Shown: positions 1-64,000 of the stretch, one piece after another
How the letters are laid out: each line of letters starts with the position of its first letter
Position numbering within the stretch: the stretch's first letter is position 1
Assembly (NCBI RefSeq): GCF_020099395.1
Contig: NZ_CP083590.1
Coordinates: forward strand, 7,574,930 to 7,638,929
Reading direction: 5' to 3'
DNA from: Streptomyces mobaraensis
GTDB taxonomy: Bacteria > Actinomycetota > Actinomycetes > Streptomycetales > Streptomycetaceae
DNA length: 64,000 nt
Notes under the pieces: generated by a model
What the model saw: only the letters and a program-made list of their open reading frames with translations
Told to the model about the DNA's origin: nothing
Databases searched by the model: none
Translations under genes and position numbers: made by a program

Positions 1-1
1 C

Positions 2-3000
2 GGGCCGGACAGCCCCGAGGCCGTCATCGGCCTGGTCCCCAACTTCGCCGCCTCGCGCGTCGCCAACCGGCTCGACCTGCGCGGCCCCGCCTACACGGTC
101 GACGCGGCCTGCGCCTCGTCCCTGCTGGCGGTCGCCCAGGCCGTGGGCGAGCTGACCGCCGGACGCTGCGACGTGATGCTCGCCGGAGGCGTGCACCACT
201 GCCACGACGTGACGCTGTGGTCGGTGTTCGCCCGGCTCGGGGCCCTCTCCCCGAGCCAGCGGATCCGCCCCTTCCACCGGGACGCGGACGGCGTGCTGAT
301 GGGCGAGGGCACCGCCGTGCTCGTCCTCAAGCGGCTGGCCGACGCCGTCCGGGCCGGCGACCGGGTGTACGCGGTGGTCCGGGGCACCGGCGTGGCCGGC
401 GACGGGCGTGCCGCCGCCCTGGTGAACCCGGACCCGGACGGTCAGACGCGGGCGGTCCGGCTCGCCTGGGAGGCGGCCGGCCTGGATCCCGCCGCGCCCG
501 GCGCGATCGGGCTGCTCGAAGCGCACGGCACCGGAACGCCCAACGGGGACGCGGCCGAAATCACCACGTTGCGACGGGTGTTCGGCACTCCGCGTGAACC
601 GGACGCGGTCATCGGCTCGGTCAAGTCGATGATCGGCCACACCATGCCCGCGGCGGGCGCCGCCGGCCTGGTCAAGGCCGCTCTCGCGCTCCACCACCGC
701 GTGCTGCCGCCCACCCTGCACTGCGACGACCCCCACCCCGGGCTGCTCGCCACCCGCTTCCGCCCGTCCCCGGTGGCCCGCCCCTGGGAGGCCGGTCCCG
801 AGACCGACGTGCGTCGGGCGGGGGTGAACGCCTTCGGCTTCGGCGGCATCAACGCCCATGTGGTGCTGGAGGAGTTCCGCCCGTCGGTGGGGAAGAGGCG
901 TTCCGCGTCCGCGGGGCTCCGGGTCGACGAGCCCGAACCGGTCCTGCGGCTCGCGGCGGACTCGGCGGAGGGGCTGCGCGCGCTGCTCGACAGCGAGGAC
1001 GCCCGGCTGCGTGCCGCGACGGACGCCGGCACCGGAGGCGTCCGGCTGGCCGTGGCCGGGCCCGGAACCGACCGTCTCGCCCTCGCCCGTAAAGTGGTCG
1101 CCCGCGGCACGGCCTGGGGAGGCCGCCGCGAGGTGTGGTTCGCGCCCAGGCCGCTGCTCGGGCCGGCCGGCGGCCGTACCGCCTTCCTCTTCCCCGGCCT
1201 GGAGGCCGGTTTCACCCCGCAGGGCGAGGACGTCGCCCGCCACTTCGGGCTGCCCCGCCCCACCTGGCAGCAGGCCCGCGTCGGCGCCGTGGCCGAACAC
1301 GGCGCCGCCGTCGTCGACCTCGGCCGGCTCCTCGCCACCGCGCTCCGCCGCTGCGGCATCACCCCCGACGCCCTGGCCGGGCACAGCGTGGGGGAGTGGA
1401 CCGCCATGGCCGTCGGCGGAATCTTCGCCGACAAGGAAGTCGACGCCTTCCTGAGGGACTTCGACCCCCTGACGCTGCGGGTCCCCGACCTGGTCTTCAC
1501 GGCCTTCGGAGCGCCCGCCGAGCAGGTGGAGGCGGCCATGTCCGGGATCCGCGGCGTGGCCCTCTCCCACGACAACGCCCCGCACCAGTCCGTGGCCTGC
1601 GGCCCCGCGGCCCAGGTGGAGAAGGTCGCGGAACGGCTGGGCCGCGCGGGTGTGCTCGGCCGTACGCTGCCCTTCGCGTCCGGCTTCCACACGCCCATGC
1701 TGATGCCCTATCTCGGGCCGATCCGGGAGGCGATGCGGCGCTTCGCCCTGCACCGCCCCTCGGTGCCGGTCTGGTCGGGCACCACCTGCGCACCGTTCCC
1801 CGCGCAGGAGGCCGAAATCCGTGAGGTGACGGTACGTCACCTTGTGGAACCGGTCCGATTCCGCGGCCTGGTCGCATCCCTCCACACGGCCGGGTTCCGG
1901 GCCTTCGTCCAGGCGGGCCAGGGCCAGTTGCCCGCCCTCGTCGACGACATCCTCGCCGACCGCGAGCACCTGGCGGTCACCGTCGGAAGCACCGACGGCG
2001 ACGGCCTTGGTCCGCTGCGCCGGGCGGCGGCCGGTCTGTGGGCGTACGGGGCGGAACCCGACCTCGCCGCCCTGGCCCCCGGGGCGGGCCGCTCCGCCGG
2101 CACCGTCCCGCTGCCGCCCACGGCACCGGCCCACCCGGGCGTACGGCTCGGCCTGGACGCCGGGCCGGTCCGTCTCGAACCGGCCACCAGGGACCGGCTG
2201 CGGACGGAACTGCGCGCCGCCCTCACCGGTGCGAGAGCGCCCGGTACCGGTCAGCTCGACGCCGCCGCACGGCGGTTCCCGGAGGCAGCCGAGCTGCGCG
2301 CCCTGCTGACCGAGACGGCCGGCACGGCCGCGGCCCTCTTCGCGGCGCACTCCACTCGCGGCGCGGCCGCGCAGTCCTCCGCCCCCGGCACGCCGGCGCC
2401 GGTGGCCGGTCCGGAGTCCGAGGGCGCGACCGGAGACCCCGCCCCCGGCCCGGCCGGGGCGGCCCCCCGGTGGCCGGAAGAGGCCCCGTCCGCCGCGGCC
2501 GCCCCCGGCGCGGCGTTGCCGCCTCCCGCGCGGACCACCACGCTCAGAGTGGCCCTCGACACCATGCCCTACCTCACCGACCACTGCTTCTACCACCAGC
2601 GGCCGGACTGGCCCGACATCGGCGACCGCTGGCCCGTCGTCCCCGCGACGACCATGATCCGGCACATGACCGACGCGGCGGCCGCGTCCGGCGCCGGTGT
2701 CACGGTCGCCGTCCGCGGCGCCCGCTTCCTCGCCTGGCTGGTCGCCGAGCCCGCCGTCGACGTGACCATGACCGTCCGGAGCGTCCCCGGACGCCCGGGC
2801 CGCCACACCGTGGACTTCGGCCCGTACGCGCGCGCCGAGACCGAAACGGCGCCTCGGTACCCGGCGCCGCCGGCCCGCTGGAGCGTGCCGGCCGGCGAGG
2901 AGGCGCCCACCGTGTCCGCCCGGCGCATGTACGACCAGCGCTGGATGTTCCACGGTCCGCTCTTCCAGGGCGTCACCGCGGTCACCGGACTCGGCGCACG

Positions 3001-4096
3001 GCACGTCCGGGGCGTGCTCACCGTTCCGCCCGCGCCCGGTGCGCTCCTCGACAGCGCCGGACAGCTCCTCGGCTACTGGCTGATGGCCACCCGTTCCGAC
3101 CGCACGGTGGTCCTGCCGGTCGGGATCCGCGAGATCCGTTTCCACGGCCCCGAACCCGCCACCGGCGAGCGCCTCGACTGCCACGTCCGCATCACCGACC
3201 TCACCGAGACCCGGCTGGCGGCGGACGTCCAGCTCAGCCGGCGCGGAACCGTCCGGTGCGAGATCACCGGCTGGGAGGACCGCCGGTTCGACTCGCCGGC
3301 CGCCGCCGACGCCATCCGGCGCAGGCCCGGGGACAGCACCCTCGCCCGGATTCAGCCCGGCGGCTGGCACCTGGTCTTCGAGCACTGGCCCGACCCTGCC
3401 TCCCGTGACCTGGCGATGCGCAACCTGCTGGGCGGTGCCGAACGCGACGCCTACGCGGCCCGCCCGGCGCGCGGCAGAGCGCAGTGGCTGCTCGGCCGGA
3501 TCGCCGCCAAGGACGCCGTACGCCACCACCTGTGGCGGCACGGCGCGGGCCCCGTCTTCCCCGCGGAGATCCGGGTGCGCAACGACGACACCGGCCGGCC
3601 GTACGCGGAAGGGGTGCACGGCCGCGAACTGCCGCTCCTCGACCTGTCGCTCGCCCACTGCGCGGAAGCCGCGGTCGCCCTGGCCCGCCCGTCGGACGCC
3701 GCGCCCACGGGCACCGGCCCCGGCATTGGCCCCGGCGTCGGCATCGACATCGAGGAGATCACCGAGCGGCCGGCGGCCACCCGCGACGCGGTCCTGGCCC
3801 CCGGGGAACTCCCGCTCCACGACCGCCTCGGCGGTGACGCGCGCGCCCTCACCCGCTTCTGGACGGCCAAGGAGGCCGCGGCCAAGGCCGAGGGCACCGG
3901 TCTGCACGGCAGGCCGCGCGACTTCCGCGTCACCGCCGCGGACGGGGACCGGATGACGGTCCGCACGCCCTCCGGCCGTACCCACTCCGTGTCCCTCGCC
4001 GAGGTCGGCAACCCGGCGGGCCTGCCGCCCCGCCGCTACGTCGTCGCCTGGACCGAGGACGCCCACCGGCAGCACCACGAGGAGAGTCCCTCATGA
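2..4096 (+). CDS. Type I polyketide synthase (KS-AT-DH-PPTase), 5' end outside window
   Basis: These are the last 1364 codons of an iterative-looking type I PKS; the frame is open to the left edge. Counting from the first codon seen, residues 1-290 are a ketosynthase: DAACASS carries the nucleophile Cys37, and EAHGTGT and SMIGHT carry the two catalytic histidines. An acyltransferase follows (about 390-650) with GHSVGEW. After an Ala/Pro-rich linker (about 780-845) comes a double-hotdog dehydratase-like region (about 846-1100; VVPATTM, WMFHGPLFQG) and a C-terminal 4'-phosphopantetheinyl transferase (about 1160-1356; GIDIEE, FWTAKEAAAKAEG). I see no ketoreductase and no in-line carrier protein. 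A C-terminal PPTase is known from enediyne and PUFA-type synthases. It presumably loads and works with the free carrier protein encoded next, whose start overlaps this stop. The product is unknown. Confidence 0.9.
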   Translation, partial: GPDSPEAVIGLVPNFAASRVANRLDLRGPAYTVDAACASSLLAVAQAVGELTAGRCDVMLAGGVHHCHDVTLWSVFARLGALSPSQRIRPFHRDADGVLMGEGTAVLVLKRLADAVRAGDRVYAVVRGTGVAGDGRAAALVNPDPDGQTRAVRLAWEAAGLDPAAPGAIGLLEAHGTGTPNGDAAEITTLRRVFGTPREPDAVIGSVKSMIGHTMPAAGAAGLVKAALALHHRVLPPTLHCDDPHPGLLATRFRPSPVARPWEAGPETDVRRAGVNAFGFGGINAHVVLEEFRPSVGKRRSASAGLRVDEPEPVLRLAADSAEGLRALLDSEDARLRAATDAGTGGVRLAVAGPGTDRLALARKVVARGTAWGGRREVWFAPRPLLGPAGGRTAFLFPGLEAGFTPQGEDVARHFGLPRPTWQQARVGAVAEHGAAVVDLGRLLATALRRCGITPDALAGHSVGEWTAMAVGGIFADKEVDAFLRDFDPLTLRVPDLVFTAFGAPAEQVEAAMSGIRGVALSHDNAPHQSVACGPAAQVEKVAERLGRAGVLGRTLPFASGFHTPMLMPYLGPIREAMRRFALHRPSVPVWSGTTCAPFPAQEAEIREVTVRHLVEPVRFRGLVASLHTAGFRAFVQAGQGQLPALVDDILADREHLAVTVGSTDGDGLGPLRRAAAGLWAYGAEPDLAALAPGAGRSAGTVPLPPTAPAHPGVRLGLDAGPVRLEPATRDRLRTELRAALTGARAPGTGQLDAAARRFPEAAELRALLTETAGTAAALFAAHSTRGAAAQSSAPGTPAPVAGPESEGATGDPAPGPAGAAPRWPEEAPSAAAAPGAALPPPARTTTLRVALDTMPYLTDHCFYHQRPDWPDIGDRWPVVPATTMIRHMTDAAAASGAGVTVAVRGARFLAWLVAEPAVDVTMTVRSVPGRPGRHTVDFGPYARAETETAPRYPAPPARWSVPAGEEAPTVSARRMYDQRWMFHGPLFQGVTAVTGLGARHVRGVLTVPPAPGALLDSAGQLLGYWLMATRSDRTVVLPVGIREIRFHGPEPATGERLDCHVRITDLTETRLAADVQLSRRGTVRCEITGWEDRRFDSPAAADAIRRRPGDSTLARIQPGGWHLVFEHWPDPASRDLAMRNLLGGAERDAYAARPARGRAQWLLGRIAAKDAVRHHLWRHGAGPVFPAEIRVRNDDTGRPYAEGVHGRELPLLDLSLAHCAEAAVALARPSDAAPTGTGPGIGPGVGIDIEEITERPAATRDAVLAPGELPLHDRLGGDARALTRFWTAKEAAAKAEGTGLHGRPRDFRVTAADGDRMTVRTPSGRTHSVSLAEVGNPAGLPPRRYVVAWTEDAHRQHHEESPS

Positions 4097-4413
4097 CCAC
4101 CACCCCCACGCCCGACGCCGTCACCCCCCTCCCCGGGACCGACGAGAGCGCCGTCCTCGCCGAGCTCACGGAGGCCCTGCACGCCGTCATCCCCGAACTC
4201 GCGCTGGAGAGCACGCCCGTCACCATGGAGACCCGCTTCGTCGAGGACCTCGACCTGGAGTCCATCGACCTGGTCACCCTCACCGCCGAACTGGGGCGCC
4301 GCTACGGCGACCGGGTCGACTTCCCGGCCTTCTTCGCCTCCCTCGAACTCACCGAGGTCATCGAGCTCTCCGCCGGGCGGCTGGTCCGGTACGTCGCAGG
4401 GCGTACGAGGTGA
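4093..4413 (+). CDS. Discrete acyl carrier protein
   Basis: A 106-residue carrier protein. The motif DLDLESIDLV at about residues 51-60 places the phosphopantetheine-accepting serine at Ser57; the spacing and the acidic helix that follows are typical of type II-style ACPs. The ATG overlaps the PKS stop (ATGA), so translation is probably coupled. Because the PKS shows no internal carrier domain in the part visible, this protein most likely holds the growing chain in trans, and the PPTase domain of the PKS is the obvious candidate to activate it. The N-terminal 25 residues are Pro/Thr-rich and probably disordered. Confidence 0.88.
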   Translation: MTTTPTPDAVTPLPGTDESAVLAELTEALHAVIPELALESTPVTMETRFVEDLDLESIDLVTLTAELGRRYGDRVDFPAFFASLELTEVIELSAGRLVRYVAGRTR

Positions 4414-5198
4414 CGACGGCCCGCCGCCCGCGCCTCAACGTCGCCCGCGTCGGACCACCCGGCGGGACCACCGCCGTCCTGGTCCACGGCATCGCCACCG
4501 ACAACCTGACCAGCTACTACTTCACCGTGGCCGCGGCGCTCGCCGAGGCCGGACACGACGTGGTGATGTACGACCAGCGTGGCCACGGCCGCAGCGAACG
4601 CCCCGCCGCCGGCTACCGGCTGGAGGACTTCACGGGCGACCTCGCCGCCCTCGTCGACGGCCTGGACACCACCGGTCCCGTCCACCTGGTCGGGAACTCC
4701 TTCGGCGGCACCGTCGCCTTCGACTACGCCCTGAGCCACCCCGACCGCGTCGCCGGCCTCGTCGTCGTGGAGTCCGAGCCGCCCACCGCGGCCTGGGCCG
4801 CGAAGATGAGCGGCATCCTCGCGGACTCCGCGGGCAGCCTCCACGACGCGCGCGCCCTGCCCTGGATCGAGCGGAACTACGGCCGGCACTCGGCCCGGCT
4901 GGTCCGCCAGGCCCGCCCGCTGCTGCGGGAGACGACGATCGCCGCCGACATCGCGGCCAGCCGGATCCCCACCGAGGAACGCTGGCGGGAGCTCGACCTG
5001 CCCGTCCTCGCGGTGTACGGCAGCACCTCCGACCTCGCCGGCACGGCACCGTGGCTGGAGTCCCTGCTCCCCGACTGCCGCACCCACCGGATCGCGGGCC
5101 ACGGCCACTCCGTCCTCGTGAACGCCCCCCGGGCCGTCGGGACGCTCCTGCTCGACTGGATCCGCGACGGTCACCGGGCGAAGGCGGCGCGCGTATGA
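4410..5198 (+). CDS. Alpha/beta hydrolase, possible chain-release enzyme
   Basis: A 262-residue alpha/beta-hydrolase-fold protein. Visible landmarks are the oxyanion-hole strand VLVHGIA near residue 25, the nucleophile elbow GNSFGG with Ser97, and a late GHGHS containing the likely catalytic histidine. The GTG start overlaps the ACP stop by four bases (GTGA), the same translational coupling used throughout this operon. Between an ACP gene and a glycosyltransferase gene, the simplest role is hydrolytic or cyclising release of the polyketide from the carrier protein, but an esterase or editing role cannot be excluded. No signal peptide is seen, so it should act in the cytoplasm. Confidence 0.85.
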   Translation: MTTARRPRLNVARVGPPGGTTAVLVHGIATDNLTSYYFTVAAALAEAGHDVVMYDQRGHGRSERPAAGYRLEDFTGDLAALVDGLDTTGPVHLVGNSFGGTVAFDYALSHPDRVAGLVVVESEPPTAAWAAKMSGILADSAGSLHDARALPWIERNYGRHSARLVRQARPLLRETTIAADIAASRIPTEERWRELDLPVLAVYGSTSDLAGTAPWLESLLPDCRTHRIAGHGHSVLVNAPRAVGTLLLDWIRDGHRAKAARV

Positions 5199-6415
5199 GG
5201 CGGCCGAGGCGATTCCTCTTCGTCGTGCCGCCGCTCGTCGGACACGTCAACCCGGCCGTCGCGGTGGCCACCGAACTCACCCGGCGCGGACACCGGGTCG
5301 CCTGGGCCGGTCTCCCCGGGCCCGTCGGGGACCTGGCCGGACCCGGCGCCGAGATCCACCCCTGTGACGCACCCCGCGACCTCCACCGGCCGCCCGATCT
5401 GCGCGGGGCCGCCGCACTGCGCTTCCTGTGGCAGGACTTCCTCGTCCCGCTCGCCACGGCGATGGCGCCCGGGGTCGAACGGGCGGCCGCCGTCTTCCGC
5501 CCGGACGTGATCGTCGCCGACCAGCAGGCACTTGTCGGCGCCCTGACGGCCGAGCGGCTCGGCATCCCCTACGCGACCTCCGCCACCACCTCCGCCGAGT
5601 TCTCCGCCGTCCTCGCCGGAATGCCGAAGGTGGCGGAATGGATCCACGGACTGCTGGCCGGACTGCGCGCCACGCTCGGCGACCCGGCACGCACCCACGA
5701 CCTCCGCTTCTCGCCCGACCTCGTCCTCGCCTTCACCACCACCGCCCTGGCGGACGGGTGCGCCGCGCCCCCGCAGACCCGCTTCGTGGGGCCCGCCCTC
5801 GCCCGGCGGTCCGACACGGCGCCCTTCCCCTGGGAGCGGCTCGACCCGGCACGGCACACCGTCCTGGTGTCCCTCGGCACCGCCAACACCGACCTCGGCG
5901 GCCGGTTCCTCACCGAGTGCGCGGCGGCCGTACGGGACCGCTCGCCGCGCCTCCAGGCCGTCGTCGCCGACCCGGGCGGGGCGCTCGCCGGCACCTCGGA
6001 CGACACGGTGCTGGCCGTGCCGAGCATGCCGCAACTCGCCCTGCTGCGGCGGGCGTCGGCGGTCGTCTGCCACGCCGGGCACAACACCGTCGCGGAGTCC
6101 CTGCTGCACGGGGTGCCCCTGGTCGTCGCCCCCATCCGGGACGACCAGCCCGTGATCGCCGCACAGGTCACCGCGGCCGGTGCCGGGATCCGGATCCGGT
6201 TCGGCCGCGGCGACCGCCAGGTGATCGGCGCCGCACTGGACGCCGTGCTCACCGAGCCCGGGTACCGCGCGGCCGCCCACCGCGTCCGGGACTCCTTCCG
6301 CGCCGCGGGAGGCGCCGCCGCGGCCGCCACGCACCTCGAAGAGGCCGCCGTACGTTGGGCGGAAGCCGAGCCCACCCCTGCCCCCACCCGACGAGGAGAA
6401 CCGGGAAGACCATGA
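5195..6415 (+). CDS. UGT/MGT-family glycosyltransferase
   Basis: A 406-residue GT1-type glycosyltransferase with the macrolide-glycosyltransferase fold. The N terminus FLFVVPPLVGHVNPAVAV is the acceptor-domain start, with the usual catalytic His in GHVNP. The C-terminal nucleotide-sugar-binding signature lies near residues 285-325 (CHAGHNTVAES, HGVPLVVAPIRDDQP). A longer reading frame begins at 5051, but ATG 5195 is chosen because it overlaps the preceding stop (ATGA) and gives the standard N terminus. It probably attaches a sugar to the polyketide made by the upstream genes. No dedicated deoxysugar genes are in the window, so the sugar is probably a primary-metabolism NDP-sugar or is made elsewhere. 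Confidence 0.9.
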   Translation: MRRPRRFLFVVPPLVGHVNPAVAVATELTRRGHRVAWAGLPGPVGDLAGPGAEIHPCDAPRDLHRPPDLRGAAALRFLWQDFLVPLATAMAPGVERAAAVFRPDVIVADQQALVGALTAERLGIPYATSATTSAEFSAVLAGMPKVAEWIHGLLAGLRATLGDPARTHDLRFSPDLVLAFTTTALADGCAAPPQTRFVGPALARRSDTAPFPWERLDPARHTVLVSLGTANTDLGGRFLTECAAAVRDRSPRLQAVVADPGGALAGTSDDTVLAVPSMPQLALLRRASAVVCHAGHNTVAESLLHGVPLVVAPIRDDQPVIAAQVTAAGAGIRIRFGRGDRQVIGAALDAVLTEPGYRAAAHRVRDSFRAAGGAAAAATHLEEAAVRWAEAEPTPAPTRRGEPGRP

Positions 6416-7476
6416 ACCGGACCCAGGAGGTAGACCGGCTCCGTGCCGATTACCAACGTGAACTCGCCCTCGGCACCGACCGCTTCCACGAACCGAGACG
6501 CACCACCTGCCCCTGGTGCGGCTCCTCCCGCCTGCGCACCCGCCTGCGCACCGTCGACCTGCTCCAGCACAAGCCCGGCACCTTCGTGGTCGACCAGTGC
6601 CGCGCCTGCTCCCACTCCTTCCAGAACCCCCGGCTCACGCCCGAGGGACTGGACTTCTACTACCGGGACTTCTACGACGGCCTGGGAGCCGAGCAGGCGG
6701 CGTGGATCTTCGACAGCAAGGGCAGCCGCAGGCGCTACCTCGCCAGTGCCCGCGCCCTCCTCCCGTTCGGCACGCCCCGCCGCTGGCTGGACGTCGGCAC
6801 CGGGCACGGGCACTTCCCGCGGACGGCCGCGACGGTCCATCCGGCCACCGACTTCGACGGCCTCGACGTCGGCGAAGGAGTCAAGGAGGCCCGGCGCCAG
6901 GGCCGGATCGCCGAGGCGCACCGCGGCCTCCTCACCGAGCTCGCCCCCAAGCTGGAGGGCACGTACGACACGGTGAGCATGTTCCACTACCTGGAGCACA
7001 CCACCGACCCGCGCGCGGAACTGACCGCCGCCCGTACGGCCCTCGCCCCCGGCGGGCACCTGATCGTCGAGGTCCCGGACCCGGAGTGCCTGGCGAGCGC
7101 GGTCCTGGGCCGCTGGTGGTTCCCGTACTTCCAGCCCCAGCACCTGCACCTCATGCCGCTCGCCAACCTCCGCCGCGAGCTGGGAGCACTCGGCTACACC
7201 GTCGTCGCCGTCGAACGACAGGAACCGCACATCCCGTTCGACTTCACCGGCGCCGCGCTCCTCGCCCTCGCGCACGCCCTGCCGCCCGCCGACGACCCCT
7301 GGCGCGCCACCCCGCCCAGCAATCTCCAGCGGAGGGCCCGTACGGCCCTGTTCTGGTCGGCCGTGCCCGTGCTGGCCGGTGTGTACGGCGCGGAACAGCT
7401 GCTCGCGCCGCTCCTCCGCCGGACGCGGCTCTCCAACGCGTACCGCGTCGTGGCACGCGCCGGGGCCGCGGCCTGA
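6412..7476 (+). CDS. Class I SAM methyltransferase with N-terminal zinc-ribbon-like cysteines
   Basis: A 354-residue methyltransferase. Residues about 28-70 contain two CxxC pairs (CPWC and CRAC) that look like a zinc ribbon. The Rossmann core follows, with the SAM-binding glycine loop LDVGTGHGHF near residue 125 and the post-I to motif IV region (SMFHYLEH) near 185-192. Methyltransferases with this cysteine-rich N-terminal domain occur beside sugar and polyketide biosynthesis genes. ATG 6412 overlaps the glycosyltransferase stop (ATGA) and is preceded by a purine-rich ribosome-binding site. It is the last gene of the operon. The target could be the aglycone or the attached sugar. Confidence 0.87.
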   Translation: MNRTQEVDRLRADYQRELALGTDRFHEPRRTTCPWCGSSRLRTRLRTVDLLQHKPGTFVVDQCRACSHSFQNPRLTPEGLDFYYRDFYDGLGAEQAAWIFDSKGSRRRYLASARALLPFGTPRRWLDVGTGHGHFPRTAATVHPATDFDGLDVGEGVKEARRQGRIAEAHRGLLTELAPKLEGTYDTVSMFHYLEHTTDPRAELTAARTALAPGGHLIVEVPDPECLASAVLGRWWFPYFQPQHLHLMPLANLRRELGALGYTVVAVERQEPHIPFDFTGAALLALAHALPPADDPWRATPPSNLQRRARTALFWSAVPVLAGVYGAEQLLAPLLRRTRLSNAYRVVARAGAAA

Positions 7477-7498
7477 CCGGCCGGGTCCCGCTACGCGG

Positions 7499-8374
7499 TC
7501 AGGCGAACCGCAGCAGCGTCACCGCGGGGGAGACGGACCGGAAGACCGGCACCAGGTGCTGGTACCGGACGAGCCGGCCCGTCACCCCGCGGCCGCGCGG
7601 CATGGTCAGCGCCCGCACATCCGTGATCCGCGGGTGCACCGCGTACAGCCGGGAGCGGTCGCCCGGCGCCATCGACCAGCGCATCGGCGGAATGGCCAGC
7701 TCACCGATGCGGATCTTCCCTTCGCGCGTCAGCCGGGTGATCCAGCGGGGCATCGAGTCCAGGACCAGCGCCCCGCCCGGCAGCCGTTCGGCACACGCGG
7801 CGATGATGTCCCGCACCTCGCGGGGCCGCAGGTACATCATCAGCGCCTGTGCGGTCACGATCGTGCCCCGTTCCGGGGCGTCGATCTCGTCGAGCCAGCT
7901 CAGATCGGCGGCGGACCGGGCGAGGACCCGCGCCCGCGGGTGCTCCGGCAGCAGGGCGCGCCGCAACCCGGCGGCCTCCGGCAGGTCGACGCTCAGCCAG
8001 CGCAGCCGCCCGTTGTCCACCCGCCAGAACCCGGTCTCCAGGCCTTCGCCGAGCGCGACGACGGTCGCCTCCGGACGCCGCTCGGTGTACTGCCGCACCG
8101 CCCGGTCGAAGGTCAGCGAACGCAGGCCCTGCACCTGGGAGAAGAGCGGATGCGGCGGTCCCAGCCGTTTCTCGAAGGGGTAGTCGAGCTTCCGGACCAG
8201 CGCCTCGGCCATCGGATCGGCCAGCACCGGATCGGCGTGCTCCGCCTCGCAGGCCCGGTTCCACAAGGTCCACAACAGCGTCTCCGGGAGGCCGCTCAAC
8301 TCCACCTTGACCTTGGCTCCTTCGGCCCCGGCCACGGCACCGCCGCCCCGCCCGCGCTCAGCGCTCGTCGTCAC
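7499..8374 (-). CDS. TcmP/LCMT-like O-methyltransferase
   Basis: A 291-residue member of the leucine carboxyl methyltransferase family, which includes the polyketide O-methyltransferase TcmP. The family pattern is present: an N-terminal helical cap (LWTLWNRACEAEHADP), a region typical of this group (RSLTFDRAVRQYTE), an abnormal SAM-binding motif I (VVALGEGLETGFWR) and the acidic WLSVDLPEA. The gene starts with GTG and converges on the PKS operon with only 22 bp between stops. Convergence leaves open whether it belongs to the polyketide pathway, but its family makes tailoring of the same product plausible. Confidence 0.85.
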   Translation of the reverse strand: MTTSAERGRGGGAVAGAEGAKVKVELSGLPETLLWTLWNRACEAEHADPVLADPMAEALVRKLDYPFEKRLGPPHPLFSQVQGLRSLTFDRAVRQYTERRPEATVVALGEGLETGFWRVDNGRLRWLSVDLPEAAGLRRALLPEHPRARVLARSAADLSWLDEIDAPERGTIVTAQALMMYLRPREVRDIIAACAERLPGGALVLDSMPRWITRLTREGKIRIGELAIPPMRWSMAPGDRSRLYAVHPRITDVRALTMPRGRGVTGRLVRYQHLVPVFRSVSPAVTLLRFA

Positions 8375-8658
8375 ACCCCGAGCCTACAAGCGGGCCCGGT
8401 GGTCCGGGGGCGGGACAACGCGGTTGCCGCGCCCGGCTGTCCAGGCGCAGCGGCCGCTGGTACTGATGAGCCGTCAGTGAAGTCGGCATTAGGTCGGCAT
8501 GAGGATGAAAGAAGTTGTCGGCAGAGGTCCAAGCTTTGGAAGCAGGCTGTCCCTGATGCGGCTGTCGAACCGCCGGGCGCCCAGGCCGGTTCGGCGAGGG
8601 ACTGGGCCGGAAGGCCACGGCTGCGGCGAGCAGCCTGGCCCTTACGCGTTTGCCCGGT

Positions 8659-9624
8659 TCAGCGCACCCTTCCTCGCGGTTTGAGCGCCACCGGCGGCAG
8701 TTCGGGAGCAGGCAGTCGGGGCCCGTCGTAGCCGTCCACGGTGCCGAATCGGGAGCCGTTCATCCAGTCCGAACGGGCCTGTGCGATATCCTCGTGGGAA
8801 CGACCGACCAAGTTCCACCACATGACCAGGTGTTCCTCGAACGGCTCGCCGCCCAGCAGCATGAACGCGCTGTCCGTGGTGGCTCGCAGCGGGAGTTCGC
8901 GGCGTCCGCAGCCCAGGTAGAGCAGGGAGCCGGGGGCGAGCCGGACGCCGTCCACCTCGGCTTCGCCCGACATCGTCAGTGCCGCGTACTCGAAGTCGGG
9001 CTCGACGGGGAGGCGTGCCGAGGCGCCCGCGGCGAGGGTGATGTCGGCGCCGACGATCGGGGTGAAGGTGGTGCCGGGGGAGCGGGCGCCGTCGAGTTCG
9101 CCGAGGATGACGGTGGCGTCGAGGCCGCCGCCGTGGACCCGCGGCAGGTCCGTGTGGTGCTCCCACATGGGCGCCCGGTGCCGGTCGGCGTCGGGCAGGG
9201 CCACCCACAACTGCGCGCCGTGCAGCAGGCGGGCGTGCTCGCGCGGCGACTCCTCGGAGTGGGCGATGGCCCGACCGGACGTCATCAGCCCCAATTCCCG
9301 CGGCCGCACCGTCTGCAGGCTGCCGAGGCTGTCACGGTGCAGGACCTCGCCCTCGTGCAGCCAGCTGACGGTCTGCAGACCCATGTGCGGATGCGGCGCC
9401 ACCTGCATCCCCGGCCGGCCGGCGATGTCGTCGGGCCCGTAGTGGTCGACGAAGCACCAGGCGCCGATCATGCGCCGTCCCATGCCGGGCAGCAGCCGCC
9501 GGACCATGGTGCTCTCACCCAGCGGGACGCTCTTCGCCCGCAGCAGCTCGTGCACGGGACGCGCGGTGACGTCCTCCCGGCCGCCGCACGGAGTGGGAGC
9601 CGGATGAAGATCGAGGTTGCTCAT
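8659..9624 (-). CDS. Pirin family protein
   Basis: A 321-residue bicupin of the pirin family. The N-terminal cupin carries the metal-binding pattern HPHMGLQTVSW and, further on, the conserved GRAIAHSE; the C-terminal pirin domain ends in a conserved EHLVMWWN-type segment. Some pirins are quercetin 2,3-dioxygenases, others act as redox-dependent regulators; the sequence alone does not decide. The reading frame extends upstream to 9810, but ATG 9624 gives the normal family start (MSNLDLHP) and leaves room for a divergent promoter with the next gene. Confidence 0.88.
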   Translation of the reverse strand: MSNLDLHPAPTPCGGREDVTARPVHELLRAKSVPLGESTMVRRLLPGMGRRMIGAWCFVDHYGPDDIAGRPGMQVAPHPHMGLQTVSWLHEGEVLHRDSLGSLQTVRPRELGLMTSGRAIAHSEESPREHARLLHGAQLWVALPDADRHRAPMWEHHTDLPRVHGGGLDATVILGELDGARSPGTTFTPIVGADITLAAGASARLPVEPDFEYAALTMSGEAEVDGVRLAPGSLLYLGCGRRELPLRATTDSAFMLLGGEPFEEHLVMWWNLVGRSHEDIAQARSDWMNGSRFGTVDGYDGPRLPAPELPPVALKPRGRVR

Positions 9625-9791
9625 GGCAGCACTGTGCCATGGGCGGTGTCCGGTCACCGCAGGCCGTCGGGATTCCGCTGTCTTCCCGCGACCCGCGTCG
9701 TGGCAGCGCGGCGGACCGGGCGGATTCCGGGAGGGTGGCCTGTGGCAGCCGTGGCATACGGCACCACCGTGACGGAAGGACAGGAGCCTCC

Positions 9792-10160
9792 ATGAGCCGG
9801 AAACCCGCACCCCGCGTCCGCGTGCGACGTGTCTACGACCCTCCCGAGCCCGCCGACGGCACCCGGGTCCTGGTCGACCGCCTCTGGCCGCGCAGCCTCG
9901 CCAAGGAGGACGCGCACGTCGACGAGTGGCCCAAGGAGCTCACGCCCTCCACCGAGCTGCGCCGGTGGTACCACGGTCACGACGGCGCGTTCGACGAGTT
10001 CCGCCGCCGCTACGAGGCCGAACTCGCCGCGCCCGAGGCGGCCGAGGCCCTCGGGCGTCTGCGCGGCCTCGTCGCCGAAGGCCCCGTCACCCTCCTGACC
10101 GCGGCCAAGGACCCGGCCCACAGCCATACGGAGGTGCTGCGCGGGCACCTCGGAGGGTGA
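9792..10160 (+). CDS. DUF488 family protein
   Basis: A 122-residue DUF488 protein. Diagnostic segments are RVLVDRLWPR near residue 27, LRRWYHGHD near 57, and the C-terminal LLTAAKDPAHSH near 105. The function of the family is not established. The start is ATG 9792, preceded by the good ribosome-binding site GGACAGGAG. The gene is transcribed divergently from the pirin gene. It appears complete and unremarkable. Confidence 0.88.
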   Translation: MSRKPAPRVRVRRVYDPPEPADGTRVLVDRLWPRSLAKEDAHVDEWPKELTPSTELRRWYHGHDGAFDEFRRRYEAELAAPEAAEALGRLRGLVAEGPVTLLTAAKDPAHSHTEVLRGHLGG

Positions 10161-10344
10161 AGGGCTGCAGGGACTTCAGGGGCATCGGGGACCATACGAG
10201 GCCGGTCGCGCGCTCGCCTCGGCGGGGACCGGGAGCGGACCGGCCGCGCACGTCGTGTCGCGTCCGGGCGCCCGGCCCGTCAGCAGGTACTCGGTGAGGC
10301 CCGCATCGGCGCCCCGGTCCCGACGGCCTGGTGCCTCCCCGGGA

Positions 10345-11592
10345 TTACTCGATCCACTTCCGGTCGAGCGCCATGCTCCGGATCCTGTCCAGGCTGAGCG
10401 GCGGCTCGGAACGGGTGACCGGACCGCTCTCCGCGAAGGAGTTGATTTCCCGGACCAGGACGCGACGGCCGTCCTTGCGGAGGGTGTCGGCGGTCCAGAC
10501 GACGGCGTCGCCTCCCTTCTCCGACGGGGTGCGGGTGACCTTGACCCGGGTCCCGTCCGGCAGGGGCCGGGCGCGGCAGTCGTCGCCGGCGTCGGACGGG
10601 CAGGTCATATGGCCGTCCAGCGCCTCCGCCATGCCGTCCTGCACATCCACTTCGATCATCGACTTGCCGTGGCCGTCGTCGTACACGAGTTGGACGAGGG
10701 CGTCGTCGGAGTGCAGATCCGTGATCCGGCCGCCGGGCGGCAGCAGGGAGAGCAGCACCCGGGCCAGGCGCCCGTCCGAGGCGGTGGGTTTCCCGGACGA
10801 GGAGGGGGCGCCGGCCGGCGGCAGGGCGTCGACGGCCTTGTGCCACGCCGGACTCCGCACGATCGAACCCAACTGGTCGAGGGTGAGGGCCGGGTCGGCG
10901 CCGCTCTCCGTGGCCTTCTCCTCGCCGCCCCCGAACTCCTGGAGCAGCAGGGACACGCCGTCCTTGGTGACGAGCTCGGCGTACCAGCGCCGCTGGCCGG
11001 TGTCGCCGGTGGGGCGGGTGAAGGACCGGGTGGTGTACAGCGTTCCCCCGCCGGGGAGTTCGCGCGCCTCGCACCGGTCGTACGGGCGGACCTGGACGGG
11101 CAGGCAGCCGTCCGGCCGGTCGCCTGGGTTCAGCCGCCGGATCGCGATGTCGAGAGCGGTGGCGCCGTGCGCGCCGGTGTAGGTGAGCTTGGCGGTCAGG
11201 GCCTGCCCGGCGTCCCCCGAGCCGGTCCCGCTCGCGCCCGTGACGGTGCCGCCCTTCGGCAGCAGGCTCGTGAGCGTCGCCACCATCTCCTGCCCGCTGA
11301 CGCGGGTGGGGGACGGCCGCGCGGTGCGGGGGGCCGCGGGGCGGACGTCCTCGGCCGGCGTGGCCCCGCCGGCCCCGCCGGTGTCCAGCAGCAGGGTGCC
11401 GCCGAGCGCGACGAGCGTCAGCGTGGCGGCCCCGGCACCGGCCTGGAGGAAGCGGGCCCGGCGCAGCCGGCGCCCACGCGCGGTGGCGCGGTCGACCAGG
11501 CCGGGGGAGGGCGGCGGGCAGGCTTCGGCCGCGTTCTTCAAGGCGGCGGACAGCCGCCGTGCCAACGCGTCGTCGTGGTCGTCGAGGGGCAT
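10345..11592 (-). CDS. Single-pass membrane protein linked to SigE-family sigma factor
   Basis: A 415-residue protein with a charged cytoplasmic N terminus (about 45 residues), one transmembrane helix (near residues 50-72, TLTLVALGGTLLL) and a long extracellular part containing two similar modules, each with an SLLP-GG segment and a conserved Cys pair (CLPVQVRPYDRC; CPSDAGDDC). It lies 101 bp downstream of an ECF sigma gene on the same strand, which is the usual place for a membrane-bound sigma partner in Streptomyces. I do not recognise a canonical anti-sigma zinc motif, so an anti-sigma role is inference from context. ATG 11592 is chosen over the longer frame that runs back into the sigma gene. 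Confidence 0.72.
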   Translation of the reverse strand: MPLDDHDDALARRLSAALKNAAEACPPPSPGLVDRATARGRRLRRARFLQAGAGAATLTLVALGGTLLLDTGGAGGATPAEDVRPAAPRTARPSPTRVSGQEMVATLTSLLPKGGTVTGASGTGSGDAGQALTAKLTYTGAHGATALDIAIRRLNPGDRPDGCLPVQVRPYDRCEARELPGGGTLYTTRSFTRPTGDTGQRRWYAELVTKDGVSLLLQEFGGGEEKATESGADPALTLDQLGSIVRSPAWHKAVDALPPAGAPSSSGKPTASDGRLARVLLSLLPPGGRITDLHSDDALVQLVYDDGHGKSMIEVDVQDGMAEALDGHMTCPSDAGDDCRARPLPDGTRVKVTRTPSEKGGDAVVWTADTLRKDGRRVLVREINSFAESGPVTRSEPPLSLDRIRSMALDRKWIE

Positions 11593-11693
11593 GGACAGCT
11601 CCGTTCGTACGGCTCGAACAGCGGTGACCGGGCAGCAAAGGTGGTGCCGGGCACCTCGGTGGATCCGCGGTGGGAAGGGGGGAGTGGGGCGGG

Positions 11694-12197
11694 TCAGCGG
11701 ACGGCCGGCTCGGACAGCTCGTCCCCGAGCAGCTCGCGCAACCGCCGCAGGGCCCGCAGGCTCCGCACCCGTACCGCGCCCTGCGAGATCTTCATCGCCG
11801 CGGCGGTCTCTTCGACCGTCCGGTCCTCCCAGTAACGCAGTACGAGCACGGCACGGTCCTTGGCGGCCAGCCGCGCCAGACCGTCCAGCAGCGTCAGCCG
11901 CAGCTCGACGTCGTCGGCGCGGCCGGCGGAGTCCGGGAAACAGTCGCTGGGGCGCTCGCGCGAACTGCGCAGCCGCCGGTGCGAGAGGAACGTCCGTACC
12001 AGCACGGTGTGCGCGTAGGCGACGGGCGACTGCCGGCGGTCGATCCGGCGCCACGACCGGAACATCTTGGCGAGGGTCTCCTGGACCAGGTCCTCCGCGA
12101 GGTGCCAGTCACCGCCGGTCAGCAGGCATGCCGTGCGGAACAGATAGCCGCTGCGCGCGGTCGCGAACTCCAGGTAGTCGCCGGGTGCTTCCCCCAC
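11694..12197 (-). CDS. SigE-family ECF RNA polymerase sigma factor
   Basis: A 167-residue sigma-70 family protein. Region 2 is seen as LFRTACLLTGGDWHLAEDLVQETLAKMF with the helix that binds the -10 element, and region 4 as LARLAAKDRAVLVLRYWEDRTVEETA followed by the HTH. Length and sequence match the SigE-family ECF group that is numerous in Streptomyces. It starts with GTG; a TTG or later start is possible. It is followed by a gene for a membrane protein that may control it. The upstream region contains a tandem 35-bp repeat array, so its promoter may be unusual. Confidence 0.9.
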   Translation of the reverse strand: MGEAPGDYLEFATARSGYLFRTACLLTGGDWHLAEDLVQETLAKMFRSWRRIDRRQSPVAYAHTVLVRTFLSHRRLRSSRERPSDCFPDSAGRADDVELRLTLLDGLARLAAKDRAVLVLRYWEDRTVEETAAAMKISQGAVRVRSLRALRRLRELLGDELSEPAVR

Positions 12198-12360
12198 CGT
12201 GTTTCCTTCCGTGATCCGATCTCTCCCCCTGTACGCGGTGGGGGGCGTCCGGCGTTACACGGAATCTTCACCGGTGCGCGGGTGACGTCCGCCGGGCGGC
12301 GAGGTCGCCTCCGCGTGGGTCCGTTCCGCGCGGGTCCGTCCCGGCCGTGGTCGGCCGCCC

Positions 12361-12605
12361 GGCCGCGTCGTCACCGCGGTCGGCCCGCGGCGCCCGGCCG
12401 CGTCGTCACCGAGGTCGGCCCGCGGCGCCCGGCCGCGTCGTCACCGAGGTCGGCCCGCGGCGCCCGGCCGCGTCGTCACCGCGGTCGGCCCGCGGCGCCC
12501 GGCCGCGTCGTCACCGAGGTCGGCCCGCGGCGCCCGGCCGCGTCGTCACCGAGGACGGCTCGCGGTGCCCGGTGGCGCCGTCACCGCGGACGGCCCGCGG
12601 TGCCC
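12361..12605. repeat. 35-bp tandem repeat array
   Basis: Copies begin at 12361, 12396, 12431, 12466, 12501 and 12536, exactly 35 bp apart, each starting GGCCGCGTCGTCACCG and differing mainly at one position (CGG or AGG after ACCG). A seventh, degenerate copy begins near 12571 and runs into the 3' end of the TetR gene. There are no unrelated spacers, so this is not a CRISPR array. It sits between the start of the sigma-factor gene and the stop of the TetR gene. Variable copy number by slippage is expected. Confidence 0.95.
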
Positions 12606-13207
12606 GGCGCGAGCAGCCGGTCCAGGGCGCGGCGGGTACGGGCCGGGGCCTCCGGGTCGGCGAGGAGCTGCAACTCCTGGTTGAGCGCGAGGTAGCAGCC
12701 GACGAGTTCGTACGTCACCTGCTCGGGGTCGGTGCCGGCGGGCAGGTCACCGGCCGCGACCGCGTGGCGGACCTCGGCCGCGAGGCGGCGGCGCCAGACG
12801 CGGCTGAGACGCACCACCGCGTCGCGCACCCGGCCGCCCCGGGCGTCGAACTCCACGGAGGCGGTGGTGAAGAGGCACCCGCCGGGGAAGACGGCGCGCT
12901 CGTGCTCCAGGTAGCCGATCCACGCCTCGCACACGGCGCGCAGCCGCGGCAGGCCCGGCGCGGCGTCCTCGGCGGGGTGCCAGACGGCATGGGCGAAGAC
13001 CGCGGAGGCGCCCTCCAGAACGGCGAGCTGGAGGGTCTCCTTGGTGCCGAAATGGCCGAGGACACCGGCCTTGCTCATGCCCAGGTCGGTGGCGAGCCGC
13101 CCGAGGGTCAGCCCCTCCAGGCCCTCCACCGAGGCGATCGCGATGCCGCGGTCGATGATGCGCCGGCGGGTGGAGCGGGCTTCGGCGGCGGACTTGCGTG
13201 GGCTCAT
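12581..13207 (-). CDS. TetR family transcriptional regulator
   Basis: A 208-residue TetR-type repressor. The N-terminal HTH spans about residues 12-60 with LTLGRLATDLGMSKAGVLGHF; the C-terminal domain resembles the TetR_C_6 type. It is divergent from a KAS III-like gene with a 171-bp intergenic region that holds a likely operator, so it probably controls that gene and itself. The last codons overlap the degenerate end of the 35-bp tandem repeat array, meaning the array has grown into, or out of, the 3' end of this gene. Confidence 0.9.
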   Translation of the reverse strand: MSPRKSAAEARSTRRRIIDRGIAIASVEGLEGLTLGRLATDLGMSKAGVLGHFGTKETLQLAVLEGASAVFAHAVWHPAEDAAPGLPRLRAVCEAWIGYLEHERAVFPGGCLFTTASVEFDARGGRVRDAVVRLSRVWRRRLAAEVRHAVAAGDLPAGTDPEQVTYELVGCYLALNQELQLLADPEAPARTRRALDRLLAPGTAGRPR

Positions 13208-13236
13208 CCGGCCATCCTAGTCATCCGGGCGGCATT

Positions 13237-13264
13237 TAGCTTCCGATCGGTCGGTTGCTATATT
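13237..13264 (+). promoter_or_regulatory. Probable TetR operator and -10 element of the KAS III gene
   Basis: Positions 13237-13260 form an imperfect palindrome (18 of 24 positions symmetric), TAGC-TTCCGATCGGTCGG-TTGCTA in outline. TATATT at 13259-13264 is a good -10 box for the rightward gene. A repressor bound here would block RNA polymerase. Binding by the adjacent TetR protein is inference. Confidence 0.55.
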
Positions 13265-13323
13265 CCGGCGTGGCGGTGCCTCGCCCGGCCGGACCCCGGG
13301 TGCGCCGCCCTTCCTGTCGAGTC

Positions 13324-13367
13324 GCAGCGAAGCAGACCGAAGCAAGCAGCGAAGCAGACCGAAGCAA
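13324..13367 (+). repeat. Perfect 22-bp tandem duplication before the KAS III ribosome-binding site
   Basis: Two identical 22-bp units lie head to tail at 13324-13345 and 13346-13367, each beginning GCAGCGAAGCAGACC. The second is followed at once by the ribosome-binding site AAGGAG and GTG start. The duplication lengthens the 5' leader of the gene. Confidence 0.9.
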
Positions 13368-13378
13368 GGAGAACGACC

Positions 13379-14323
13379 GTGCCGGGATCCCGTATCGCCG
13401 CCCTGGGCCACTACCAGCCGTCGCGCGTCCTGACCAACGACGACCTGGCGGGCATGGTCGACACCAGTGACGAGTGGATCCGCCGCCGGACCGGCATCGC
13501 CACCCGGCGGATCGCCGCCGAGACCGAGTCGGTCGCCGACATGGCGACCGCCGCGGCGGCCAAGGCCCTCGCCGCGGCCGGCCTGGCGCCCTCCGACATC
13601 GACCTGGTCACGGTGGCGACCTGTACCGCCGTCGACCGCTGCCCGTCGACCGCCGCCCAGGTGGCCGGACGCCTCGGCATCCCCTCGGCCGTCGCGTACG
13701 ACCTCAACAACGGCTGCGCCGGCTTCTGCACCGCCCTTGCCACCGCCGACCACTCCGTCCGCGCCGGCGCCGCCCGCCACGCCCTGGTCATCGGCGCGGA
13801 GAAGATGTCCGACGTCACCGACTGGACCGACCGCGGCACCTGCGTCCTGCTCGGCGACGGCGCGGGCGCGGCCGTCGTCAGCGCCGCCGGCCACGAGGGG
13901 ATAGGCCCGGTCGTCTGGGGCTCGGACCCGACGCGCGCCGACGCCGTCCGGCTCGTCGGCGACTGGCACCCGCGCTTCGCCCAGGAGGGCCAGACCGTCT
14001 TCCGCTGGGTCACCGCCGAACTCCCGGCCCTCGCCCGCGAGGCGTGCCGCCGCGCCGGGCTCGCCCCGTCCGACCTGGCGGGCCTGGTCACCCACCAGGC
14101 CAACCTGCGCATCATCGAGTCCGTCGCCCGCCAACTCGACCTGCCCGACAGCGTGGTGGTCGCCCAGGACGTCGTCGACTCCGGCAATACCTCCGCCGCG
14201 TCCGTGCCCCTCGCCCTCGCCAAACTGACCGAGCGCGGCGAACTGCCCAGCGGCGGACCGGTCCTGCTGATGGCCTTCGGCGGCGGGATGTCCTGGGCGG
14301 GGCAGATTGTCACGTGCCCTTGA
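13379..14323 (+). CDS. 3-oxoacyl-ACP synthase III (KAS III/FabH-like)
   Basis: A 314-residue thiolase-fold condensing enzyme. The FabH triad is complete: Cys113 in NNGCAGF, His239 in VTHQANLRI and Asn270 in DSGNTSAAS. The N terminus SRIAALGHYQPSRVLTNDDL is typical. GTG 13379 follows AAGGAG; the same frame is open for a kilobase upstream but that part reads as repeats and antisense of the TetR gene. A lone, TetR-controlled KAS III outside a fab operon could make a special starter unit for a polyketide or lipid, or act as a substitute enzyme under inhibitor stress. The sequence does not decide. Confidence 0.9.
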   Translation: MPGSRIAALGHYQPSRVLTNDDLAGMVDTSDEWIRRRTGIATRRIAAETESVADMATAAAAKALAAAGLAPSDIDLVTVATCTAVDRCPSTAAQVAGRLGIPSAVAYDLNNGCAGFCTALATADHSVRAGAARHALVIGAEKMSDVTDWTDRGTCVLLGDGAGAAVVSAAGHEGIGPVVWGSDPTRADAVRLVGDWHPRFAQEGQTVFRWVTAELPALAREACRRAGLAPSDLAGLVTHQANLRIIESVARQLDLPDSVVVAQDVVDSGNTSAASVPLALAKLTERGELPSGGPVLLMAFGGGMSWAGQIVTCP

Positions 14324-14531
14324 GGGGGGAGCGTTCCGGGCCGGTGCTCACTCATGCCTCCGGCGGGCGTCGGAGGTAGGTGGTCGGCGCGGCCGCCGCG
14401 CCATCCGCGCCTGTCAGGTCGCCTGCCGCGGGTTTCCGCGGAGATTGGCGACGGTGCGGGCGGGGACCACGGCGTCGTGCGGAGGCACAGGGCGGTCGGA
14501 GTCGGTGGGGCCCCGGGGGAGAAAGACCGGG

Positions 14532-15527
14532 TCAGCCGCGCGTCGCGGTCTCCGAGGGGAGTTCGCCGAAGCGGGCGCGGTACTCGCGGGCGAAGCGGCC
14601 CAGGTGCGCGACGCCCCACCGGTAGGCGATCGTGCCGACAGGGTCGGTGGAGGCGAGGATGTCCTCGCGGATCCGGTCGAGCCGCAGGCCGCGGACGTAG
14701 GCCATGGGCGGCAGGCCGAGCCGGTCGCGGAACGCGGCGCTGAGGGTCCGCGGACTGCAGCCCGCGGCGTCGGAGATGCCGCCGAGGCTGATGCGCTCGG
14801 CGAGGTTCGCTTCGATGTACGCGAGGGCCGCCCGCAAGGAGCGCGGTAGGCCGGGTCGCGGACCGTCGCGCAGCTCGTCGGTGTGCGAGTGCGGCTGGGC
14901 CAGGAGCAGGGCGGTGACGAGGCAGCGCAGCTGGCCGCGCCGCAGCTCCGCGCGCTGGAACAGGGGGTCTCCCGAGTCGAGCTGTTCGACGAGGGAGTGG
15001 ATCAGCAGTCGCACCGCCCGGCCCTTGGACCCCGCCAGGTCGAGGGCGAAGTCGAAGCGCACGGTGGACGCCGGCGGACGCCCGGTCAGCGCGGTGAACT
15101 CCCGCCGGACCAGGGCGGCGTCGATCCGCAGGCCCAGGAACCGCGTCCGCCGGCTGGGCAGGGGCCGCAGTTCCTGGGTGTCCCCGGGGTTGGCGACTCC
15201 CGCCGTCGACTCGTCGAGGGTCGCCCGCAGGCCCCCGCACGAAGCCGAGATGGCCCCGCACACACCGACGTTGACGAAGTAGGAGCCGCCGTCACGGCCC
15301 CCGGCCGGGGCGACGCGCACATCGAGCGGCGAGGCGAAGCAGCCCACCGCGAAGTCGTGCGCGGCCGTGCCGCGCAGTTCGTGCTCGCCGCCGCTCAGCT
15401 CGCCCAGGGGCGATGTGGCGATCGCCCCGCCGAACAGCCGGGCGGCGGCGTCGAGCAGGTCGACGGGGTTGCGAGACCTGGTGATGAGGTGGTTGCGCAG
15501 CGGCGTCGGCACGGTGGTGTCGGTCAT
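14532..15527 (-). CDS. AraC family transcriptional regulator
   Basis: A 331-residue regulator with an N-terminal AraC-binding-like domain (about residues 20-210) and a C-terminal double HTH (about 225-325; ISLGGISDAAGCSPRTLSAAFRD, then GTIAYRWGVAHLGRFAREYRARFG). This layout is common in actinobacterial AraC proteins of unknown ligand. It converges on the KAS III gene and lies 274 bp from the stop of the FAD monooxygenase gene on the same strand. No obvious regulon is visible. The ATG at 15527 gives a normal N terminus. Confidence 0.9.
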   Translation of the reverse strand: MTDTTVPTPLRNHLITRSRNPVDLLDAAARLFGGAIATSPLGELSGGEHELRGTAAHDFAVGCFASPLDVRVAPAGGRDGGSYFVNVGVCGAISASCGGLRATLDESTAGVANPGDTQELRPLPSRRTRFLGLRIDAALVRREFTALTGRPPASTVRFDFALDLAGSKGRAVRLLIHSLVEQLDSGDPLFQRAELRRGQLRCLVTALLLAQPHSHTDELRDGPRPGLPRSLRAALAYIEANLAERISLGGISDAAGCSPRTLSAAFRDRLGLPPMAYVRGLRLDRIREDILASTDPVGTIAYRWGVAHLGRFAREYRARFGELPSETATRG

Positions 15528-15801
15528 CTCTCCAGGATCTATCGGCGGCCATGGCCACCGGGCCCGCCCCTTGCCTCGGCCCCTCCGGACGCGCGGCCCG
15601 CCGCTTCCCTCGGGGCCCCTCGCCGATGTGACCGCCGGGGAACGACCGGGCCGCCTTGGGGCGTCGTACCAGCGCGCCCTCGCGGTCGCCGTTCCCTCGC
15701 GGTCGCCGCGCTCCGTGGTCCCGCGCGCCCGGCTCGCGAAGTCCTCCGCCCCCGCCGGCCGGTGCCCGGCCCCCAGGGCTCCGGATCGACGGGCCGGACG
15801 G

Positions 15802-16947
15802 TCATGCGGGCTCGGCCATCAGCCGGTGGCAGGAATCGACCAGCGGGTACGCCACGTGGTGGCGCCGCGCCCGTTCCAGGCGGACGATCGCCACCGAGGT
15901 CTCGACGAGCGTCCGGCACCGTCGCGCGCGCCGGCCGGCGAACGCCCGGAGCGCCGCGCCGACGGACTCGTGCCGCACGAGCTCCCGGGCCAGCACGAGC
16001 CCGTCCTCGACGGCCAGGGCGGTGCCGCCGGCCGTCTGCGGTGCGGGCGCGTGCGCCGCGTCGCCGATCAGCACGCTGTTGCCCCGGTTCCAGGCGCCCG
16101 CCACGAGCATGGTCAGCACCGGGCGGCGCACCACCGATTCCGACGTGGACACCAGGGCGCGGATCTCCTCCACCCGGCCCGGGAAGGGGGCCAGCAATCG
16201 CCGCAGGCGCGGGGCGAGTTCGGCGTCGGGCAGGACGCTCCGCTCGGCACCGTTCTCCGTGTTCTCCGTGTTCTCCGTCAGGAACACGTACGCCTGCCCG
16301 TCCGAGAGGGGCACGAGACCGGCGGCGCCGGCCTTCCCCGCGAACTGGTGGATCCCGGTGGCCCACGGCGGGCGTGGTACCAGAGCCCGCCAGACCACCT
16401 GCCCGTGACAGCCGGGCGAGGTCTCCAGCCCCAGCAGACCCCGTGTCGTCGAGCGGATCCCGTCCGCGCCCACCAGCAGCGCGGCTCGCCGTGCCGTCCC
16501 GTCCGACAACCGTACGCGGACCGGTTCCCGCTCCGGATCCACCGCGGTGACGGTCACTCCGTGGCGGACCACCACACCGCGCCGCTCGGCTTCCGCGCGC
16601 AGGACGCCGTGCAGTGCGGGACGGGCGATACCGGCCATGGCCGGCCGCCGCGCACCGATCAGGCGCGGCAACCGGACCTCACCCACGGGCTCACCGCGCA
16701 CGTCCACACGCGTGATCGTGCTCATGCCGTAGCCCTCGGCCAGACACGTGTCCGCGAGACCCAGCGCGTCCAGCGCGCGCAGCGAAGGGCCGGTGAGGCA
16801 CAGCCCCCAACCGGAAGCCGCCTCCGGCGGTCCGGCCTCGGCGATCTCCACCTGCCATCCCTCGCGTGCCAGGGCGGTGGCCGCTGCCAGACCGGCCACG
16901 CCCGCACCCACGATCACGGCCGTCCGCGCATCGCGACAGTTCTCCAT
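15802..16947 (-). CDS. FAD-dependent monooxygenase
   Basis: A 381-residue flavoprotein monooxygenase of the PHBH-like group. The FAD-binding GxGxxG is in AVIVGAGVAGLAAA near residue 10; the second FAD motif is GNSVLIGDAAHAPAPQ near 285-300; VGADGIRS is the DG motif. ATG 16947 is chosen because it places the dinucleotide-binding strand at the very N terminus. A threefold TEN repeat, encoded by three 9-bp direct repeats at 16252-16278, sits in a surface loop between domains. The gene is divergent from a PLP decarboxylase gene, so it may act in the same pathway, hydroxylating an aromatic or similar substrate. Confidence 0.88.
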   Translation of the reverse strand: MENCRDARTAVIVGAGVAGLAAATALAREGWQVEIAEAGPPEAASGWGLCLTGPSLRALDALGLADTCLAEGYGMSTITRVDVRGEPVGEVRLPRLIGARRPAMAGIARPALHGVLRAEAERRGVVVRHGVTVTAVDPEREPVRVRLSDGTARRAALLVGADGIRSTTRGLLGLETSPGCHGQVVWRALVPRPPWATGIHQFAGKAGAAGLVPLSDGQAYVFLTENTENTENGAERSVLPDAELAPRLRRLLAPFPGRVEEIRALVSTSESVVRRPVLTMLVAGAWNRGNSVLIGDAAHAPAPQTAGGTALAVEDGLVLARELVRHESVGAALRAFAGRRARRCRTLVETSVAIVRLERARRHHVAYPLVDSCHRLMAEPA

Positions 16948-17267
16948 GTACGTACGCCTCCAGAACGCCGATTCCCTCCGGAACCGTAGGGCGCGTCGGC
17001 CCTCCGCCTTATCCGAATCGGGCGACGGCCGTCCGCTGTCGGCAAGCGGCCCCCGGACACCCCGGGGCATGCGGGGAGTTGGCCCCCCGCGCGCAAGCAA
17101 CAGGGGCACGGCGCACCGCCATCGGACGGGGGCCGGGGAGCGCGTCACGGCGCACATACACCCGGGATGCGCTTCCCCCGTTCGGGTGAGACCGCGGACG
17201 AGGGCCGCGCGTCCGGAGGGGCCGTGGCTACCGTGGCCCGGTCGGGCTGTGGCGCTGGGGGGCGGAC
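16948..17267. other. Divergent intergenic region, no gene seen
   Basis: This 320-bp stretch separates the FAD monooxygenase (leftward) from the PLP decarboxylase (rightward) and should hold both promoters. I see no convincing palindrome, RNA or small ORF in it. Confidence 0.5.
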
Positions 17268-18680
17268 GTGGAGCTGAAACGGTGGCTGGCGTACGGGGTC
17301 GAGGCGTTCGAGGCGTGGACCCGGTCGTACGAGGAGTACACGGCCCACCCGGCCATGGAGGTCACCGAGGACGCCTGCGCCGAGGCGTTCGCCGAACTGG
17401 CCGGCAGGCTGCGCGGCAGCTACCCGTTCTTCCACCCCTGCTACGCGGGACAGATGCTCAAGCCCCCGCATCCGGCCGCCGTCGCCGGATACCTCGCCGC
17501 GATGCTCGTCAACTCCAACAACCACGCGCTGGACGGCGGCCCCGCCACCTCCGCCCTGGAGGAGGAGGCCGTCGCTCAACTGGCCTCCATGCTGGGCCTG
17601 GGGGAGACCTTTCTCGGGCATCTCACCAGCAACGGCACCCTGGCGAACCTGGAGGCGCTGTTCGTCGCCCGGGAGAGCCGGCCCGGACGTTCCGTCGCGG
17701 TCGGTGCCGAAGCCCACTACACCCACGCGCGGATGTGCCACCTGCTGGGCGTGCGGGTGCGCACCGTGCCGGCCGACGGCGCGGGACGGATGGACGTGGG
17801 GGCTCTGGAGCGGCTGCTCGCCTCGGGGGACGTGGGCACCGTCGTCGTCACCACCGGCACCACGGCGCTGGGCGCGGTCGACCCCGTGCACCGCGTCGTG
17901 CCGCTGGCGCGGCGGTACGGTGCCCGCGTCCATGTGGACGCCGCCTACGGCGGGTTCTTCACGCTGCTCACCGACGACCCGCTCCTCGACGAGGACACCG
18001 CCGACGCGCTCCGGGCCGTCGGCCGGTGCGACTCGGTGGTGATCGACCCGCACAAGCACGGCCTCCAGCCCTACGGCTGCGGCGCGGTCCTCTTCGCCGA
18101 CCCCACGGTGGCCCGCTTCTACCGGCACGACTCTCCCTACACCTACTTCACCTCCGCCCGGCCGCACCTGGGCGAGATCAGCCTGGAGTGCTCACGGTCG
18201 GGAGCCGCCGCGGCCGCCTTGTGGCTGACGCTCCGGCTGCTGCCGCTCACCCGGCAGGGGCTGGGCGGAGTGCTCGCCGCAGGGCGCCGGGCGGCCCTCC
18301 GATGGGCCGATCTGATCGCCGCCACGCCCCACCTGGAGCTCTACCAGCGGCCCGAGCTCGACATCATGACGTACCACCCGCGCACCGAACCCGCCGCTCT
18401 GTCCCGCATCGGCACCGCGTCGCGAGAGGTCATGCGGCGCGGCATGGAAGTCCGCCGCATGGAAGCCCGCGGCATGGATGCCAAAGAAGCCAAGGAGACC
18501 CCCGTCTTCCTCAGCGTCGCACGGGTCGACGCGGACGCCTTCACCCGGCGCCACCCGCACGTCGTACGCGATGACGAGGACACGCACGTCCTGCGCAGCG
18601 TCCTGATGAAACCGGAGAGCGAGCCGTACCTGGACCGCCTGCACCACCGCGTCGCGGACCTCGCGAAGCCGGCGGAGTGA
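17268..18680 (+). CDS. PLP-dependent group II decarboxylase
   Basis: A 470-residue fold-type I PLP enzyme of the aromatic-L-amino-acid/glutamate decarboxylase group. Landmarks are HLTSNGTLANLEAL near residue 120, the PLP-stacking region AEAHYTHARMCH near 150, VHVDAAYGG with the PLP-nitrogen Asp, and DPHKHGLQPYG with the Schiff-base Lys263. The C-terminal part has a short Met/Arg/Glu-rich repeat (MEVRR-MEARG-MDAKE), probably a loop expansion. It starts with GTG and is followed by the ATP-grasp/decarboxylase fusion on the same strand, 393 bp downstream. The substrate cannot be read from the sequence. Confidence 0.9.
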   Translation: MELKRWLAYGVEAFEAWTRSYEEYTAHPAMEVTEDACAEAFAELAGRLRGSYPFFHPCYAGQMLKPPHPAAVAGYLAAMLVNSNNHALDGGPATSALEEEAVAQLASMLGLGETFLGHLTSNGTLANLEALFVARESRPGRSVAVGAEAHYTHARMCHLLGVRVRTVPADGAGRMDVGALERLLASGDVGTVVVTTGTTALGAVDPVHRVVPLARRYGARVHVDAAYGGFFTLLTDDPLLDEDTADALRAVGRCDSVVIDPHKHGLQPYGCGAVLFADPTVARFYRHDSPYTYFTSARPHLGEISLECSRSGAAAAALWLTLRLLPLTRQGLGGVLAAGRRAALRWADLIAATPHLELYQRPELDIMTYHPRTEPAALSRIGTASREVMRRGMEVRRMEARGMDAKEAKETPVFLSVARVDADAFTRRHPHVVRDDEDTHVLRSVLMKPESEPYLDRLHHRVADLAKPAE

Positions 18681-19073
18681 CCGCCCGCGAGAACGACGAC
18701 GGCCGGTACGGCGGCATCGTCCGCGACAGGCATCGCCCGGCACCGCCGTGGAGTTCGCCGTCGGCTTCCCCATGGCCGTCCACCGGGAAGAGACCCGTCC
18801 GACCATGGAGTCGCCTCATATGCCGCCGGGACCCTCCGGGGCGTTCGACCGGGACCGCCGCGCCACGGTGCGCCGTATACGGCGTCTCCAAGTGCCTGGT
18901 GCGCGAACTCCTCCAGGACACCTTGGAGCGTGAGACGACGCACCGGGAGGCCCAGCGGCGAGATCGCCGTCATCACGGCAGCCTGTGCGAGCGGTGCGCA
19001 CCCGCCGGTGCCTCCCGCACTCCCGCACTCCTGCGCGCCCACTCGCCCAGCACCCGTCCCGGGAAGGAGCACC
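18681..19073. other. Intergenic leader between the two decarboxylase genes
   Basis: 393 bp between the two PLP genes. No gene with convincing coding character is seen. Short frames exist, for example a Pro/Arg-rich 43-codon ORF from ATG 18805, but none has a clear ribosome-binding site or a recognisable product. The end of the region carries the ribosome-binding site GGGAAGGAG for the next gene. Confidence 0.4.
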
Positions 19074-21965
19074 GTGCACCAACGACTGAACGGTCGCGCC
19101 GGCGACGGCGGGCCGGCCACGGAGCACACCGGAGACATCGAGGGGATCGACGCCGACACCGGCCGGGAGCTGCTGGACGGCCTGCTCGACGAGGCCGTGT
19201 GGCTGGACCACTGCGCGTTCGTCAGCGCGTCGTTCGGCCCGGCACCGGCCTGGCTGCGCCATGAACCGGTGTCCGCGTTCCGGCCGTTGCCCGTGCCGCC
19301 GCCCGCGTCCGCGAGCCTCCGGGGCACGCCAGGGCGGCGACGTGTGTGCGTCTCGTTCGCGCCCGAGCACGGCCCCAACGCCCGTACCTGGGCCCGTACC
19401 CACGGCTACCGGCTGCTCGCGCCGGACGCCGGGGTGACCGCCTGGGCGGCGGACAAGATCAGCGTGCTGGAGCTGTTCGGGGAAGCGGGAGTGGCCACCC
19501 CGCCGTGCGTGGTCGTCCCCGCGACCGGCCGGGCACCGGCGCGGGCGTACTGGCACGACGACTGGCCCGGGGCCGTGGCCCAGCGCAGGGAGAACAACCT
19601 GATCGGACGGGGCACCGCCCCGCTCGCCTCCCCGGCCGACCTCGACCGCCGCCTCGCCGGCTGGCCGGACGAGCCGGTCCGGCTCAGCCGCCGGGCTCCC
19701 GGGATCTCCCTGACCGTCACGGCCTGCGCCGGACCGGACAGGACCGTCGTCTCGGCCGTCTCCCACCAGCTGGTGGGACTGCCCGAACTCGCCGCCTCCT
19801 GGGGCACACACTGCGGCAACCAGCTCGTCCACCCCGGCGATCTGCCGGACGGGTTGTACGGACAGGCCCGCGAGGCGGCGCGGCGCGTGGGCGAGGTGCT
19901 GCGGGGCCGCGGCTTCCGGGGCGTCTTCGGACTCGACCTCGTCGAAGAGGACGGCAGGCTCCTGGCCGTCGAGGTCAACCCCCGCTTCCAGACCGTGGTC
20001 TCCCTCGTCCAGGCCGCCGAACGCGCGGCGGGACTCCTGCCCACGCTGGGGCTGCACATCCTCTCCTTCCTCCTGCCCGCGCTGCCGCCGTCCGTGCCGG
20101 GGACGCTGCCGTCGGAACCGTGCCGTCCGAGCCAACTCGTCGTCCATGCCGCTGAGGACACCACGCTGCACGGCCTTGCTCCCACCGGGCGTTACCGGCG
20201 TGCCGGCCGAGTTGTGACAGGCCCGCTCGCCGCGCCCGCGGACCTGACCGAACTCCACGACGACGAGGCCCTGTACTGGGCGGTCGCCCGTCCGGGACCG
20301 GTCGCGGCCGGCCAGGAGCTGGCCCTGCTCCAGTTCCGGCACCCCGTCGCCCCGCTCGAACCTCGGCCCCGCCTCCACCCGGAGGCACGGGAGTGGATTT
20401 CCTCCTTCCACGGCCTGTCGTGGACAGAAGAGGAGGAAGAGAAGGAAGAGGCCACGACGCCCCTGCTCCGGCTGCCCGAGGGGCCGATGCGCACGGCGGG
20501 CCTCCACGCCCTCGACCTCATCATCGAGCGGTTCACCACCTCCCGCGCGCGCCCGCCGCTGTGCGTCCCGTCCCCCGACGAGCTACGGGCCGTCCTGGAC
20601 GAACCCCTGCCCGAGAGCGGCACGGACGACCTGTGCGCCCTCCTCGAACGCGTCACCCGTGACGCCCTCGGCCAGGCCACCCGCCTGGACCACCCCCGGA
20701 GCTTCGTCTTCACCCCGGCCACCGGCAACTTCCCGGCCGTCCTCGCCGACGCCCTCGCCTCCGCCTACCTCTCCGTCCCCGGGGCGTGGCTGGTCGGCGC
20801 GGGACCCACCCAGCTCGAACTCACCACGCTCGACTGGCTCAAGGCACTCCTGGGCCTGCCCGAGGAGGCCGGCGGTCTGTTCGTCAGCGGCGGCTCCGTC
20901 GCCAACCTCACCGCCCTGGCCGTCGCGCGCGACCACCACCTCAGCGACGACCGCTCCCGCGCCCGCCTCTACTGCTCCACCCAGGCCCACCCCTCCGTCG
21001 CCCGCGCCGCGCACCTCCTGGGCCTCACCCGCGGGCACCTCTCCGTCGTACCGGCCGACCGCGCCCTGCGGCTCGACCCGGCGGAGGTCGCGCGGCGCGT
21101 CACCGGCGACCGCGGCGCCGGCCTGCGCCCCTTCGCCGTCGTCGCCACCCTCGGCACCACCGGCACCGGCGCCGTCGACCCCCTCGACGACCTCGCCGAC
21201 CTCTGCGAACGGGAAGGACTCTGGCTCCACGTCGACGGCGCCCACGGCGCGGCGGCGGCCGCCACCGCCCGCGGCCACGGGCTGCGCACGGGACTGCGCC
21301 GCGCCGACTCCCTCACCGTCGACCCGCACAAATGGCTCTTCCAGCCATACGAGATCGGATGCGTCCTCCTACGCCGCCCGGAACTGCTGCGCGCCACCTT
21401 CGACCTGGCACGCCACACCCTGGACAGCGGCTACCTGGCCCCCACCTTCCCCCGGGGCGACGAGGTGAACCTCTCCGACCACGGCCCCCAGCAGAGCCGC
21501 GGACTCCGGGCCCTGAAGCTGTGGCTGTCGTTGAAGACCTTCGGCGCGGGAGCCTTCCGGCAGGCGATCGAGCACGGCATGGACCTGGCCGAGCACGCGG
21601 CGGCCCTGATCACGGACCGGCCCGAGCTGACGCTGGTCACACCGGCCAGCCTCGCCGTCCTCACCTTCCGCTACCACCCGGCCGACGCCCCGCCCGGCTG
21701 GGACGCCGACGCCGCACAGGAGGACATCAGCCGGGCGGTGTGCGCGGAAGGCGAGGCGCTGCTCCTCACCACCCGGGTGCACGGCGCCACGGTGCTGCGC
21801 ATGTGCACCGTCAACCCCGGCAGCACCCGGGACGATGTCGCGTACGTACTCCATCAGGTGGTCCGCCACGGCCGCCGGTCGGTGGCTGCGTTCAGAGAGT
21901 CGACGGGCGCGCTCGCGGAGTCGTCGGGCGTGCTCAGAGAATCGCCAGCGTCGAAGGACCGGTGA
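19074..21965 (+). CDS. ATP-grasp ligase fused to PLP-dependent decarboxylase
   Basis: A 963-residue two-part enzyme. Residues about 60-330 are an ATP-grasp domain: KISVLELFGEAGVATPP near the start, and the Mg-ATP site VEVNPRFQ with Glu300, Asn302 and Arg304. About 340-470 is a beta-rich linking region. About 490-950 is a complete fold-type I decarboxylase: FVSGGSVANLTAL, LHVDGAHGAAAAA and DPHKWLFQPYE with Lys753. GTG 19074 is chosen for its strong ribosome-binding site; the frame is open further upstream. ATP-grasp enzymes ligate a carboxylate to an amine or amino acid; the decarboxylase can supply the amine. The fusion, with a second decarboxylase upstream, suggests coupled amine formation and amide or peptide bond formation. 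I do not recognise a named homologue. Confidence 0.87.
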   Translation: MHQRLNGRAGDGGPATEHTGDIEGIDADTGRELLDGLLDEAVWLDHCAFVSASFGPAPAWLRHEPVSAFRPLPVPPPASASLRGTPGRRRVCVSFAPEHGPNARTWARTHGYRLLAPDAGVTAWAADKISVLELFGEAGVATPPCVVVPATGRAPARAYWHDDWPGAVAQRRENNLIGRGTAPLASPADLDRRLAGWPDEPVRLSRRAPGISLTVTACAGPDRTVVSAVSHQLVGLPELAASWGTHCGNQLVHPGDLPDGLYGQAREAARRVGEVLRGRGFRGVFGLDLVEEDGRLLAVEVNPRFQTVVSLVQAAERAAGLLPTLGLHILSFLLPALPPSVPGTLPSEPCRPSQLVVHAAEDTTLHGLAPTGRYRRAGRVVTGPLAAPADLTELHDDEALYWAVARPGPVAAGQELALLQFRHPVAPLEPRPRLHPEAREWISSFHGLSWTEEEEEKEEATTPLLRLPEGPMRTAGLHALDLIIERFTTSRARPPLCVPSPDELRAVLDEPLPESGTDDLCALLERVTRDALGQATRLDHPRSFVFTPATGNFPAVLADALASAYLSVPGAWLVGAGPTQLELTTLDWLKALLGLPEEAGGLFVSGGSVANLTALAVARDHHLSDDRSRARLYCSTQAHPSVARAAHLLGLTRGHLSVVPADRALRLDPAEVARRVTGDRGAGLRPFAVVATLGTTGTGAVDPLDDLADLCEREGLWLHVDGAHGAAAAATARGHGLRTGLRRADSLTVDPHKWLFQPYEIGCVLLRRPELLRATFDLARHTLDSGYLAPTFPRGDEVNLSDHGPQQSRGLRALKLWLSLKTFGAGAFRQAIEHGMDLAEHAAALITDRPELTLVTPASLAVLTFRYHPADAPPGWDADAAQEDISRAVCAEGEALLLTTRVHGATVLRMCTVNPGSTRDDVAYVLHQVVRHGRRSVAAFRESTGALAESSGVLRESPASKDR

Positions 21966-22461
21966 TCTCCCGCACTCCCCGTGCCGTGGTGCACGCCGGC
22001 ACGTCGAGTGTGAGCTGGACCCCGGGAGAGGCGACGGTCCGCCCCCGGAACGCGCCCGAGACCACCTTGCCGACCACCAGCACGACCGCCTGGCCGGCCA
22101 CCTGCTGGACAGCCCCCATGGGATAGATCACCACGCTCTTCGCCCCGTTCCTCCAGGTGATCTTCTCCACCGTGGTGGCATCCGAGGCGAAGCACCCGTT
22201 CACACCGCCGCCGCTGATCACGGACGTGGCGGAGGCGAATCCCGGGTGGGCGGACGGACAGGTGTAGACGCCCGTCCCGGAGATCCGGGTCCTTCTCGCC
22301 TGGAGGCCGAGCCCCGGGGAGAACCCGACGGTGTTGGTCCCGACGCAGCTGACGGCCGCTGCCGCCCCCTGCGCCTCCACCGTGGCCGGCCCGGCCGCCA
22401 TCATCCCCACGGCCAAGGCCGCACCCCCGCACCTCATCACCCACGACCTCGCCCGGCGCAT
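21934..22461 (-). CDS. Small secreted protein, unknown function
   Basis: A 175-residue protein with a clear signal peptide: MRRARSWVMR, a hydrophobic core (AALAVGMMAAG) and a likely cleavage after an Ala-rich VEAQG region. The mature part is Gly/Ala/Val/Thr-rich and has four cysteines (SCVG, YTCPS, NGCF, PACT) that could form two disulfides. ATG 22461 is supported by the ribosome-binding site GGGAGG just upstream. The 3' end overlaps the end of the ATP-grasp fusion gene by 32 bp, tail to tail. I do not recognise the family; repeated short beta strands suggest a small beta-sandwich. Confidence 0.72.
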   Translation of the reverse strand: MRRARSWVMRCGGAALAVGMMAAGPATVEAQGAAAAVSCVGTNTVGFSPGLGLQARRTRISGTGVYTCPSAHPGFASATSVISGGGVNGCFASDATTVEKITWRNGAKSVVIYPMGAVQQVAGQAVVLVVGKVVSGAFRGRTVASPGVQLTLDVPACTTARGVREITGPSTLAIL

Positions 22462-22868
22462 GCCACACCCTCCCCACTCGCACCAGCCGCTCCCGGGAGC
22501 GGAAGCGGCCCGTTCACTGAGGCACATGCATGCCCAACCGCGCCGCGTTCCACCGAGGACCGGTAGCGCGCACCACACGGGGGGCGCGCACGGCAGGGCC
22601 GTCCGCCTGGCGCGCTCCCGTGCTCTCGCGCGCTGCGGGCGCGCGGTCGTCGGCAGGCGGCGATGTGCCGTGCACGGGAGGCATGGAGGGGAACGGCGGC
22701 AAATGGCGGCGGGTACGGGGGCGGAGGGGACGGTGCCCGGTGATGGCCCCCCGAGCTCTGCGCTTCATCGCCGAAGCGGCCGTGTACCGCACGTCCTGAC
22801 GCCCCGAAGCCGACCGTCCCCACCGCACGCCGCGGCCAGGCCGCGCACCCCGGGGAATCCGGCCCCGC
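22462..22868. other. Intergenic region, nothing recognised
   Basis: This 407-bp GC-rich stretch lies between the start of the secreted-protein gene and the end of the Nudix gene. Several short frames exist on both strands but none looks coding. It should contain the promoter of the secreted-protein gene. Confidence 0.4.
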
Positions 22869-23303
22869 TCAAAGATTTTTCTCCCGCTCGTACCGCTCGA
22901 TGACGGCCTGCGCCCACGGACACATGACCAGGCGCGGGATCACCGAGGCCGGGAACCAGCGCACCATGATCCCCTCGGTGAGGGGCAGGGCCTCGGCCTC
23001 ACCGTCCCAGCGGCCCAGGAAGACGGCGATCAGGTCATCCGTCGCGTCCGTCGCGTCCGTCGCGTCCGTCGCGTGCGCTGGGACAACGGCGTACGGCCTG
23101 AGCCCGGGCAGAACCAGGCCCGCTTCCTCCTTCAGCTCCCGGGCGACGGCCGCCTCGGGCGTCTCCTCGTCGCCCTCCCGGCCCCCTCCGAGCAGCGACC
23201 AGGTCCCCGGGTCGCAGATGCCGGGGATGTCGTCCCGCAGGTGCAGCAGGTACTCCCCACGCGAATTGACGATCAGAGCTGCCGTGCCCAGCGGTTCCTC
23301 CAT
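22869..23303 (-). CDS. Nudix hydrolase
   Basis: A 144-residue Nudix protein. The Nudix box runs from GGGREGDEETPEAAV into ARELKEEAGLV, matching GX5EX7REUXEEXGU. A hydrophilic ATD repeat, encoded by 9-bp tandem repeats at 23041-23076, interrupts the middle of the domain in a loop and will vary by slippage. The family cleaves nucleoside diphosphates linked to another group; the exact substrate is unknown. The gene stands alone, divergent from the DUF4956/VTC pair. Confidence 0.88.
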   Translation of the reverse strand: MEEPLGTAALIVNSRGEYLLHLRDDIPGICDPGTWSLLGGGREGDEETPEAAVARELKEEAGLVLPGLRPYAVVPAHATDATDATDATDDLIAVFLGRWDGEAEALPLTEGIMVRWFPASVIPRLVMCPWAQAVIERYEREKNL

Positions 23304-23541
23304 GACTCTTCCTTCCTGCTCTCGGTCGCCCGGGGGAGGGGTGAGTGGTCCCGGGAGTCAACTTCCGTGCGCGGGTTGCCCGTCGGCCGCCTTCCGTCTT
23401 CTTTCCCCCCGAACGGAGAGCGCTAAGGGGGACGGATCATGGCGCATCGTTTCTCCACAGCCGAACGCATGTTCACCGCGGTCGCGCCTATCGTCGGTGC
23501 CCGTTCCACCACACCGAGAACGCGCACAAGGGGGCACCACC

Positions 23542-24159
23542 ATGGACGTTTTGCGGCACCTCACCGCCCATCTGGGACTCGACCTCGCGGCCGTCTGCCT
23601 GCTGACCTTCCGCATCTACCATCCGCGCCACGGGCGCCGGGACCTCGTCCCGCCCCTACTGGCGCTGAACGTCGGGCTGTTCACCGTCGTCCACGTCCTC
23701 GCCGCGACGGGGGGCGGCCACGGCGGGACCTCGCTGGGGCTCGGGCTGTTCGGCGTGCTGTCCCTGGTCAGGCTGCGGTCCGACGCCGTTCAGCAGGAGG
23801 AGGTCGGCTACTACTTCACCGCGATGGTCCTCGGCCTGCTCTGCGCGCTGCCGCACCTCTCGCTCCTGACGGCCGCGGCGCTCAGCGCCGTCCTGCTGCT
23901 CGTCGTCCACGCCGCGGACCACCCACGCCTGTTGGCCGGATCGCGCCGGGCCCTGGTCACCCTGGACACCGCGCACGGCGACCCCGACACTCTGCGGGCC
24001 GACCTCGCCCGAAGGCTCGGCGAGCCCGTGCACTGGGCGGTGCTGAACGTCGACTACGTCCGGGACCTGACCGTCGTCGACGTGCGGTACCGCGAGCCCC
24101 TGCCGGCGCTCCCCGGGGTGAACGCGCACCGCGCCCAGCCCGTCGGCGAGGCGGCGTGA
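23542..24159 (+). CDS. DUF4956 membrane protein
   Basis: A 205-residue protein with about three to four transmembrane segments in its first 130 residues (for example LALNVGLFTVVHVLAA, TAMVLGLLCALPHL, AALSAVLLLVV), an internal GLGLFGVLSLVRLRSDAV segment characteristic of DUF4956, and a soluble C-terminal domain with alternating beta strands. DUF4956 genes are regularly found next to VTC-domain polyphosphate polymerase genes, as here, where the next gene overlaps by four bases. The pair probably forms a membrane-associated polyphosphate system. ATG 23542 is chosen although the frame is open further upstream. Confidence 0.85.
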   Translation: MDVLRHLTAHLGLDLAAVCLLTFRIYHPRHGRRDLVPPLLALNVGLFTVVHVLAATGGGHGGTSLGLGLFGVLSLVRLRSDAVQQEEVGYYFTAMVLGLLCALPHLSLLTAAALSAVLLLVVHAADHPRLLAGSRRALVTLDTAHGDPDTLRADLARRLGEPVHWAVLNVDYVRDLTVVDVRYREPLPALPGVNAHRAQPVGEAA

Positions 24160-24986
24160 GCGGCATCGGACAGATGGCGACGCTATCGGCCGGCGTCCGC
24201 GGCATCCGGGCCGCCGCCGACGCCGCCTCCCCCGTCTCCCTCACCGAACTCAACGCACGCGCCGGGCTCCTCACCCGCTTCGACCGCTCCTACCTGCTCC
24301 CCACGGAGGTCTTCCTGCGGCTGGCCGAACGGCTGACGGACCCGCGGCGCCCCGGCGGCCCCTTCCGCGCCCTGACGATCGACGGGCGGCGCGCCTTCCG
24401 CTACCACTCCGTCTACTACGACACTCCGGGACTCCGCTCCTTCCACGACCACCGCCAGGGCCGCAGACTCCGGTTCAAGATCCGTGAGCGGGTGTACGAG
24501 GACTCGGGCGAGCGGCAGTTCGAGATCAAGCTCAAGGGACGGCGCGGCGACACCGTCAAACACCGCAGCGCCCTGACGGACGGCGCCGGCCCGCTCGACG
24601 CCCGCCACCGCTCCTTCCTCGCGGGCACGCTGCGCCGCGCCTACGGCATCGAACCCCCCGCCGCGCTCACCCCGTCCGTCACCACGGACTATCTGCGCAC
24701 CACCCTGGTGGCCGACGGCGAGCGCGTCACCTGCGACGCCGGGCTGGTCTGCGGCGATCTGCGGACAGGGCGGACGGTGCACTGCGACACGGACCTCGTC
24801 CTCGTCGAGACCAAGTCGGCCGGCCATCTCACCGACGCGGACCGGCTGTTGCACTCCTACGGGGAGCGCTCTGCGACCTTCACCAAGTACTGCGGCGGGC
24901 TCGCGGCCCTGCGCCCGGGCCTGCCCGCCAACCAGTGGCGCCGCGCCGCACGCCGAGCGTTCGGGGCCGCCTACGGGCCCCACTGA
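24156..24986 (+). CDS. VTC-domain protein, probable polyphosphate polymerase
   Basis: A 276-residue protein with the VTC/CYTH-type tunnel fold. Visible conserved segments are LLTRFDRSYLLP near the N terminus, YYDTPGLRSFHDH near residue 92, RLRFKIRERVYEDSGERQFE with the alternating basic and acidic tunnel residues, and VLVETKSAG near 215. In eukaryotes the VTC4 domain makes polyphosphate from ATP. The bacterial proteins have the same fold and usually travel with DUF4956, as here. GTG 24156 overlaps the upstream stop (GTGA); ATG 24174 is an alternative. Confidence 0.87.
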   Translation: MSGIGQMATLSAGVRGIRAAADAASPVSLTELNARAGLLTRFDRSYLLPTEVFLRLAERLTDPRRPGGPFRALTIDGRRAFRYHSVYYDTPGLRSFHDHRQGRRLRFKIRERVYEDSGERQFEIKLKGRRGDTVKHRSALTDGAGPLDARHRSFLAGTLRRAYGIEPPAALTPSVTTDYLRTTLVADGERVTCDAGLVCGDLRTGRTVHCDTDLVLVETKSAGHLTDADRLLHSYGERSATFTKYCGGLAALRPGLPANQWRRAARRAFGAAYGPH

Positions 24987-25102
24987 GACAGGGGGCCGCG
25001 GCCGCGGCCCGGTCCCCAAACCACCCAGCTCCTCCACCACCCGATCCCTCAACCACCCACTCGCGCCGCGCTCCGACGATTCCCGGGAGGCATGCGGCCC
25101 GC

Positions 25103-25687
25103 TCACTTCCCCGGAAAGGCCCGCATCGCGATGTCGACGGCGCCCTCCAGGTCGCCGGAGGTCGCGCCGGAGGTCGCCTGGACGGCGATGCCGTACCAGA
25201 GGAGGCAGACGTAGCGGGCCAGGTCGTCGGCGTCGGTGCCGGCGGGCAGGTCGCCGTCGCGGACGGCCTGCTCGAAGCGCTCGCGCAGGGCGTCCTCCGC
25301 GGCGTGCCGCCGCGCGGCCGCCTCGGCGCGGACAGCGCCGGACGCGCCCCCGGTGGCCAGGGCCCCGTGCACCATGAGGCAGCCGGGGCCGTCCTCCCCG
25401 GTGGTGGCCGCGATGGTGCCGCGCAGCAGGGTCTCGGTGGCGGTACGGGCGGTGGGCTGCCGGAGCGCGTCCCGCACATGGAGGGCCGTCTCCATGTAGC
25501 GGTCGAGCACCTTCCGGAACAGCGCCTCCTTGTTGCCGTAGGCGGCGTACAGGCTGGGCCGGCTGATGCCCATCGCCTCGGTGAGGTCCGACAGCGCGGT
25601 GCCCTCGTACCCCTGGCGCCAGAACACGCGCAGGGCGCGGTCGAGCCGTTCGTCGAGGTCGAATTCGCGCGGGCGTCCGGGCGTCAT
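25103..25687 (-). CDS. TetR family transcriptional regulator
   Basis: A 194-residue TetR-type repressor. The N-terminal HTH reads FDLDERLDRALRVFWRQGYE then LTEAMGISRPSLYAAYGNKEALF, about residues 9-55. The C-terminal domain contains GCLMVHGALA, common in repressors that control short-chain dehydrogenases. It is divergent from an SDR gene across an 87-bp region with strong dyad symmetry, so it very probably represses that gene and itself. Both genes look intact. Confidence 0.92.
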   Translation of the reverse strand: MTPGRPREFDLDERLDRALRVFWRQGYEGTALSDLTEAMGISRPSLYAAYGNKEALFRKVLDRYMETALHVRDALRQPTARTATETLLRGTIAATTGEDGPGCLMVHGALATGGASGAVRAEAAARRHAAEDALRERFEQAVRDGDLPAGTDADDLARYVCLLWYGIAVQATSGATSGDLEGAVDIAMRAFPGK

Positions 25688-25705
25688 GAGGCTGCCTCCG
25701 TCGAA

Positions 25706-25760
25706 GTTCTGTACTGAACGGTATGGTAGCGTCCCCGTTCAGTACCGATCGGTACAGAAC
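25706..25760. promoter_or_regulatory. Nested inverted-repeat operator between TetR and SDR genes
   Basis: GTTCTGTAC (25706-25714) pairs with GTACAGAAC (25752-25760); GTACTGAACGG (25711-25721) pairs with CCGTTCAGTAC (25735-25745); and GTACCGATCGGTAC at 25742-25755 is a perfect 14-bp palindrome. This arrangement fits TetR dimers bound at two overlapping sites across the divergent promoters. Confidence 0.7.
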
Positions 25761-25774
25761 TAGGGAGGGTTTCC

Positions 25775-26569
25775 ATGGTCCCCACGAGCACCACACCCAC
25801 CAAGAGCGCCCCGGCCCCTCGCGAGCGGCGACTGGCCGGCCAGGTCGCACTGGTCACCGGAGGATCAAGGGGCATCGGAGCGGCCACCGCACGCATGCTC
25901 GCCGAGGCGGGGGCGGACGTCGCGATCTCCTACGCCGCGTCGGCCGCCCGGGCCGAGGACGTGGTCGGCGAACTGACCGCCCTCGGCGTCCGGGCCGCCG
26001 CCCACCGCGCCGACCAGGCGGACCCCGAGCAGGTCGCCCGGCTGGTCGCCACCGTCGCCGAGGACTTCGGCCGGCTGGACATCCTCGTCAACAACGCCGG
26101 AGTGATCGCCTCCGGCACGGTCGGCGACCCGGCCGCGGACACCGCCGCGCTCGACCGCCAGTACGAGGTCAACGTCGGCGGCGTCGTGGCCGCCATCCGC
26201 GCCGCCGCCGGCCTGCTCTCCGACGACGGCCGCGTCATCACCATCGGCTCCAACCTCGCCGCCCGCACCGCCTTCCCCGGCGTCGCCGACTACGCGGCGG
26301 GCAAGGCGGCGGTCGTCGGATACAGCAAGGGCGCCGCGCGGGACCTGGCACCCCGGGGCATCACCGTCAACGTCGTCGCGGCCGGCTCCACGGCCACCGA
26401 TATGAACCCGCAGGACGGCCCGACGGCCGACCGCCAGCGGTCCACCAACGCACTGGGCCGCTACGCCCGCCCCGAGGAGATCGCCGCCGGAGTCCTCTTC
26501 CTCGCCGACCCCGCCGCCTCCTTCGTCACCGGCACCGTGCTCACCATCGACGGCGGCAGCCTGGCGTAA
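25775..26569 (+). CDS. Short-chain dehydrogenase/reductase
   Basis: A 264-residue classical SDR. Cofactor motif TGGSRGIG near residue 30, the NNAG motif (LVNNAGVI) near 107, a catalytic Tyr-Lys pair in YAAGK near 173-177, and the family C terminus FVTGTVLTIDGGSLA. It starts at ATG 25775 after the strong ribosome-binding site GGGAGG. The substrate is unknown. Paired divergently with a TetR gene and an inverted-repeat operator, it is likely induced by its substrate or a related stress compound. Confidence 0.92.
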   Translation: MVPTSTTPTKSAPAPRERRLAGQVALVTGGSRGIGAATARMLAEAGADVAISYAASAARAEDVVGELTALGVRAAAHRADQADPEQVARLVATVAEDFGRLDILVNNAGVIASGTVGDPAADTAALDRQYEVNVGGVVAAIRAAAGLLSDDGRVITIGSNLAARTAFPGVADYAAGKAAVVGYSKGAARDLAPRGITVNVVAAGSTATDMNPQDGPTADRQRSTNALGRYARPEEIAAGVLFLADPAASFVTGTVLTIDGGSLA

Positions 26570-26613
26570 CCCGGGACCGCCCGGCGCGACGGGGACACCC
26601 CCAGCCGTCCCGC

Positions 26614-27588
26614 TCAGCGTTCGACCGGCAGAAGAGCGCCGGCCCGCTTCACCGTGCGGATCACCGGAGCCGTCTCCATCGTGCGGATCGCGTTCAACGA
26701 GGCGATCCGCTCGCTCAGATACCGCGCGAGATCGAGGGCGTTCCGGCAGTTGACGGCCGCGAGCAGATTCGTCGGACCCGTGGTCCGGGCGACGAGCGAG
26801 ACTTCGGGATGGCGGGCCATCGCGGAGGCGACGGCGGTGAGTTCGGAGGGCCGTACGGACATCCACAGGCGGGCTTCGCTGCGGAAGCCCAGTACGGCCG
26901 GTGGGATGTCGAGGAGGAAGGTCAGGACACCGGCCCGCCGCAGGGCGGTGATCCTCCGTCTCACGGTCGATTCGGAAGCACCGGCCGCCACGGCGAGCTC
27001 GGCGTGACTCGACCGCCCGTCCCGCGACAGCAGTTCCAGGAGCCGGCGATCCACGGGCTCCAGGGAGACCTCGCCGACTCCGATGGTCGGAGGCGTGAAC
27101 AGCGCCGTCCGCTCCGGCGTAAGGCACGCGATCCCGGCCCAGTCGCCGGGCAGGGCGTGGTGGTCGAGGAGCAGGTGGGCGGAGACGGAGGTGACGCGCC
27201 CGGTCCTGGGCAGCTTGTGCAGCAGCAGTGCTTCGCTCTCCTCCGTGGTGGATGTCCGGACACCGCACGAGATTTCCGTGCCGCCGGAGAGCAGATGGAC
27301 GTAGGAGGTGTCGGGGCGGGCGGCGAGCGCCCTGGCGATGGCGGTCGCCGCGTCGGGGGTGCGGTGCAGCCGGATGGTCCAGGCACTGTGCCCGAGGCGG
27401 GCGCCGTTGAGGGCGCCCACCACACGCAGGATGCCCGCGGCGCGCAGCCGGCGGTACCTGCGGGCGACGGTGTTCTCGGACACGCCGAGCGCTCGGCCGA
27501 CGAGACGGAACGGGGCGCGCCCGTCGATCTGCAGGGCATGGACCAGCCCCCGGTCCACCTCGTCCAGCCTGACGGTATCCCCCTTCAC
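26614..27588 (-). CDS. Lrp/AsnC family regulator, duplicated form
   Basis: A 324-residue double-length Lrp/AsnC protein. Two HTH units are seen, VDRGLVHALQIDGRAPFRLV at the N terminus and VDRRLLELLSRDGRSSHAEL near residue 175, each followed by a RAM-like alpha-beta domain. Single-domain members are about 150 residues, so this one carries two copies in tandem, a known actinobacterial variant. GTG 27588 is the likely start; the frame is open to 27786 but that part would overlap the divergent exporter gene. It faces the DHA2 exporter gene and probably regulates it. Confidence 0.85.
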   Translation of the reverse strand: MKGDTVRLDEVDRGLVHALQIDGRAPFRLVGRALGVSENTVARRYRRLRAAGILRVVGALNGARLGHSAWTIRLHRTPDAATAIARALAARPDTSYVHLLSGGTEISCGVRTSTTEESEALLLHKLPRTGRVTSVSAHLLLDHHALPGDWAGIACLTPERTALFTPPTIGVGEVSLEPVDRRLLELLSRDGRSSHAELAVAAGASESTVRRRITALRRAGVLTFLLDIPPAVLGFRSEARLWMSVRPSELTAVASAMARHPEVSLVARTTGPTNLLAAVNCRNALDLARYLSERIASLNAIRTMETAPVIRTVKRAGALLPVER

Positions 27589-27694
27589 GGGGGACGAGTG
27601 TGCCAGTATCCGGCGCGCGGGACGGGCCGGATGGCTGATCAGGGTGCCGGTCCCGACCGTGGAGGCAACCGACAAGCTCCATGGAGGAAGCCCC

Positions 27695-29089
27695 ATGCGC
27701 AAGTGGTGGCCGTTGGCGGCCGTCTGCCTCGGCACGTTCCTGTTCCTGCTCGACACCACCGTGTTGACCGTCGCCCTGCCCGACATCGGGGACGACCTGT
27801 CCGCTCCGCTGCCCGCCCTGCAGTGGGTGGTGACCGTTTACCCACTGGTTCTGGCCGTTTCGCTGCTCACCATGGGGGCGTTGGCCGACCGGCACGGTGC
27901 GCGCGCCGTGTACGTGGCCGGCCTGACGGTCTTCGGCCTCGCCTCCCTGGCGTGCGGCCTGGCCTCGGACACGGGGGTGCTGATCACGGCCCGTGCGGTG
28001 CAGGGCATCGGCGGCGCGGCGATGGCCGTGACCACCTTCGCCCTGATCGGCGCCGTCTACCGGGGCCCCGACATGGGACGGGCGATGGGAGTCTTCGGGG
28101 CGGTGACCGGCCTGGCCGCCGCGGTCGGGCCGATGCTCGGCGGTGTCCTCACCCAGTACCTCGGCTGGCGGGCGGTCTTCTTCCTCAACCTCCCCCTCGT
28201 CGCCGTCACCGTCGCACTGTCCCTGCGCGTCCTGACGGCCGGGCGGCCGGATGCCGGGATCCGCGTCGACCTGCCGGGAACGGTCGCCTTCGCGGTCTGC
28301 GCGGGATCGCTGGCCTACGCCCTGACGCGGGCCGGCGAAGACGGCTGGACATCCCCGGCGGCACTCGGGCTGCCGGCCCTGGCCGCCCTCGCCTTCGCCG
28401 TCTTCGTCCGCGTCGAACTGCGCCGCAGCGCGCCGCTGTTGGACGTGCGGCTGTTCACCCGGGCGTCCTTCTCCGCGGTGATGACGTGCGTGATCGCCTC
28501 CACGGCCGCCTTCGCGGCGCTCGTCTACACCTCGTTGTGTCTGCGGTCGGGGCTCGGCCTGGGGCCGGTACGTGCCGGGCTCGCGCTCATGCCCCTCGCC
28601 TTGGCCTCGTTCGTCACCTCACTGATCGGCGGCCGTAGGCTGCACGGAAAGCCTCCGCGCGTGGTCCTCTCCGCAGGTCTGCTGCTGAACGGGGCCGGCT
28701 GCGCGCTGCAGGCGGGGCTGCGCGCCGACTCGTCCGCCGCGTCCCTGGCCGTAGGACTCGCCGTCACCGGCGTCGGGGTGGGACTGACGGGGCCGGTCAT
28801 GGGCACCGCGGTCTTCGCGGCGTTCCCGGCCGAGCGGTCCGGCATGGCGGCCGGCGCCATGACGACCTTCCGGCAACTGGGGCAGACGCTCTGGGTCGCC
28901 GCCTTCGGCGTCCTGTTCCAACATGGCGGTGGCCCCATGGCCGACGGCCTGAACCGGGTCCTGGTGGCCACCGCGGCGGTCGGCGTCGCCGGTTCCGTCC
29001 TCGCCTGGTTCTCCGTGGCGGAACCGGCGGGGGAGAAGGACGCGCTGCCGCCCGCCCGCCGGGATCACACCGGTTCGCGGCCGCGGTGA
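27695..29089 (+). CDS. MFS transporter, DHA2 (EmrB/QacA-like) family
   Basis: A 464-residue exporter. The N-terminal helix has LDTTVLTVALPDIG, the DHA2 family signature; DRHGARAVYVAG is the loop 2-3 motif A; and ARAVQGIGGAAM and GPMLGGVLTQYLGWRAVFFLNLP match motifs B and C of drug:H+ antiporters. About fourteen hydrophobic segments fit the DHA2 topology. ATG 27695 follows ATGGAGGAAG. Its divergent neighbour is a double Lrp-type regulator, which may sense the exported compound. No specific substrate can be read off. Confidence 0.9.
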   Translation: MRKWWPLAAVCLGTFLFLLDTTVLTVALPDIGDDLSAPLPALQWVVTVYPLVLAVSLLTMGALADRHGARAVYVAGLTVFGLASLACGLASDTGVLITARAVQGIGGAAMAVTTFALIGAVYRGPDMGRAMGVFGAVTGLAAAVGPMLGGVLTQYLGWRAVFFLNLPLVAVTVALSLRVLTAGRPDAGIRVDLPGTVAFAVCAGSLAYALTRAGEDGWTSPAALGLPALAALAFAVFVRVELRRSAPLLDVRLFTRASFSAVMTCVIASTAAFAALVYTSLCLRSGLGLGPVRAGLALMPLALASFVTSLIGGRRLHGKPPRVVLSAGLLLNGAGCALQAGLRADSSAASLAVGLAVTGVGVGLTGPVMGTAVFAAFPAERSGMAAGAMTTFRQLGQTLWVAAFGVLFQHGGGPMADGLNRVLVATAAVGVAGSVLAWFSVAEPAGEKDALPPARRDHTGSRPR

Positions 29090-29119
29090 TCCCCGCGTCG
29101 GGGAGGGGCGCGCCGGGTG

Positions 29120-29737
29120 CTACTCCGCCCCCGTCTCCGCCGAAGCCGCAGGGAACGCCCCGCCGACGAGGGGGAACAGCCGGTTGATCGCGGCCACGGC
29201 CACGGCGCCCCGGGGGCGCGCCGCCGGGTCCTCGTCGCGGTCGCGGTAGGCGGCGAACAAGCGGCGGACGGACGAGGTGAGTTCGGCGGCCTCCGCCGGG
29301 GTGAGGTGGAGGACGGCGCTGAAGGAGTCGTCCCGCTGCCACTCCGCCGGCGCCTGGTGCCGGTGGGTCAGCCACTGCCGGTAGCTCTCGTCCTCCAGCC
29401 CGCGGGCGAGGGCCGGGAACGCTTCCGGTTCGTCGTGTTCGGCCTGCGGGGGCCGGCCGGACGGTTCGGGCGAGCCCCAGCGCAGCCGCCACGGCCGGGC
29501 CCGGCCGCCCTGGTGCGGGACCTCCTCGATGAGGCCGTGCCGGGCGAGCTGACGCAGGTGGAAGGAGCAGAGGCCGGAACTGTGGCCGAGGCGGACGGCG
29601 GCCTCGGTGGAGGTGAGGGTGCCGGCCTCGGCCAGGAGGTCCAGCAGCGCGATCCGGACGGGGTGGTCGGGAAGGGAGCGCGGGGCGCGGTCCGGCGGGG
29701 GACCGGCGGGTGTGGTTCGAGGGTTTTGATCACTCAC
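29120..29737 (-). CDS. ArsR-like winged-helix regulator
   Basis: A 205-residue regulator. Residues about 22-75 form a winged helix: DHPVRIALLDLLAEAG, then STEAAVRLGHSSGLCSFHLRQLARHGLI, with the RARPWRLRW wing. The C-terminal 120 residues are helical and contain LTPAEAAELTSSVRRLF, as in HTH_20/ArsR-type proteins of Streptomyces. GTG 29737 is chosen because it starts at the edge of a palindromic site shared with the divergent peptide deformylase gene. The position suggests autoregulation and control of the deformylase gene. Confidence 0.87.
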   Translation of the reverse strand: MSDQNPRTTPAGPPPDRAPRSLPDHPVRIALLDLLAEAGTLTSTEAAVRLGHSSGLCSFHLRQLARHGLIEEVPHQGGRARPWRLRWGSPEPSGRPPQAEHDEPEAFPALARGLEDESYRQWLTHRHQAPAEWQRDDSFSAVLHLTPAEAAELTSSVRRLFAAYRDRDEDPAARPRGAVAVAAINRLFPLVGGAFPAASAETGAE

Positions 29738-29763
29738 TTTGCAAAGGGTGCTACTTTGCAAAG
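29737..29763. promoter_or_regulatory. Twin CTTTGCAAAG operators
   Basis: Two perfect 10-bp palindromes, CTTTGCAAAG at 29737-29746 and again at 29754-29763, with centres 17 bp apart. The first touches the start codon of the ArsR-like gene. They are AT-rich islands in otherwise GC-rich DNA and lie in the divergent promoter region. Binding by the adjacent regulator is inferred. Confidence 0.72.
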
Positions 29764-29840
29764 CATCTGGCAACCTGTCAGACGGCCGGACCGGCACCCC
29801 GCGTCCCGCCGGCGGCACACACGGAAGGCGTTGATCGTTC

Positions 29841-30500
29841 ATGGCTCTTGGTTTCGGTGACACCGCGCGGGACCGCCGCGTACGCGTGCAGGGCGAGCCC
29901 GTCGCGTCGTACCCGCGCCTCGCCCCCGAGGTGGAACGCGGCGCGGTGCGCCGGATCACCGTGGTCGGGGAGGAGGTCCTGCACCGTCCGTGCCGGGAGG
30001 TGACCCGGTTCGGCACTCCCGAACTGGCGGCGCTGATCGACGACATGTTCGCCACCAACCAGGCGGCCGACGGCGCCGGACTCGCCGCCAACCAAGTCGG
30101 CGTGGACCTGCGCCTGTTCGTCTGGGACATCACGGACGAGTGGGGCGTCCGCCACGTCGGGCACATAGCCAACCCCGTCCTGGACGAGGTGCCCGCCGAA
30201 CACCGCCGCCTGGTGGACGAATCCGAGGGCTGCCTCTCCGTCCCCGGCCCCTACCGCGTCGTGCCACGCCCCGACCGCGCCGTCGTGCGGGGCCGTGACA
30301 AGAACGGCGATCCGCTGGTGATCGAGGGCAGGGGCTACTTCGCCCGCTGCCTCCAGCACGAGACCGACCACCTCAACGGCCGCCTGTACCTGGACCGGTT
30401 GACGCGGCGGGAACGGAAGTCCGCCCTCCGCGAGATGGAGGACGCCCGGGACGAGGTCTTCGCCCGGCGCGCCGCCGCGGCGAGAAGCCTCGGCAAGTGA
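29841..30500 (+). CDS. def: Peptide deformylase
   Basis: A 219-residue peptide deformylase that removes the formyl group from nascent N-terminal Met. All three motifs are present: GAGLAANQVG (motif 1, GxGxAAxQ), ESEGCLSVP (motif 2, metal Cys) and QHETDHLNG (motif 3, HExxDH with two metal histidines). The N-terminal 35 residues are an extension typical of some actinobacterial forms. It is divergent from an ArsR-like regulator. A separately regulated, non-operonic def next to its own repressor suggests an accessory enzyme, for example one giving tolerance to deformylase inhibitors; this is inference. Confidence 0.93.
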   Translation: MALGFGDTARDRRVRVQGEPVASYPRLAPEVERGAVRRITVVGEEVLHRPCREVTRFGTPELAALIDDMFATNQAADGAGLAANQVGVDLRLFVWDITDEWGVRHVGHIANPVLDEVPAEHRRLVDESEGCLSVPGPYRVVPRPDRAVVRGRDKNGDPLVIEGRGYFARCLQHETDHLNGRLYLDRLTRRERKSALREMEDARDEVFARRAAAARSLGK

Positions 30501-30553
30501 CGCGCGGGACGGACCGTGAGACGGACCCGCGCCCGTCTCCCTCAGCTTGTTCT

Positions 30554-30690
30554 TTATGGTCTGAGTAGGTTTCGTTCGGTAATGCTTTCTGGTCGTTTCG
30601 CGGTCTTGCCCACGTCGTAGCGGGTGGCGGGGCGTCGGTTCTTCGAGCCGGGTGGCCGTCCCGGCCCGTGCCCCCAAACCCTCAACACCT
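30554..30690 (-). pseudogene. C-terminal remnant of a DDE transposase
   Basis: Reading leftward, the last 40 or so codons before TAA at 30554-30556 give GRPPGSKNRRPATRYDVGKT and KRPESI, which resembles the basic C-terminal tail common in Streptomyces DDE transposases. No catalytic part is present and the upstream sequence is unrelated, so only the tail of an old insertion is left. The exact IS family is uncertain. Confidence 0.45.
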
Positions 30691-30813
30691 GGACCAGGAA
30701 GACCGCTTGGCTCCTAGAATCGCCGTCCCACGACCCGCTAGGACGTCGGGAAGACGACCAGACGGCCCTAGAACATCATCGAACGCGACAGCCTCAGAGG
30801 TCAGAAGACGTGC

Positions 30814-31236
30814 TCAGTGCCCACGCTGGTCCAGGACGCGATCCCGGTATGCGCGCCAAGCATCGAAAGCCGACTGGGCGCAGTCCGCGGTGAGGAAGTC
30901 TCCCGACCCGGTCTCGAAGGCCCGTGCTTTCAACGCATCGGCGACCGCGAGGGCAGCGTGAGCTGCTGCTTCGCTGTCGCCATGGATGAAGAGACTGACT
31001 CCGGCGACCGGGGCGTCATCAGCCTCGTTGACCGGGGTACTGATGGAGAAGCCGGGCCCCTCGTAGTCGCCCCAACCATTCTGCGAATACTCGATGCCCG
31101 GCAACACATCCGCAAGGACACCGCGAACGTCGCGGCCCGCGCCCAGGCTCGGTGGCTCCCAGTCCTCGGGGATCTCGTCTATCGCCTCGGCCTCGGGCGG
31201 AAACCGCATGATGAATACATCCCAGCTCACCCGCAC
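30814..31236 (-). CDS. Conserved hypothetical protein, possible immunity type
   Basis: A 140-residue soluble acidic protein beginning VSWDVFIMRFP after a few residues. It has no signal peptide or membrane segment. I do not recognise a domain. The overall look (WDVF start, GPGFSIS, FIHG, WRAYRD end) is like small actinobacterial proteins found beside toxins or transposon scars, where they sometimes act as immunity proteins. GTG 31236 is the longest start; GTG 31230 is an alternative that would begin at VSWDVF. It lies between a transposase tail and a truncated LysR gene. Confidence 0.6.
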   Translation of the reverse strand: MRVSWDVFIMRFPPEAEAIDEIPEDWEPPSLGAGRDVRGVLADVLPGIEYSQNGWGDYEGPGFSISTPVNEADDAPVAGVSLFIHGDSEAAAHAALAVADALKARAFETGSGDFLTADCAQSAFDAWRAYRDRVLDQRGH

Positions 31237-31300
31237 AATCTACGTGCCAGCACTGACACTCAGCCCGGCACTGAGCCAGCCGCCTGGTTAAAGGACAGGC

Positions 31301-31650
31301 TCAGCGCGACCGCGCCCCCGCCGCCCGGTCCACGGCCTCGCGGTCCGGCTCGGGCAGCCACCACTCGCGGTCGGGGAGGCGGTGCCAGCCGTGGTCCCGG
31401 GCGTAGGTATGGACGAGTTCGAGGGTGCGGTCCAGCACGGGTGACGCGCCGGTGGCCGGGTGCCAGACGGCGTGCCACGGATAGAGCGGTACAGGGTCGG
31501 TCAGGGGGCGGGCGGTCAGCCCGTCGGGGAGCCGCCCGGTCGTGAGGCCGAAGGAGGGGTAGCCGCGGGCGGCGACCATGGCGTGGATGGCGGCGCGCCC
31601 GTGCCCGCGGACCCGCAGCGCGACGGGGAGCCCGAATCGTCGGCTCGACG
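31301..31650 (-). pseudogene. C-terminal fragment of a LysR-type regulator
   Basis: About 115 codons reading leftward and ending in AAGARSR. The sequence (GHGRAAIHAMVAARGYPSFG, then PLYPWHAVWHP) looks like the last part of a LysR substrate-binding domain. The N-terminal HTH and most of the effector domain are missing. The fragment stops near 31,640-31,655, exactly where the truncated cysteine-synthase-like gene begins on the other strand, so a single deletion probably removed the starts of both genes. Confidence 0.6.
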
Positions 31651-31653
31651 ACC

Positions 31654-32416
31654 GTGGACCGCACTCTGCGCGTCCAACTGGCCGTCCTCGGCGCGACGCT
31701 GGAACAGATGGAGCCGTGCAGCGACCTCAAACTGGACCAGAAGCGCCGCGTGGAGCGGATCCACGAGATCCTCGCCGAACACCCCGAGTACCACTGGATG
31801 CGCCAGTACCACGACGACATCCACTACCTCGGCTACCGTCCGATCGCCGACCGGATCCGGGAGGCGGTCGGCGCGGACGGACTGACCGTCGTCGGCGGGG
31901 TCGGCTCGGGGGCCTCCACGGGCGCGCTCGCCCGCCGACTGCGGGACGGGCCCGACGGGCCGGCCGACGTCGAGCTCGTCGGCGTCCAGCCGTACGGAAG
32001 CGTCACGTTCGGTGCCGAACACGTCACCGACCCCGAGATCATTATCGCCGGAATCGGCAGCTCCATCCCGTTCGGGAACGTTTCACACGAGCTATACGAC
32101 ACCCTCCACTGGATCTCCTTCGAGGCGGCGCTGGCCGGCAGCGTCGACCTGCTACGGCGGCACGCGGTCTTCGCGGGCCTGTCCACCGGCGCCGGCTACC
32201 TCGCCGCCCGCCACGAACGTGAGCGCTCGCCCGACCGCCTTCATCGCCGCCGATACCGGCCACCGCTACACCGACACCGTCCACGCCCGCCACCACGAAG
32301 CCGTCCCGATCACGGACCTGGCCCCGCGCGACGTGTCCGACCGGAGCGGACTGACCCTGCCCTGGTCCCGCATGCGCTGGAACCGCGCGCCCGCGCCGGC
32401 GTGCACTATTCGGTAA
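31654..32416 (+). pseudogene. Broken PLP-dependent cysteine synthase-like gene
   Basis: The sequence matches the second half of a cysteine-synthase/cystathionine-beta-synthase-family enzyme: EHPEYHWMRQYHDD, TVVGGVGSGASTGAL (the phosphate-binding glycine loop) and a C-terminal AFIAADTGHRYTDT. The first 110 or so residues, including the PLP lysine, are missing, and the reading frame shifts near 32,215-32,235 between RHERE and PTAFIAA. It is therefore truncated and frameshifted. It directly abuts a LysR fragment on the opposite strand. Confidence 0.75.
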
Positions 32417-32444
32417 CCGACGGCGTCGCGACGCCGACCATTGC

Positions 32445-32489
32445 GGGGGAGGGGAGGGGAGGGGAGGGGAGGGGAGGGGAGGGAAGGGG
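32445..32489 (+). repeat. GGGGA tandem tract, potential G-quadruplex
   Basis: Seven consecutive runs of four or five G separated by single A, then GGGAAGGGG. It lies between the end of the cysteine-synthase pseudogene and the end of the convergent gene at 32540. Such a tract can fold as a G-quadruplex on the + strand and is prone to copy-number change. Confidence 0.9.
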
Positions 32490-32539
32490 CCGGGCCCGGA
32501 TCGGCTCGGCTCCGCGGGACGAGGCGCCCCGTCCCGGGA

Positions 32540-33004
32540 TCACGGCGGCTCGACCTCCAACCAGCGCAGCCCCCGCGCCCCCCGGTACTCCAGTGCCTGC
32601 CAGCCCAGCCCCCGCAGCACGTCCGCGCACCGCCGAAGGCCCTCCTGCTGCTGATACCGCACGCGACTGCCGGGCGGACCGACCCACTCGACGCGTACCG
32701 TCCCCCCGTCCGCGTGCACACGGTAACCGGTCGCCAGGCGCCGGCCGTCGGTCCCGACGGCGGACGGCGGCACACCGGCGGCCTCCAGCGCCAGGGCGAC
32801 GGCGCGGACCGGCTGGAGGCGCTCCCAGTCGGCGGGCACGGACAACGGCCTGCCGGCCGGCGGGTTCATCACCGCACGAATCCGGTGCAGCCCGTCCATC
32901 GCCTGCCGCACGGCGTCCGCACGCTCGTCGGGCCTCCGACCGGCGGGCGCGGACGGCCCCTCGTCACCCGTGGCGGCGTGGAAGCCGCCCGTACCGTCGG
33001 CCAT
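32540..33004 (-). CDS. Hypothetical protein
   Basis: A 154-residue soluble protein with no recognised domain. Segments such as WERLQPVRAVALALEAAGVP, WVGPPGSRVRYQQQEGLRRC and a C-terminal RGARGLRWLEVEPP have good coding character and look like a small alpha-beta protein found in Streptomyces. ATG 33004 is preceded by the strong ribosome-binding site GGAGGGG; the frame continues upstream to 33196 but without one. It converges on the cysteine-synthase pseudogene. Confidence 0.65.
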   Translation of the reverse strand: MADGTGGFHAATGDEGPSAPAGRRPDERADAVRQAMDGLHRIRAVMNPPAGRPLSVPADWERLQPVRAVALALEAAGVPPSAVGTDGRRLATGYRVHADGGTVRVEWVGPPGSRVRYQQQEGLRRCADVLRGLGWQALEYRGARGLRWLEVEPP

Positions 33005-33283
33005 GCTTCCTGCCCCTCCTTCGCAGCACATCACCCATCGCGTTCGGGCCGGCTTCCATGATGAGGCCAGGGTCTGACATCGACCGCGGAGGCCGGGGGC
33101 GGATCCACGAACAGCCGCCCGGCGAGACCGCCGCAGACGGCCGGACACGAGCCCGGACCCGTCCCGGGACCAGCCCCTCGACGAGGGGCAGGACACGGGC
33201 GGCGGGTTTTCGTCTCACCCGTGGCCCTGTCCGGCCCCTAGGGTCGGCGCCGACGAAAGCCCGTGCACCCACTGGAGGTACCT

Positions 33284-33805
33284 GTGCGTACGTCAAGGCG
33301 GTTGGGCTCCTTGTCGGCAGCCGTGGGCTTGTGCCTGGGCCTGGCCGGCCTCTTCGCCGCGCCGACCACGGCCACGGCCGCGGTTCCGGCCGCGGAGCGC
33401 CCCGACGGTGCCCGGATCAAGGTCGGCTTCATGATCGCCTCCAATATGAACAACAGGTGCCTGGAGGTCAGAGCGGGCAACACCGGCATCGGCGCGCTGG
33501 TCGACATGTGGGACTGCCACGGCGGCTCCAACGAACGCTGGTACTGGGACGGTTCGACCATCCGCAGCGACCTCAACGGGAAGTGCCTCGACGTCGTCGC
33601 CGGGAACAGCGAGAACGGCGCCGCGCTCAACATGTGGGACTGCCACGGCGGAGCCCCGCAGCAGTGGGTCTGGGACGGCGCCCGGCTGCGCGATCCGGTG
33701 TACGACCGATGCCTGACCATCGGTAACGCCAACTGGTGGAACGGCGCGTCCGTCATCCTCTGGGACTGCAACCTCGGCTCCCACCAGCAGTGGCACACCA
33801 CCTGA
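33284..33805 (+). CDS. Secreted ricin-type beta-trefoil lectin
   Basis: A 173-residue secreted lectin. Residues 1-35 are a signal peptide (VRTSRRL, hydrophobic SAAVGLCLGLAGLFAA, cleavage near TATAA). The mature part has three beta-trefoil repeats, each with a Cys and a QxW-like end: NRCLEV to ERWYWDG, GKCLDV to QQWVWDG, DRCLTI to QQWHTT. It is a free lectin domain with no catalytic module, about the size of a single trefoil. GTG 33284 follows ACTGGAGGT. It probably binds galactose- or xylan-type sugars outside the cell. Confidence 0.9.
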   Translation: MRTSRRLGSLSAAVGLCLGLAGLFAAPTTATAAVPAAERPDGARIKVGFMIASNMNNRCLEVRAGNTGIGALVDMWDCHGGSNERWYWDGSTIRSDLNGKCLDVVAGNSENGAALNMWDCHGGAPQQWVWDGARLRDPVYDRCLTIGNANWWNGASVILWDCNLGSHQQWHTT

Positions 33806-33923
33806 CCCGACGCGTCACGCGCACACGGACGCCCGGGGCCCCGCCCGCCCAACGCCGGAGCCGCCCAGACCGCCCTGACCGCCCAGGCCCGCTTGACCGG
33901 CCGGCCGGATAGGCTCAGGACCC

Positions 33924-34577
33924 ATGAAAGACACGCTCACCACCCTCCGGCCGGCACCGGTTCCGTACTTCGCCCAGTGGGCCTCCGCCCACCTCGTCGA
34001 GGACATCGTGACCGGCCGGATCCGGGCGAGCGAGGACCCGGCCTGGGCCCAGTACGGCGCCTCCGACCCGGAGGAGTACGCGTGGTGGTCCTGGCGGCTC
34101 TGCGGCATCGCCTGTCTGCGCATGGCCCTCGCGCACTTCGGGCGGACCCCGCCGAAGGCGATGGAACTGGCCGCGGAATGCACCGCCGCCGGCGGATACG
34201 TCAAGCACGCCGACGGGCTGCACGGCCTGATCCACGCGCCGTTCGCCTCCTGGGTGCGGGACCGGTTCGGCCTGGCGGCCGAGGCGCGCCCCGAACTGTC
34301 CGCCGCCGACCTCCCCGGCATCCTCGCCGCCGGCGGACTGGCGATCCTGTCGGTGCACCCGTCGATCCGCCACCCCGACAGCGAACCCCCGGCCAAGGGC
34401 GGCCACCTGGTGCTCGCGGTCGGAGCCACCGAGCACTGCCTGCTGATCCACAACCCCTCCGGCTTCCCGGGCACCTCCCAACGCGACTTCCCCGTCCCTT
34501 GGGACAGACTGGGCCGCTTCTACGCCCGCCGAGGCATCATCCTGGCCCCTCCACCCCCCACCACCGACCCCGCGTGA
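33924..34577 (+). CDS. C39-like papain-fold protein
   Basis: A 217-residue cytoplasmic protein with the layout of Peptidase_C39_2-like proteins. WSWRLCGIACLRMAL near residue 55-70 would hold the nucleophile Cys, KGGHLVLAVGA near 157 the catalytic His, and LIHNPSGFP near 175 the Asn/Asp. No signal peptide or transporter domain is present, so it is not a bacteriocin-processing ABC transporter. A peptide- or amide-processing role is possible but unproven. ATG 33924 is followed by a normal coding pattern. Confidence 0.75.
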   Translation: MKDTLTTLRPAPVPYFAQWASAHLVEDIVTGRIRASEDPAWAQYGASDPEEYAWWSWRLCGIACLRMALAHFGRTPPKAMELAAECTAAGGYVKHADGLHGLIHAPFASWVRDRFGLAAEARPELSAADLPGILAAGGLAILSVHPSIRHPDSEPPAKGGHLVLAVGATEHCLLIHNPSGFPGTSQRDFPVPWDRLGRFYARRGIILAPPPPTTDPA

Positions 34578-34679
34578 CGCGGCGCATCCCGCCACGGGCC
34601 GCTCACCTCCGCGCCGAGGCCCGCTTCGTCCAGAGGTCCAGATGGGTACCAACCCGTGCGCGCCCCGAAACCGCCTCCG

Positions 34680-35720
34680 TCAGAGCATCACCAGCAACCG
34701 AGTGTTCGGTACGAGCTTCCGGTTCACACTGGTGCTCTGGACGAAGATCGTGAAGTCGTCGTTGTGGTCGGGCCTGACGCGGACCTCCACGTCCGGCAGT
34801 CCGAGCAGGGCGCGTGCCTCCGGCCCCGTGTAGACGCGGTCCGTCTCCTTCTCCAGCACCGCGATCTGCTTGCGCGCCTGGACCTTCTCCGACTTGCTCA
34901 ACTGATAGAATGCGCAGCCGGTACGGTAAGCGTGACCGTGCTCGACGACCCGGTCGCGTATGGCCATCTCCCGCACCACCGGGATCAGTTCGTATCCCGA
35001 AGGGTCCGCCGGAGTGAGACCGGCCGCCTTGATGGTCTCCTGATTGACCGCCTCCGCCCCCGTGGAGAACACGGCCCGCGACCCCCGGATCCCTTGCGAG
35101 CGGCCCACCATGAACTTCTCGGTGGCCTCCCGGATGACCTGCCCGGCCTCTTCCAGGCCGTGTGTGCTCGTGGCGTCCCAGACGGCGATGTTGTCCTTCG
35201 GGAAACCGCACTGCATGGCCTCGCGCTTGCCCATCTGGTCCGGAACGAGCACGGCCAGCGTCCAGTTGTCCTCCTGCGTCTCGATCATCCTGGCCACCGC
35301 CCGCACCAGCTCACGCCGGTCACCGGAAGGAGCGTCCGCGCAGTGATGGCTCGCGTTCTCCTGCCCGTCGGTCAGGACGAACGTGAGGAAGCTGTGGTCA
35401 CCGTACAGCTGCGCTGTCTGCGCCAGCTCATGCTGCGACTTCAGCGTGGCCGCCAGCAGAGCCGTCATCCCGCCGACCCGGTACAGCTCCCTCAGCGACG
35501 GCATGCGCAGCACGTCCTTGTCGTAGATGACGCACTCGACCTCGTTCGCGAAGACGTACACCGTCACACGGGTCTCCTGGTCCAGCTCCTCCGACCGGCG
35601 GGCCAGGTAGGCGATCTGCTGGTCGGCGACGTCGACGACCTTCTGGCTCAGATGCGACATGGACGAACTGGCGTCCAGCACCAGGGCAACGTGATTGATG
35701 TAGTTCTGCGTTCCGGACAT
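34680..35720 (-). CDS. vWA domain protein
   Basis: A 346-residue protein with a von Willebrand factor A domain in residues 8-210. The MIDAS motif is DASSS at residues 17-21 (DxSxS), with a conserved TDGQEN near residue 115. The remaining 130 residues contain TIKAAGLTPADPSGYELIPVV and a C terminus VNRKLVPNTRLLVML, typical of Streptomyces vWA proteins of unknown function. No signal peptide, so probably cytoplasmic. ATG 35720 follows GGGGGAG. Codon use seems less extreme in GC than its neighbours. Confidence 0.85.
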   Translation of the reverse strand: MSGTQNYINHVALVLDASSSMSHLSQKVVDVADQQIAYLARRSEELDQETRVTVYVFANEVECVIYDKDVLRMPSLRELYRVGGMTALLAATLKSQHELAQTAQLYGDHSFLTFVLTDGQENASHHCADAPSGDRRELVRAVARMIETQEDNWTLAVLVPDQMGKREAMQCGFPKDNIAVWDATSTHGLEEAGQVIREATEKFMVGRSQGIRGSRAVFSTGAEAVNQETIKAAGLTPADPSGYELIPVVREMAIRDRVVEHGHAYRTGCAFYQLSKSEKVQARKQIAVLEKETDRVYTGPEARALLGLPDVEVRVRPDHNDDFTIFVQSTSVNRKLVPNTRLLVML

Positions 35721-36257
35721 GGCCGTCTCCCCCTCGTTCCGACTCGGTGTTCCCACCTTCTCACCCACCACTGACAACGGCCTCCGACGCCGACCGCCGG
35801 GCGAACGCCCCCTCGAAGCGACCACTGCCGACCCCGTCCGCCGCCCGGTGCGGGAAGGCGACGGCCGGTACCCTCCGGGCACTGCGCGCCGTCGCCGCCT
35901 GCGCCCTGCCACGCTGCGGACGCCGGGTGCCGGCCCGCGGCTTCCTCGCCTTCAGACGTCGTCGCAGGGTGCCGCTGGGCTCGGCGGGGTCAGGCAAGAC
36001 GACCTTCGCTCGCCGCGACCGACATCCGCCTTGGCCGCCCGCTCGTGGACACTCATCGCGCGCCTGCTCCCCACCGCCCACGGCCGGCTTCCCCGGCACC
36101 CCGGGCGAACGGCTGACGCGCGCGACGTCACGGCCGGCGCCCGCTCCCATCCACCCGACCGGACGCACCGCACCCACGAATTCGTCATGGGCATATCAAC
36201 ACGCCATCGCTTACAGTGCCCTGATTGATCAACTCCCCCACGAAAGCAGGGCGTTAC
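35721..36257. other. Intergenic region with no supported gene
   Basis: 537 bp between the divergent vWA and phosphatase genes. One frame gives a P-loop-like GSAGSGKTTFARR near 35,977-36,015 but nothing around it reads as an ATPase. It may be a decayed fragment. Promoters for both genes must lie here. Confidence 0.35.
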
Positions 36258-37886
36258 ATGGCGATCACACGGAGATCCGTACTCAAGGGCTCATCGGCCG
36301 CGGCCGCCGCCTCCTTCGTGGCCACCGCCGCCGGTGAAGGGGAAGCGGCGGCCGCCCCCTCACCGGCGGCGCCGGCCGTCGGACCCCTGCTGCAGAACCG
36401 GCCGCACCGGCTGGGCGCGCCCGGAGTGCTGGGCGTGCACCTGCAGTTCGGCTCGGACCCGTCGTCGGAGATGACCGTCTCCTGGATCACCCCGCAGTCG
36501 GTCCGCCGACCCCAGGTGCGGCTCGGCTCGCCCGCGGGCGGCCACGGCGGCCGGGCCGTCGAGGCCGAGACCCGCACCTACCGCGACGGGCTGTCGAAGG
36601 AGGAGGTGTACGTCCACCACGCCCGGATCACCGGCCTGCGCCCCTCGACCACGTACCTCTACACCGCCGGGCACGACGGCGCGACCCCCGAGACCGGCTC
36701 GTTCACCACGGCACCCCGCGGCCGCGCCGCCTTCACCTTCACCAGCTTCGGCGACCAGGCCACACCCAACCTGCGCCGGATCATCCACCTCCCGGACGGT
36801 GTCCCCTCCCCGGTCAACCGCTTCCCGCTGCACACCAGCAGCCAGGTCGGTTCGCCCGCCTCGGCCGACATCGTCGCCGCCGTGGAACGGGTCGCCCCGC
36901 TGTTCAACTTCGTCAACGGCGACCTCTGCTACGCCGCGATCGCCGGCGCGTGGGGCACCAGCCGGGTGGCGACCTGGGCGGACTGGTTCATCAACAACAG
37001 CCGCTCCACCCGGCTGCGCCCATGGATGCCCTGCGCGGGCAACCACGAGAACGAGAAGGGCAACGGCCCCATCGGCGCCGCCGGTTACCAGACCTACTTC
37101 GCGCTGCCCTCCTCCACCTCGGGCGACGAGGAGACGCGGGGCATGTGGTACGCGTTCACCGTCGGCGCCGTCCGCTTCATCAGCCTCGCCAACGACGACG
37201 TGGCACTCCAGGACGGCGGCGACACCTACATCAGCGGCTACTCGGGCGGCGCCCAGCGCCGCTGGCTGGAGCGGGAACTCAAGGCGGCGCGGGCGGACCG
37301 GGACATCGACTGGATCGTGGTGTGCATGCACCAGCCGATGATCTCCAGCCACCGCAGCGCCGGCAGCGACCTGGGGGTGCGCCGGGCCTGGGGCCCGCTG
37401 TTCGACGCGTACGGCGTCGATCTGGTCGTCAGCGGCCACGAACACCACTACGAGCGCTCACACCCGGTCCGCGGCACCCTCCCCAACGAGACCCGCACCC
37501 CCATACCGACGGCCACCCGCACCGACCTGGTCGACACGAGCAAGGGCACCGTCCACATGGTCATCGGCGCGGGCGGCAACATCGCCACGAGCCAGGACGA
37601 CCTCTTCGACACGCCCCAAGCCCGGGTCCTCGTCGCCCTGAAGGACGACAAGACCTCCTCCGGCCACCGCGAACCGGTGTGGATCGCCGAGGAGGCCCCC
37701 TGGGCGGCCGTCCAGGACCGCAAGTACAACCGCGGTTTCGCCGCGTTCGACGTCGACCCCGGCGACCGCCACGAGGGCCTGACACGCATGCGGGTCACCT
37801 ACTACACCTTCGACGGCCCACACGGCGACCTCACCCCCGTCGACACCTTCACCCTCCAACGCCCCCGCACGGACACCCGCCACTGA
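36258..37886 (+). CDS. Tat-exported purple-acid-phosphatase-like metallophosphoesterase
   Basis: A 542-residue phosphoesterase. The N terminus has a twin-arginine signal (TRRSVLKGSSAAAAA), so it is exported folded with metals. A fibronectin-III-like N-terminal domain (about 55-165; MTVSWITPQ, GLRPSTTYLYTAG) is followed by the catalytic domain with the five metal motifs: SFGDQ, NGDLCY, GNHENE, VCMHQP and SGHEHHYERS. That order is the purple acid phosphatase pattern. It probably releases phosphate from extracellular esters. ATG 36258 is chosen because it starts the Tat signal. Confidence 0.92.
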   Translation: MAITRRSVLKGSSAAAAASFVATAAGEGEAAAAPSPAAPAVGPLLQNRPHRLGAPGVLGVHLQFGSDPSSEMTVSWITPQSVRRPQVRLGSPAGGHGGRAVEAETRTYRDGLSKEEVYVHHARITGLRPSTTYLYTAGHDGATPETGSFTTAPRGRAAFTFTSFGDQATPNLRRIIHLPDGVPSPVNRFPLHTSSQVGSPASADIVAAVERVAPLFNFVNGDLCYAAIAGAWGTSRVATWADWFINNSRSTRLRPWMPCAGNHENEKGNGPIGAAGYQTYFALPSSTSGDEETRGMWYAFTVGAVRFISLANDDVALQDGGDTYISGYSGGAQRRWLERELKAARADRDIDWIVVCMHQPMISSHRSAGSDLGVRRAWGPLFDAYGVDLVVSGHEHHYERSHPVRGTLPNETRTPIPTATRTDLVDTSKGTVHMVIGAGGNIATSQDDLFDTPQARVLVALKDDKTSSGHREPVWIAEEAPWAAVQDRKYNRGFAAFDVDPGDRHEGLTRMRVTYYTFDGPHGDLTPVDTFTLQRPRTDTRH

Positions 37887-37906
37887 CCGCCCCTTCCGCC
37901 CCGCGG

Positions 37907-38185
37907 TCAGGACGAACGCCAGCGGGCGGCGCTTGTGGTCGAAACGCGGTGCCTGCCCAGCTCGAACCCGTAGCACCAGCGGACGCCGCCGACCATGGCG
38001 TCGGTCTCCTACGGGCTGGACCGCCGCGCGGAGTCGCGGTCCAGCGCGAAGGGGGGCGGGGGGATCTGCTCCAGACCGCCCCAGCCGCCGAGTGGGGTGA
38101 GCACGGTCGCGCGCATGTCGCCCAGGGCCCGCTCCGCGGCGTAGCGAAGGGAGCGCGAGTCGGCGGTGCGGAAGCGGAGCGGCAT
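37907..38185 (-). pseudogene. Small gene interrupted by an in-frame TAG
   Basis: From ATG 38185 leftward, 58 codons (MPLRFRTADSRSLRY ... FALDRDSARRSSP) end at TAG 38009-38011. The same frame then continues for 33 codons with good coding character (ETDAMVGGVRWCYGFELGRH) to TGA 37907-37909. The upstream AGGA is at a workable distance. The simplest reading is a 92-codon gene with one premature stop, either real or a base-call error. I do not recognise the product. It converges on the phosphatase gene. Confidence 0.5.
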
Positions 38186-38427
38186 GTCGTCGTTCCTGCT
38201 GCCGGCCCGCAGGGTGCGGGCTGCCTGCTCAGACCCCCGGCCCGGCCACGCGCCCGAAAGTGCGGCCTCCGGCAGATGGCGCGATGGAGTACTCCAGCCT
38301 GGTGACCTGCGGCGGGTGCTGACATCGAACCCCTGCTCGGCGCGATGGACTGAGCGGACCGAGATCCGCGCGGCCCCGGCCCGTCCGAGCGCCGGTACTG
38401 CCGGAGCCGCGCAAGAAAGGCTTTCCG

Positions 38428-40407
38428 ATGAACACTCCGCCGGCTTCCGCAGGCGAGGACATTGGCCCGCTGCCACCGGACCTCTGTCCGTACGCCTCGG
38501 TCTGGCATCCGCGCACCCTGCTGGACTGGGACCCGAAAGAGGACCCGGACGCGGATTTCAACCGCTCCCGGGTGCCGCTCGCGAAGCGTGTGCGGAACCT
38601 CAAGGTGGCCGCCAACGCCAACGCACGCCCGGAAGCCCGGCTCGTGTCCCTGGCCGAATTCCACGAGACATCGAAGAATCCGTCGCAGGGAGCACCGACC
38701 TGGAAATACTACGCATTCGGCTACTGGCAGTACGTGGATATCGTCGTGGCGTTCGGCGGCTCGCTGAAGGAGGGGCTCATTCTGGCGCCGAACCCCACGA
38801 TCATCGACGCCGCGCACCGCAACGGCGTCAAGGTCTACGGCTCGATCTTCTTTCCCGCGGGCTCGGACGAAGACCACCGGCAGCAACTCAGGGACTTCGT
38901 GCGGAAGAAGGTCAGCGGTCATCAGGTCACCTTCCCGGTGGCGCACAAGCTCGTCGAAGTCGCGCGGACCTACGGCTTCGACGGCTGGTTCGTCAACCAG
39001 GAGACCCCCGCGTCCCGCATCGACCGGATCGGCGCCGACATGCGCGCCTTCATGGCCTACACCCGCGGCCTGGCTCCCGGGCAAGTGGACGTCATGTGGT
39101 ACGACTCGATGATCGAGGACGGGTCGATCTCCTATCAGAACGCACTGACCGACGCGAACAAGATGTTCTTCCAGGACGACGGCACACAGGTCGCCGACTC
39201 GATGTTCCTCAACTACTGGTGGGGAGCCGATCACTTGAAGGGATCCGCGGCTCTGGCGCGGAAGCTGGGCCGCAGCCCGTACGACCTGTACGCCGGCCTG
39301 GAACTCGTCGAGAAATACGGCGACTTGGACCAGGTGTGCCCACCGGGAAAGGAGCATCGGGTCTCGGTGGGGCTGTATCCGGCGCAAAGAGCGTCGATGC
39401 CGAGCCTCGGCGAGATCGACTCGATGAAGCTGGAGGAGTACTACCGCAAGGAGTCGGTGTTCTGGGTCGGGCCGAACGGTGATCCCTCCGACACCACCGG
39501 CGCCACCGCACGCACCGGGGTGGCCCGCTGCATCCCCGAGTACTCACCGGTGTGCGAGCTGCCGTTCGTCACCAGCTTCAACACCGGGCACGGCACCGAC
39601 TTCTACGCCCAGGGCGACAAAGTACGCGTCGGCGGCTGGCACAGTCTGTCGCTGCAGGACGTCCTGCCGACCTATCGGTGGATCATCAGCGGCGACGGCG
39701 CCGGACTCACCCCCTCCCTCGCCTTCGACGACGCCTACCACGGGGGTACCAGCCTCCTCCTCCAGGGTGCCGTCGAGGCCGGCGAACCCCAGCTCCTCCG
39801 CCTCTACCAGGCAGAGCTGCCCGTCGCCGCCGGAACCCGGATCACAGTGACCGCCAAGAGCGAGGCCGCGCACTCCCTCCACCTCAAGGCCGCACTCGCC
39901 TTCACCGACGACCCCACCCGCTTCGTCCTCGCGGATCTGGGCGATGTCACGTCCACCGACTGGCAGACCCTTACGGCCGACCTGGATATCGCCCACCAGG
40001 GCCGGGCCATCGCCCAGATCGGCCTGCACCTGAGTGCCACCAGCGCCACTGTGGCCCATTCCGCCCTCCGCATCGGGCAGCTCGCCGTCCACCAGGAGCC
40101 GCTGACCGCTCCGGCGGCACCTACCGACCCGAGTGTCGTCTCCATCGCCGCCGGCGCCACGGACCGCGGCAAAGCCCTGCGCCTGCGCTGGAAAGAACCG
40201 GCGCCCACAGCGCCCGTGCACCACTTCGAGGTCTACCGCACGCGGCCGAAGGTCTTCCTGGCCGCCACCACCAACACGGTCTGCCACGTCCCCGAGCTGC
40301 TACGCCACGGGCAGGAAACCACGACGGCCTTGGAGATCGTCGCCGTCGGCCCCAGCGGCGTCCCCTCCGCACCGGCCACCCCCGCACCCACCGTGACCTG
40401 GCCTTGA
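38428..40407 (+). CDS. GH85 endo-beta-N-acetylglucosaminidase
   Basis: A 659-residue glycosidase that should cut the chitobiose core of N-glycans. The N-terminal TIM barrel (about 25-330) has the GH85 signature FDGWFVNQE with the catalytic pair Asn190/Glu192, and YYAFGYWQYVD and MFLNYWWG lining the site. It is followed by beta-sandwich domains (about 395-560) and a fibronectin-like C-terminal domain (about 570-655). No signal peptide is seen after ATG 38428, although most bacterial members act outside the cell, and the ribosome-binding site is weak. The true start could be different, or export non-classical. Confidence 0.88.
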   Translation: MNTPPASAGEDIGPLPPDLCPYASVWHPRTLLDWDPKEDPDADFNRSRVPLAKRVRNLKVAANANARPEARLVSLAEFHETSKNPSQGAPTWKYYAFGYWQYVDIVVAFGGSLKEGLILAPNPTIIDAAHRNGVKVYGSIFFPAGSDEDHRQQLRDFVRKKVSGHQVTFPVAHKLVEVARTYGFDGWFVNQETPASRIDRIGADMRAFMAYTRGLAPGQVDVMWYDSMIEDGSISYQNALTDANKMFFQDDGTQVADSMFLNYWWGADHLKGSAALARKLGRSPYDLYAGLELVEKYGDLDQVCPPGKEHRVSVGLYPAQRASMPSLGEIDSMKLEEYYRKESVFWVGPNGDPSDTTGATARTGVARCIPEYSPVCELPFVTSFNTGHGTDFYAQGDKVRVGGWHSLSLQDVLPTYRWIISGDGAGLTPSLAFDDAYHGGTSLLLQGAVEAGEPQLLRLYQAELPVAAGTRITVTAKSEAAHSLHLKAALAFTDDPTRFVLADLGDVTSTDWQTLTADLDIAHQGRAIAQIGLHLSATSATVAHSALRIGQLAVHQEPLTAPAAPTDPSVVSIAAGATDRGKALRLRWKEPAPTAPVHHFEVYRTRPKVFLAATTNTVCHVPELLRHGQETTTALEIVAVGPSGVPSAPATPAPTVTWP

Positions 40408-40441
40408 CCGCACACAAGGACGCGCCCTGACCTGTGCGCGC

Positions 40442-40615
40442 TCAGTGCGTCACCGGGGAGGAGGTTGCCGTCGCCGAGGGCCGAGGAGACCGAGGCCGTC
40501 TGCTGGGGGCCGTGTCGGCGGGGCTCACGGCGAGACCGCATGCTGCGGCGGCGATCGCCACGGCGGCAGTCGCCTTGCCGAGGCGGCGGAGTGCGGTGCT
40601 GTTGTCATGCGACAT
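40442..40615 (-). CDS. Small secreted peptide, possibly frameshifted
   Basis: A 57-codon ORF: charged start MSHDNSTALRRLGK, hydrophobic ATAAVAIAAAACGLAV, then VSPADTA, an ideal signal peptide. After GCCCCC the mature part reads Arg/Pro-rich in this frame, while the next frame gives a more protein-like TASVSSALGDGNLLPGD, so a frameshift in the C run is possible. If real, it encodes a small exported protein of about 50-60 residues. It converges on the GH85 gene. No family recognised. Confidence 0.4.
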   Translation of the reverse strand: MSHDNSTALRRLGKATAAVAIAAAACGLAVSPADTAPSRRPRSPRPSATATSSPVTH

Positions 40616-41125
40616 GGTGCTCGATTCCGATCATGAGCCTGGGGAATGTCATCCCGCCCTCGGAGAGCGGCGACTGTCACCGTAGGGGCCGGAATGTGGC
40701 TTGATCCGCTCGGAAGCGAGTGCTGATCACGGCCGTTCCCGCGCCAGGACCGATGTCACCTCGTCGGCCGTGCCGTCCAGCCTCACCCCGAAGACAACTG
40801 CTGGGCTGTGACGTCACAAGGCGACGTAAGGGCTCCCATCTCGCGATGGTGTGCCGACGCTGTCGGAGCCTCCGGCGGGCGGCAGCGGTTCCAGCCCGGC
40901 TCCCTCGCCTTCCCCACGCTCGCCGCGGTGACGGCACAGCCCATCAGGCGCACCGGTGCGCTGACCGACGGTGCAGTGCACTCCCGCCCCGTCCGCAACC
41001 GTCTCCCTCCGCCCGGGCTGCGGCATCCAGTGCACGGCCGCGATGCGCACCCGGTGCGGGCGGTGCAGGGCATCGAGCGTGCACAAGGGTGGAAACCGCC
41101 CTTTGACGTGGGCGTGGCTATGTGA
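40616..41125. other. Intergenic region, nothing recognised
   Basis: 510 bp between the small secreted ORF and the ATPase gene. Several short frames exist on both strands, none with recognisable product, clear start signal or convincing codon bias. Confidence 0.35.
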
Positions 41126-41590
41126 TCACGGCGTCTGGCCGCCGCCCGGGCCGTCGGCGAGCACGACGGCGGCTGTGATGCGCTTGCCCACGGGTTCGCG
41201 GTGCATCGCGAAGCTCCGGCAGACCGCCATGACGATTTCCAGGCCATGCTGACCGATCCGTTCCGCGTCGGGAGCGCCTACCGACGGCAGCCCCGGTTCG
41301 CTGTCCCACACGGTCACCTCGACGGCGCCCTCGTCGACCTCCAGCGATAGCAGGCACGGTCCCGGGGCGTATTTGCGCGCGTTGGTCACCAGCTCGCTCA
41401 CCACCAGCAGCACCATGCCCATCGCCCGCTCGGACACCGGCAAGCCGTGCACCGCCTGCACGTCCGTCAGAAAGGAACGAGCGAGATCACGGGCTTGGCC
41501 GATCTCGGTGTCCGCTTCGAACGCGGCAGCCACCGACGGCACCACACCGGCCACAGCCTGCCAACCCTCATCCTCCACTGCCTGACCCAT
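41126..41590 (-). CDS. RsbW-like ATP-binding protein
   Basis: A 154-residue histidine-kinase-like ATPase of the HATPase_c_2 group. VLLVVSELVTNARKYA is the N box; VEVTVWDSEPGLP the G1 box; and RIGQHGLEIVMAVC the G2 region. Streptomyces encodes dozens of these short proteins; some are anti-sigma factors, most have no assigned partner. No anti-anti-sigma or DUF397 gene is adjacent. ATG 41590 gives the normal family start. Confidence 0.87.
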   Translation of the reverse strand: MGQAVEDEGWQAVAGVVPSVAAAFEADTEIGQARDLARSFLTDVQAVHGLPVSERAMGMVLLVVSELVTNARKYAPGPCLLSLEVDEGAVEVTVWDSEPGLPSVGAPDAERIGQHGLEIVMAVCRSFAMHREPVGKRITAAVVLADGPGGGQTP

Positions 41591-41979
41591 ACGGCCCTAC
41601 CAGATCCCCGCGCCACCCGGCTGACGGAAACCGGATACCCCCGGAACCCCCCCACAGCCCCATCAACGAGTGACGCGGAGGCCCGTGGCACCCAGATGTT
41701 CAGAACCAGCCAACAAAATCCCCGACAGCGTCACCCACGGAGAGCTGTGCGTAGATGTACGGGCCTTGACAGTGGAGTCATCTGCTGGCGGTTTTCGGGG
41801 TGGGGGGGCGTGTGGCCGGGCGACGCGCGGGAGTTGCGTGGTCTCGGAGGCGCCCGCGGGACGGGCGAGACGTCGCTGCCGGCACCCGCTGTGCGGGATC
41901 GACCGTGAAGTTCCGGTCACCCCCCCCGCCCCGCGGAACCGTTCTTTCGCACAGGCCAGAGCAGGTGTTCGCTGCCGGG
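41591..41979 (+). other. Region upstream of relaxase remnant, possible old oriT area
   Basis: 389 bp with no supported gene between the ATPase start and the relaxase-like ORF. It has a local AT-richer patch near 41,695-41,790 and a run of seven or more G near 41,800-41,810. In conjugative elements oriT usually lies just upstream of the relaxase gene, so this could be a decayed oriT. I see no definite nic motif. Confidence 0.3.
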
Positions 41980-42588
41980 TTGATCAGTGTTGCGAAGGTC
42001 CAGCGACGGAATGCCTGGCGGTACTGCGTGCGCGGCGAGGCGTCGCATCGGGGAACGGGCACCGGGTGGCCGACTGGTCGCTGAAGGACACCCAGGAGAT
42101 GGCCGGGCGGCCGCCCGGGGCGTGGAGGGGCCGCGGCCTGCCCGTGTTTGTCCTCACGGACGGACAGGTGGTGACGGAACGGCAGACGAAGCTGGTGTCC
42201 GGGGAAGGCCGGCACCCGGACGCCGACCGCATGAAGCGCGAGCTCCTGGACGGAGGTCTTGCATGAGCACTGTCTGATCGCCAACCGGGTACAGCGCGCG
42301 GATGGCTTCTGGTACGCGCTGGACACGGTCCGGCTCTACAAGAACATCGTGGCGGCCGACCCGCTGTACACCTTGGAGATGACCACCGAGGTGCGAGAAG
42401 CCGGGTCGGCGACCGCGCCCCGGGAGGTGACGCCGGGCCTGCGCCCGGTGACGGAGATGGCCGGCGTCGGCTCCGAGCTCATCGACTGGTCCTCCACCCG
42501 CCGCCGCCGGATCGAAGGCGTCCTCGAGGGCATCACCGACGACTACGTGAAGAAGTACGGCCGGCTGCCCGGAGAGCGCGCCCGCTAG
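41980..42588 (+). pseudogene. Remnant of a conjugative relaxase (TraA/TrwC-like)
   Basis: Three pieces in different frames align with one MobF-type relaxase. ISVAKVQRRNAWRYCVRG from 41,980 resembles the N terminus; after a frameshift near 42,065-42,085, SLKDTQEMAGRPPG and VVTERQTKLVSGEGRHPDAD follow; then, after a stop at 42,264 and apparent loss of the middle, HEHCLIANRVQRADGFWYAL and TAPREVTPGLRPV run to TGA at 42,588. The HUH-bearing middle and the helicase half are missing. It shows that a conjugative element or plasmid once occupied this site. Confidence 0.65.
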
Positions 42589-42898
42589 ACCAGCTGCTCG
42601 CTGATGGCCCGTCCCCGCGCTCCTGAAGTTCGGGCAGCGGATCGTCGACGGGCTCCTTCAGCCGCTCCGCTTCGTTCCCGCGCGTGTGGATCGCGGGTGT
42701 GCTTGTTCTGCCGTCTGCGCAAGTAGCGGCGGTTGCGGCGCGGGGGGTGCGGCTTGTCGCCGCCGAGAGAGTCCGGCCGGGTGCGGGGGAGCTCCCATTT
42801 CTCGTTCGTGGGATCTCCCGAACCCGAGGTGGCCGCATGATCCGCCGCGCGGGCGCCGGCCGTTGCGGACGCGCGACGACCGTCGGGAGTGTCGGTGC
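42589..42898. other. Intergenic region after relaxase remnant
   Basis: 310 bp of GC-rich sequence with no supported gene. It may hold further eroded relaxase DNA but I cannot align it by eye. Confidence 0.3.
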
Positions 42899-43414
42899 CT
42901 ACCGGGGCCTCCCTTTCGCCATGCCCCGGTAGCCGGGGTGCACGCCAGGTGTGAGGCCCTGTCGCGCGGCCACGCGTTCGAGGAGTGCGGTAAGGGTGGC
43001 GCGCTCCTCCGCGTCCAGGCCGGCGCAGATGTCGGCCTCGTGCTCCGCGGCCACCTCGCCAATCTCCTCCAGCATCCGCCGGCCGCCGGGGGAGAGGTGC
43101 AGCGCGTGGTTGCGGCGGTCCTCGGTGCTGCGCCGCCGCTCGACGAGCCCCTTGCCGTCCAGGTGGTCGACGAGGGTCACGACTCGGCTGGGCACCACGC
43201 CCAGGTCCGCCGCGAGCGCCCGCTGACTGAGCCCGGGGCGGTTGGCGATCATGCGCAGCAGCCCGACGTCCGGCGGGGTGAGGCCGAGGGCGGCGACGCG
43301 TTCGCCGAAGCGGCCCGCCGCGTGCGCCCCGATCTGGGCCAGGAGAAAGGCCGTGCCGCGGGGGTGAGTTGAAGCCCTGCCGGGTTCCTCGCTCGGTTGC
43401 CTTGTCGTGCTCAC
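42899..43414 (-). CDS. MarR family transcriptional regulator
   Basis: A 171-residue MarR protein. The winged helix reads LTPPDVGLLRMIANRPGLSQRALAADLGVVPSRVVTLVDHL (residue range about 45-88), followed by the wing DGKGLVERRRSTEDRRNHAL. MarR proteins bind phenolic or lipophilic ligands and release DNA. GTG 43414 is chosen; an alternative GTG is at 43432. The gene is divergent from an SDR gene across a perfect 10+10-bp inverted repeat, so it surely controls the SDR-membrane-SGNH unit and itself. Confidence 0.9.
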   Translation of the reverse strand: MSTTRQPSEEPGRASTHPRGTAFLLAQIGAHAAGRFGERVAALGLTPPDVGLLRMIANRPGLSQRALAADLGVVPSRVVTLVDHLDGKGLVERRRSTEDRRNHALHLSPGGRRMLEEIGEVAAEHEADICAGLDAEERATLTALLERVAARQGLTPGVHPGYRGMAKGRPR

Positions 43415-43434
43415 GGGGCTATCGTACGCCACCA

Positions 43435-43460
43435 GAACGATTCAGCTGTATGAATCGTTC
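43435..43460. promoter_or_regulatory. MarR operator, perfect inverted repeat
   Basis: GAACGATTCA (43435-43444) and TGAATCGTTC (43451-43460) are exact inverted copies around the 6-bp spacer GCTGTA. The site is AT-rich against the background and lies between the divergent starts of the MarR and SDR genes. Confidence 0.8.
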
Positions 43461-43482
43461 AGTAGAGAGAATGGATTGCGCT

Positions 43483-44328
43483 GTGTCATCCCGATCTCCT
43501 TCGGCCTCCCCGGCCCCGCTCAGCCCCAGCCCCATCTCCAACTCCAGTCCCCATCCCCATCCCGGCCCCGGGTCCCGTTCCGGACTCGCGGGCAAGGCCG
43601 CCCTCGTCACCGGCGGCTCGGGCGGCATCGGCGCCGCCACCTGCCGGGCCCTCGCCGCGCACGGCGCGCGGGTCGCCGTCACCGGCAGGAACGCGGCCGC
43701 CGTCGCCGCGGTCGTCACCTCGATCGCCGAAGGCGGCGGGCAGGCCCTGGCCGCTCCCGCCGACGTCACCGACCCCGCCGCCGTCGACCGGCTCCGCGCC
43801 CGAGTGGAGGGCGAGTTCGGCCCGGTGGAGATCCTCGCCCCCTTCGCGGGCGGCCAGGGCGGCCCCGTACCCACCGCGGAACTTGACCCGGACCGCTGGC
43901 GCTCCGTCATCGAATCCGACCTCACCTCGGTCTTCCTGACCGTCTCGGCGTTCCTGCCCGGCATGATCGAAAAGGGCTCCGGCGCCGTCGTCCTGATGTC
44001 CTCCACCGCGGGGCGCGTCCCGGGCGGTGCGAACATCGCGTACGCCGTCGCCAAGGCGGGGGTGGTGATGTTCGCGAAGCACCTGGCGGCCGAGGTCGGC
44101 CGGCACGGCGTCCGCGTCAACTGCCTCGCACCCTCCGCCGTACCGAACGACCGCATGCGGCGGGAGACGACCGACGGGCAGCGGGCCGCACTCGCCGCCG
44201 GGTTCCCGCTTGGCCGCCTCGGGCGGTCCGACGACATCGCCGAGGCCGTTCTCTACCTCGCCTCCGACGCCGCCTCCTGGGTCACCGGCGCCACCCTCGA
44301 CCTGACCGGTGGGCGGGTGATCGCATGA
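43483..44328 (+). CDS. Short-chain dehydrogenase/reductase
   Basis: A 281-residue SDR with an unusual Ser/Pro/His-rich N-terminal extension of about 30 residues before the core. The cofactor motif is TGGSGGIG; the catalytic segment is VLMSSTAG with Ser and YAVAK with Tyr and Lys; the end is WVTGATLDLTGGRVIA. GTG 43483 is chosen for its spacing from a purine-rich stretch; ATG 43471 is an alternative. Substrate unknown. It heads a three-gene operon with a membrane protein and an SGNH hydrolase, under the divergent MarR regulator. Confidence 0.88.
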   Translation: MSSRSPSASPAPLSPSPISNSSPHPHPGPGSRSGLAGKAALVTGGSGGIGAATCRALAAHGARVAVTGRNAAAVAAVVTSIAEGGGQALAAPADVTDPAAVDRLRARVEGEFGPVEILAPFAGGQGGPVPTAELDPDRWRSVIESDLTSVFLTVSAFLPGMIEKGSGAVVLMSSTAGRVPGGANIAYAVAKAGVVMFAKHLAAEVGRHGVRVNCLAPSAVPNDRMRRETTDGQRAALAAGFPLGRLGRSDDIAEAVLYLASDAASWVTGATLDLTGGRVIA

Positions 44329-45089
44329 GCACCGCCGTCACCGCGGCCGCGACCCGCGCGTCCAGCGCCCCGCACCAGGGCGGGCCGCCGCCCGGAGCCG
44401 TCGCCACCGTCTTCGCCGCGCTCTTCGTGGCCGGGGTCGTTCTTACCGCCGTACTGTCCGGCGGCAGCCCCTTCCCCTCGCCCTTCGGGGACACCGACTC
44501 GATCGTGGCCTACTTCCGCGACCACGACGACGCCGTACGGTTCGGGGCCGCGCTCCAGTTCGCCGCCGCGATGCCGCTCACCGTCTACGCCGCCACCGTC
44601 ACCGCCCGTCTGCACCGGCTCGGCGTGCGGGCCCCCGGCGCGTTCATCGCCCTGGCCGGCGGACTGCTCGCGGCCGGCCTGCTGGTCTGCTCGGCGCTCG
44701 CGAGCTGGGTGCTCACCCGCCCCGAGGTCCTGGCGCAGCCCGGGCTCGTCCGAGCCCTGCACTACGTGGCGTTCGTCTCCGGCGGCCCCGGCCACGTCGC
44801 GCCGCTCGGCCTGCTCGTCGCCGGCATCGCCGTACCCGGGCTGCTCGCCCGGCTGCTGCCCCGCTGGTTCGCGTACGCCGGGCTGGTCATCGCCGCCGTC
44901 GCCCAACTCGGCGTGCTCGTCCTGCTCGCCGAGGACACGGCACCGCTGTTGCCGGCCGCCCGCTTCTCCGGCCTGATCTGGCTCGTGGCCGCCGGGTTCC
45001 TGCTGCCCCGGGAGCGTGCCCGCACCCAGGCGCCCACACCGGCTCGTACCGCGTCCGCACCGAGGAGTGCCCATGAACCCCGACCGTGA
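44325..45089 (+). CDS. Multi-spanning membrane protein
   Basis: A 254-residue protein with about six transmembrane helices, among them VATVFAALFVAGVVLTAVL, FGAALQFAAAMPLTVYAAT, FIALAGGLLAAGLLVC, LGLLVAGIAVPGLLARLL and LVIAAVAQLGVLVLLA. No transporter or enzyme motif is recognised; the general look is of DUF4386-type proteins. ATG 44325 overlaps the SDR stop (ATGA), and its own 3' end overlaps the next gene, so the three are translationally coupled. Confidence 0.8.
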   Translation: MSTAVTAAATRASSAPHQGGPPPGAVATVFAALFVAGVVLTAVLSGGSPFPSPFGDTDSIVAYFRDHDDAVRFGAALQFAAAMPLTVYAATVTARLHRLGVRAPGAFIALAGGLLAAGLLVCSALASWVLTRPEVLAQPGLVRALHYVAFVSGGPGHVAPLGLLVAGIAVPGLLARLLPRWFAYAGLVIAAVAQLGVLVLLAEDTAPLLPAARFSGLIWLVAAGFLLPRERARTQAPTPARTASAPRSAHEPRP

Positions 45090-45867
45090 GACCGCCGCCC
45101 ACGAGGCGCTCACCGCCAAACTCGTCCGCTTCCAGCGCCCCGAACGCGACCTCCCGTACCTCACCGGCCTCGACGAGGACCGTGTCGCCGGGCTCTTCGG
45201 CCTGACGCCACCGGCGTACCGTGACCGGCTGGCGGCCCTCGACGCGCAGACCCGCACGGCGGCGGCGGTGCTCCGCGACGCACCGGGCACCGCCGGCCTG
45301 CCGGCCCGGCTGCCCTTCGCGCCGGGGCAGCGGATCGTCGCCCTCGGCGAGAGCACCACCGCCGACCGGCTCTCCTGGCTGGAGATCCTGCGGCACCTGC
45401 TGCCCGACGGCGTCGCCGTCACCAACCTCGCCGTCTCCGGCTCCACCACCACCCAGGCCCTGGCCCAGGCCCCGGCCCTCACCCGGCTCCGGCCCGGCTG
45501 GGTACTGTGCCTGCTCGGCACCAACGACGCCCGGCGCACCGGTCCGGCCACCCTCGTCAGCGCCTCCGAGACCCGGCGCAACCTGGCGGCCCTGCGCGAA
45601 CTCACCGACGCCCGCTGGGTCTGGCTCACCCCGACACCGGTCGACGAGAAGCGGGTCGCGTCCTTCGAGCCCTTCCGCAGGGCGGGACTGACATGGGCCG
45701 GCAAGGACGTCGACGCCATCACCGCGTACCTCCTCGAACGCCCGGAACCGGCGGTCGACACCCGCCCGGCGGTCACCGGCCGTCACCTCGACGACGGCGT
45801 CCACATCACCCTCGACGGCCAACGCGAGATCACCGCCGCGGTCCTCCGCCTCCTCGCGGAGCTCTGA
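45073..45867 (+). CDS. SGNH/GDSL hydrolase
   Basis: A 264-residue SGNH-type esterase. The nucleophile block reads IVALGESTTADR (GES in place of GDS), block II the Gly in VSGSTTTQAL, block III LLGTNDARRTG with the Asn, and block V DGVHITLDG with Asp and His. An N-terminal 75-residue helical part precedes the fold. ATG 45073 lies within the end of the upstream membrane-protein gene and follows GAGGAG. It could deacylate the compound handled by the SDR; the natural substrate is unknown. Confidence 0.88.
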   Translation: MNPDRETAAHEALTAKLVRFQRPERDLPYLTGLDEDRVAGLFGLTPPAYRDRLAALDAQTRTAAAVLRDAPGTAGLPARLPFAPGQRIVALGESTTADRLSWLEILRHLLPDGVAVTNLAVSGSTTTQALAQAPALTRLRPGWVLCLLGTNDARRTGPATLVSASETRRNLAALRELTDARWVWLTPTPVDEKRVASFEPFRRAGLTWAGKDVDAITAYLLERPEPAVDTRPAVTGRHLDDGVHITLDGQREITAAVLRLLAEL

Positions 45868-46082
45868 CTGCGTGGCACTCATGGTGCGTTCCACCTGGAG
45901 GTGCGCGGCACCGCCCACACCGAGTAGAGAGGGGAAGGCATCGCCAGGCGCAGGTGGAGTCCGCCCGATGCGCACCACCAGGCGGGGGAGTGCGTTGCAT
46001 CGCGCGCAACTCAACGCATCGTGCGCGCGCCGGTTCGCACACCCGTGCGCCGTAGTCCCGGGCATCTGGTGCCTGTGGCGCG

Positions 46083-46262
46083 CTACCCGTGCGGGCGGCA
46101 CAGGTTCTCCTCGGCCGACAGCAGCCCGAGCACGGCGTGCTCCTGGTGGTGGGCGTGCCGGCGCTCCGCCAGGGCCCGGTCGTGGACAGGGCCAAGCCCC
46201 CGTGCTGTCTCTGCGGTCAAGCCGACGGCAGCGAAGTCGCCGGCGGCCTGGAGGAGCCCCAT
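46083..46262 (-). CDS. Small hypothetical ORF in frame with upstream methyltransferase stop
   Basis: Reading leftward, 59 codons from ATG 46262 (MGLLQAAGDFAAVGLTAE ... ARGLGPVHDRALAERR ... GLLSAEENLCRPHG) end at TAG 46083-46085. The composition is protein-like rather than Arg/Pro-rich noise. It is in the same frame as the methyltransferase that stops at 46320, with about 20 codons between, and has no clear ribosome-binding site. It could be a separate small protein, the tail of a decayed gene, or a C-terminal extension cut off by a stop. Confidence 0.35.
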   Translation of the reverse strand: MGLLQAAGDFAAVGLTAETARGLGPVHDRALAERRHAHHQEHAVLGLLSAEENLCRPHG

Positions 46263-46319
46263 CGCGATGTCGTGGAAACGCGGGCCGCCGACGGGGTCAG
46301 ATGGCGGCGCCCTCGTCGC

Positions 46320-47120
46320 TTACCGGACGGTGGCGGAGGTGAGGAAGTAGGTGACGGAGTACAGGAACTGGCTGCCCTCGATCGCCTTGTCGAGGAGCGT
46401 GTTGAACCGCTGGGCCTCGGACCGGTCGAGGTGGCCAAGGTCGGCGAAGACCTCGGCCCAGCTGCGGATGCCCATCGTGTCGTCGACGGTGCTCTTGTCG
46501 CGGACGAGGAGAGTACGCGGCTCGACCTCGACGTCGAGCAGACCACGCGCGGTGAGCAGGCCGGGAACGCGTCGGGCGAAGGTGCCGTGTTGGACACTGA
46601 CCCTCTGGCGCAGGTCCAGGATCTCCGCGGCCAGCTGGTGGTCCTCGATGTTCAGAGCCTGCGTCGCCGTGTCCGGGTCGCAGATGACGATGCGACCTCC
46701 CGGGCGGACGACGCGCAGCATCTCGTCCAGCGCCTGGCCGGGGCCTTGGACGTGTTGGAGGACACGGTCCGCCCACGCTCCGTCGAACGCCCCGTCTTTG
46801 AACGGAAGACGACGGCTGTCGGCAACGGCCAACCGCCGGAGGCCGGCGCGCTTCATTTCGGCGCACATGGTCTGGGACAGGTCGCAGGCGACGGCCTCGG
46901 CGCCGGTCTCGGCTTCGAGTTCGCGCACGGCATCCCCGGTGCCGGCCCCGACGTCGAGAAACCGCCGGCCGGGCTGCGCCCGAAGCAGACCGCGCAGACG
47001 CTGCTTGTAGGAGACGAAGAACGACTCGGCCCTCAGGCGGTGCAGCGTGGTGACCAGCCGCCCGGGGTCGGGGTGCGCGTCGATGTCGGAGAAGGCATGC
47101 GGCACATAAAAGTCGCCCAT
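46320..47120 (-). CDS. Class I SAM-dependent methyltransferase
   Basis: A 266-residue methyltransferase of the UbiE/Methyltransf_11-25 type. Motif I is FLDVGAGTGDAVRELE near residue 54, the acidic motif II is AVACDLSQTM, VADSRRLPFKDGAFDGAWAD is motif III-IV, and RVVRPGGRIVICDPD is the post-motif strand. The remainder resembles small-molecule methyltransferases acting on lipids or quinones; the target is not readable. ATG 47120 gives the normal start. It ends in front of a gene-poor stretch. Confidence 0.87.
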   Translation of the reverse strand: MGDFYVPHAFSDIDAHPDPGRLVTTLHRLRAESFFVSYKQRLRGLLRAQPGRRFLDVGAGTGDAVRELEAETGAEAVACDLSQTMCAEMKRAGLRRLAVADSRRLPFKDGAFDGAWADRVLQHVQGPGQALDEMLRVVRPGGRIVICDPDTATQALNIEDHQLAAEILDLRQRVSVQHGTFARRVPGLLTARGLLDVEVEPRTLLVRDKSTVDDTMGIRSWAEVFADLGHLDRSEAQRFNTLLDKAIEGSQFLYSVTYFLTSATVR

Positions 47121-47195
47121 GGACGGAGCCTACGGCTCGCGGGCGTGCCGTGCGGACGAATTCGCTCAGCCAGGAGGGCGGTCGTGCCGCCGGCG

Positions 47196-47240
47196 CGAAA
47201 GGCCCCGGCGGGGGCCCGCAGCGCGCTGCGGGGCCTTTCG
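47196..47240. terminator. Strong hairpin terminator
   Basis: CGAAAGGCCCC (47196-47206) and GGGGCCTTTCG (47230-47240) form a perfect 11-bp stem, with additional GC pairing inside the loop. It lies just beyond the stop of the DUF5954 gene (leftward) and upstream of the methyltransferase start, so it ends the DUF5954 transcript. Confidence 0.75.
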
Positions 47241-47274
47241 TTCAGCGCCTCGTCCGTCGCCTACGCCGGTGATG

Positions 47275-48369
47275 TCAGTCTTCGTTGGCGTCATCGTCGT
47301 AGTGCACGTTGCCGTCTTCGTCGAGGTAGGGGTGGATCTGCGCGGGAGGGTGGCCGTCGGTGTCGGAGGGGCGTGGCCCTTCGGGCCCGTCGGGGCCCCA
47401 GCGCAGGAGTCGGCGGGCGCGGCAGATCCGGTAGACGGTGCCGCCGGCCTCGAGCTGGTTGGCGCGTTCGGTCCGCAGCCGGTCGGCAGCCTGTGCGTAC
47501 TCGGTCAGCTCTCCGGCCGCGGGGTCGGTTCCTTGCGCGGCGATCGCGCGGGCGTCGACCGTTCTGTCGTCGCAGTCCCAGGGGATGAGGCCGCGCCGGC
47601 GGGGCTCGAGCCAGGTCAGGGCGAAGTCCAGCGACTTGCGGGCGTCGTGGGCGGTGGCGTGCGGACCGCCGCTGGCCTTCCACCCCTGCCCGTCTTGCTC
47701 CACGATCCGGAAGACGGGGGGCAGCGGCATCACGTCCGGATGGGTCGTCAGCGCCCGCCGGGAGTCCCCGCGCACGTCCTCGGGGAAGCGGCCCCCGGCG
47801 TAGCCGAGATCGCGCAGCGCCAGCCGTTCCGCGGCCTGAAGGGGCGTGATCGGCGCGTCGGGGTCCAAGACCAGGCCGTCATCGATGCGCGCGTCCCGGG
47901 CGCCGCGGTCCCAGTTGGGGACGGCGGGCTCGTAGTCGGTCGGCCGAGGCTGCTCAATCCCGTCGGGTCCCAGCCCCGTGTACTCCTCGGCCCGCACCAC
48001 CCGGTAGCGGGTCCGCAGCACGGTGAGCTCATCGACGCGTTCGCTCTCCAGCCGGGCCACCGCCGCCAGCAGGGCCCGCCGCTCCATCACGTCCTTGGCC
48101 TCGTCCTTCGCCCGGAACCACAGCAGCGAGTTGAGGCCGTCCCGGGCCAGCTGCGGAAAGCCGTCCTGCACCGCGATCACGACCCGCCACCGCTGTTCCT
48201 CGCCGGCATCCTGTGCGACGACCCCGAACAACGGCCCCCGCACCAGCACCGTGTCCACATCCAGCGCGGCGTCCAGTGCGTCGGCCTCCACGACCGCCTC
48301 CACCGGACCCTCCGGGTACCTGACCTTGATCGGCCGTACCCCGTCCGGCGTCGTCTCCCCATGACTCAT
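47275..48369 (-). CDS. DUF5954 family protein
   Basis: A 364-residue soluble protein of the Streptomyces DUF5954 family. Conserved blocks are PVEAVVEADALDAAL near residue 20, GPLFGVVAQDAGEEQRWRVV near 45, LNSLLWFRAKDEA near 80, and ERVDELTVLRTRYRVVRAEE near 112. The C-terminal third is more variable and very acidic. Function unknown. A truncated, frameshifted second copy lies at 53273-53912 in the same orientation, about 5.5 kb to the right. ATG 48369 is chosen over an upstream frame start. Confidence 0.82.
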   Translation of the reverse strand: MSHGETTPDGVRPIKVRYPEGPVEAVVEADALDAALDVDTVLVRGPLFGVVAQDAGEEQRWRVVIAVQDGFPQLARDGLNSLLWFRAKDEAKDVMERRALLAAVARLESERVDELTVLRTRYRVVRAEEYTGLGPDGIEQPRPTDYEPAVPNWDRGARDARIDDGLVLDPDAPITPLQAAERLALRDLGYAGGRFPEDVRGDSRRALTTHPDVMPLPPVFRIVEQDGQGWKASGGPHATAHDARKSLDFALTWLEPRRRGLIPWDCDDRTVDARAIAAQGTDPAAGELTEYAQAADRLRTERANQLEAGGTVYRICRARRLLRWGPDGPEGPRPSDTDGHPPAQIHPYLDEDGNVHYDDDANED

Positions 48370-48589
48370 GCGCCCATCCTGCCGACCACAGCTTGAGCGC
48401 ACGTGCGTTTCCTGATTCTCAGGACTGGGATGTGCCCGTGTGGGACGGTGGTGCCCCGCTTCCTCCCCCGCAGGCGGAGAGGCGCCATCGCTTCCGGCCG
48501 GTGTTCGTCGGGCCGGCTGCGGCTAAAGGGCGGCGAGAGCGGGGAGCGCCGGCCCTTCTCCACCGCGCGCAGCTGCCCCCAGCCGACCT

Positions 48590-49181
48590 CGGCGCGAGTG
48601 GCGGGCGGGGCCCGGGTGGCGGGTGGTCAGCAGCGCGGTACTCGGCGGTGGCATCGGTGAACGGTCCTGGGTCCTCAACGCCCAGGTCCCGCACGGCTAC
48701 CGGCGCACCGACCCGGACCGGCACCTCGCCGCCCTGGCCTCCGGGGCGGGCGCGCGCGGGCCGGGCGTGGGTCTGCTCACGGCCGCGGACGTCCGGGCCC
48801 ACGGCCACGCGCGCGACGGCGGGGCCGAGGCGGTCGTCACCGCGGGGCTTGGAGTGCGCGGCTGGGCCGCCGCACTGCCGACGGCACGACCGCCGCCCCC
48901 GGCCTGGCACCATCAACATCGTCCTCGCCGTCCCGGCCCCCCTGACCGACGCGGCACTGGTCAACGCCGTGGCCACGGCCACCGAGGCCAAGGTGCAAGC
49001 CCTGCTCGACGCCGGGTTCGACTGCTCCGGCACACCCACCGACGCGGTCTGCGTCGCCGCGCACGCTCCGCGCCCCGGCGAGGAACCCCACGCCTTCGCC
49101 GGCCCCCGATCTCTGTGGGGCTCCCGCCTCGCCCGAGCCGTCCACACCGCCGTCCGGGACGCAGCCGGGGCGCACTACTGA
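48590..49181 (+). pseudogene. cbiZ: Frameshifted adenosylcobinamide amidohydrolase
   Basis: Pieces in successive frames give one CbiZ protein: WRAGPGWRVVSSAVLGGGIG and LNAQVPHGYRR in the first frame (GTG 48623), TADGTTAAPG in a second, then PGTINIVLAVPAPLTDAALV, ATEAKVQALLDAGFDCSGTP and TDAVCVAAHAPRPGEE in the third, ending at 49181. Two frame changes fall near 48,880 and 48,900, and the first 20 or so residues are missing. CbiZ salvages cobinamide by removing the aminopropanol side chain. As sequenced it cannot make the enzyme. Confidence 0.72.
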
Positions 49182-49208
49182 GCTTGTGGGCGAGGTGTGG
49201 TGCTATCC

Positions 49209-49640
49209 CCGCCTGCCTGCTACAAACCCGGCGAGCGGTCTCGAACCTCCCACGCGGTCTGCGAGTACAACGGCCGCAAGGACCAGCCCAAGGGCTTCGG
49301 ATGGCGCGACTTCCGCAGCCTGCTCATACGCGCCCGCGTCCTGGGCTCGGTGGCCCAATCATCCTGGTATGCGCCTGCGTCCGGATCCACCTAACGGCCC
49401 CGCTTCGGGAGTTCACCGCCGTGAATGCCGACTGGCTCACCGTCTTCGAGCTGTCCGCATACTCACCGGCCGCCATCGGCAGGAGGGCATCTGATCACTT
49501 GTCAGACGCGACGTCGGCAACCTCACCGCAGCCGACCTCGGCGCCGGATCACGAAGGCCGTCAAACGCAGGCTCAAGCAGATCCAATACTTCCCGGGCCT
49601 GGTCGGCGGTTGCGTCGTCGGTACCGTCTTGGCTCTCAGA
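49209..49640 (+). pseudogene. IS630-family transposase remnant
   Basis: Fragments in changing frames match the C-terminal half of an IS630-type transposase: CYKPGERSR, FGWRDFRSLLIRA, PLREFTAVNADWLTVFEL, then KAVKRRLKQIQYFPGLVGG. The catalytic DDE centre is damaged: the segment that should read as VWDN and the later YAPELNP-type motif are altered (ILVCACVRIHL, AYSPAAIG). It follows the broken cbiZ directly and is certainly inactive. Confidence 0.6.
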
Positions 49641-49649
49641 ATGTGGTCA

Positions 49650-50145
49650 TCAGAAGCTGCCGAAGAAGCGATGCCACCAACTGGGCCGCTGGACATGCGA
49701 AGGCAACTGGCTGGGCCCGTCGTAATCGCGTTCCAGTAGTTCTTCGGGAAGTACCACATACCCGAGATCGGCCAGTGCCCATTCGACCTTGGCGAGATCG
49801 GCGGCATCCAGCTCGCCCTGGGCCTGGGCATCCTCTGTGCCGAGGAAGGCTCCTGGGTTCTCGGCACAGATGAGGGCGAGGGACCCGAACTTGCTCACGC
49901 AGGCCACGATCCGAGTCCCACGCAAGGTTGCTTCCGCGGGCACGACGACACGTCCGTACTCGCTGGAGTCCTGGGTGTCCCGCTCGGCAGTGAGTTGTGA
50001 AGTCGGCCTCAAGCCGTGCCACCAGGTCGCCGAACAGGGCAGCCGTCCGGGTGCGATCGCAGCCGGACGGCCACTCCAGCCACTCCGGGTCATCGAGCTT
50101 GACCAGTATCGTCAGCAGATCCGCCTCGCTCTTCATCACCGGCAC
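49650..50145 (-). pseudogene. Hypothetical protein gene with one frameshift
   Basis: Leftward from 50145, MKSEADLLTILVKLDDPEW and TRTAALFGDLVARLEADF are followed, after a single frame change near 49,985-50,000, by DTQDSSEYGRVVVPAEATL, ACVSKFGSLALICAENPG and a C terminus DLGYVVLPEELLERDYDGP then WWHRFFGSF. Joined, the product would be about 165 residues, soluble and acidic. I do not recognise the family; the look is of a small immunity-type or housekeeping hypothetical. Confidence 0.55.
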
Positions 50146-50309
50146 ATTGTGGGCGTGAGCATCGAACCTGGATCCCTACGGGGTACGGCCGCGCGACTTG
50201 CCGAACCTCATACCGCCGACAACACCCATTCATGTTCGACAGCAACAAAGGGGGAGGGGCAATGAAGGGGACCGCCTCGGAGAGAGCGCGACGTCCTTCG
50301 ATTGCGGGG

Positions 50310-50891
50310 TCAGGACCCGTCCTGCCCGGCGATGCGCAGTGCGACCGCGATGTGGCTGTATCCAGGGATAGTCGGCTCGCCGGCTTTCTCGTAGCGCACA
50401 GCGTCGGCTATGCCGAGCTTCTCGCCCGACGGGAGTGCCCTGTTCGTCGTCCACAGAAGCATGCGCAGGTGGTCGTCCTGGACGCCAAGAAGCGGGGCGG
50501 CGGGCTGCAACGGCTGGCCGGTGCGCACCCGCCAGTCGGCCACCGCGGCCCAGAAAGCGTTCAGAGTGTCCCAGCAGATCGTGTTGCGGGGCCCGAGGAG
50601 CAGACGTATCTCGTCAGCGGACCGGAGAACGTCGAGGCCGTGGGAGACGAGGTTTTGGAGGTCCTCCAGAAACGTGACGACGAACTCGTACTCTGCCTCT
50701 TCGCCCAGAAGGTCTTCGACGACCGACAGAACCTCGACGGTCGCGCTGTGACCCTTCCGGGCGACCCGAAAGGCGACCTGTCGGCAGACGTCGAGGTCGT
50801 CGGTGCCGTCAACCGATCCCGGCGTGACGCCCGCCAAACTGAGGAGCCGTTGCGACCGCCCTGCCGGTCGTCGGCGCCACGGGAAGCGCAT
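50310..50891 (-). CDS. Hypothetical protein
   Basis: A 193-residue soluble protein. It is largely alpha-helical by eye (ATVEVLSVVEDLLGEEAEYE, FVVTFLEDLQNLVSHGLDVL) with a conserved-looking RLLLGPRNTICWDTLNAFW block. No domain recognised. ATG 50891 follows AGGAAAGGGACACT, a good ribosome-binding site, and the frame is intact, unlike those of its neighbours. The C-terminal segment GYSHIAVALRIAGQD may form a final strand-helix. Confidence 0.65.
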   Translation of the reverse strand: MRFPWRRRPAGRSQRLLSLAGVTPGSVDGTDDLDVCRQVAFRVARKGHSATVEVLSVVEDLLGEEAEYEFVVTFLEDLQNLVSHGLDVLRSADEIRLLLGPRNTICWDTLNAFWAAVADWRVRTGQPLQPAAPLLGVQDDHLRMLLWTTNRALPSGEKLGIADAVRYEKAGEPTIPGYSHIAVALRIAGQDGS

Positions 50892-51223
50892 AGTGTCCCT
50901 TTCCTATGTAAATAGAAATTGCGACTGCTCAGCATGACATGGCCGGAGTGCCTCCAACGCATTGACGACCCCGCTGGGACGGCGCCCATAGCGCCCGGCG
51001 TACGCTCTGCAGGCAGTCGACCGGTGACAGCAGGCGGCACGGTGAACGGTAGCGGGCTGGCCCTGACGTCACGGCGCGTAAGGATGTGCGGTGCTCCACC
51101 GACACCTCACTCTCACGCGTGGCTGATCTCCGTCCTGACCGTGTCGACCGGCGCCTGTGCCGAAGCGGCGGATGCCGTCCACCAGCCGATCGCCGCCGCT
51201 CCACCTGGTAGGACGCCGAGGCA
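50892..51223. other. Intergenic region, nothing recognised
   Basis: 332 bp. It must hold the promoter of the leftward gene at 50310-50891; an AT-richer patch (near 50,905-50,935) lies just upstream of that start. No other feature is supported. Confidence 0.35.
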
Positions 51224-51529
51224 GTGGTCGACCCGATCGCCTGGGCTTTCCGCTGGACGGTCGACGAACCGCCGCTCCATCCGGGGGAGGAGCGGGTGAC
51301 CGAGCTCGATGAGACGCACCACGGCCGGCTGCTCGCTTTCCTCAGCGCACACAGCCCGGCCCGCTCCACCCAGATAGCGGTGCGTGTGGGCACAGTCGTC
51401 GCCTTGCTGACCTATCAAAACGCGGATAAAAACCCAGATAACGCTCGTGTTCTTCTTCCCCTGGCCCGTGCGCAGGCCGATCGCCTGCTGCGCGCACAAC
51501 AGGGCGGAGAACCCGGATCACCCTCCTGA
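51224..51529 (+). CDS. Small hypothetical protein
   Basis: A 101-codon ORF starting at GTG 51224: VDPIAWAFRWTVDEPPLHPG ... LDETHHGRLLAFLSAH ... TQIAVRVGTVVALLTYQNAD ... LARAQADRLLRAQQGGE. Composition and helix pattern are protein-like. No signal peptide, no recognised domain. The ribosome-binding site is poor and the gene lies in a degenerate region, so it may be the tail of an older gene. Confidence 0.4.
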   Translation: MVDPIAWAFRWTVDEPPLHPGEERVTELDETHHGRLLAFLSAHSPARSTQIAVRVGTVVALLTYQNADKNPDNARVLLPLARAQADRLLRAQQGGEPGSPS

Positions 51530-52179
51530 TCCCCTGTTGCGGGCGATACCCCGGCCCACGAAAGCTTCGCTGCCCGGCAGTGCCCGGGGGGCTTTCTCAT
51601 CTCGCGCGCTACAGCAGCAAAGGCCAAGAACCCGGCCTGCCGTATCAGGAGCGGGTCGGGCCGAGGAACGGCTGAACCGTTGGCTGGACGGTTGCTCCGA
51701 GCGAGGGGTCGAGGGGATGACCGAAGGTGGGCGCCCCCCCCACATCGGATGCCGCCCGTTCGCGCAGGTCAGGCTCTGTGGGTAAGCCGTCCGGAGGCGG
51801 CGACACCTCTTCCCGACGCGACAGCAGTGAGGAAGAGGTGTGATACAGCCGGGCCGGGTGGCTTCCCCCGTCACTCTGACCGCTGAAGCGGTGCCCGTAC
51901 GGCCGAACACTGCTGGCAGCACGGGGCCGTTGTGCTTCTGGACGTGGGGATGAATCAGCTTCCGCCCGCCGGGAACGCCCAGGACGACGCGGTGGTGCCG
52001 GCGCCTCCTGCGAAGCCGATGCTCAAGCAGCCGCATGACATGCTTCCCGGCCCCGGTGCGCTGCTTGGCGCTCTGGAATTCGACGGGAGCCGGCGGCTGA
52101 TGGCCGGGCCGAGGTTGCTTTCTCCGCGGCTCGGCCGTGGCGCCCAGCTGTCCGGATCCTGTTGTGCTCCTGGACGGAT
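51530..52179. other. Degenerate stretch, no supported gene
   Basis: 650 bp with many short overlapping frames, none convincing. I see no RNA gene, no transposase motif and no strong repeat. It is probably eroded DNA between plasmid-type genes. Confidence 0.3.
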
Positions 52180-52640
52180 ATGGCCGCTGCCCCTCTCGCG
52201 GTCTTCGGAGAGGTACGGCATCCTCGGCCGGATACCGGCTCGGCCTGTGCGGGGGAGGGGAGTGGTCTGGCGCTGTGGTGGGCGGCGGCCTTATGGGGGT
52301 CGTCCGGCGCGGCTGCGGTGGAGGGTCTGGTCCTGTACCGCGCGATCCACCGGGTCAAGGACTTCCCCTGGCGCAAGGAAGGCGAAGCCGCCTTCGCCGC
52401 CCACCTGGCCTCCGTAGTCATCCGGGTCGTGCTGGGCGGTGGCCTCGCGGCCGCCTTCGGAGCGTCGGCACAAGTCGCCGGCCCACTGGGCGCCCTCGCG
52501 GCCGGGATCGCCGCCCCGAAGACCGTTGTTTCCGGCAGGGCCTGGCCCACCAGGCAGTGGAACCCCTGCCGCAGACAGCCCCGAGCACGTCCGCGCAGAC
52601 GGCCAAAGCTTCCGCGCAAGGAGGTCCCGGTGCGGCCTGA
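52180..52640 (+). pseudogene. Membrane-protein gene with a probable frameshift
   Basis: From ATG 52180 one frame gives a membrane protein: LALWWAAALWGSSGAAAVEG, LYRAIHRVKDFPWRKEGEAA, HLASVVIRVVLGGGLAAAFG, GPLGALAAGIAAPKTV. Near 52,520-52,535 the coding sense passes to the next frame (RQGLAHQAVEPLPQTAPST, ASAQGGPGAA), ending at TGA 52640. The joined product would be about 153 residues with two to three transmembrane helices. Such proteins occur in Streptomyces plasmid and ICE regions; function unknown. Confidence 0.5.
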
Positions 52641-52887
52641 CTCCTTCGGCTCTCAGCTGTGCGCCGCCCCGGCACGCACTACTCCAGCCTTCCAGAAAGC
52701 CCCCCGTCCTGCCCGCACGGGCTTCCTCAACCAGCTCGCCGGCGCCCTCGCTCGGGGCCACCCCCGCATCCCGCAGCGCCCCGGCCACCGCGCAGCCGCC
52801 CCGCCCGGACGGTTCTCCTGTGGCCCAACCCGAGCCTGACACGCGGCAGCGCGATCGCAGGCCCGGCACAGGCCCGAACCGCCGCTG

Positions 52888-53073
52888 CCGGATTACGAGG
52901 GGCGGCTGCTGACCGTCGCCGAAGTCGCCTCCACCCTGCGCGTGTCGAAGATGACCGTGTACAGGCTGGTACACGCCGGGTATCTCCCGGCCATCCGCGT
53001 AGGGCGCGCCTTCAGGGTGCCGGAGGAGGCGGTGCACGACTATCTGCGGGAGAGCCTGCGCAGCGTGAGCTGA
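52888..53073 (+). CDS. Excisionase-like HTH protein lacking a clear start codon
   Basis: A 61-codon reading ending at TGA 53071: DYEGRLLTVAEVASTLRVSK, MTVYRLVHAGYLPAIRVGR and FRVPEEAVHDYLRESLRSVS. This is a complete MerR/BldC-like excisionase HTH. In frame from the preceding stop (52837-52839) there is no ATG, GTG or TTG before the HTH, only CTG, so either CTG is used or the 5' end is damaged. Such genes accompany integrases of actinobacterial mobile elements; no integrase gene is nearby. Confidence 0.55.
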   Translation, partial: PDYEGRLLTVAEVASTLRVSKMTVYRLVHAGYLPAIRVGRAFRVPEEAVHDYLRESLRSVS

Positions 53074-53272
53074 GCCGTCGGCCGCGCCCCGTGGCCGAGC
53101 GGCGGCCGAAGCGCAGACGCCCCAAACCGCACAGGAGGTTCGGGACCGGCCGGCGCCGGTACTGCCGGGTTCCGAGCGTGTCGCACCAGCCGAACGGCAT
53201 GGGCTCCCATGGGGACGGGTTTCAAGATCTGCGACACGCTGGGCCCGGTGCCCTGCCGCCGTAACAGATAGA

Positions 53273-53912
53273 ACGGCCTACCGGGTGGGTCGTCAGCGCC
53301 CGCTGGGAGTCCCCGCGCACGTCCTCGGGGAAGCGGCCCCCGGCGTAGCCGAGATCGCGCAGTGCCAGCCGTTCCGCTGCCTGGGCGGGTGCGATGGGTG
53401 CTTCGGGGTCCAGGACCAGGCCGTCGTCGATGCTCGCGTCCCGGGCGCCGCGGTCCCAGTTGGGGACGGGGGTTCGGAGTCGGTGGGCCGGGGTTGCCCG
53501 ATGCCGTCGCACCCCAGCCCTGTGTACTCCTCGGCGCGCCATCCGGTAGCGGGGTCCCGAGCACGGTGAGGTCATCGACGCGCTCGCTCTCCAGCCGGGT
53601 CACGGCCGCCAGCAGGGCACGCCGCTCCGCCGGGTTCTGTGCCTCGTCCTTGGCCCGGAACCACAGCAGTGAGTTGAGGCCGTCCCGGGCCGGCTGCGGA
53701 CAGCCGTCCTGCACCGCGACCACGACCCGCCACCGCGGTGCCTCGCCGGCGTCCTGTGAGACGACCCCGGACAACGGTACCCGCGCCAGCACGCTGTCCA
53801 TATCCAGCGCGGCGTCGAGTGCGTCGGCCTCCACGACCGCCTCCACAGGACCTTCCGGACACTTGACCAAGATCGGCCGCACCCGGTCCGGCCTCATCTT
53901 CCTGTGACCCAT
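53273..53912 (-). pseudogene. Truncated, frameshifted second DUF5954 copy
   Basis: The sequence repeats the first 60 per cent of the DUF5954 gene at 47275-48369. From ATG 53912, PVEAVVEADALDAALDMDSV, LNSLLWFRAKDEAQNPAERR and ERVDDLTVLGT are in one frame; then the frame shifts near 53,560-53,575 and VPNWDRGARDASIDDGLVLD, AERLALRDLGYAGGRFPEDV and DSQRALTTHP continue in another before homology stops near 53,275. Same strand as the first copy, so it is a direct duplication whose 3' part was lost. Confidence 0.85.
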
Positions 53913-54066
53913 GAGCTCATCCCGCCGACCGCAGCCTGCGCGCATGAGGGGTTTGCCGATTCCTCGGCGTGCGACACGCCCGGCCCGGGACGGCGGCACC
54001 TTCCCCTCGCGCCCGTTTGGCTAACATTGCAACAAGTTGGATAGTTCTTCTTTGGGGAGGTGGGCG

Positions 54067-54432
54067 GTGCTGCAGATCCAGATCGGTGCCGAACGCGCTG
54101 CGGACGCGGACGACCGCCTGGGGCGTGTCACCTTGGGGTGGCGCCCCGGGATGAGCGAGGACGAGGCGTGGGCAGCGGGCCGGGGCATCTGGAAGTTCAA
54201 TGCCGACCGGGCTCTCTCGCAGGACGAGGTGCAGATCATCAACACCGAGGGCACCGTCCTCGTGGTCGCGCGGATCACCGGGATCTCCAAACACGGCGAC
54301 CGCTACGCCCTCGAAGGCACCCTCCTGCACGGCGACCCGCGCGTCGGCCGGCCCACCCCCAGCCCGCACCTTTCCCGTAACCCCGTCACCTACATCCCCC
54401 ATACATCCCCGGGGGAGTGGACAGGTGAGTGA
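54067..54432 (+). CDS. Conserved hypothetical, first gene of the tap/tpg-like operon
   Basis: A 121-residue soluble protein: [38 protein letters not shown], then [20 protein letters not shown] and SRNPVTYIP at the end. It looks like a small alpha-beta DNA- or protein-binding module known to me only as a hypothetical of Streptomyces plasmids. GTG 54067 follows GGGGAGGTGGG; the AT-rich TAACATTGCAACAAGTTGG just upstream is a candidate promoter or operator. Its stop overlaps the start of the Tap-like gene by eight bases, so it is probably part of the same telomere-maintenance operon. Confidence 0.72.
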
Positions 54433-56317
54433 CTTCGATGCGATCGATTCGCTGCTCGCCGGCGTAGGCCCGGAAGCCGAACTCCCCTCTCCTCAGGTCC
54501 GCCAGGTGTTGCGGGAACGGGCCCGGTTGTCCAAGGCGCAGGTGGCGAGGGCGCTCGGGGTGAGTCCGTCTACGGTCGCCGCATGGGAGAGCGGCCGGGA
54601 CCCGGCCGGCGATACCCGCACCAAGTACGCGTATCTGCTGGACGGGCTGGCCGCCAAATGCGCCACCGGCACCGGCACCGCCACCGGCACCGGCACCGCC
54701 ACCGGCGCTGGCACCGGCACCGCCACTGGCACTGGCACCGGCGCTGGCACCGCCACCGGCGCTGGCACCGGCGCTGGCGCTGGCACCGGCACTGGCGCTG
54801 GCACCGGCGCTGGCACCGGCGCTGGCACTGGCACTGGCGCTGGCACCGGCACCGGCGCTGGCACCGGCGCTGGCACCGGCACTGGCGTCGGCGCTGGCAT
54901 CAGCACTGGCACGGTGCCGGTGGCCCTGTCTGGCGTCGAGCCGGCCGTGGCCCAGCCTTCTGCCGCGGCCGACGTTCCGCCGGCTTCCCCGGCGGTGTCC
55001 GAGGAAGGCGGTGAGGGTGACGAGGTGGAGGTCCTCGCGGTGCCTGAGCCGTGTGTGTTGTGCGGGTATCCGGCAGGGACCCGGGTGGCGGGTTTCGCCC
55101 AGCACCTTCACCCGGCCGACTGCCAGGCCGCTACTGCCGCGCCCGACAGGCCCACCGCGCCGCCTGCCCGGCCTGTCACAGCACCTGCCCGGCCTGTCAC
55201 AGCGCCCGCCCGGCCTGTCACCCGGCCGGTCACGGCGCTCGCCCGGTCTCAAGCCGCTTCGGTCGGGGAGCCGCCGTCGCGCGCACCGCGCCCGGCGGCG
55301 CGTCCCTCTGAGCGTTCCCAGGGCCCGTCCCGTCGCGCTTTCCAGGAGCCGTCTGCTCCGGTCGATCTGATCGGCCGGGCGGTGAAGGCCGTGCTCGTCG
55401 AGCATCACGGTGACGTGGAGGCGGCGACGGCCGTACTGGTGAAGCGGGCGATCCCGGATGCGATGCGGCTGCTGGACGAGACCCGTAAGGGCGCCCGTTA
55501 CGACATCATCGCTCACCCGTGGATCCCGGACATCCTCAAGAAGCAGTCCTCCCGTGGCGCGGACCAGATCTGGGAGGCCCGCCCGAAATGGACCCGCCAC
55601 CAGCTGCCGCCCGGGAAGCATGAGGTGACGGCGCTCGATGTCAACGGCGCCTACCTCTCCGCCCTCAAAACCCACCTGCCCCTGGGCCGGCTCGAGCACT
55701 CCGCCGGCCTCCCGCACGACCGCCGCCGCGCCGGCGTCTACCTGATCACCCCGCCCGCCTGGGAACATGAGGCGGTCCTGCCGAACCCGATCGGCCAACG
55801 CGACGAGCCGGGACCGCTGTGGGTGACCGAGCCGACCCTGCGCCTGCTGCTGCGCCTGTCGGGCCCGAAACACGCGCTGTGCGCACCGCCGGAGATCCAC
55901 GAGTCCTACACCTCCGGGGCGACCGAGAACCTGCTGGAGAAGTTCCGTATCGCTTTGAAGGACGCTCGTGACACCGCGATCGCCGAGGGCGACGAGGTCA
56001 CTGTGGAGTATGTGAAGGCGATGTACTCCAAGTTCGTCTCGACGATGGGGGAGTCGAACTATAACCGGGAGCTCTACCGTCCGGACTGGATGCACATCAT
56101 CCGCTCGCAGGCGTTCGCGAACCTGTGGCTGAAGGCGCTCAAGGCCCACGATGAGGGCCTGGCGGTCGTCCGGGCGATGGGCACCGATGAGCTCCACGTC
56201 ATCGGTGACTGGCGCAGTGTCTTCCCGGAGGGCCGTGGTGTTACCGAGGTGAAGGTCAAGGACACCTACACCGCCGGGACCGACACCAACGAGACGGAAG
56301 GGGAGGGAGAGGAGTAG
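54425..56317 (+). CDS. Telomere-associated protein (Tap)-like, atypical
   Basis: A 630-residue protein. Residues about 25-75 are an HTH ([40 protein letters not shown]), as at the N terminus of Streptomyces Tap. Residues 80-165 are almost pure Gly-Thr/Gly-Ala dipeptides, and about 245-268 a threefold APARPVT repeat: long flexible linkers. The C-terminal 260 residues hold [12 protein letters not shown], which resembles the DVN motif of Tap, [19 protein letters not shown] and [10 protein letters not shown]. Length, HTH, the C-terminal motif, a following 190-residue basic gene and closeness to the replicon end argue for a Tap relative that recruits the terminal protein to telomeres. It is divergent from the archetypal Tap, so assignment is by layout and motifs. 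GTG 54425 follows GGGGGAG. Confidence 0.65.
54664..54918 (+). repeat. Hexanucleotide tandem array inside the Tap-like gene
   Basis: About 42 copies of a 6-bp unit of the types GGCACC, GGCACT, GGCGCT and GCCACC, all in frame and coding for Gly-Thr, Gly-Ala or Ala-Thr. It is unstable sequence and likely length-variable between isolates without breaking the frame. Confidence 0.95.
55163..55225 (+). repeat. 21-bp triplicate inside the Tap-like gene
   Basis: Three direct copies beginning at 55163, 55184 and 55205, exactly 21 bp apart, each containing CCCGGCCTGTCAC and encoding PARPVTA. They extend the disordered linker between the HTH and the C-terminal domain. Confidence 0.9.
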
Positions 56318-56889
56318 TGCCGCAGAAGAACCTCGACTTCGGGAAGTTCGGTGCCCGGGGCATCAAGGGCAGCGACGCCGTCGCCCGCACACTCGACGAA
56401 CTCGCGGGCGGTATCGCCACCCCGGTGACCGCCCGGCGCGGCTGGACAGCACGCCTGCACTACCTGACGAAGTCGGGCAAGAGCCGCCAGGCCGCGCGCG
56501 AGGCCGGGCTGACGGTCACCGACCGGACGCTGAAGGCGTGGCTGGAGGGCAAGCGCCAGCCGTCGAAGGCGAACCTGGAACGCATCGATGCCGCCTACCG
56601 GGCGGTGCGCCGGCGCAACGTCGCCCGGCACCTCCTCAGGCGCCTGAACCGTGAGGGACGCGGGACCCGGGTGGAGATCCACCCCCTGAACCAGTCCCAG
56701 GTCCCGCGCCCGCTGCAGCGCGTGGTGGAATACCGCACCCTGAACGTGCGCCGCTGGGACCGCATCATCGGCGCCTGGGCGGCCGGCGACCACCAGGGCC
56801 TCGATGCCGCCTGGGACGACACGATCGTCGACCTGGGCTCCCAATGGGGGCAGTACGAATACGTCACCAACGTCGGCTTCGCCGCGTAG
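56317..56889 (+). CDS. Candidate telomere terminal protein (Tpg-like), atypical
   Basis: A 190-residue basic protein, the same size class as Streptomyces Tpg (about 185). It has an N-terminal HTH-like part: ARRGWTARLHYLTKSGKSRQ, AAREAGLTVTDRTLKAWLEG, KRQPSKANLERIDAAYRAVR. The rest is alpha-beta with TRVEIHPLNQSQVPRPLQRV and GLDAAWDDTIVDLGSQWGQY. Its GTG shares a base with the TAG of the Tap-like gene and follows GGGGAGGGAGAGGAG. The tap-tpg gene order, coupling and size support a terminal protein that caps 5' ends and primes end-patching. It is not the archetypal Tpg sequence, so the assignment is inference. Confidence 0.6.
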   Translation: MPQKNLDFGKFGARGIKGSDAVARTLDELAGGIATPVTARRGWTARLHYLTKSGKSRQAAREAGLTVTDRTLKAWLEGKRQPSKANLERIDAAYRAVRRRNVARHLLRRLNREGRGTRVEIHPLNQSQVPRPLQRVVEYRTLNVRRWDRIIGAWAAGDHQGLDAAWDDTIVDLGSQWGQYEYVTNVGFAA

Positions 56890-56914
56890 AAGAGCCCGAG
56901 GACGGGCCCGGACC

Positions 56915-56936
56915 CGCAAGGGCCGGGGCCCTTGCG
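56915..56936. terminator. Hairpin terminator of the tap/tpg-like operon
   Basis: CGCAAGGGCC and GGCCCTTGCG form a perfect 10-bp stem around a 2-bp loop, 26 bp after the stop of the Tpg-like gene. It probably also serves the convergent relic on the other strand. Confidence 0.65.
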
Positions 56937-56984
56937 TACTCCCAGCCGCTCTCTACCGCCGGCTCCCGCTGGATACGGTCCCGG

Positions 56985-57720
56985 CCCCAGCGCATGCCGA
57001 GTGCGTCCGGGTCCGCGCGGCGCTGCCCGGTGAGCTTGCCGGCCCGCTTCCTGACGTTGTCGAGCACCATGCCGAGCTTCACCGCCTGGGGCTCCTCAGC
57101 GCCGCCCTGAGGGCCGTCGTCCCGCCTTTCAGCTCCAGGTACTCGATGTGCTTCCTGGGAACGCTGAGGGGCCTTCGCGTGCACGGTACTGGCGTGCCGC
57201 CCCGACACTGAGAGCCCACGTGTCTCCTGCGTGCGCTTCACGGACCGCTCGTACCTCCCGGCCGGGGTGAGGTTGATGGGGATCAGCGAATTTCCCCGGG
57301 GCTACTCGGGTTCCCCACTTGGTTCAGCGGTCAACTGGCTACCGGGGCCGCCCGGTCGATGAGTGTGCGGGCCGTGCCGACCGGTCAAGGGCGCCTACGG
57401 CGTCGCTACGCGATGAGCTGCGCTCACCCTGGACAGTTCGGCTCGGCCCTGGTGCTGGCTGGCTATCGGGCGGCCCCTCCACTGTGGCGTCCGGCTGCAG
57501 GTCGGCCGACGCGGGTGGGGAACCACAGCGAGCAGGTCTGTCCCATACCCCGAGCAGGGGGTGGGGAAATTCAACGAGCCCTATCAAGGCCGAGGACGTT
57601 TCCCAGCATCCACTGCCGGACGGGCGTGAGAGTGTCCCCGCCACGGCGACACGCCCCATCCCAGCACGACACACCCCATCCCAGCGGCCGAGGTCTTCGC
57701 CCTGCATGACCACCTCGCCC
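56985..57720 (-). pseudogene. Duplicate relic of a helicase C terminus
   Basis: Leftward pieces in different frames match the tail of the helicase at 60984-63478: VVPAAEVGEVVMQGEDLGRW near 57,700, LTPVRQWMLGNVLGLDRAR near 57,580, MKRTQ at 57,241 and KLGMVLDNVRKRAGKLTGQR near 57,070, ending ALGMRW. Between the second and third piece lies about 330 bp of unrelated sequence. Only the last 150 or so residues are represented. It is a second, more decayed copy of the subtelomeric helicase end, lying just after the Tpg-like gene. Confidence 0.65.
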
Positions 57721-57859
57721 ACCTCCGCCGCCGGTACCACTCCGCCGTTGTGGATGTGGGCCTGGCACCTCGATGCCGTCACCGCCGGCCTCAGCGTCCC
57801 GCTGAACTCCGGTGCTGCCGAAGGCGACATCACGAAAATCAAGCTCCTCAAGCGTCGGC

Positions 57860-58280
57860 ACTACGGCCAGGGCCGGCTTCGACCTACTCCGAAGACGCAT
57901 CCTTCTCGCACACTGACCGGCCGCTTCACCGAAGGCGCCGAAGGGCCGGCCCACGATCCACAGCCGGTCCGCGGCATCCGTGGGCGGGGCGGCCGGCTCC
58001 AGGGCCGGCAGGGGCCGCAGCCGCCGGATGACCCGGCCCACGGTCGCCGGCGAGATCTCGAACAGCGGCGCGACTGTCGCATCGTGAGGTCCGTGCGGTA
58101 GGAGACGACTACCAGCAGGACCCCGGCCCGCCACCAGCAGGACCCCGGCCCGCCATCGGCAGCCCCCCCCGGGCCGACCGCCGCCGCGACCGTTGCCACC
58201 CCGCTCCCACACCACCCGCAACAGACCCTCGAACTGCCGCCTCCGCAGCCCGGTGAACGTCTCCACCCACAACGACTGAG
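57860..58280 (-). pseudogene. IS5-type transposase N-terminal remnant
   Basis: Leftward, FTGLRRRQFEGLLRVVWERG near 58,260 and ATVAPLFEISPATVGRVIRR near 58,080, then LRPLPALEPAAPPTDAADRL, correspond to the N-terminal HTH part of an IS5/DDE_4-type transposase, ending at DRLWIV where the catalytic DGT motif should begin. The middle is disrupted by a short direct repeat (GACCCCGGCCCGCCA, several copies near 58,115-58,155). No catalytic residues remain. Confidence 0.55.
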
Positions 58281-58602
58281 CCCTCAACACCCCGCCCGTA
58301 CCCAGAAGATGCCCTGAACACAACCTTCCGCAATACCTTTGGGATACGGGCCCCCAACGAGTCGCAGTGACCGCACTGAACTCCACAACCCCAAAAGTCA
58401 CTTCTCGGCCCTGAGACACGTCGGGAATCAAACAGACTTCGCCGACGAAAACGACCTCATGGCCCCCTCGCTCCGCCGCCCCCGCACCCAGCCGCGGTGC
58501 CGCCGACGACCACGCCCCCCGCTCGGCCCGGCCATGCCGGCACTTCGTATGATCACAGCACGGGGAGCCGAAAAGCCGACCACCTTCGGAGGACGAACGA
58601 CC

Positions 58603-59418
58603 ATGCCCGAACAGCGTGTTGTTCTGGTGACGGGCGGGGGAACGGGAATCGGGGCCGCCACCGCCCGGCTGCTGCGCACCGCCGGGCATCAGGTCGTGAT
58701 CTCCGGGCGGCGGCCCGAGCCGCTGCACCGGGTGGCCGAGGAGACCGGAGCGCTGGCACACCCTTCCGACACCGCCGACCCCGAGGCCGTGCGCGAGCTC
58801 GTCGAGAAGACGGTGACGGCCTACGGGAGGCTCGACGGTGTGGTGCTCAACGCCGGAGTCGGGCGGCCCGGCGCGGTCGGCGACATCGCGGTCGAGGACT
58901 GGGAAGAGCTGATACGGACCAACCTCACCGGTCCTTTCCTGCTGTTGCGTGCCGCGCTGCCGCATCTGCTGGCGGCCCGCGGGGCGGTGGTCGCGGTCGC
59001 CTCGGTCGCCGCGCTCCGCAACAGCGTCGGCAACGCCGGCTACGCGACGTCCAAGGCGGGTCTGCTCCACCTCTGCCGCTCCCTCGCCGTCGACTACGGG
59101 CCGCAGGGGCTGCGGGCCAACGCGGTGTGCCCGGGCTGGGTGCGCACGGAGATGGCCGACCGGCGGATGGCGCGGTTCGCGGCGGAGGCGGGGCTGGCGG
59201 GCGGCGCCGAGGCGGGGTACGAGGAGGCGACCCGGCTGTCTCCCGCCGGGCGGCCGGGTGAGCCGGAGGAGGTCGCCGAGGCGATCGCCTGGCTGCTGTC
59301 GCCCGCCGCGTCCTACGTCAACGGGGCCGTCCTGACCGTCGACGGCGGGGTGACCACCACCAGCGTCAGCGGTGTCGCCTTCGACTACCGGGTCGAGGCG
59401 CGCACCCCGCCCCTGTAA
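58603..59418 (+). CDS. Short-chain dehydrogenase/reductase
   Basis: A 271-residue classical SDR, intact among relics. TGGGTGIG near residue 10 binds the cofactor; VLNAGVG replaces NNAG; VVAVASVAAL holds the likely Ser; YATSK the Tyr and Lys; and SYVNGAVLTVDGGVTTTSVS is the family end, followed by about 20 extra residues. ATG 58603 follows CGGAGGACGAACG; the open frame upstream is noise. Substrate unknown. It is the third SDR in the window and the only one without a neighbouring regulator gene. Confidence 0.9.
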   Translation: MPEQRVVLVTGGGTGIGAATARLLRTAGHQVVISGRRPEPLHRVAEETGALAHPSDTADPEAVRELVEKTVTAYGRLDGVVLNAGVGRPGAVGDIAVEDWEELIRTNLTGPFLLLRAALPHLLAARGAVVAVASVAALRNSVGNAGYATSKAGLLHLCRSLAVDYGPQGLRANAVCPGWVRTEMADRRMARFAAEAGLAGGAEAGYEEATRLSPAGRPGEPEEVAEAIAWLLSPAASYVNGAVLTVDGGVTTTSVSGVAFDYRVEARTPPL

Positions 59419-59483
59419 CAGCCTCCGCACAGGCCCGCTCCACTGCCCCTCCCGGCTGCCCTCAGAGTGCGGCCGACCGATCT

Positions 59484-59760
59484 CTACCCCCCCGGACGTG
59501 CGGCAGCCACCAGTGCCGCTGCCAGACTGCCAGCGGAACTGTCCCTAACAGCCCCCACTTGCGGCACCGCATCCGGCGCCCGCGCGCCCACCACCGCAAA
59601 GCCCGCATCGACGAACAACCACCCCAGCGGCAACGACGCGTCCGTGCCGTCCTCACCCAGCACAAGCACCCGCTGCCCTTACAGGCCGACCACCTGAAAC
59701 GCCTTCTCCTGCCAGACCACGTGGCCGCCGACCTCCACCACCGGCCGCCGCCCGCGAACG
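59484..59760 (-). pseudogene. Fragment with transposase-like N-terminal fold, in-frame TAA
   Basis: Leftward, VEVGGHVVWQEKAFQVVGL, then TAA at 59679-59681, then in the same frame GQRVLVLGEDGTDASLPLGW and LFVDAGFAVVGARAPDAVPQ. The beta-barrel-like pattern resembles the N-terminal region of Mu/TnsB-like transposases of actinobacteria, but the match is by general pattern only. Whatever it was, the stop codon and lack of a downstream catalytic domain mark it as a relic. Confidence 0.35.
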
Positions 59761-59959
59761 CGTCCAGCGCGGCGAACAGCTCTACCCCACCCAGCACCAG
59801 AAGGCCACCGACGCCCCTCACCCCGGCAGCCGCACCCCCTTGTGGAAGGAGTCCGGCAAAGAACGTCAAGCCCCAGTTCCTCCCCGACCCAGCCCGCGAG
59901 CCGGCTCGACCTGACCCTGGCCACCGAAGAACACGCCGCCCGCACCCTCTTCCCCCAGA

Positions 59960-60193
59960 TCACCCCCAGGGGCCGAACCCGCCCTCCCCGACGAGAACCG
60001 AGGAGCGCAGGACACCGACTCCTTCACCGCCGGCCCCGAAGACCGCTACCCCGACATCTTCGCCCTCCTCCCGACCGACCTGCCCGACACCAAGCCCCCG
60101 CTCGAACTCCTCGGCGAGCTTCCCCGCCATGCGATGGCGCTCGGGTACAACGTGAAGGCCAACACCGACCTCCTCCAGCAGACCGCCGCCTGA
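59960..60193 (+). pseudogene. C-terminal fragment of an unrecognised gene
   Basis: A frame without a start codon but with clear coding character reads ALPDENRGAQDTDSFTAG, DRYPDIFALLPTDLPDTKPP, then LELLGELPRHAMALGYNVKA and NTDLLQQTAA before TGA 60191-60193. It appears to be the last 75 codons of a lost gene. I do not recognise the family. Confidence 0.4.
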
Positions 60194-60300
60194 CCAGATC
60201 GAAGACCGGACGCCCCTACGGAGCGCCCACCTTGCTGACGGCTCCCGCTCCAACACCGCTGGCTACGCGGCCGCGGCCCATTTCCGACCCCGCCGCCATC

Positions 60301-60630
60301 ATGAAGCCCATGGACGACTCCCATGGCCTTCCCGTCCCCTGCGACAGGCAGGTCCCCGCCTGGACACTCCTCCTCGACCAGCTCCACCGCGACCTGCTCG
60401 CCCTCGCCCCCGACTACCGCATCGAGCCCTTCGACACGAAGATCGACAGCCTGCGGATCACCGTCGCCGACCGCTTCCAGGACAGCGAGATCGACGGGAA
60501 GTCCGCCGACCGGGCCACCCCCCTGACCGACGCCGCCGAGACCGCCTCGAAGACCACCTGCGACGAGCGCGCGCCCCAGACCGCATCCGTACCACGGAGA
60601 AGCGCCAACGGCCGTCCGGAACCAGAGTGA
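60301..60630 (+). CDS. Conserved hypothetical, C terminus possibly altered
   Basis: A 109-residue protein: VPAWTLLLDQLHRDLLALAP, DYRIEPFDTKIDSLRITVAD, RFQDSEIDGKSADRATPLTD. This is the core of a small Streptomyces protein family I know only as hypothetical, in which a Cys-containing zinc-like C-terminal part follows AAETASKTTCD. Here the sequence after TTCDE turns Arg/Pro-rich and stops, suggesting a frameshift or truncation at the 3' end. ATG 60301 is the likely start. Confidence 0.5.
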   Translation: MKPMDDSHGLPVPCDRQVPAWTLLLDQLHRDLLALAPDYRIEPFDTKIDSLRITVADRFQDSEIDGKSADRATPLTDAAETASKTTCDERAPQTASVPRRSANGRPEPE

Positions 60631-60650
60631 CCCTCGGTCAGAGTGATGCG

Positions 60651-60935
60651 TCAGCCGCAGCAGACGCACAACAGGTAGGCGTTATTGCTGGCCAGGGCAG
60701 GGGTTTCGAGGCTGGCGACCCCGTTGACCATGGTGAATTCACTCCAGGCGAAACCACCGAAGGTGGCCCAATACAACTCATGGCCGCCGCTGACGCGCAT
60801 CACGCAGTACAGCGTGCCGTTGTACGGGGCGAGTGCGGGGGCCACGGGGATGTAACCGGAGGGGAGCTGCTGGAAGCTGCTCCAGCGGCTGCCGTCACCG
60901 CGTACGACACAGAACAGCTTGCCGTCGTAGGAGGC
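60651..60935 (-). pseudogene. C-terminal fragment of a repeat (beta-propeller/lectin-like) protein
   Basis: Leftward, SYDGKLFCVVRGDGSRWSSF, LPSGYIPVAPALAPYNGTLY, CVMRVSGGHELYWATFGGFA, then VNGVASLETPALASNNAYLL and CVCCG before the stop. Two repeats share the pattern APALA-YNGxLYCVxR, typical of bacterial sugar-binding propellers. The 5' part is lost where the helicase tail begins near 60,950. The Cys-rich end is unusual. Confidence 0.5.
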
Positions 60936-60983
60936 CCTCCGCCGGCCATCAGCAAGCTCGGCTCCACATACTCACCCACCCCA

Positions 60984-63478
60984 TCACCAGCGCATTCCGA
61001 GTTGGTTGAGGTCGGTGCGGCGTTGTGCGGTGAGTTTGCCGGCCCGTTTCCTGATGTTGTCGAGGACCATGCCGAGCTTGATGGCCACAGGCCCCCCAGT
61101 GCCGCCCTGCCGGCCCGCGGCCCGCCTTCTGATTCCAGGTGTTCGACGTGCTTCCGAGGTACGTTGAGGTGGCCTTCGCGGGCGTGGAACTGCTGTGCAG
61201 CACGGAGGTTGAGCGCCCACCTGTCGCTCTGTGTGCGTTTCACAGGCGTTCCTCTTTCCTCGGCGGCGTGAGACCAAGAACGTTCTCAAGCAGCCACTGC
61301 TGGACCGGCAGCAGGTCATCCCAGCCAAGGCGACAGCCGGCCGCCCAGCGTCCAGGTCTTCGCCCTGCACGATCACCTCACCTACCACCGTCGGCACCGC
61401 CCCGCCGTCTCGACATGGGCCTGGGCGAGACGGAAGCAGCGCTGCCACCCACATCCCACGCGGGCACCAGCCGGGTCGATCTCCTCCAACGCCTCACGCC
61501 GCGCCTCGGTGAGTGCCTTGACGCTGGATTCGACGGGAAGACCGGCCCCGCGGCGCTCGGCGATGGTGTCCGCGAGCCGGGCCGCAGTCCGCTGATTCTT
61601 CGCCCAGGTCCCCACCGGGTACCCATCCCAGACAGCGGTTGCCGGCGGCAGGAAATGCCCGTGCACAGCGCCCACCCTCGGGCGGCCGCGAGTCCTTCCT
61701 CGAACGCGACGTCCCGGTGGGACCAGACCATCCCGAACCCGTCCAGCTCGGCGACCCGGTCCGCAGCCAGGCGCCCGGCTTGTTGAAACGCCGCTGGTCC
61801 GCCAGCCACGTCCCCAGCGGAAACCCCGCCGGCACCCAGTCGTCCGGGGTGACGAACCCGTACGGCACCCGCAACCGCCGGCACCGGACTCCTTCACATA
61901 CCGCACGCAGGCTTCGATCCCGCGCCGCCAGAAGGCGTTCTCGGCTCAAGCACCCGCAACTTCACAAACGCGCCAGCAGCGCCGGATCCCGCGGCGTGCT
62001 GAACTTCAGCAGCTCCCGCGCGAGCACACTCGGCCCCCGCCCGCCCTCCCACCGCTCTGACCACCTGCGCCAGCCGGCCTCCTCTCAGGCTCGTAACTGC
62101 CGCTGCGCACACGGGGGTCGGCGAGCGCTTCGATGGTGTCGGTGTCGTGGGCGCGGAGAGCCTCGAGAATCTTCGCCAGGGTGCCGTAGCGGAGAGGTCA
62201 GCATGTCGTCCGGAATCTCACCGGTGCAAGGAATACCGGAACGATCAGTGACGCGATCTTCCCCTCCCCAGGCCTCATCCGAGTGCGCGACCGACCATTT
62301 GCACGATATCGATCATCGACCGCGCATCACAAAAGGCGACCGAATCACAATTCGCTGTATCCACGCCTTCGCCCAGTACCTTCACAGAGCTGAGCACACG
62401 CAGCACGGCCGCCGTAGCCCAGGCCCTCACCCGCGTCCGGCCCTCGATGACGTCGGACGCGAACTCCTCCAGCACGACCCTACCGGTGGCCGGGGGGTGC
62501 TCGCCGCACAGCAGCCGGCCCATACGCGCTCCGGCGCCGGGAACCGGCGCGGATCGTCCTCCCACAGCGCTCAGCGGCACCGACGACGCCGGCGGCCATG
62601 GCCTCGGCCTCGCTGACCTTGCCGTGGAAGGCCAGCATCCTCCGCAGCCCCTCCTGCGCCGCCGCGGTCAGGACCCCAGCCTGCAGCGCCGCCAGCCGCA
62701 CCCCGCGCACCGCATCCGCCCCAGGGCCGGCAACCTGGTGCGCCTCGTGAGCTCAGGGTCGGTGATATCGACGCACACGACCTGGTAAGGGGCGACGAGT
62801 CCGCGGCTGATGGCCTCAGACAAGGTGAGCTTGAAGGCCACGGGCCCGAACACGGGGAGCCGGGTCCATGCTCGCGATCAGGCGCGGCTCCTCGCCACGA
62901 CCGCTCCCGGCTGCTTCCAGACACGGGGCCGTGGCGGTCATGTAGAGACGGCGGCTACGGGGATCTTGGTCTGGTCATGTACGGCTGCCCAGGGCTTGCC
63001 TGCATCCCCGCTGGTCCGGTGGGCCTCGTCCACGACCATCAGGTCCCACACCCCCAGCCCTGAGCATGTGCGCGCTGGAGGATGCCGAGGCCGACGGCGG
63101 CGTAGGTGGCGAACACCGTCACCCGCTCCAGCCCCGCACCCACCCCACCAACTCGGCCGGATCCGTCGTACAAGGCATGCCGCCGGAGTCGCCGGCCCGT
63201 AGCGAGCAGACCCGATCACGCCCCCGCACGGCCATCCTCCCGCCATACGGCCGCGGTCTGTGTCAGAAGATCAAGAGTCGGCACCAGAACCAGCACTCGC
63301 CGCGCCCCCAGCTTCCGGGTGGCCTCGGCGGCGATCAGAGTCTTGCCCGAGCCTGTCGCGGCGATGACCTGGGTCCGCAGTCCCCGGCCGGCATGTGCCC
63401 ACTGGCGGGTGTCCGTAGGGCGCGGAGGATGGCGTCGACGGCTTCCACCTGATGCGGGAACAGTTCTTTCCCCAGCAT
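60984..63478 (-). pseudogene. Subtelomeric helicase with helicase-associated repeats, multiply frameshifted
   Basis: Leftward from MLGKELFPHQVEAVDAIL at 63478, pieces in alternating frames give a full superfamily 2 helicase of 800 or so residues. Walker A is VIAATGSGKTLIAAEA; the DEAH box VVDEAHRTSGDAGKPW; then RGLVAPYQVVCVDITDPELT, VLGEGVDTANCDSVAFCDA and motif VI IVQMVGRALG. Helicase-associated repeats follow (VPAGFPLGTWLADQR, WDGYPVGTWAKNQRTA, EALEEIDPAG, GEVIVQGED, KRTQSDRWALNLRAAQQFHA, KLGMVLDNIRKRAGKLTAQR), ending LNQLGMRW. I count at least eight frame changes. Similar helicases sit beside telomeres of Streptomyces chromosomes and plasmids, where some affect conjugal transfer (ttrA-like). 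As sequenced it is not functional. Confidence 0.8.
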
Positions 63479-63498
63479 ACCAATTCCCTTCGCCATTC

Positions 63499-63830
63499 CC
63501 GCCGAAGCCTTTCGGATCCACTGGAATCCAATTGCGCCAGAAACACAGGAGTTGAATACCAAGGTAACAAATTCAGCTTTTCAAGAACATGTTTCCGTCC
63601 GAGTCAGGATGCCCTGCCGGTCACCCGAATCCGCAGCGGGGACCGCTCCTCTCTCCATAAGATAGCGGCCAGACAGAATGACGCACCACGCCTTTCCGAA
63701 GCACCCCGGCGCGCCATCACCTGCCCAAGAAACCGCCATGACGAAAGACAGCACACCGCTCCACCCAACCCATGACCCAACAACCCCCTTGACGCTCCGT
63801 CACCCCGACACCCCACCCCTAGCCAGCCCA
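63499..63830. other. AT-richer region between helicase relic and terminal palindromes
   Basis: 332 bp with no supported gene. 63,480-63,600 is clearly less GC-rich than the rest of the window and probably held the helicase promoter. A short inverted repeat TGACG-CTC-CGTCA lies at 63789-63801. Confidence 0.4.
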
Positions 63831-64000
63831 GGAACGCGCGGAGCGCGTTCCGTCAGGCGGATCGCGGAGCGATCCGAGCCGAGGCCAACGGAGTTGGCCT
63901 CCCGGGCCACGGAGTGGCCGGATCTCCGGGACGGAGTCCCGGAGCACCCCACGGAGTGGGGGTGCTCTTCCGCCGCGTGCGGCGGCGCGTCGGGTTGCGG
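63831..64000 (+). other. Terminal palindrome cluster, telomere-like right end
   Basis: Six consecutive hairpins with the loop GGA closed by C-G: 63831-63851 (9-bp stem), 63858-63876 (8), 63882-63900 (8), 63905-63919 (6), 63924-63944 (9) and 63944-63965 (9, with one bulged G), then a seventh, CCGCCGC-GT-GCGGCGG at 63970-63985, and 15 more bases to the window end. C(GNA)G loops on the 3' strand are the form described for Streptomyces telomere overhangs. The outermost bases, read from the end, begin CCGCAACCCGACG and do not match the archetypal start CCCGCGGAGCGGG, so this is either an atypical telomere or one whose last bases are missing. Confidence 0.75.

Follow-up and report, generated by a model that had tools for sequence, protein, structure and literature searches.

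A gtpB-gtpA operon near the right chromosome end of Streptomyces mobaraensis, with a predicted family-B DNA polymerase domain in GtpB

The linear chromosome of Streptomyces mobaraensis carries, close to its right end, a tap/tpg-like telomere operon that is strongly diverged from the archetype and lies beside an atypical telomere. Its larger protein, GtpB, has a C-terminal domain with the predicted fold of a phi29-type family-B DNA polymerase. It is likely that this gtpB-gtpA operon patches telomere ends, with the polymerase domain of GtpB priming on the terminal protein GtpA. More broadly, predicted structure for GtpB, and homology to GtpB for archetypal Tap, make it probable that these Streptomyces telomere-associated proteins are exonuclease-less relatives of the protein-primed family-B polymerases of viruses and plasmids, recruited to cap a bacterial chromosome.

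This bears on the identity and origin of the enzyme that initiates protein-primed end patching in Streptomyces. If GtpB and, through its homology, Tap have a family-B domain, active-site residues would become available for mutation, bacterial telomeres would be linked to protein-primed replication in viruses, and missing end-patching enzymes could be sought with a new profile. If the relationship is true, it would reflect descent shared with the protein-primed replication of phi29, tectiviruses and adenoviruses, and not convergence.

The operon and its family

The window (the whole stretch of 64,000 nucleotides that was analysed) is the right end of a 7,638,929-bp contig in a two-contig genome. 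About 7 kb short of the chromosome end lie three overlapping genes on the + strand (Table 1). The 121-aa ORF overlaps gtpB by 8 nt, and the gtpB/gtpA overlap is a single nucleotide, the final base of the gtpB stop codon being the first base of the gtpA start codon. Given these overlaps, the three genes are probably translationally coupled. The second contig of the genome, 29 kb long with a terminal inverted repeat of 141 bp, has its own gtpB-gtpA, and the left contig end carries a diverged piece of gtpB. A profile search of the window's own genome found no archetypal Tap over the cut-off.

Table 1. Features of the operon and of the right telomere, with positions in the window.
Feature	Positions	Strand	Basis
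Small ORF, 121 aa, GTG start; variable upstream neighbour of gtpB	54067..54432	+	
gtpB-like gene, 630 aa, GTG start: HTH, low-complexity linker, CxxC...HxH...C motif, C-terminal polymerase-like domain	54425..56317	+	
Helix-turn-helix, residues 29-76, inside the region matching the archetypal Tap N-terminus	54509..54652	+	PF13560, NF047542
Thr/Gly/Ala low-complexity stretch in gtpB	54665..54910	+	sequence reading
Possible zinc-binding motif C210-x2-C213 ... H227-x-H229-x3-C233	55052..55123	+	translation reading
Family-B (phi29-type) DNA polymerase-like domain, residues ~327-620	55403..56284	+	
D405 codon, predicted catalytic Asp of motif A	55637..55639	+	aligned to DVNSLYP of phi29 polymerase
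D588 codon, predicted catalytic Asp of motif C (GTDELHV)	56186..56188	+	aligned to DTDSIHL of phi29 polymerase
gtpA-like terminal protein, 190 aa, GTG start, HTH-bearing	56317..56889	+	
Right telomere: six GGA-loop palindromes, then a GT-loop palindrome and GCGTC; probably without the outermost nucleotides	63831..64000	.	

The 190-aa frame is not a chance ORF, since a database search returned 922 homologues at E≤0.001. Within the genus, GtpA matches (E≤0.001, partial copies counted) occur in 81 of 199 genomes, the window's own included. The relatives form a tree of two large groups; the window protein falls in one of these, and the group of the S. griseus protein is represented, the protein itself being absent from the tree. 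Scanning the named genomes that bear the other group yielded 80 loci, including that of Streptomyces griseus NCTC13033, where a 564-aa ORF overlaps a 191-aa ORF by one base. Identity between the window and this locus is 48.6% for GtpA and 56.3% for the C-terminal domain of GtpB. The NCTC13033 genome has one gtpA match, and its Tap matches are all below the cut-off. In this family gtpB lies directly upstream of gtpA; the genes touch or nearly touch in many relatives, and are separated by up to ~170 nt in others.

GtpB-GtpA has been described from S. griseus (Suzuki et al. 2008, via PMC7205883), where GtpA is reported to be about 18% identical to archetypal Tpg, and gtpB-gtpA is said to occur in other Streptomyces too (PMC7205883). 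Because of the species, the gene order, the sizes and the homology to the S. griseus type-strain locus, the window operon is assigned by sequence to gtpB-gtpA, as a separate branch of the S. griseus family. The family is already known, though little studied, and the branch is new. The original prediction, made from the sequence of the window, had described three coupled genes near the end, an HTH in the 630-aa protein, strong divergence from the archetype and an atypical telomere, and each of these observations stands. It had also proposed a little-described telomere replication system; the tap/tpg-like operon and the atypical telomere are there, but the system had already been named gtpB-gtpA in S. 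griseus.

In an hhalign comparison, the alignment of GtpA with Tpg was confined to 67 columns of the HTH region (Prob 20%), and no full-length homology to archetypal Tpg, with its residue T114, was found. T114, the priming residue of Tpg, is reported to sit in a coil that is predicted to separate two short helices, and the residue after it is an acidic one that is needed (PMC3572947). Judged by conservation and place, the best analogue of T114 in GtpA is S175 (codon 56839-56841), which we offer as a guess at a candidate priming residue. In an alignment of 60 sequences (53 of the 71 GtpA available from the 80 loci, six database proteins and the window), this position is S in 52 and T in 8. It lies between helices 159-173 and 177-180 of the model, and the next residue in the window protein is Gln and not an acidic one. 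Alternative candidates are Thr117, conserved in 52 of the 60 sequences, and the invariant Tyr49 and Tyr180.

The small upstream gene had been considered as a third component of the system; by its distribution it is not a required one. No Pfam, NCBIfam or PHROG match was found for the 121-aa protein, and only 18 of the 199 genus genomes carry homologues (E≤0.001). Seven of the eight strong homologues (67-99% identity) adjoin gtpB, while the eighth, in genome G123, has no gtpB in its 3.3-kb locus; ten further homologues are weak (32-44% identity). Of the 60 plasmid records listed for gtpA, 25, many of them from related strains, have a homologue on the gtpA strand, 1.5-1.7 kb upstream, and gtpB sits between the two genes in the one such record that was opened. 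Another homologue is on a circular Arthrobacter plasmid, and on the linear Rhodococcus plasmid pBD2 the homologue belongs to a gene of 1.3 kb that neighbours a helicase gene. The small gene is accessory.

A polymerase-like domain in GtpB

The N-terminal HTH of GtpB matches PF13560 (HTH_31) with 38.1 bits, against a cut-off of 27. The N-terminal part of the NCBIfam Tap model NF047542 matches residues 4-85 with 62.1 bits, far below the cut-off of 600, so that by this model GtpB is not an archetypal Tap. Among the 120 matches listed, GtpB homologues are mostly 490-550 aa long, versus 630 in the window. Residues C210, C213, H227, H229 and C233 may bind zinc, and S. griseus GtpB shows a similar CxxC...H...C pattern. 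Residues 77-299 gave no Pfam match over the cut-off, and the predicted structure covers another part of the protein.

This other part has a predicted palm/fingers fold, which matches residues ~172-495 of phi29 polymerase. The names of motifs A, B and C and the domain layout are those of phi29 polymerase. Profile alignment with hhalign placed motifs A, B and C of GtpB, in order, onto the phi29 polymerase motifs, including YGKFASN and DTDSIHL. In an alignment of the window protein with 57 distinct C-termini taken from the 80 loci, each 325 aa or longer, D405 and D588 are D in all 58 sequences, and Y529, Y534, K536, K610 and K612 are also invariant. Motif B is unusual, and motif C reads GTDE, not DTDS, the first Asp of DTD being replaced by Gly in the window (Gly in 53 and His in 5 of the 58). 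Against eight phage polymerases, hhalign gave GtpB a probability of 7-8%, yet these comparisons ranked above all 150 column-shuffled profiles (z 5.1). No family-B match for GtpB was found in Pfam or among PDB sequences. Taken as a predicted fold, the family-B polymerase domain of GtpB is strongly supported; its activity is putative.

The same domain links GtpB to archetypal Tap. Profile comparison with the C-terminal domain of Tap gave Prob 93% and E 2e-7 over 214 columns, with motif A aligned, and none of 150 shuffles scored as well (z 15.8); the Tap alignments A4 and A8 lean to Taps with the motifs of the filter, as 9 of the 30 Tap loci failed it and never entered A4, while A8 excludes L277 and L278 (N-terminal parts seemingly out of frame or masked) and has 12 other A4 rows thinned. 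Direct profile comparison of Tap with phage polymerases gave no match. Homology between Tap and GtpB is clear. The polymerase assignment is thus direct for GtpB and, for archetypal Tap, indirect.

Published accounts approach this question from several sides. Tap and Tac are reported to attach nucleotides to Tpg and Tpc, and to extend them shortly without another polymerase; the same source states that they have no DNA polymerase motif and proposes independent, convergent evolution (PMC4513846). For telomeres of the S. griseus 13350 and Sg2247 classes, the end-patching proteins have been called elusive (PMC8743542), and Actinobacteria are described as typically without family-B polymerases (PMC12926913). 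The words Tap and terminal protein are absent from the main text of the latter paper, as is the word Streptomyces from the main text of a survey of B-family polymerases (PMC7544198). Searches of open-licence literature turned up no mention of a family-B domain in either GtpB or Tap. A similar proposal exists for a system other than Streptomyces: a 2010 paper on the Arthrobacter linear plasmid pAL1 reportedly identified the protein pAL1.101 as the enzyme that nucleotidylates the terminal protein, and noted family-B motifs, partly conserved, in its C-terminal part. This protein is said to be far larger and to include helicase and primase parts.

Location, telomere types and archetypal Tap

Copies of gtpA are concentrated near chromosome ends. 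The count takes in the full-length matches among those listed, on 21 contigs whose length is known and reaches 5 Mb or more. Of these 33 matches, 22 are no further than 100 kb from an end (against 2.1% expected; binomial p 3e-29, with copies at both ends of one contig being non-independent) and 31 lie within 500 kb, the remaining two being internal; 14 of the 21 contigs carry a copy within 100 kb of an end. The original prediction had named frequent occurrence in circular replicons as evidence against it; all three gtpA plasmid records that were opened, as a sample from 153 with a match, are linear.

Tap over the cut-off was found in 32 of the 81 genomes with gtpA, taking their Tap status from best E-values, versus 105 of the 118 without it (Fisher p 2e-13). 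gtpB-gtpA and archetypal Tap consequently tend to replace each other, yet they coexist often, so that the exclusion of archetypal tap, which the original prediction had put forward as a check, holds as a tendency and fails as a rule.

The window telomere has six perfect palindromes with GGA loops at 63831-63961, and its last 181 nt, as single-stranded DNA, fold better than 200 of 200 shuffles (z -5.4). Its closest relative by BLAST among the 44 ends compared is that of genome G051 (74% over 174 columns), which has gtpA and no Tap over the cut-off. Judged against the G051 end, the window's contig appears to stop inside its final palindrome.

A telomere signature was defined as a GTA-loop palindrome followed within a few bases by GCGTC. 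In the stretches of 0.8-2 kb inspected at 84 contig ends, it occurs at 13 ends, always in the terminal 300 nt; these ends belong to eight genomes, each of which has gtpA. It was found nowhere else in these stretches, in 0 of 1680 shuffled ends, and in 0 of 28 ends of genomes without gtpA, many of which have no palindrome array and may be incomplete. The exact pattern is present in 11 of the 199 genomes. In ten it is within ~100 nt of a contig end, and all ten have gtpA (Fisher p 9e-5, or 6e-4 if an internal match in G034, which has no gtpA, is counted against the pairing).

The pairing of gtpA with telomere type is not one to one. The window telomere itself is without the exact signature owing to its GT loop. 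Other ends occur in the gtpA-bearing genomes G067 (GCA), G193 (CTTG) and G052 (GCCA/GTCA), the first two of which also have Tap, and G015 and G159 have gtpA and GGA ends without the signature. GGA loops alone are not diagnostic, because they are also seen at the ends of G091 and G105, which have no gtpA. The co-occurrence with particular terminal palindromes that had been envisaged is therefore borne out from signature to operon (ten of ten), but not from operon to telomere, given these five genomes. A published population survey reports GGA-loop telomeres for strains with gtpB-gtpA as the sole set found, and gtpB-gtpA in every strain, including CTTG-loop strains with a further tap-tpg set (PMC7205883). 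It describes archetypal telomeres as having mostly GCA loops, and gives the S. griseus IFO13350 (Sg13350) class GCA loops in one passage and GGA loops in another (PMC7205883).

Proposed mechanism, alternatives and known systems

From these elements, we infer the catalysis, priming residue and DNA specificity of GtpB-GtpA as follows. A fork initiated internally would reach the chromosome end and leave a 3' overhang, which would fold into the hairpins seen in the sequence. GtpB may bind this folded overhang through its HTH and recruit GtpA. The polymerase domain, with its predicted catalytic residues D405 and D588, would use a Ser/Thr of GtpA as acceptor for the first nucleotide and copy the outermost palindrome, and other polymerases would fill the remainder, as proposed for Tap/Tpg. 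A helicase has been suggested as a possible need to clear bound Tap (PMC4513846). Three GtpB relatives with a DnaB-type helicase domain (PF03796, E 1e-22 to 7e-13) ahead of the polymerase-like domain fit that idea and, if the mechanism is true, such helicase-fused variants would be one-piece end-replication machines.

GtpB could instead serve only as a scaffold that binds telomeres, its family-B fold being degenerate and inactive, and leave nucleotidylation of GtpA to a separate polymerase, for example of the Y family. Its unusual motif B and the loss of the first Asp of DTD in motif C are in keeping with this, and Streptomyces linear replicons are reported to require DinB1 or DinB2, proposed for extension (PMC4513846). 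We nevertheless consider an inactive scaffold unlikely, because the residues aligned to the catalytic aspartates and their Lys/Tyr neighbours are invariant, and because Tap, a clear homologue of GtpB, is like Tac reported to be sufficient in vitro for its terminal protein (PMC4513846). It is likewise improbable that the window operon serves the telomeres of another replicon, such as a linear plasmid, or is a relic, with the chromosome using something else. The operon on the 29-kb contig and the gtpB piece at the left contig end lend themselves to such a view, as do reported tpg pseudogenes (PMC3572947). However, both window frames are intact at 630 and 190 aa, their genome has no Tap match over the cut-off, and the telomere is, among the 44 ends compared, most like that of a genome in the same situation.

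A regulatory module of subtelomeric mobile DNA, with the 190-aa protein as an ordinary transcriptional regulator, would accord with the HTH and with most named database entries, which call its homologues regulators. The original prediction had named a structural match to an unrelated regulator family as evidence against a Tpg-like role; the predicted structure has no PDB match at E≤0.001, with similarity at the HTH level only, and no NCBIfam family matches the protein. Considering also the terminal location of gtpA and its position beside the gene for a polymerase-like protein, this explanation is very improbable. End patching by a GtpB polymerase domain that primes on GtpA is therefore preferred.

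Among known systems, GtpB-GtpA of S. griseus is shared in gene order, sizes, HTH and homology along GtpA and the GtpB C-terminal domain, whereas the window operon differs in its separate tree branch and its extra small gene upstream. Archetypal Tap-Tpg has the same operon logic, with the Tap N-terminus and, by profile comparison, the C-terminal domain in common; it differs in that GtpA and Tpg align over the HTH only and GtpB falls far under the cut-off of the Tap model. Tac-Tpc of plasmid SCP1, likened here by its description, is also a two-gene terminal protein system at atypical telomeres (PMC4513846).

The phi29-type protein-primed family-B polymerases share with GtpB the predicted fold and the order of motifs A, B and C. 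In contrast to phi29 polymerase, GtpB has an N-terminal HTH, no exonuclease domain in its modelled part and a shorter span from motif B to motif C, the place of an insertion in phi29 polymerase that serves processivity. Short primer synthesis would fit the apparent lack of an exonuclease and the shorter span. The gene for GtpB is also chromosomal, and its product is presumed to patch ends, not to copy a whole genome as phi29 polymerase does.

Termini of the Streptomyces mobaraensis contigs

The second contig of the genome (C2, 29,134 bp; L012 and L013) is bounded by a perfect terminal inverted repeat of 141 bp, with a C-rich 5' end and a G-rich 3' end, and no GGA palindromes were found at either end. 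It carries its own gtpB-gtpA pair less than 1 kb from the end, and is probably a linear plasmid. This pair belongs to the other branch, not that of the window, its GtpA standing at about 48% against the window GtpA.

At the left end of the chromosome contig, an inverted piece of gtpB was found. Because the contig end falls inside this piece, the other arm has a diverged gtpB copy, within which the assembly seems to break off. A weak helicase C-terminal match, slightly under the cut-off, sits among short frames close to the window telomere; it is perhaps a decayed ttrA-like gene.

Coordinates of the left-end piece and the weak match
Feature	Location	Coordinates	Strand	Match
Inverted gtpB piece	G000:C1 (L011)	18-1144		gtpB, 85% identical
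Helicase C-terminal match	Window	62275-62580	-	PF00271, E 2e-4

Variation in telomeres and GtpB relatives

The gtpA-carrying genome G052, which lacks a Tap over the cut-off, has chromosome ends (L059, L079, contig C1) with regular palindromes whose loops are GCCA or GTCA, types missing from those named in the parts of the literature examined.

In three GtpB relatives (L193, L157, L204; open reading frames of 739-1010 aa), a DnaB-like helicase domain precedes the polymerase-like domain. In the relative at L174 (1106 aa), the N-terminal part is long and matches no Pfam family. Open reading frame coordinates, lengths, and identities at L174, L175, and L176 are all equal across three contigs labelled Microtetraspora glauca, Streptomyces pseudovenezuelae, and S. 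xylophagus, reflecting either an element in common or contamination.

gtpA copies without gtpB

No gtpB match was detected in the DNA fetched around gtpA at 12 loci (L018, L023, L026, L028, L030, L031, L035, L040, L041, L133, L141, and L142), which for several of them extended just ~1.5 kb upstream. These gtpA copies resemble the lone tpg genes of archetypal systems.
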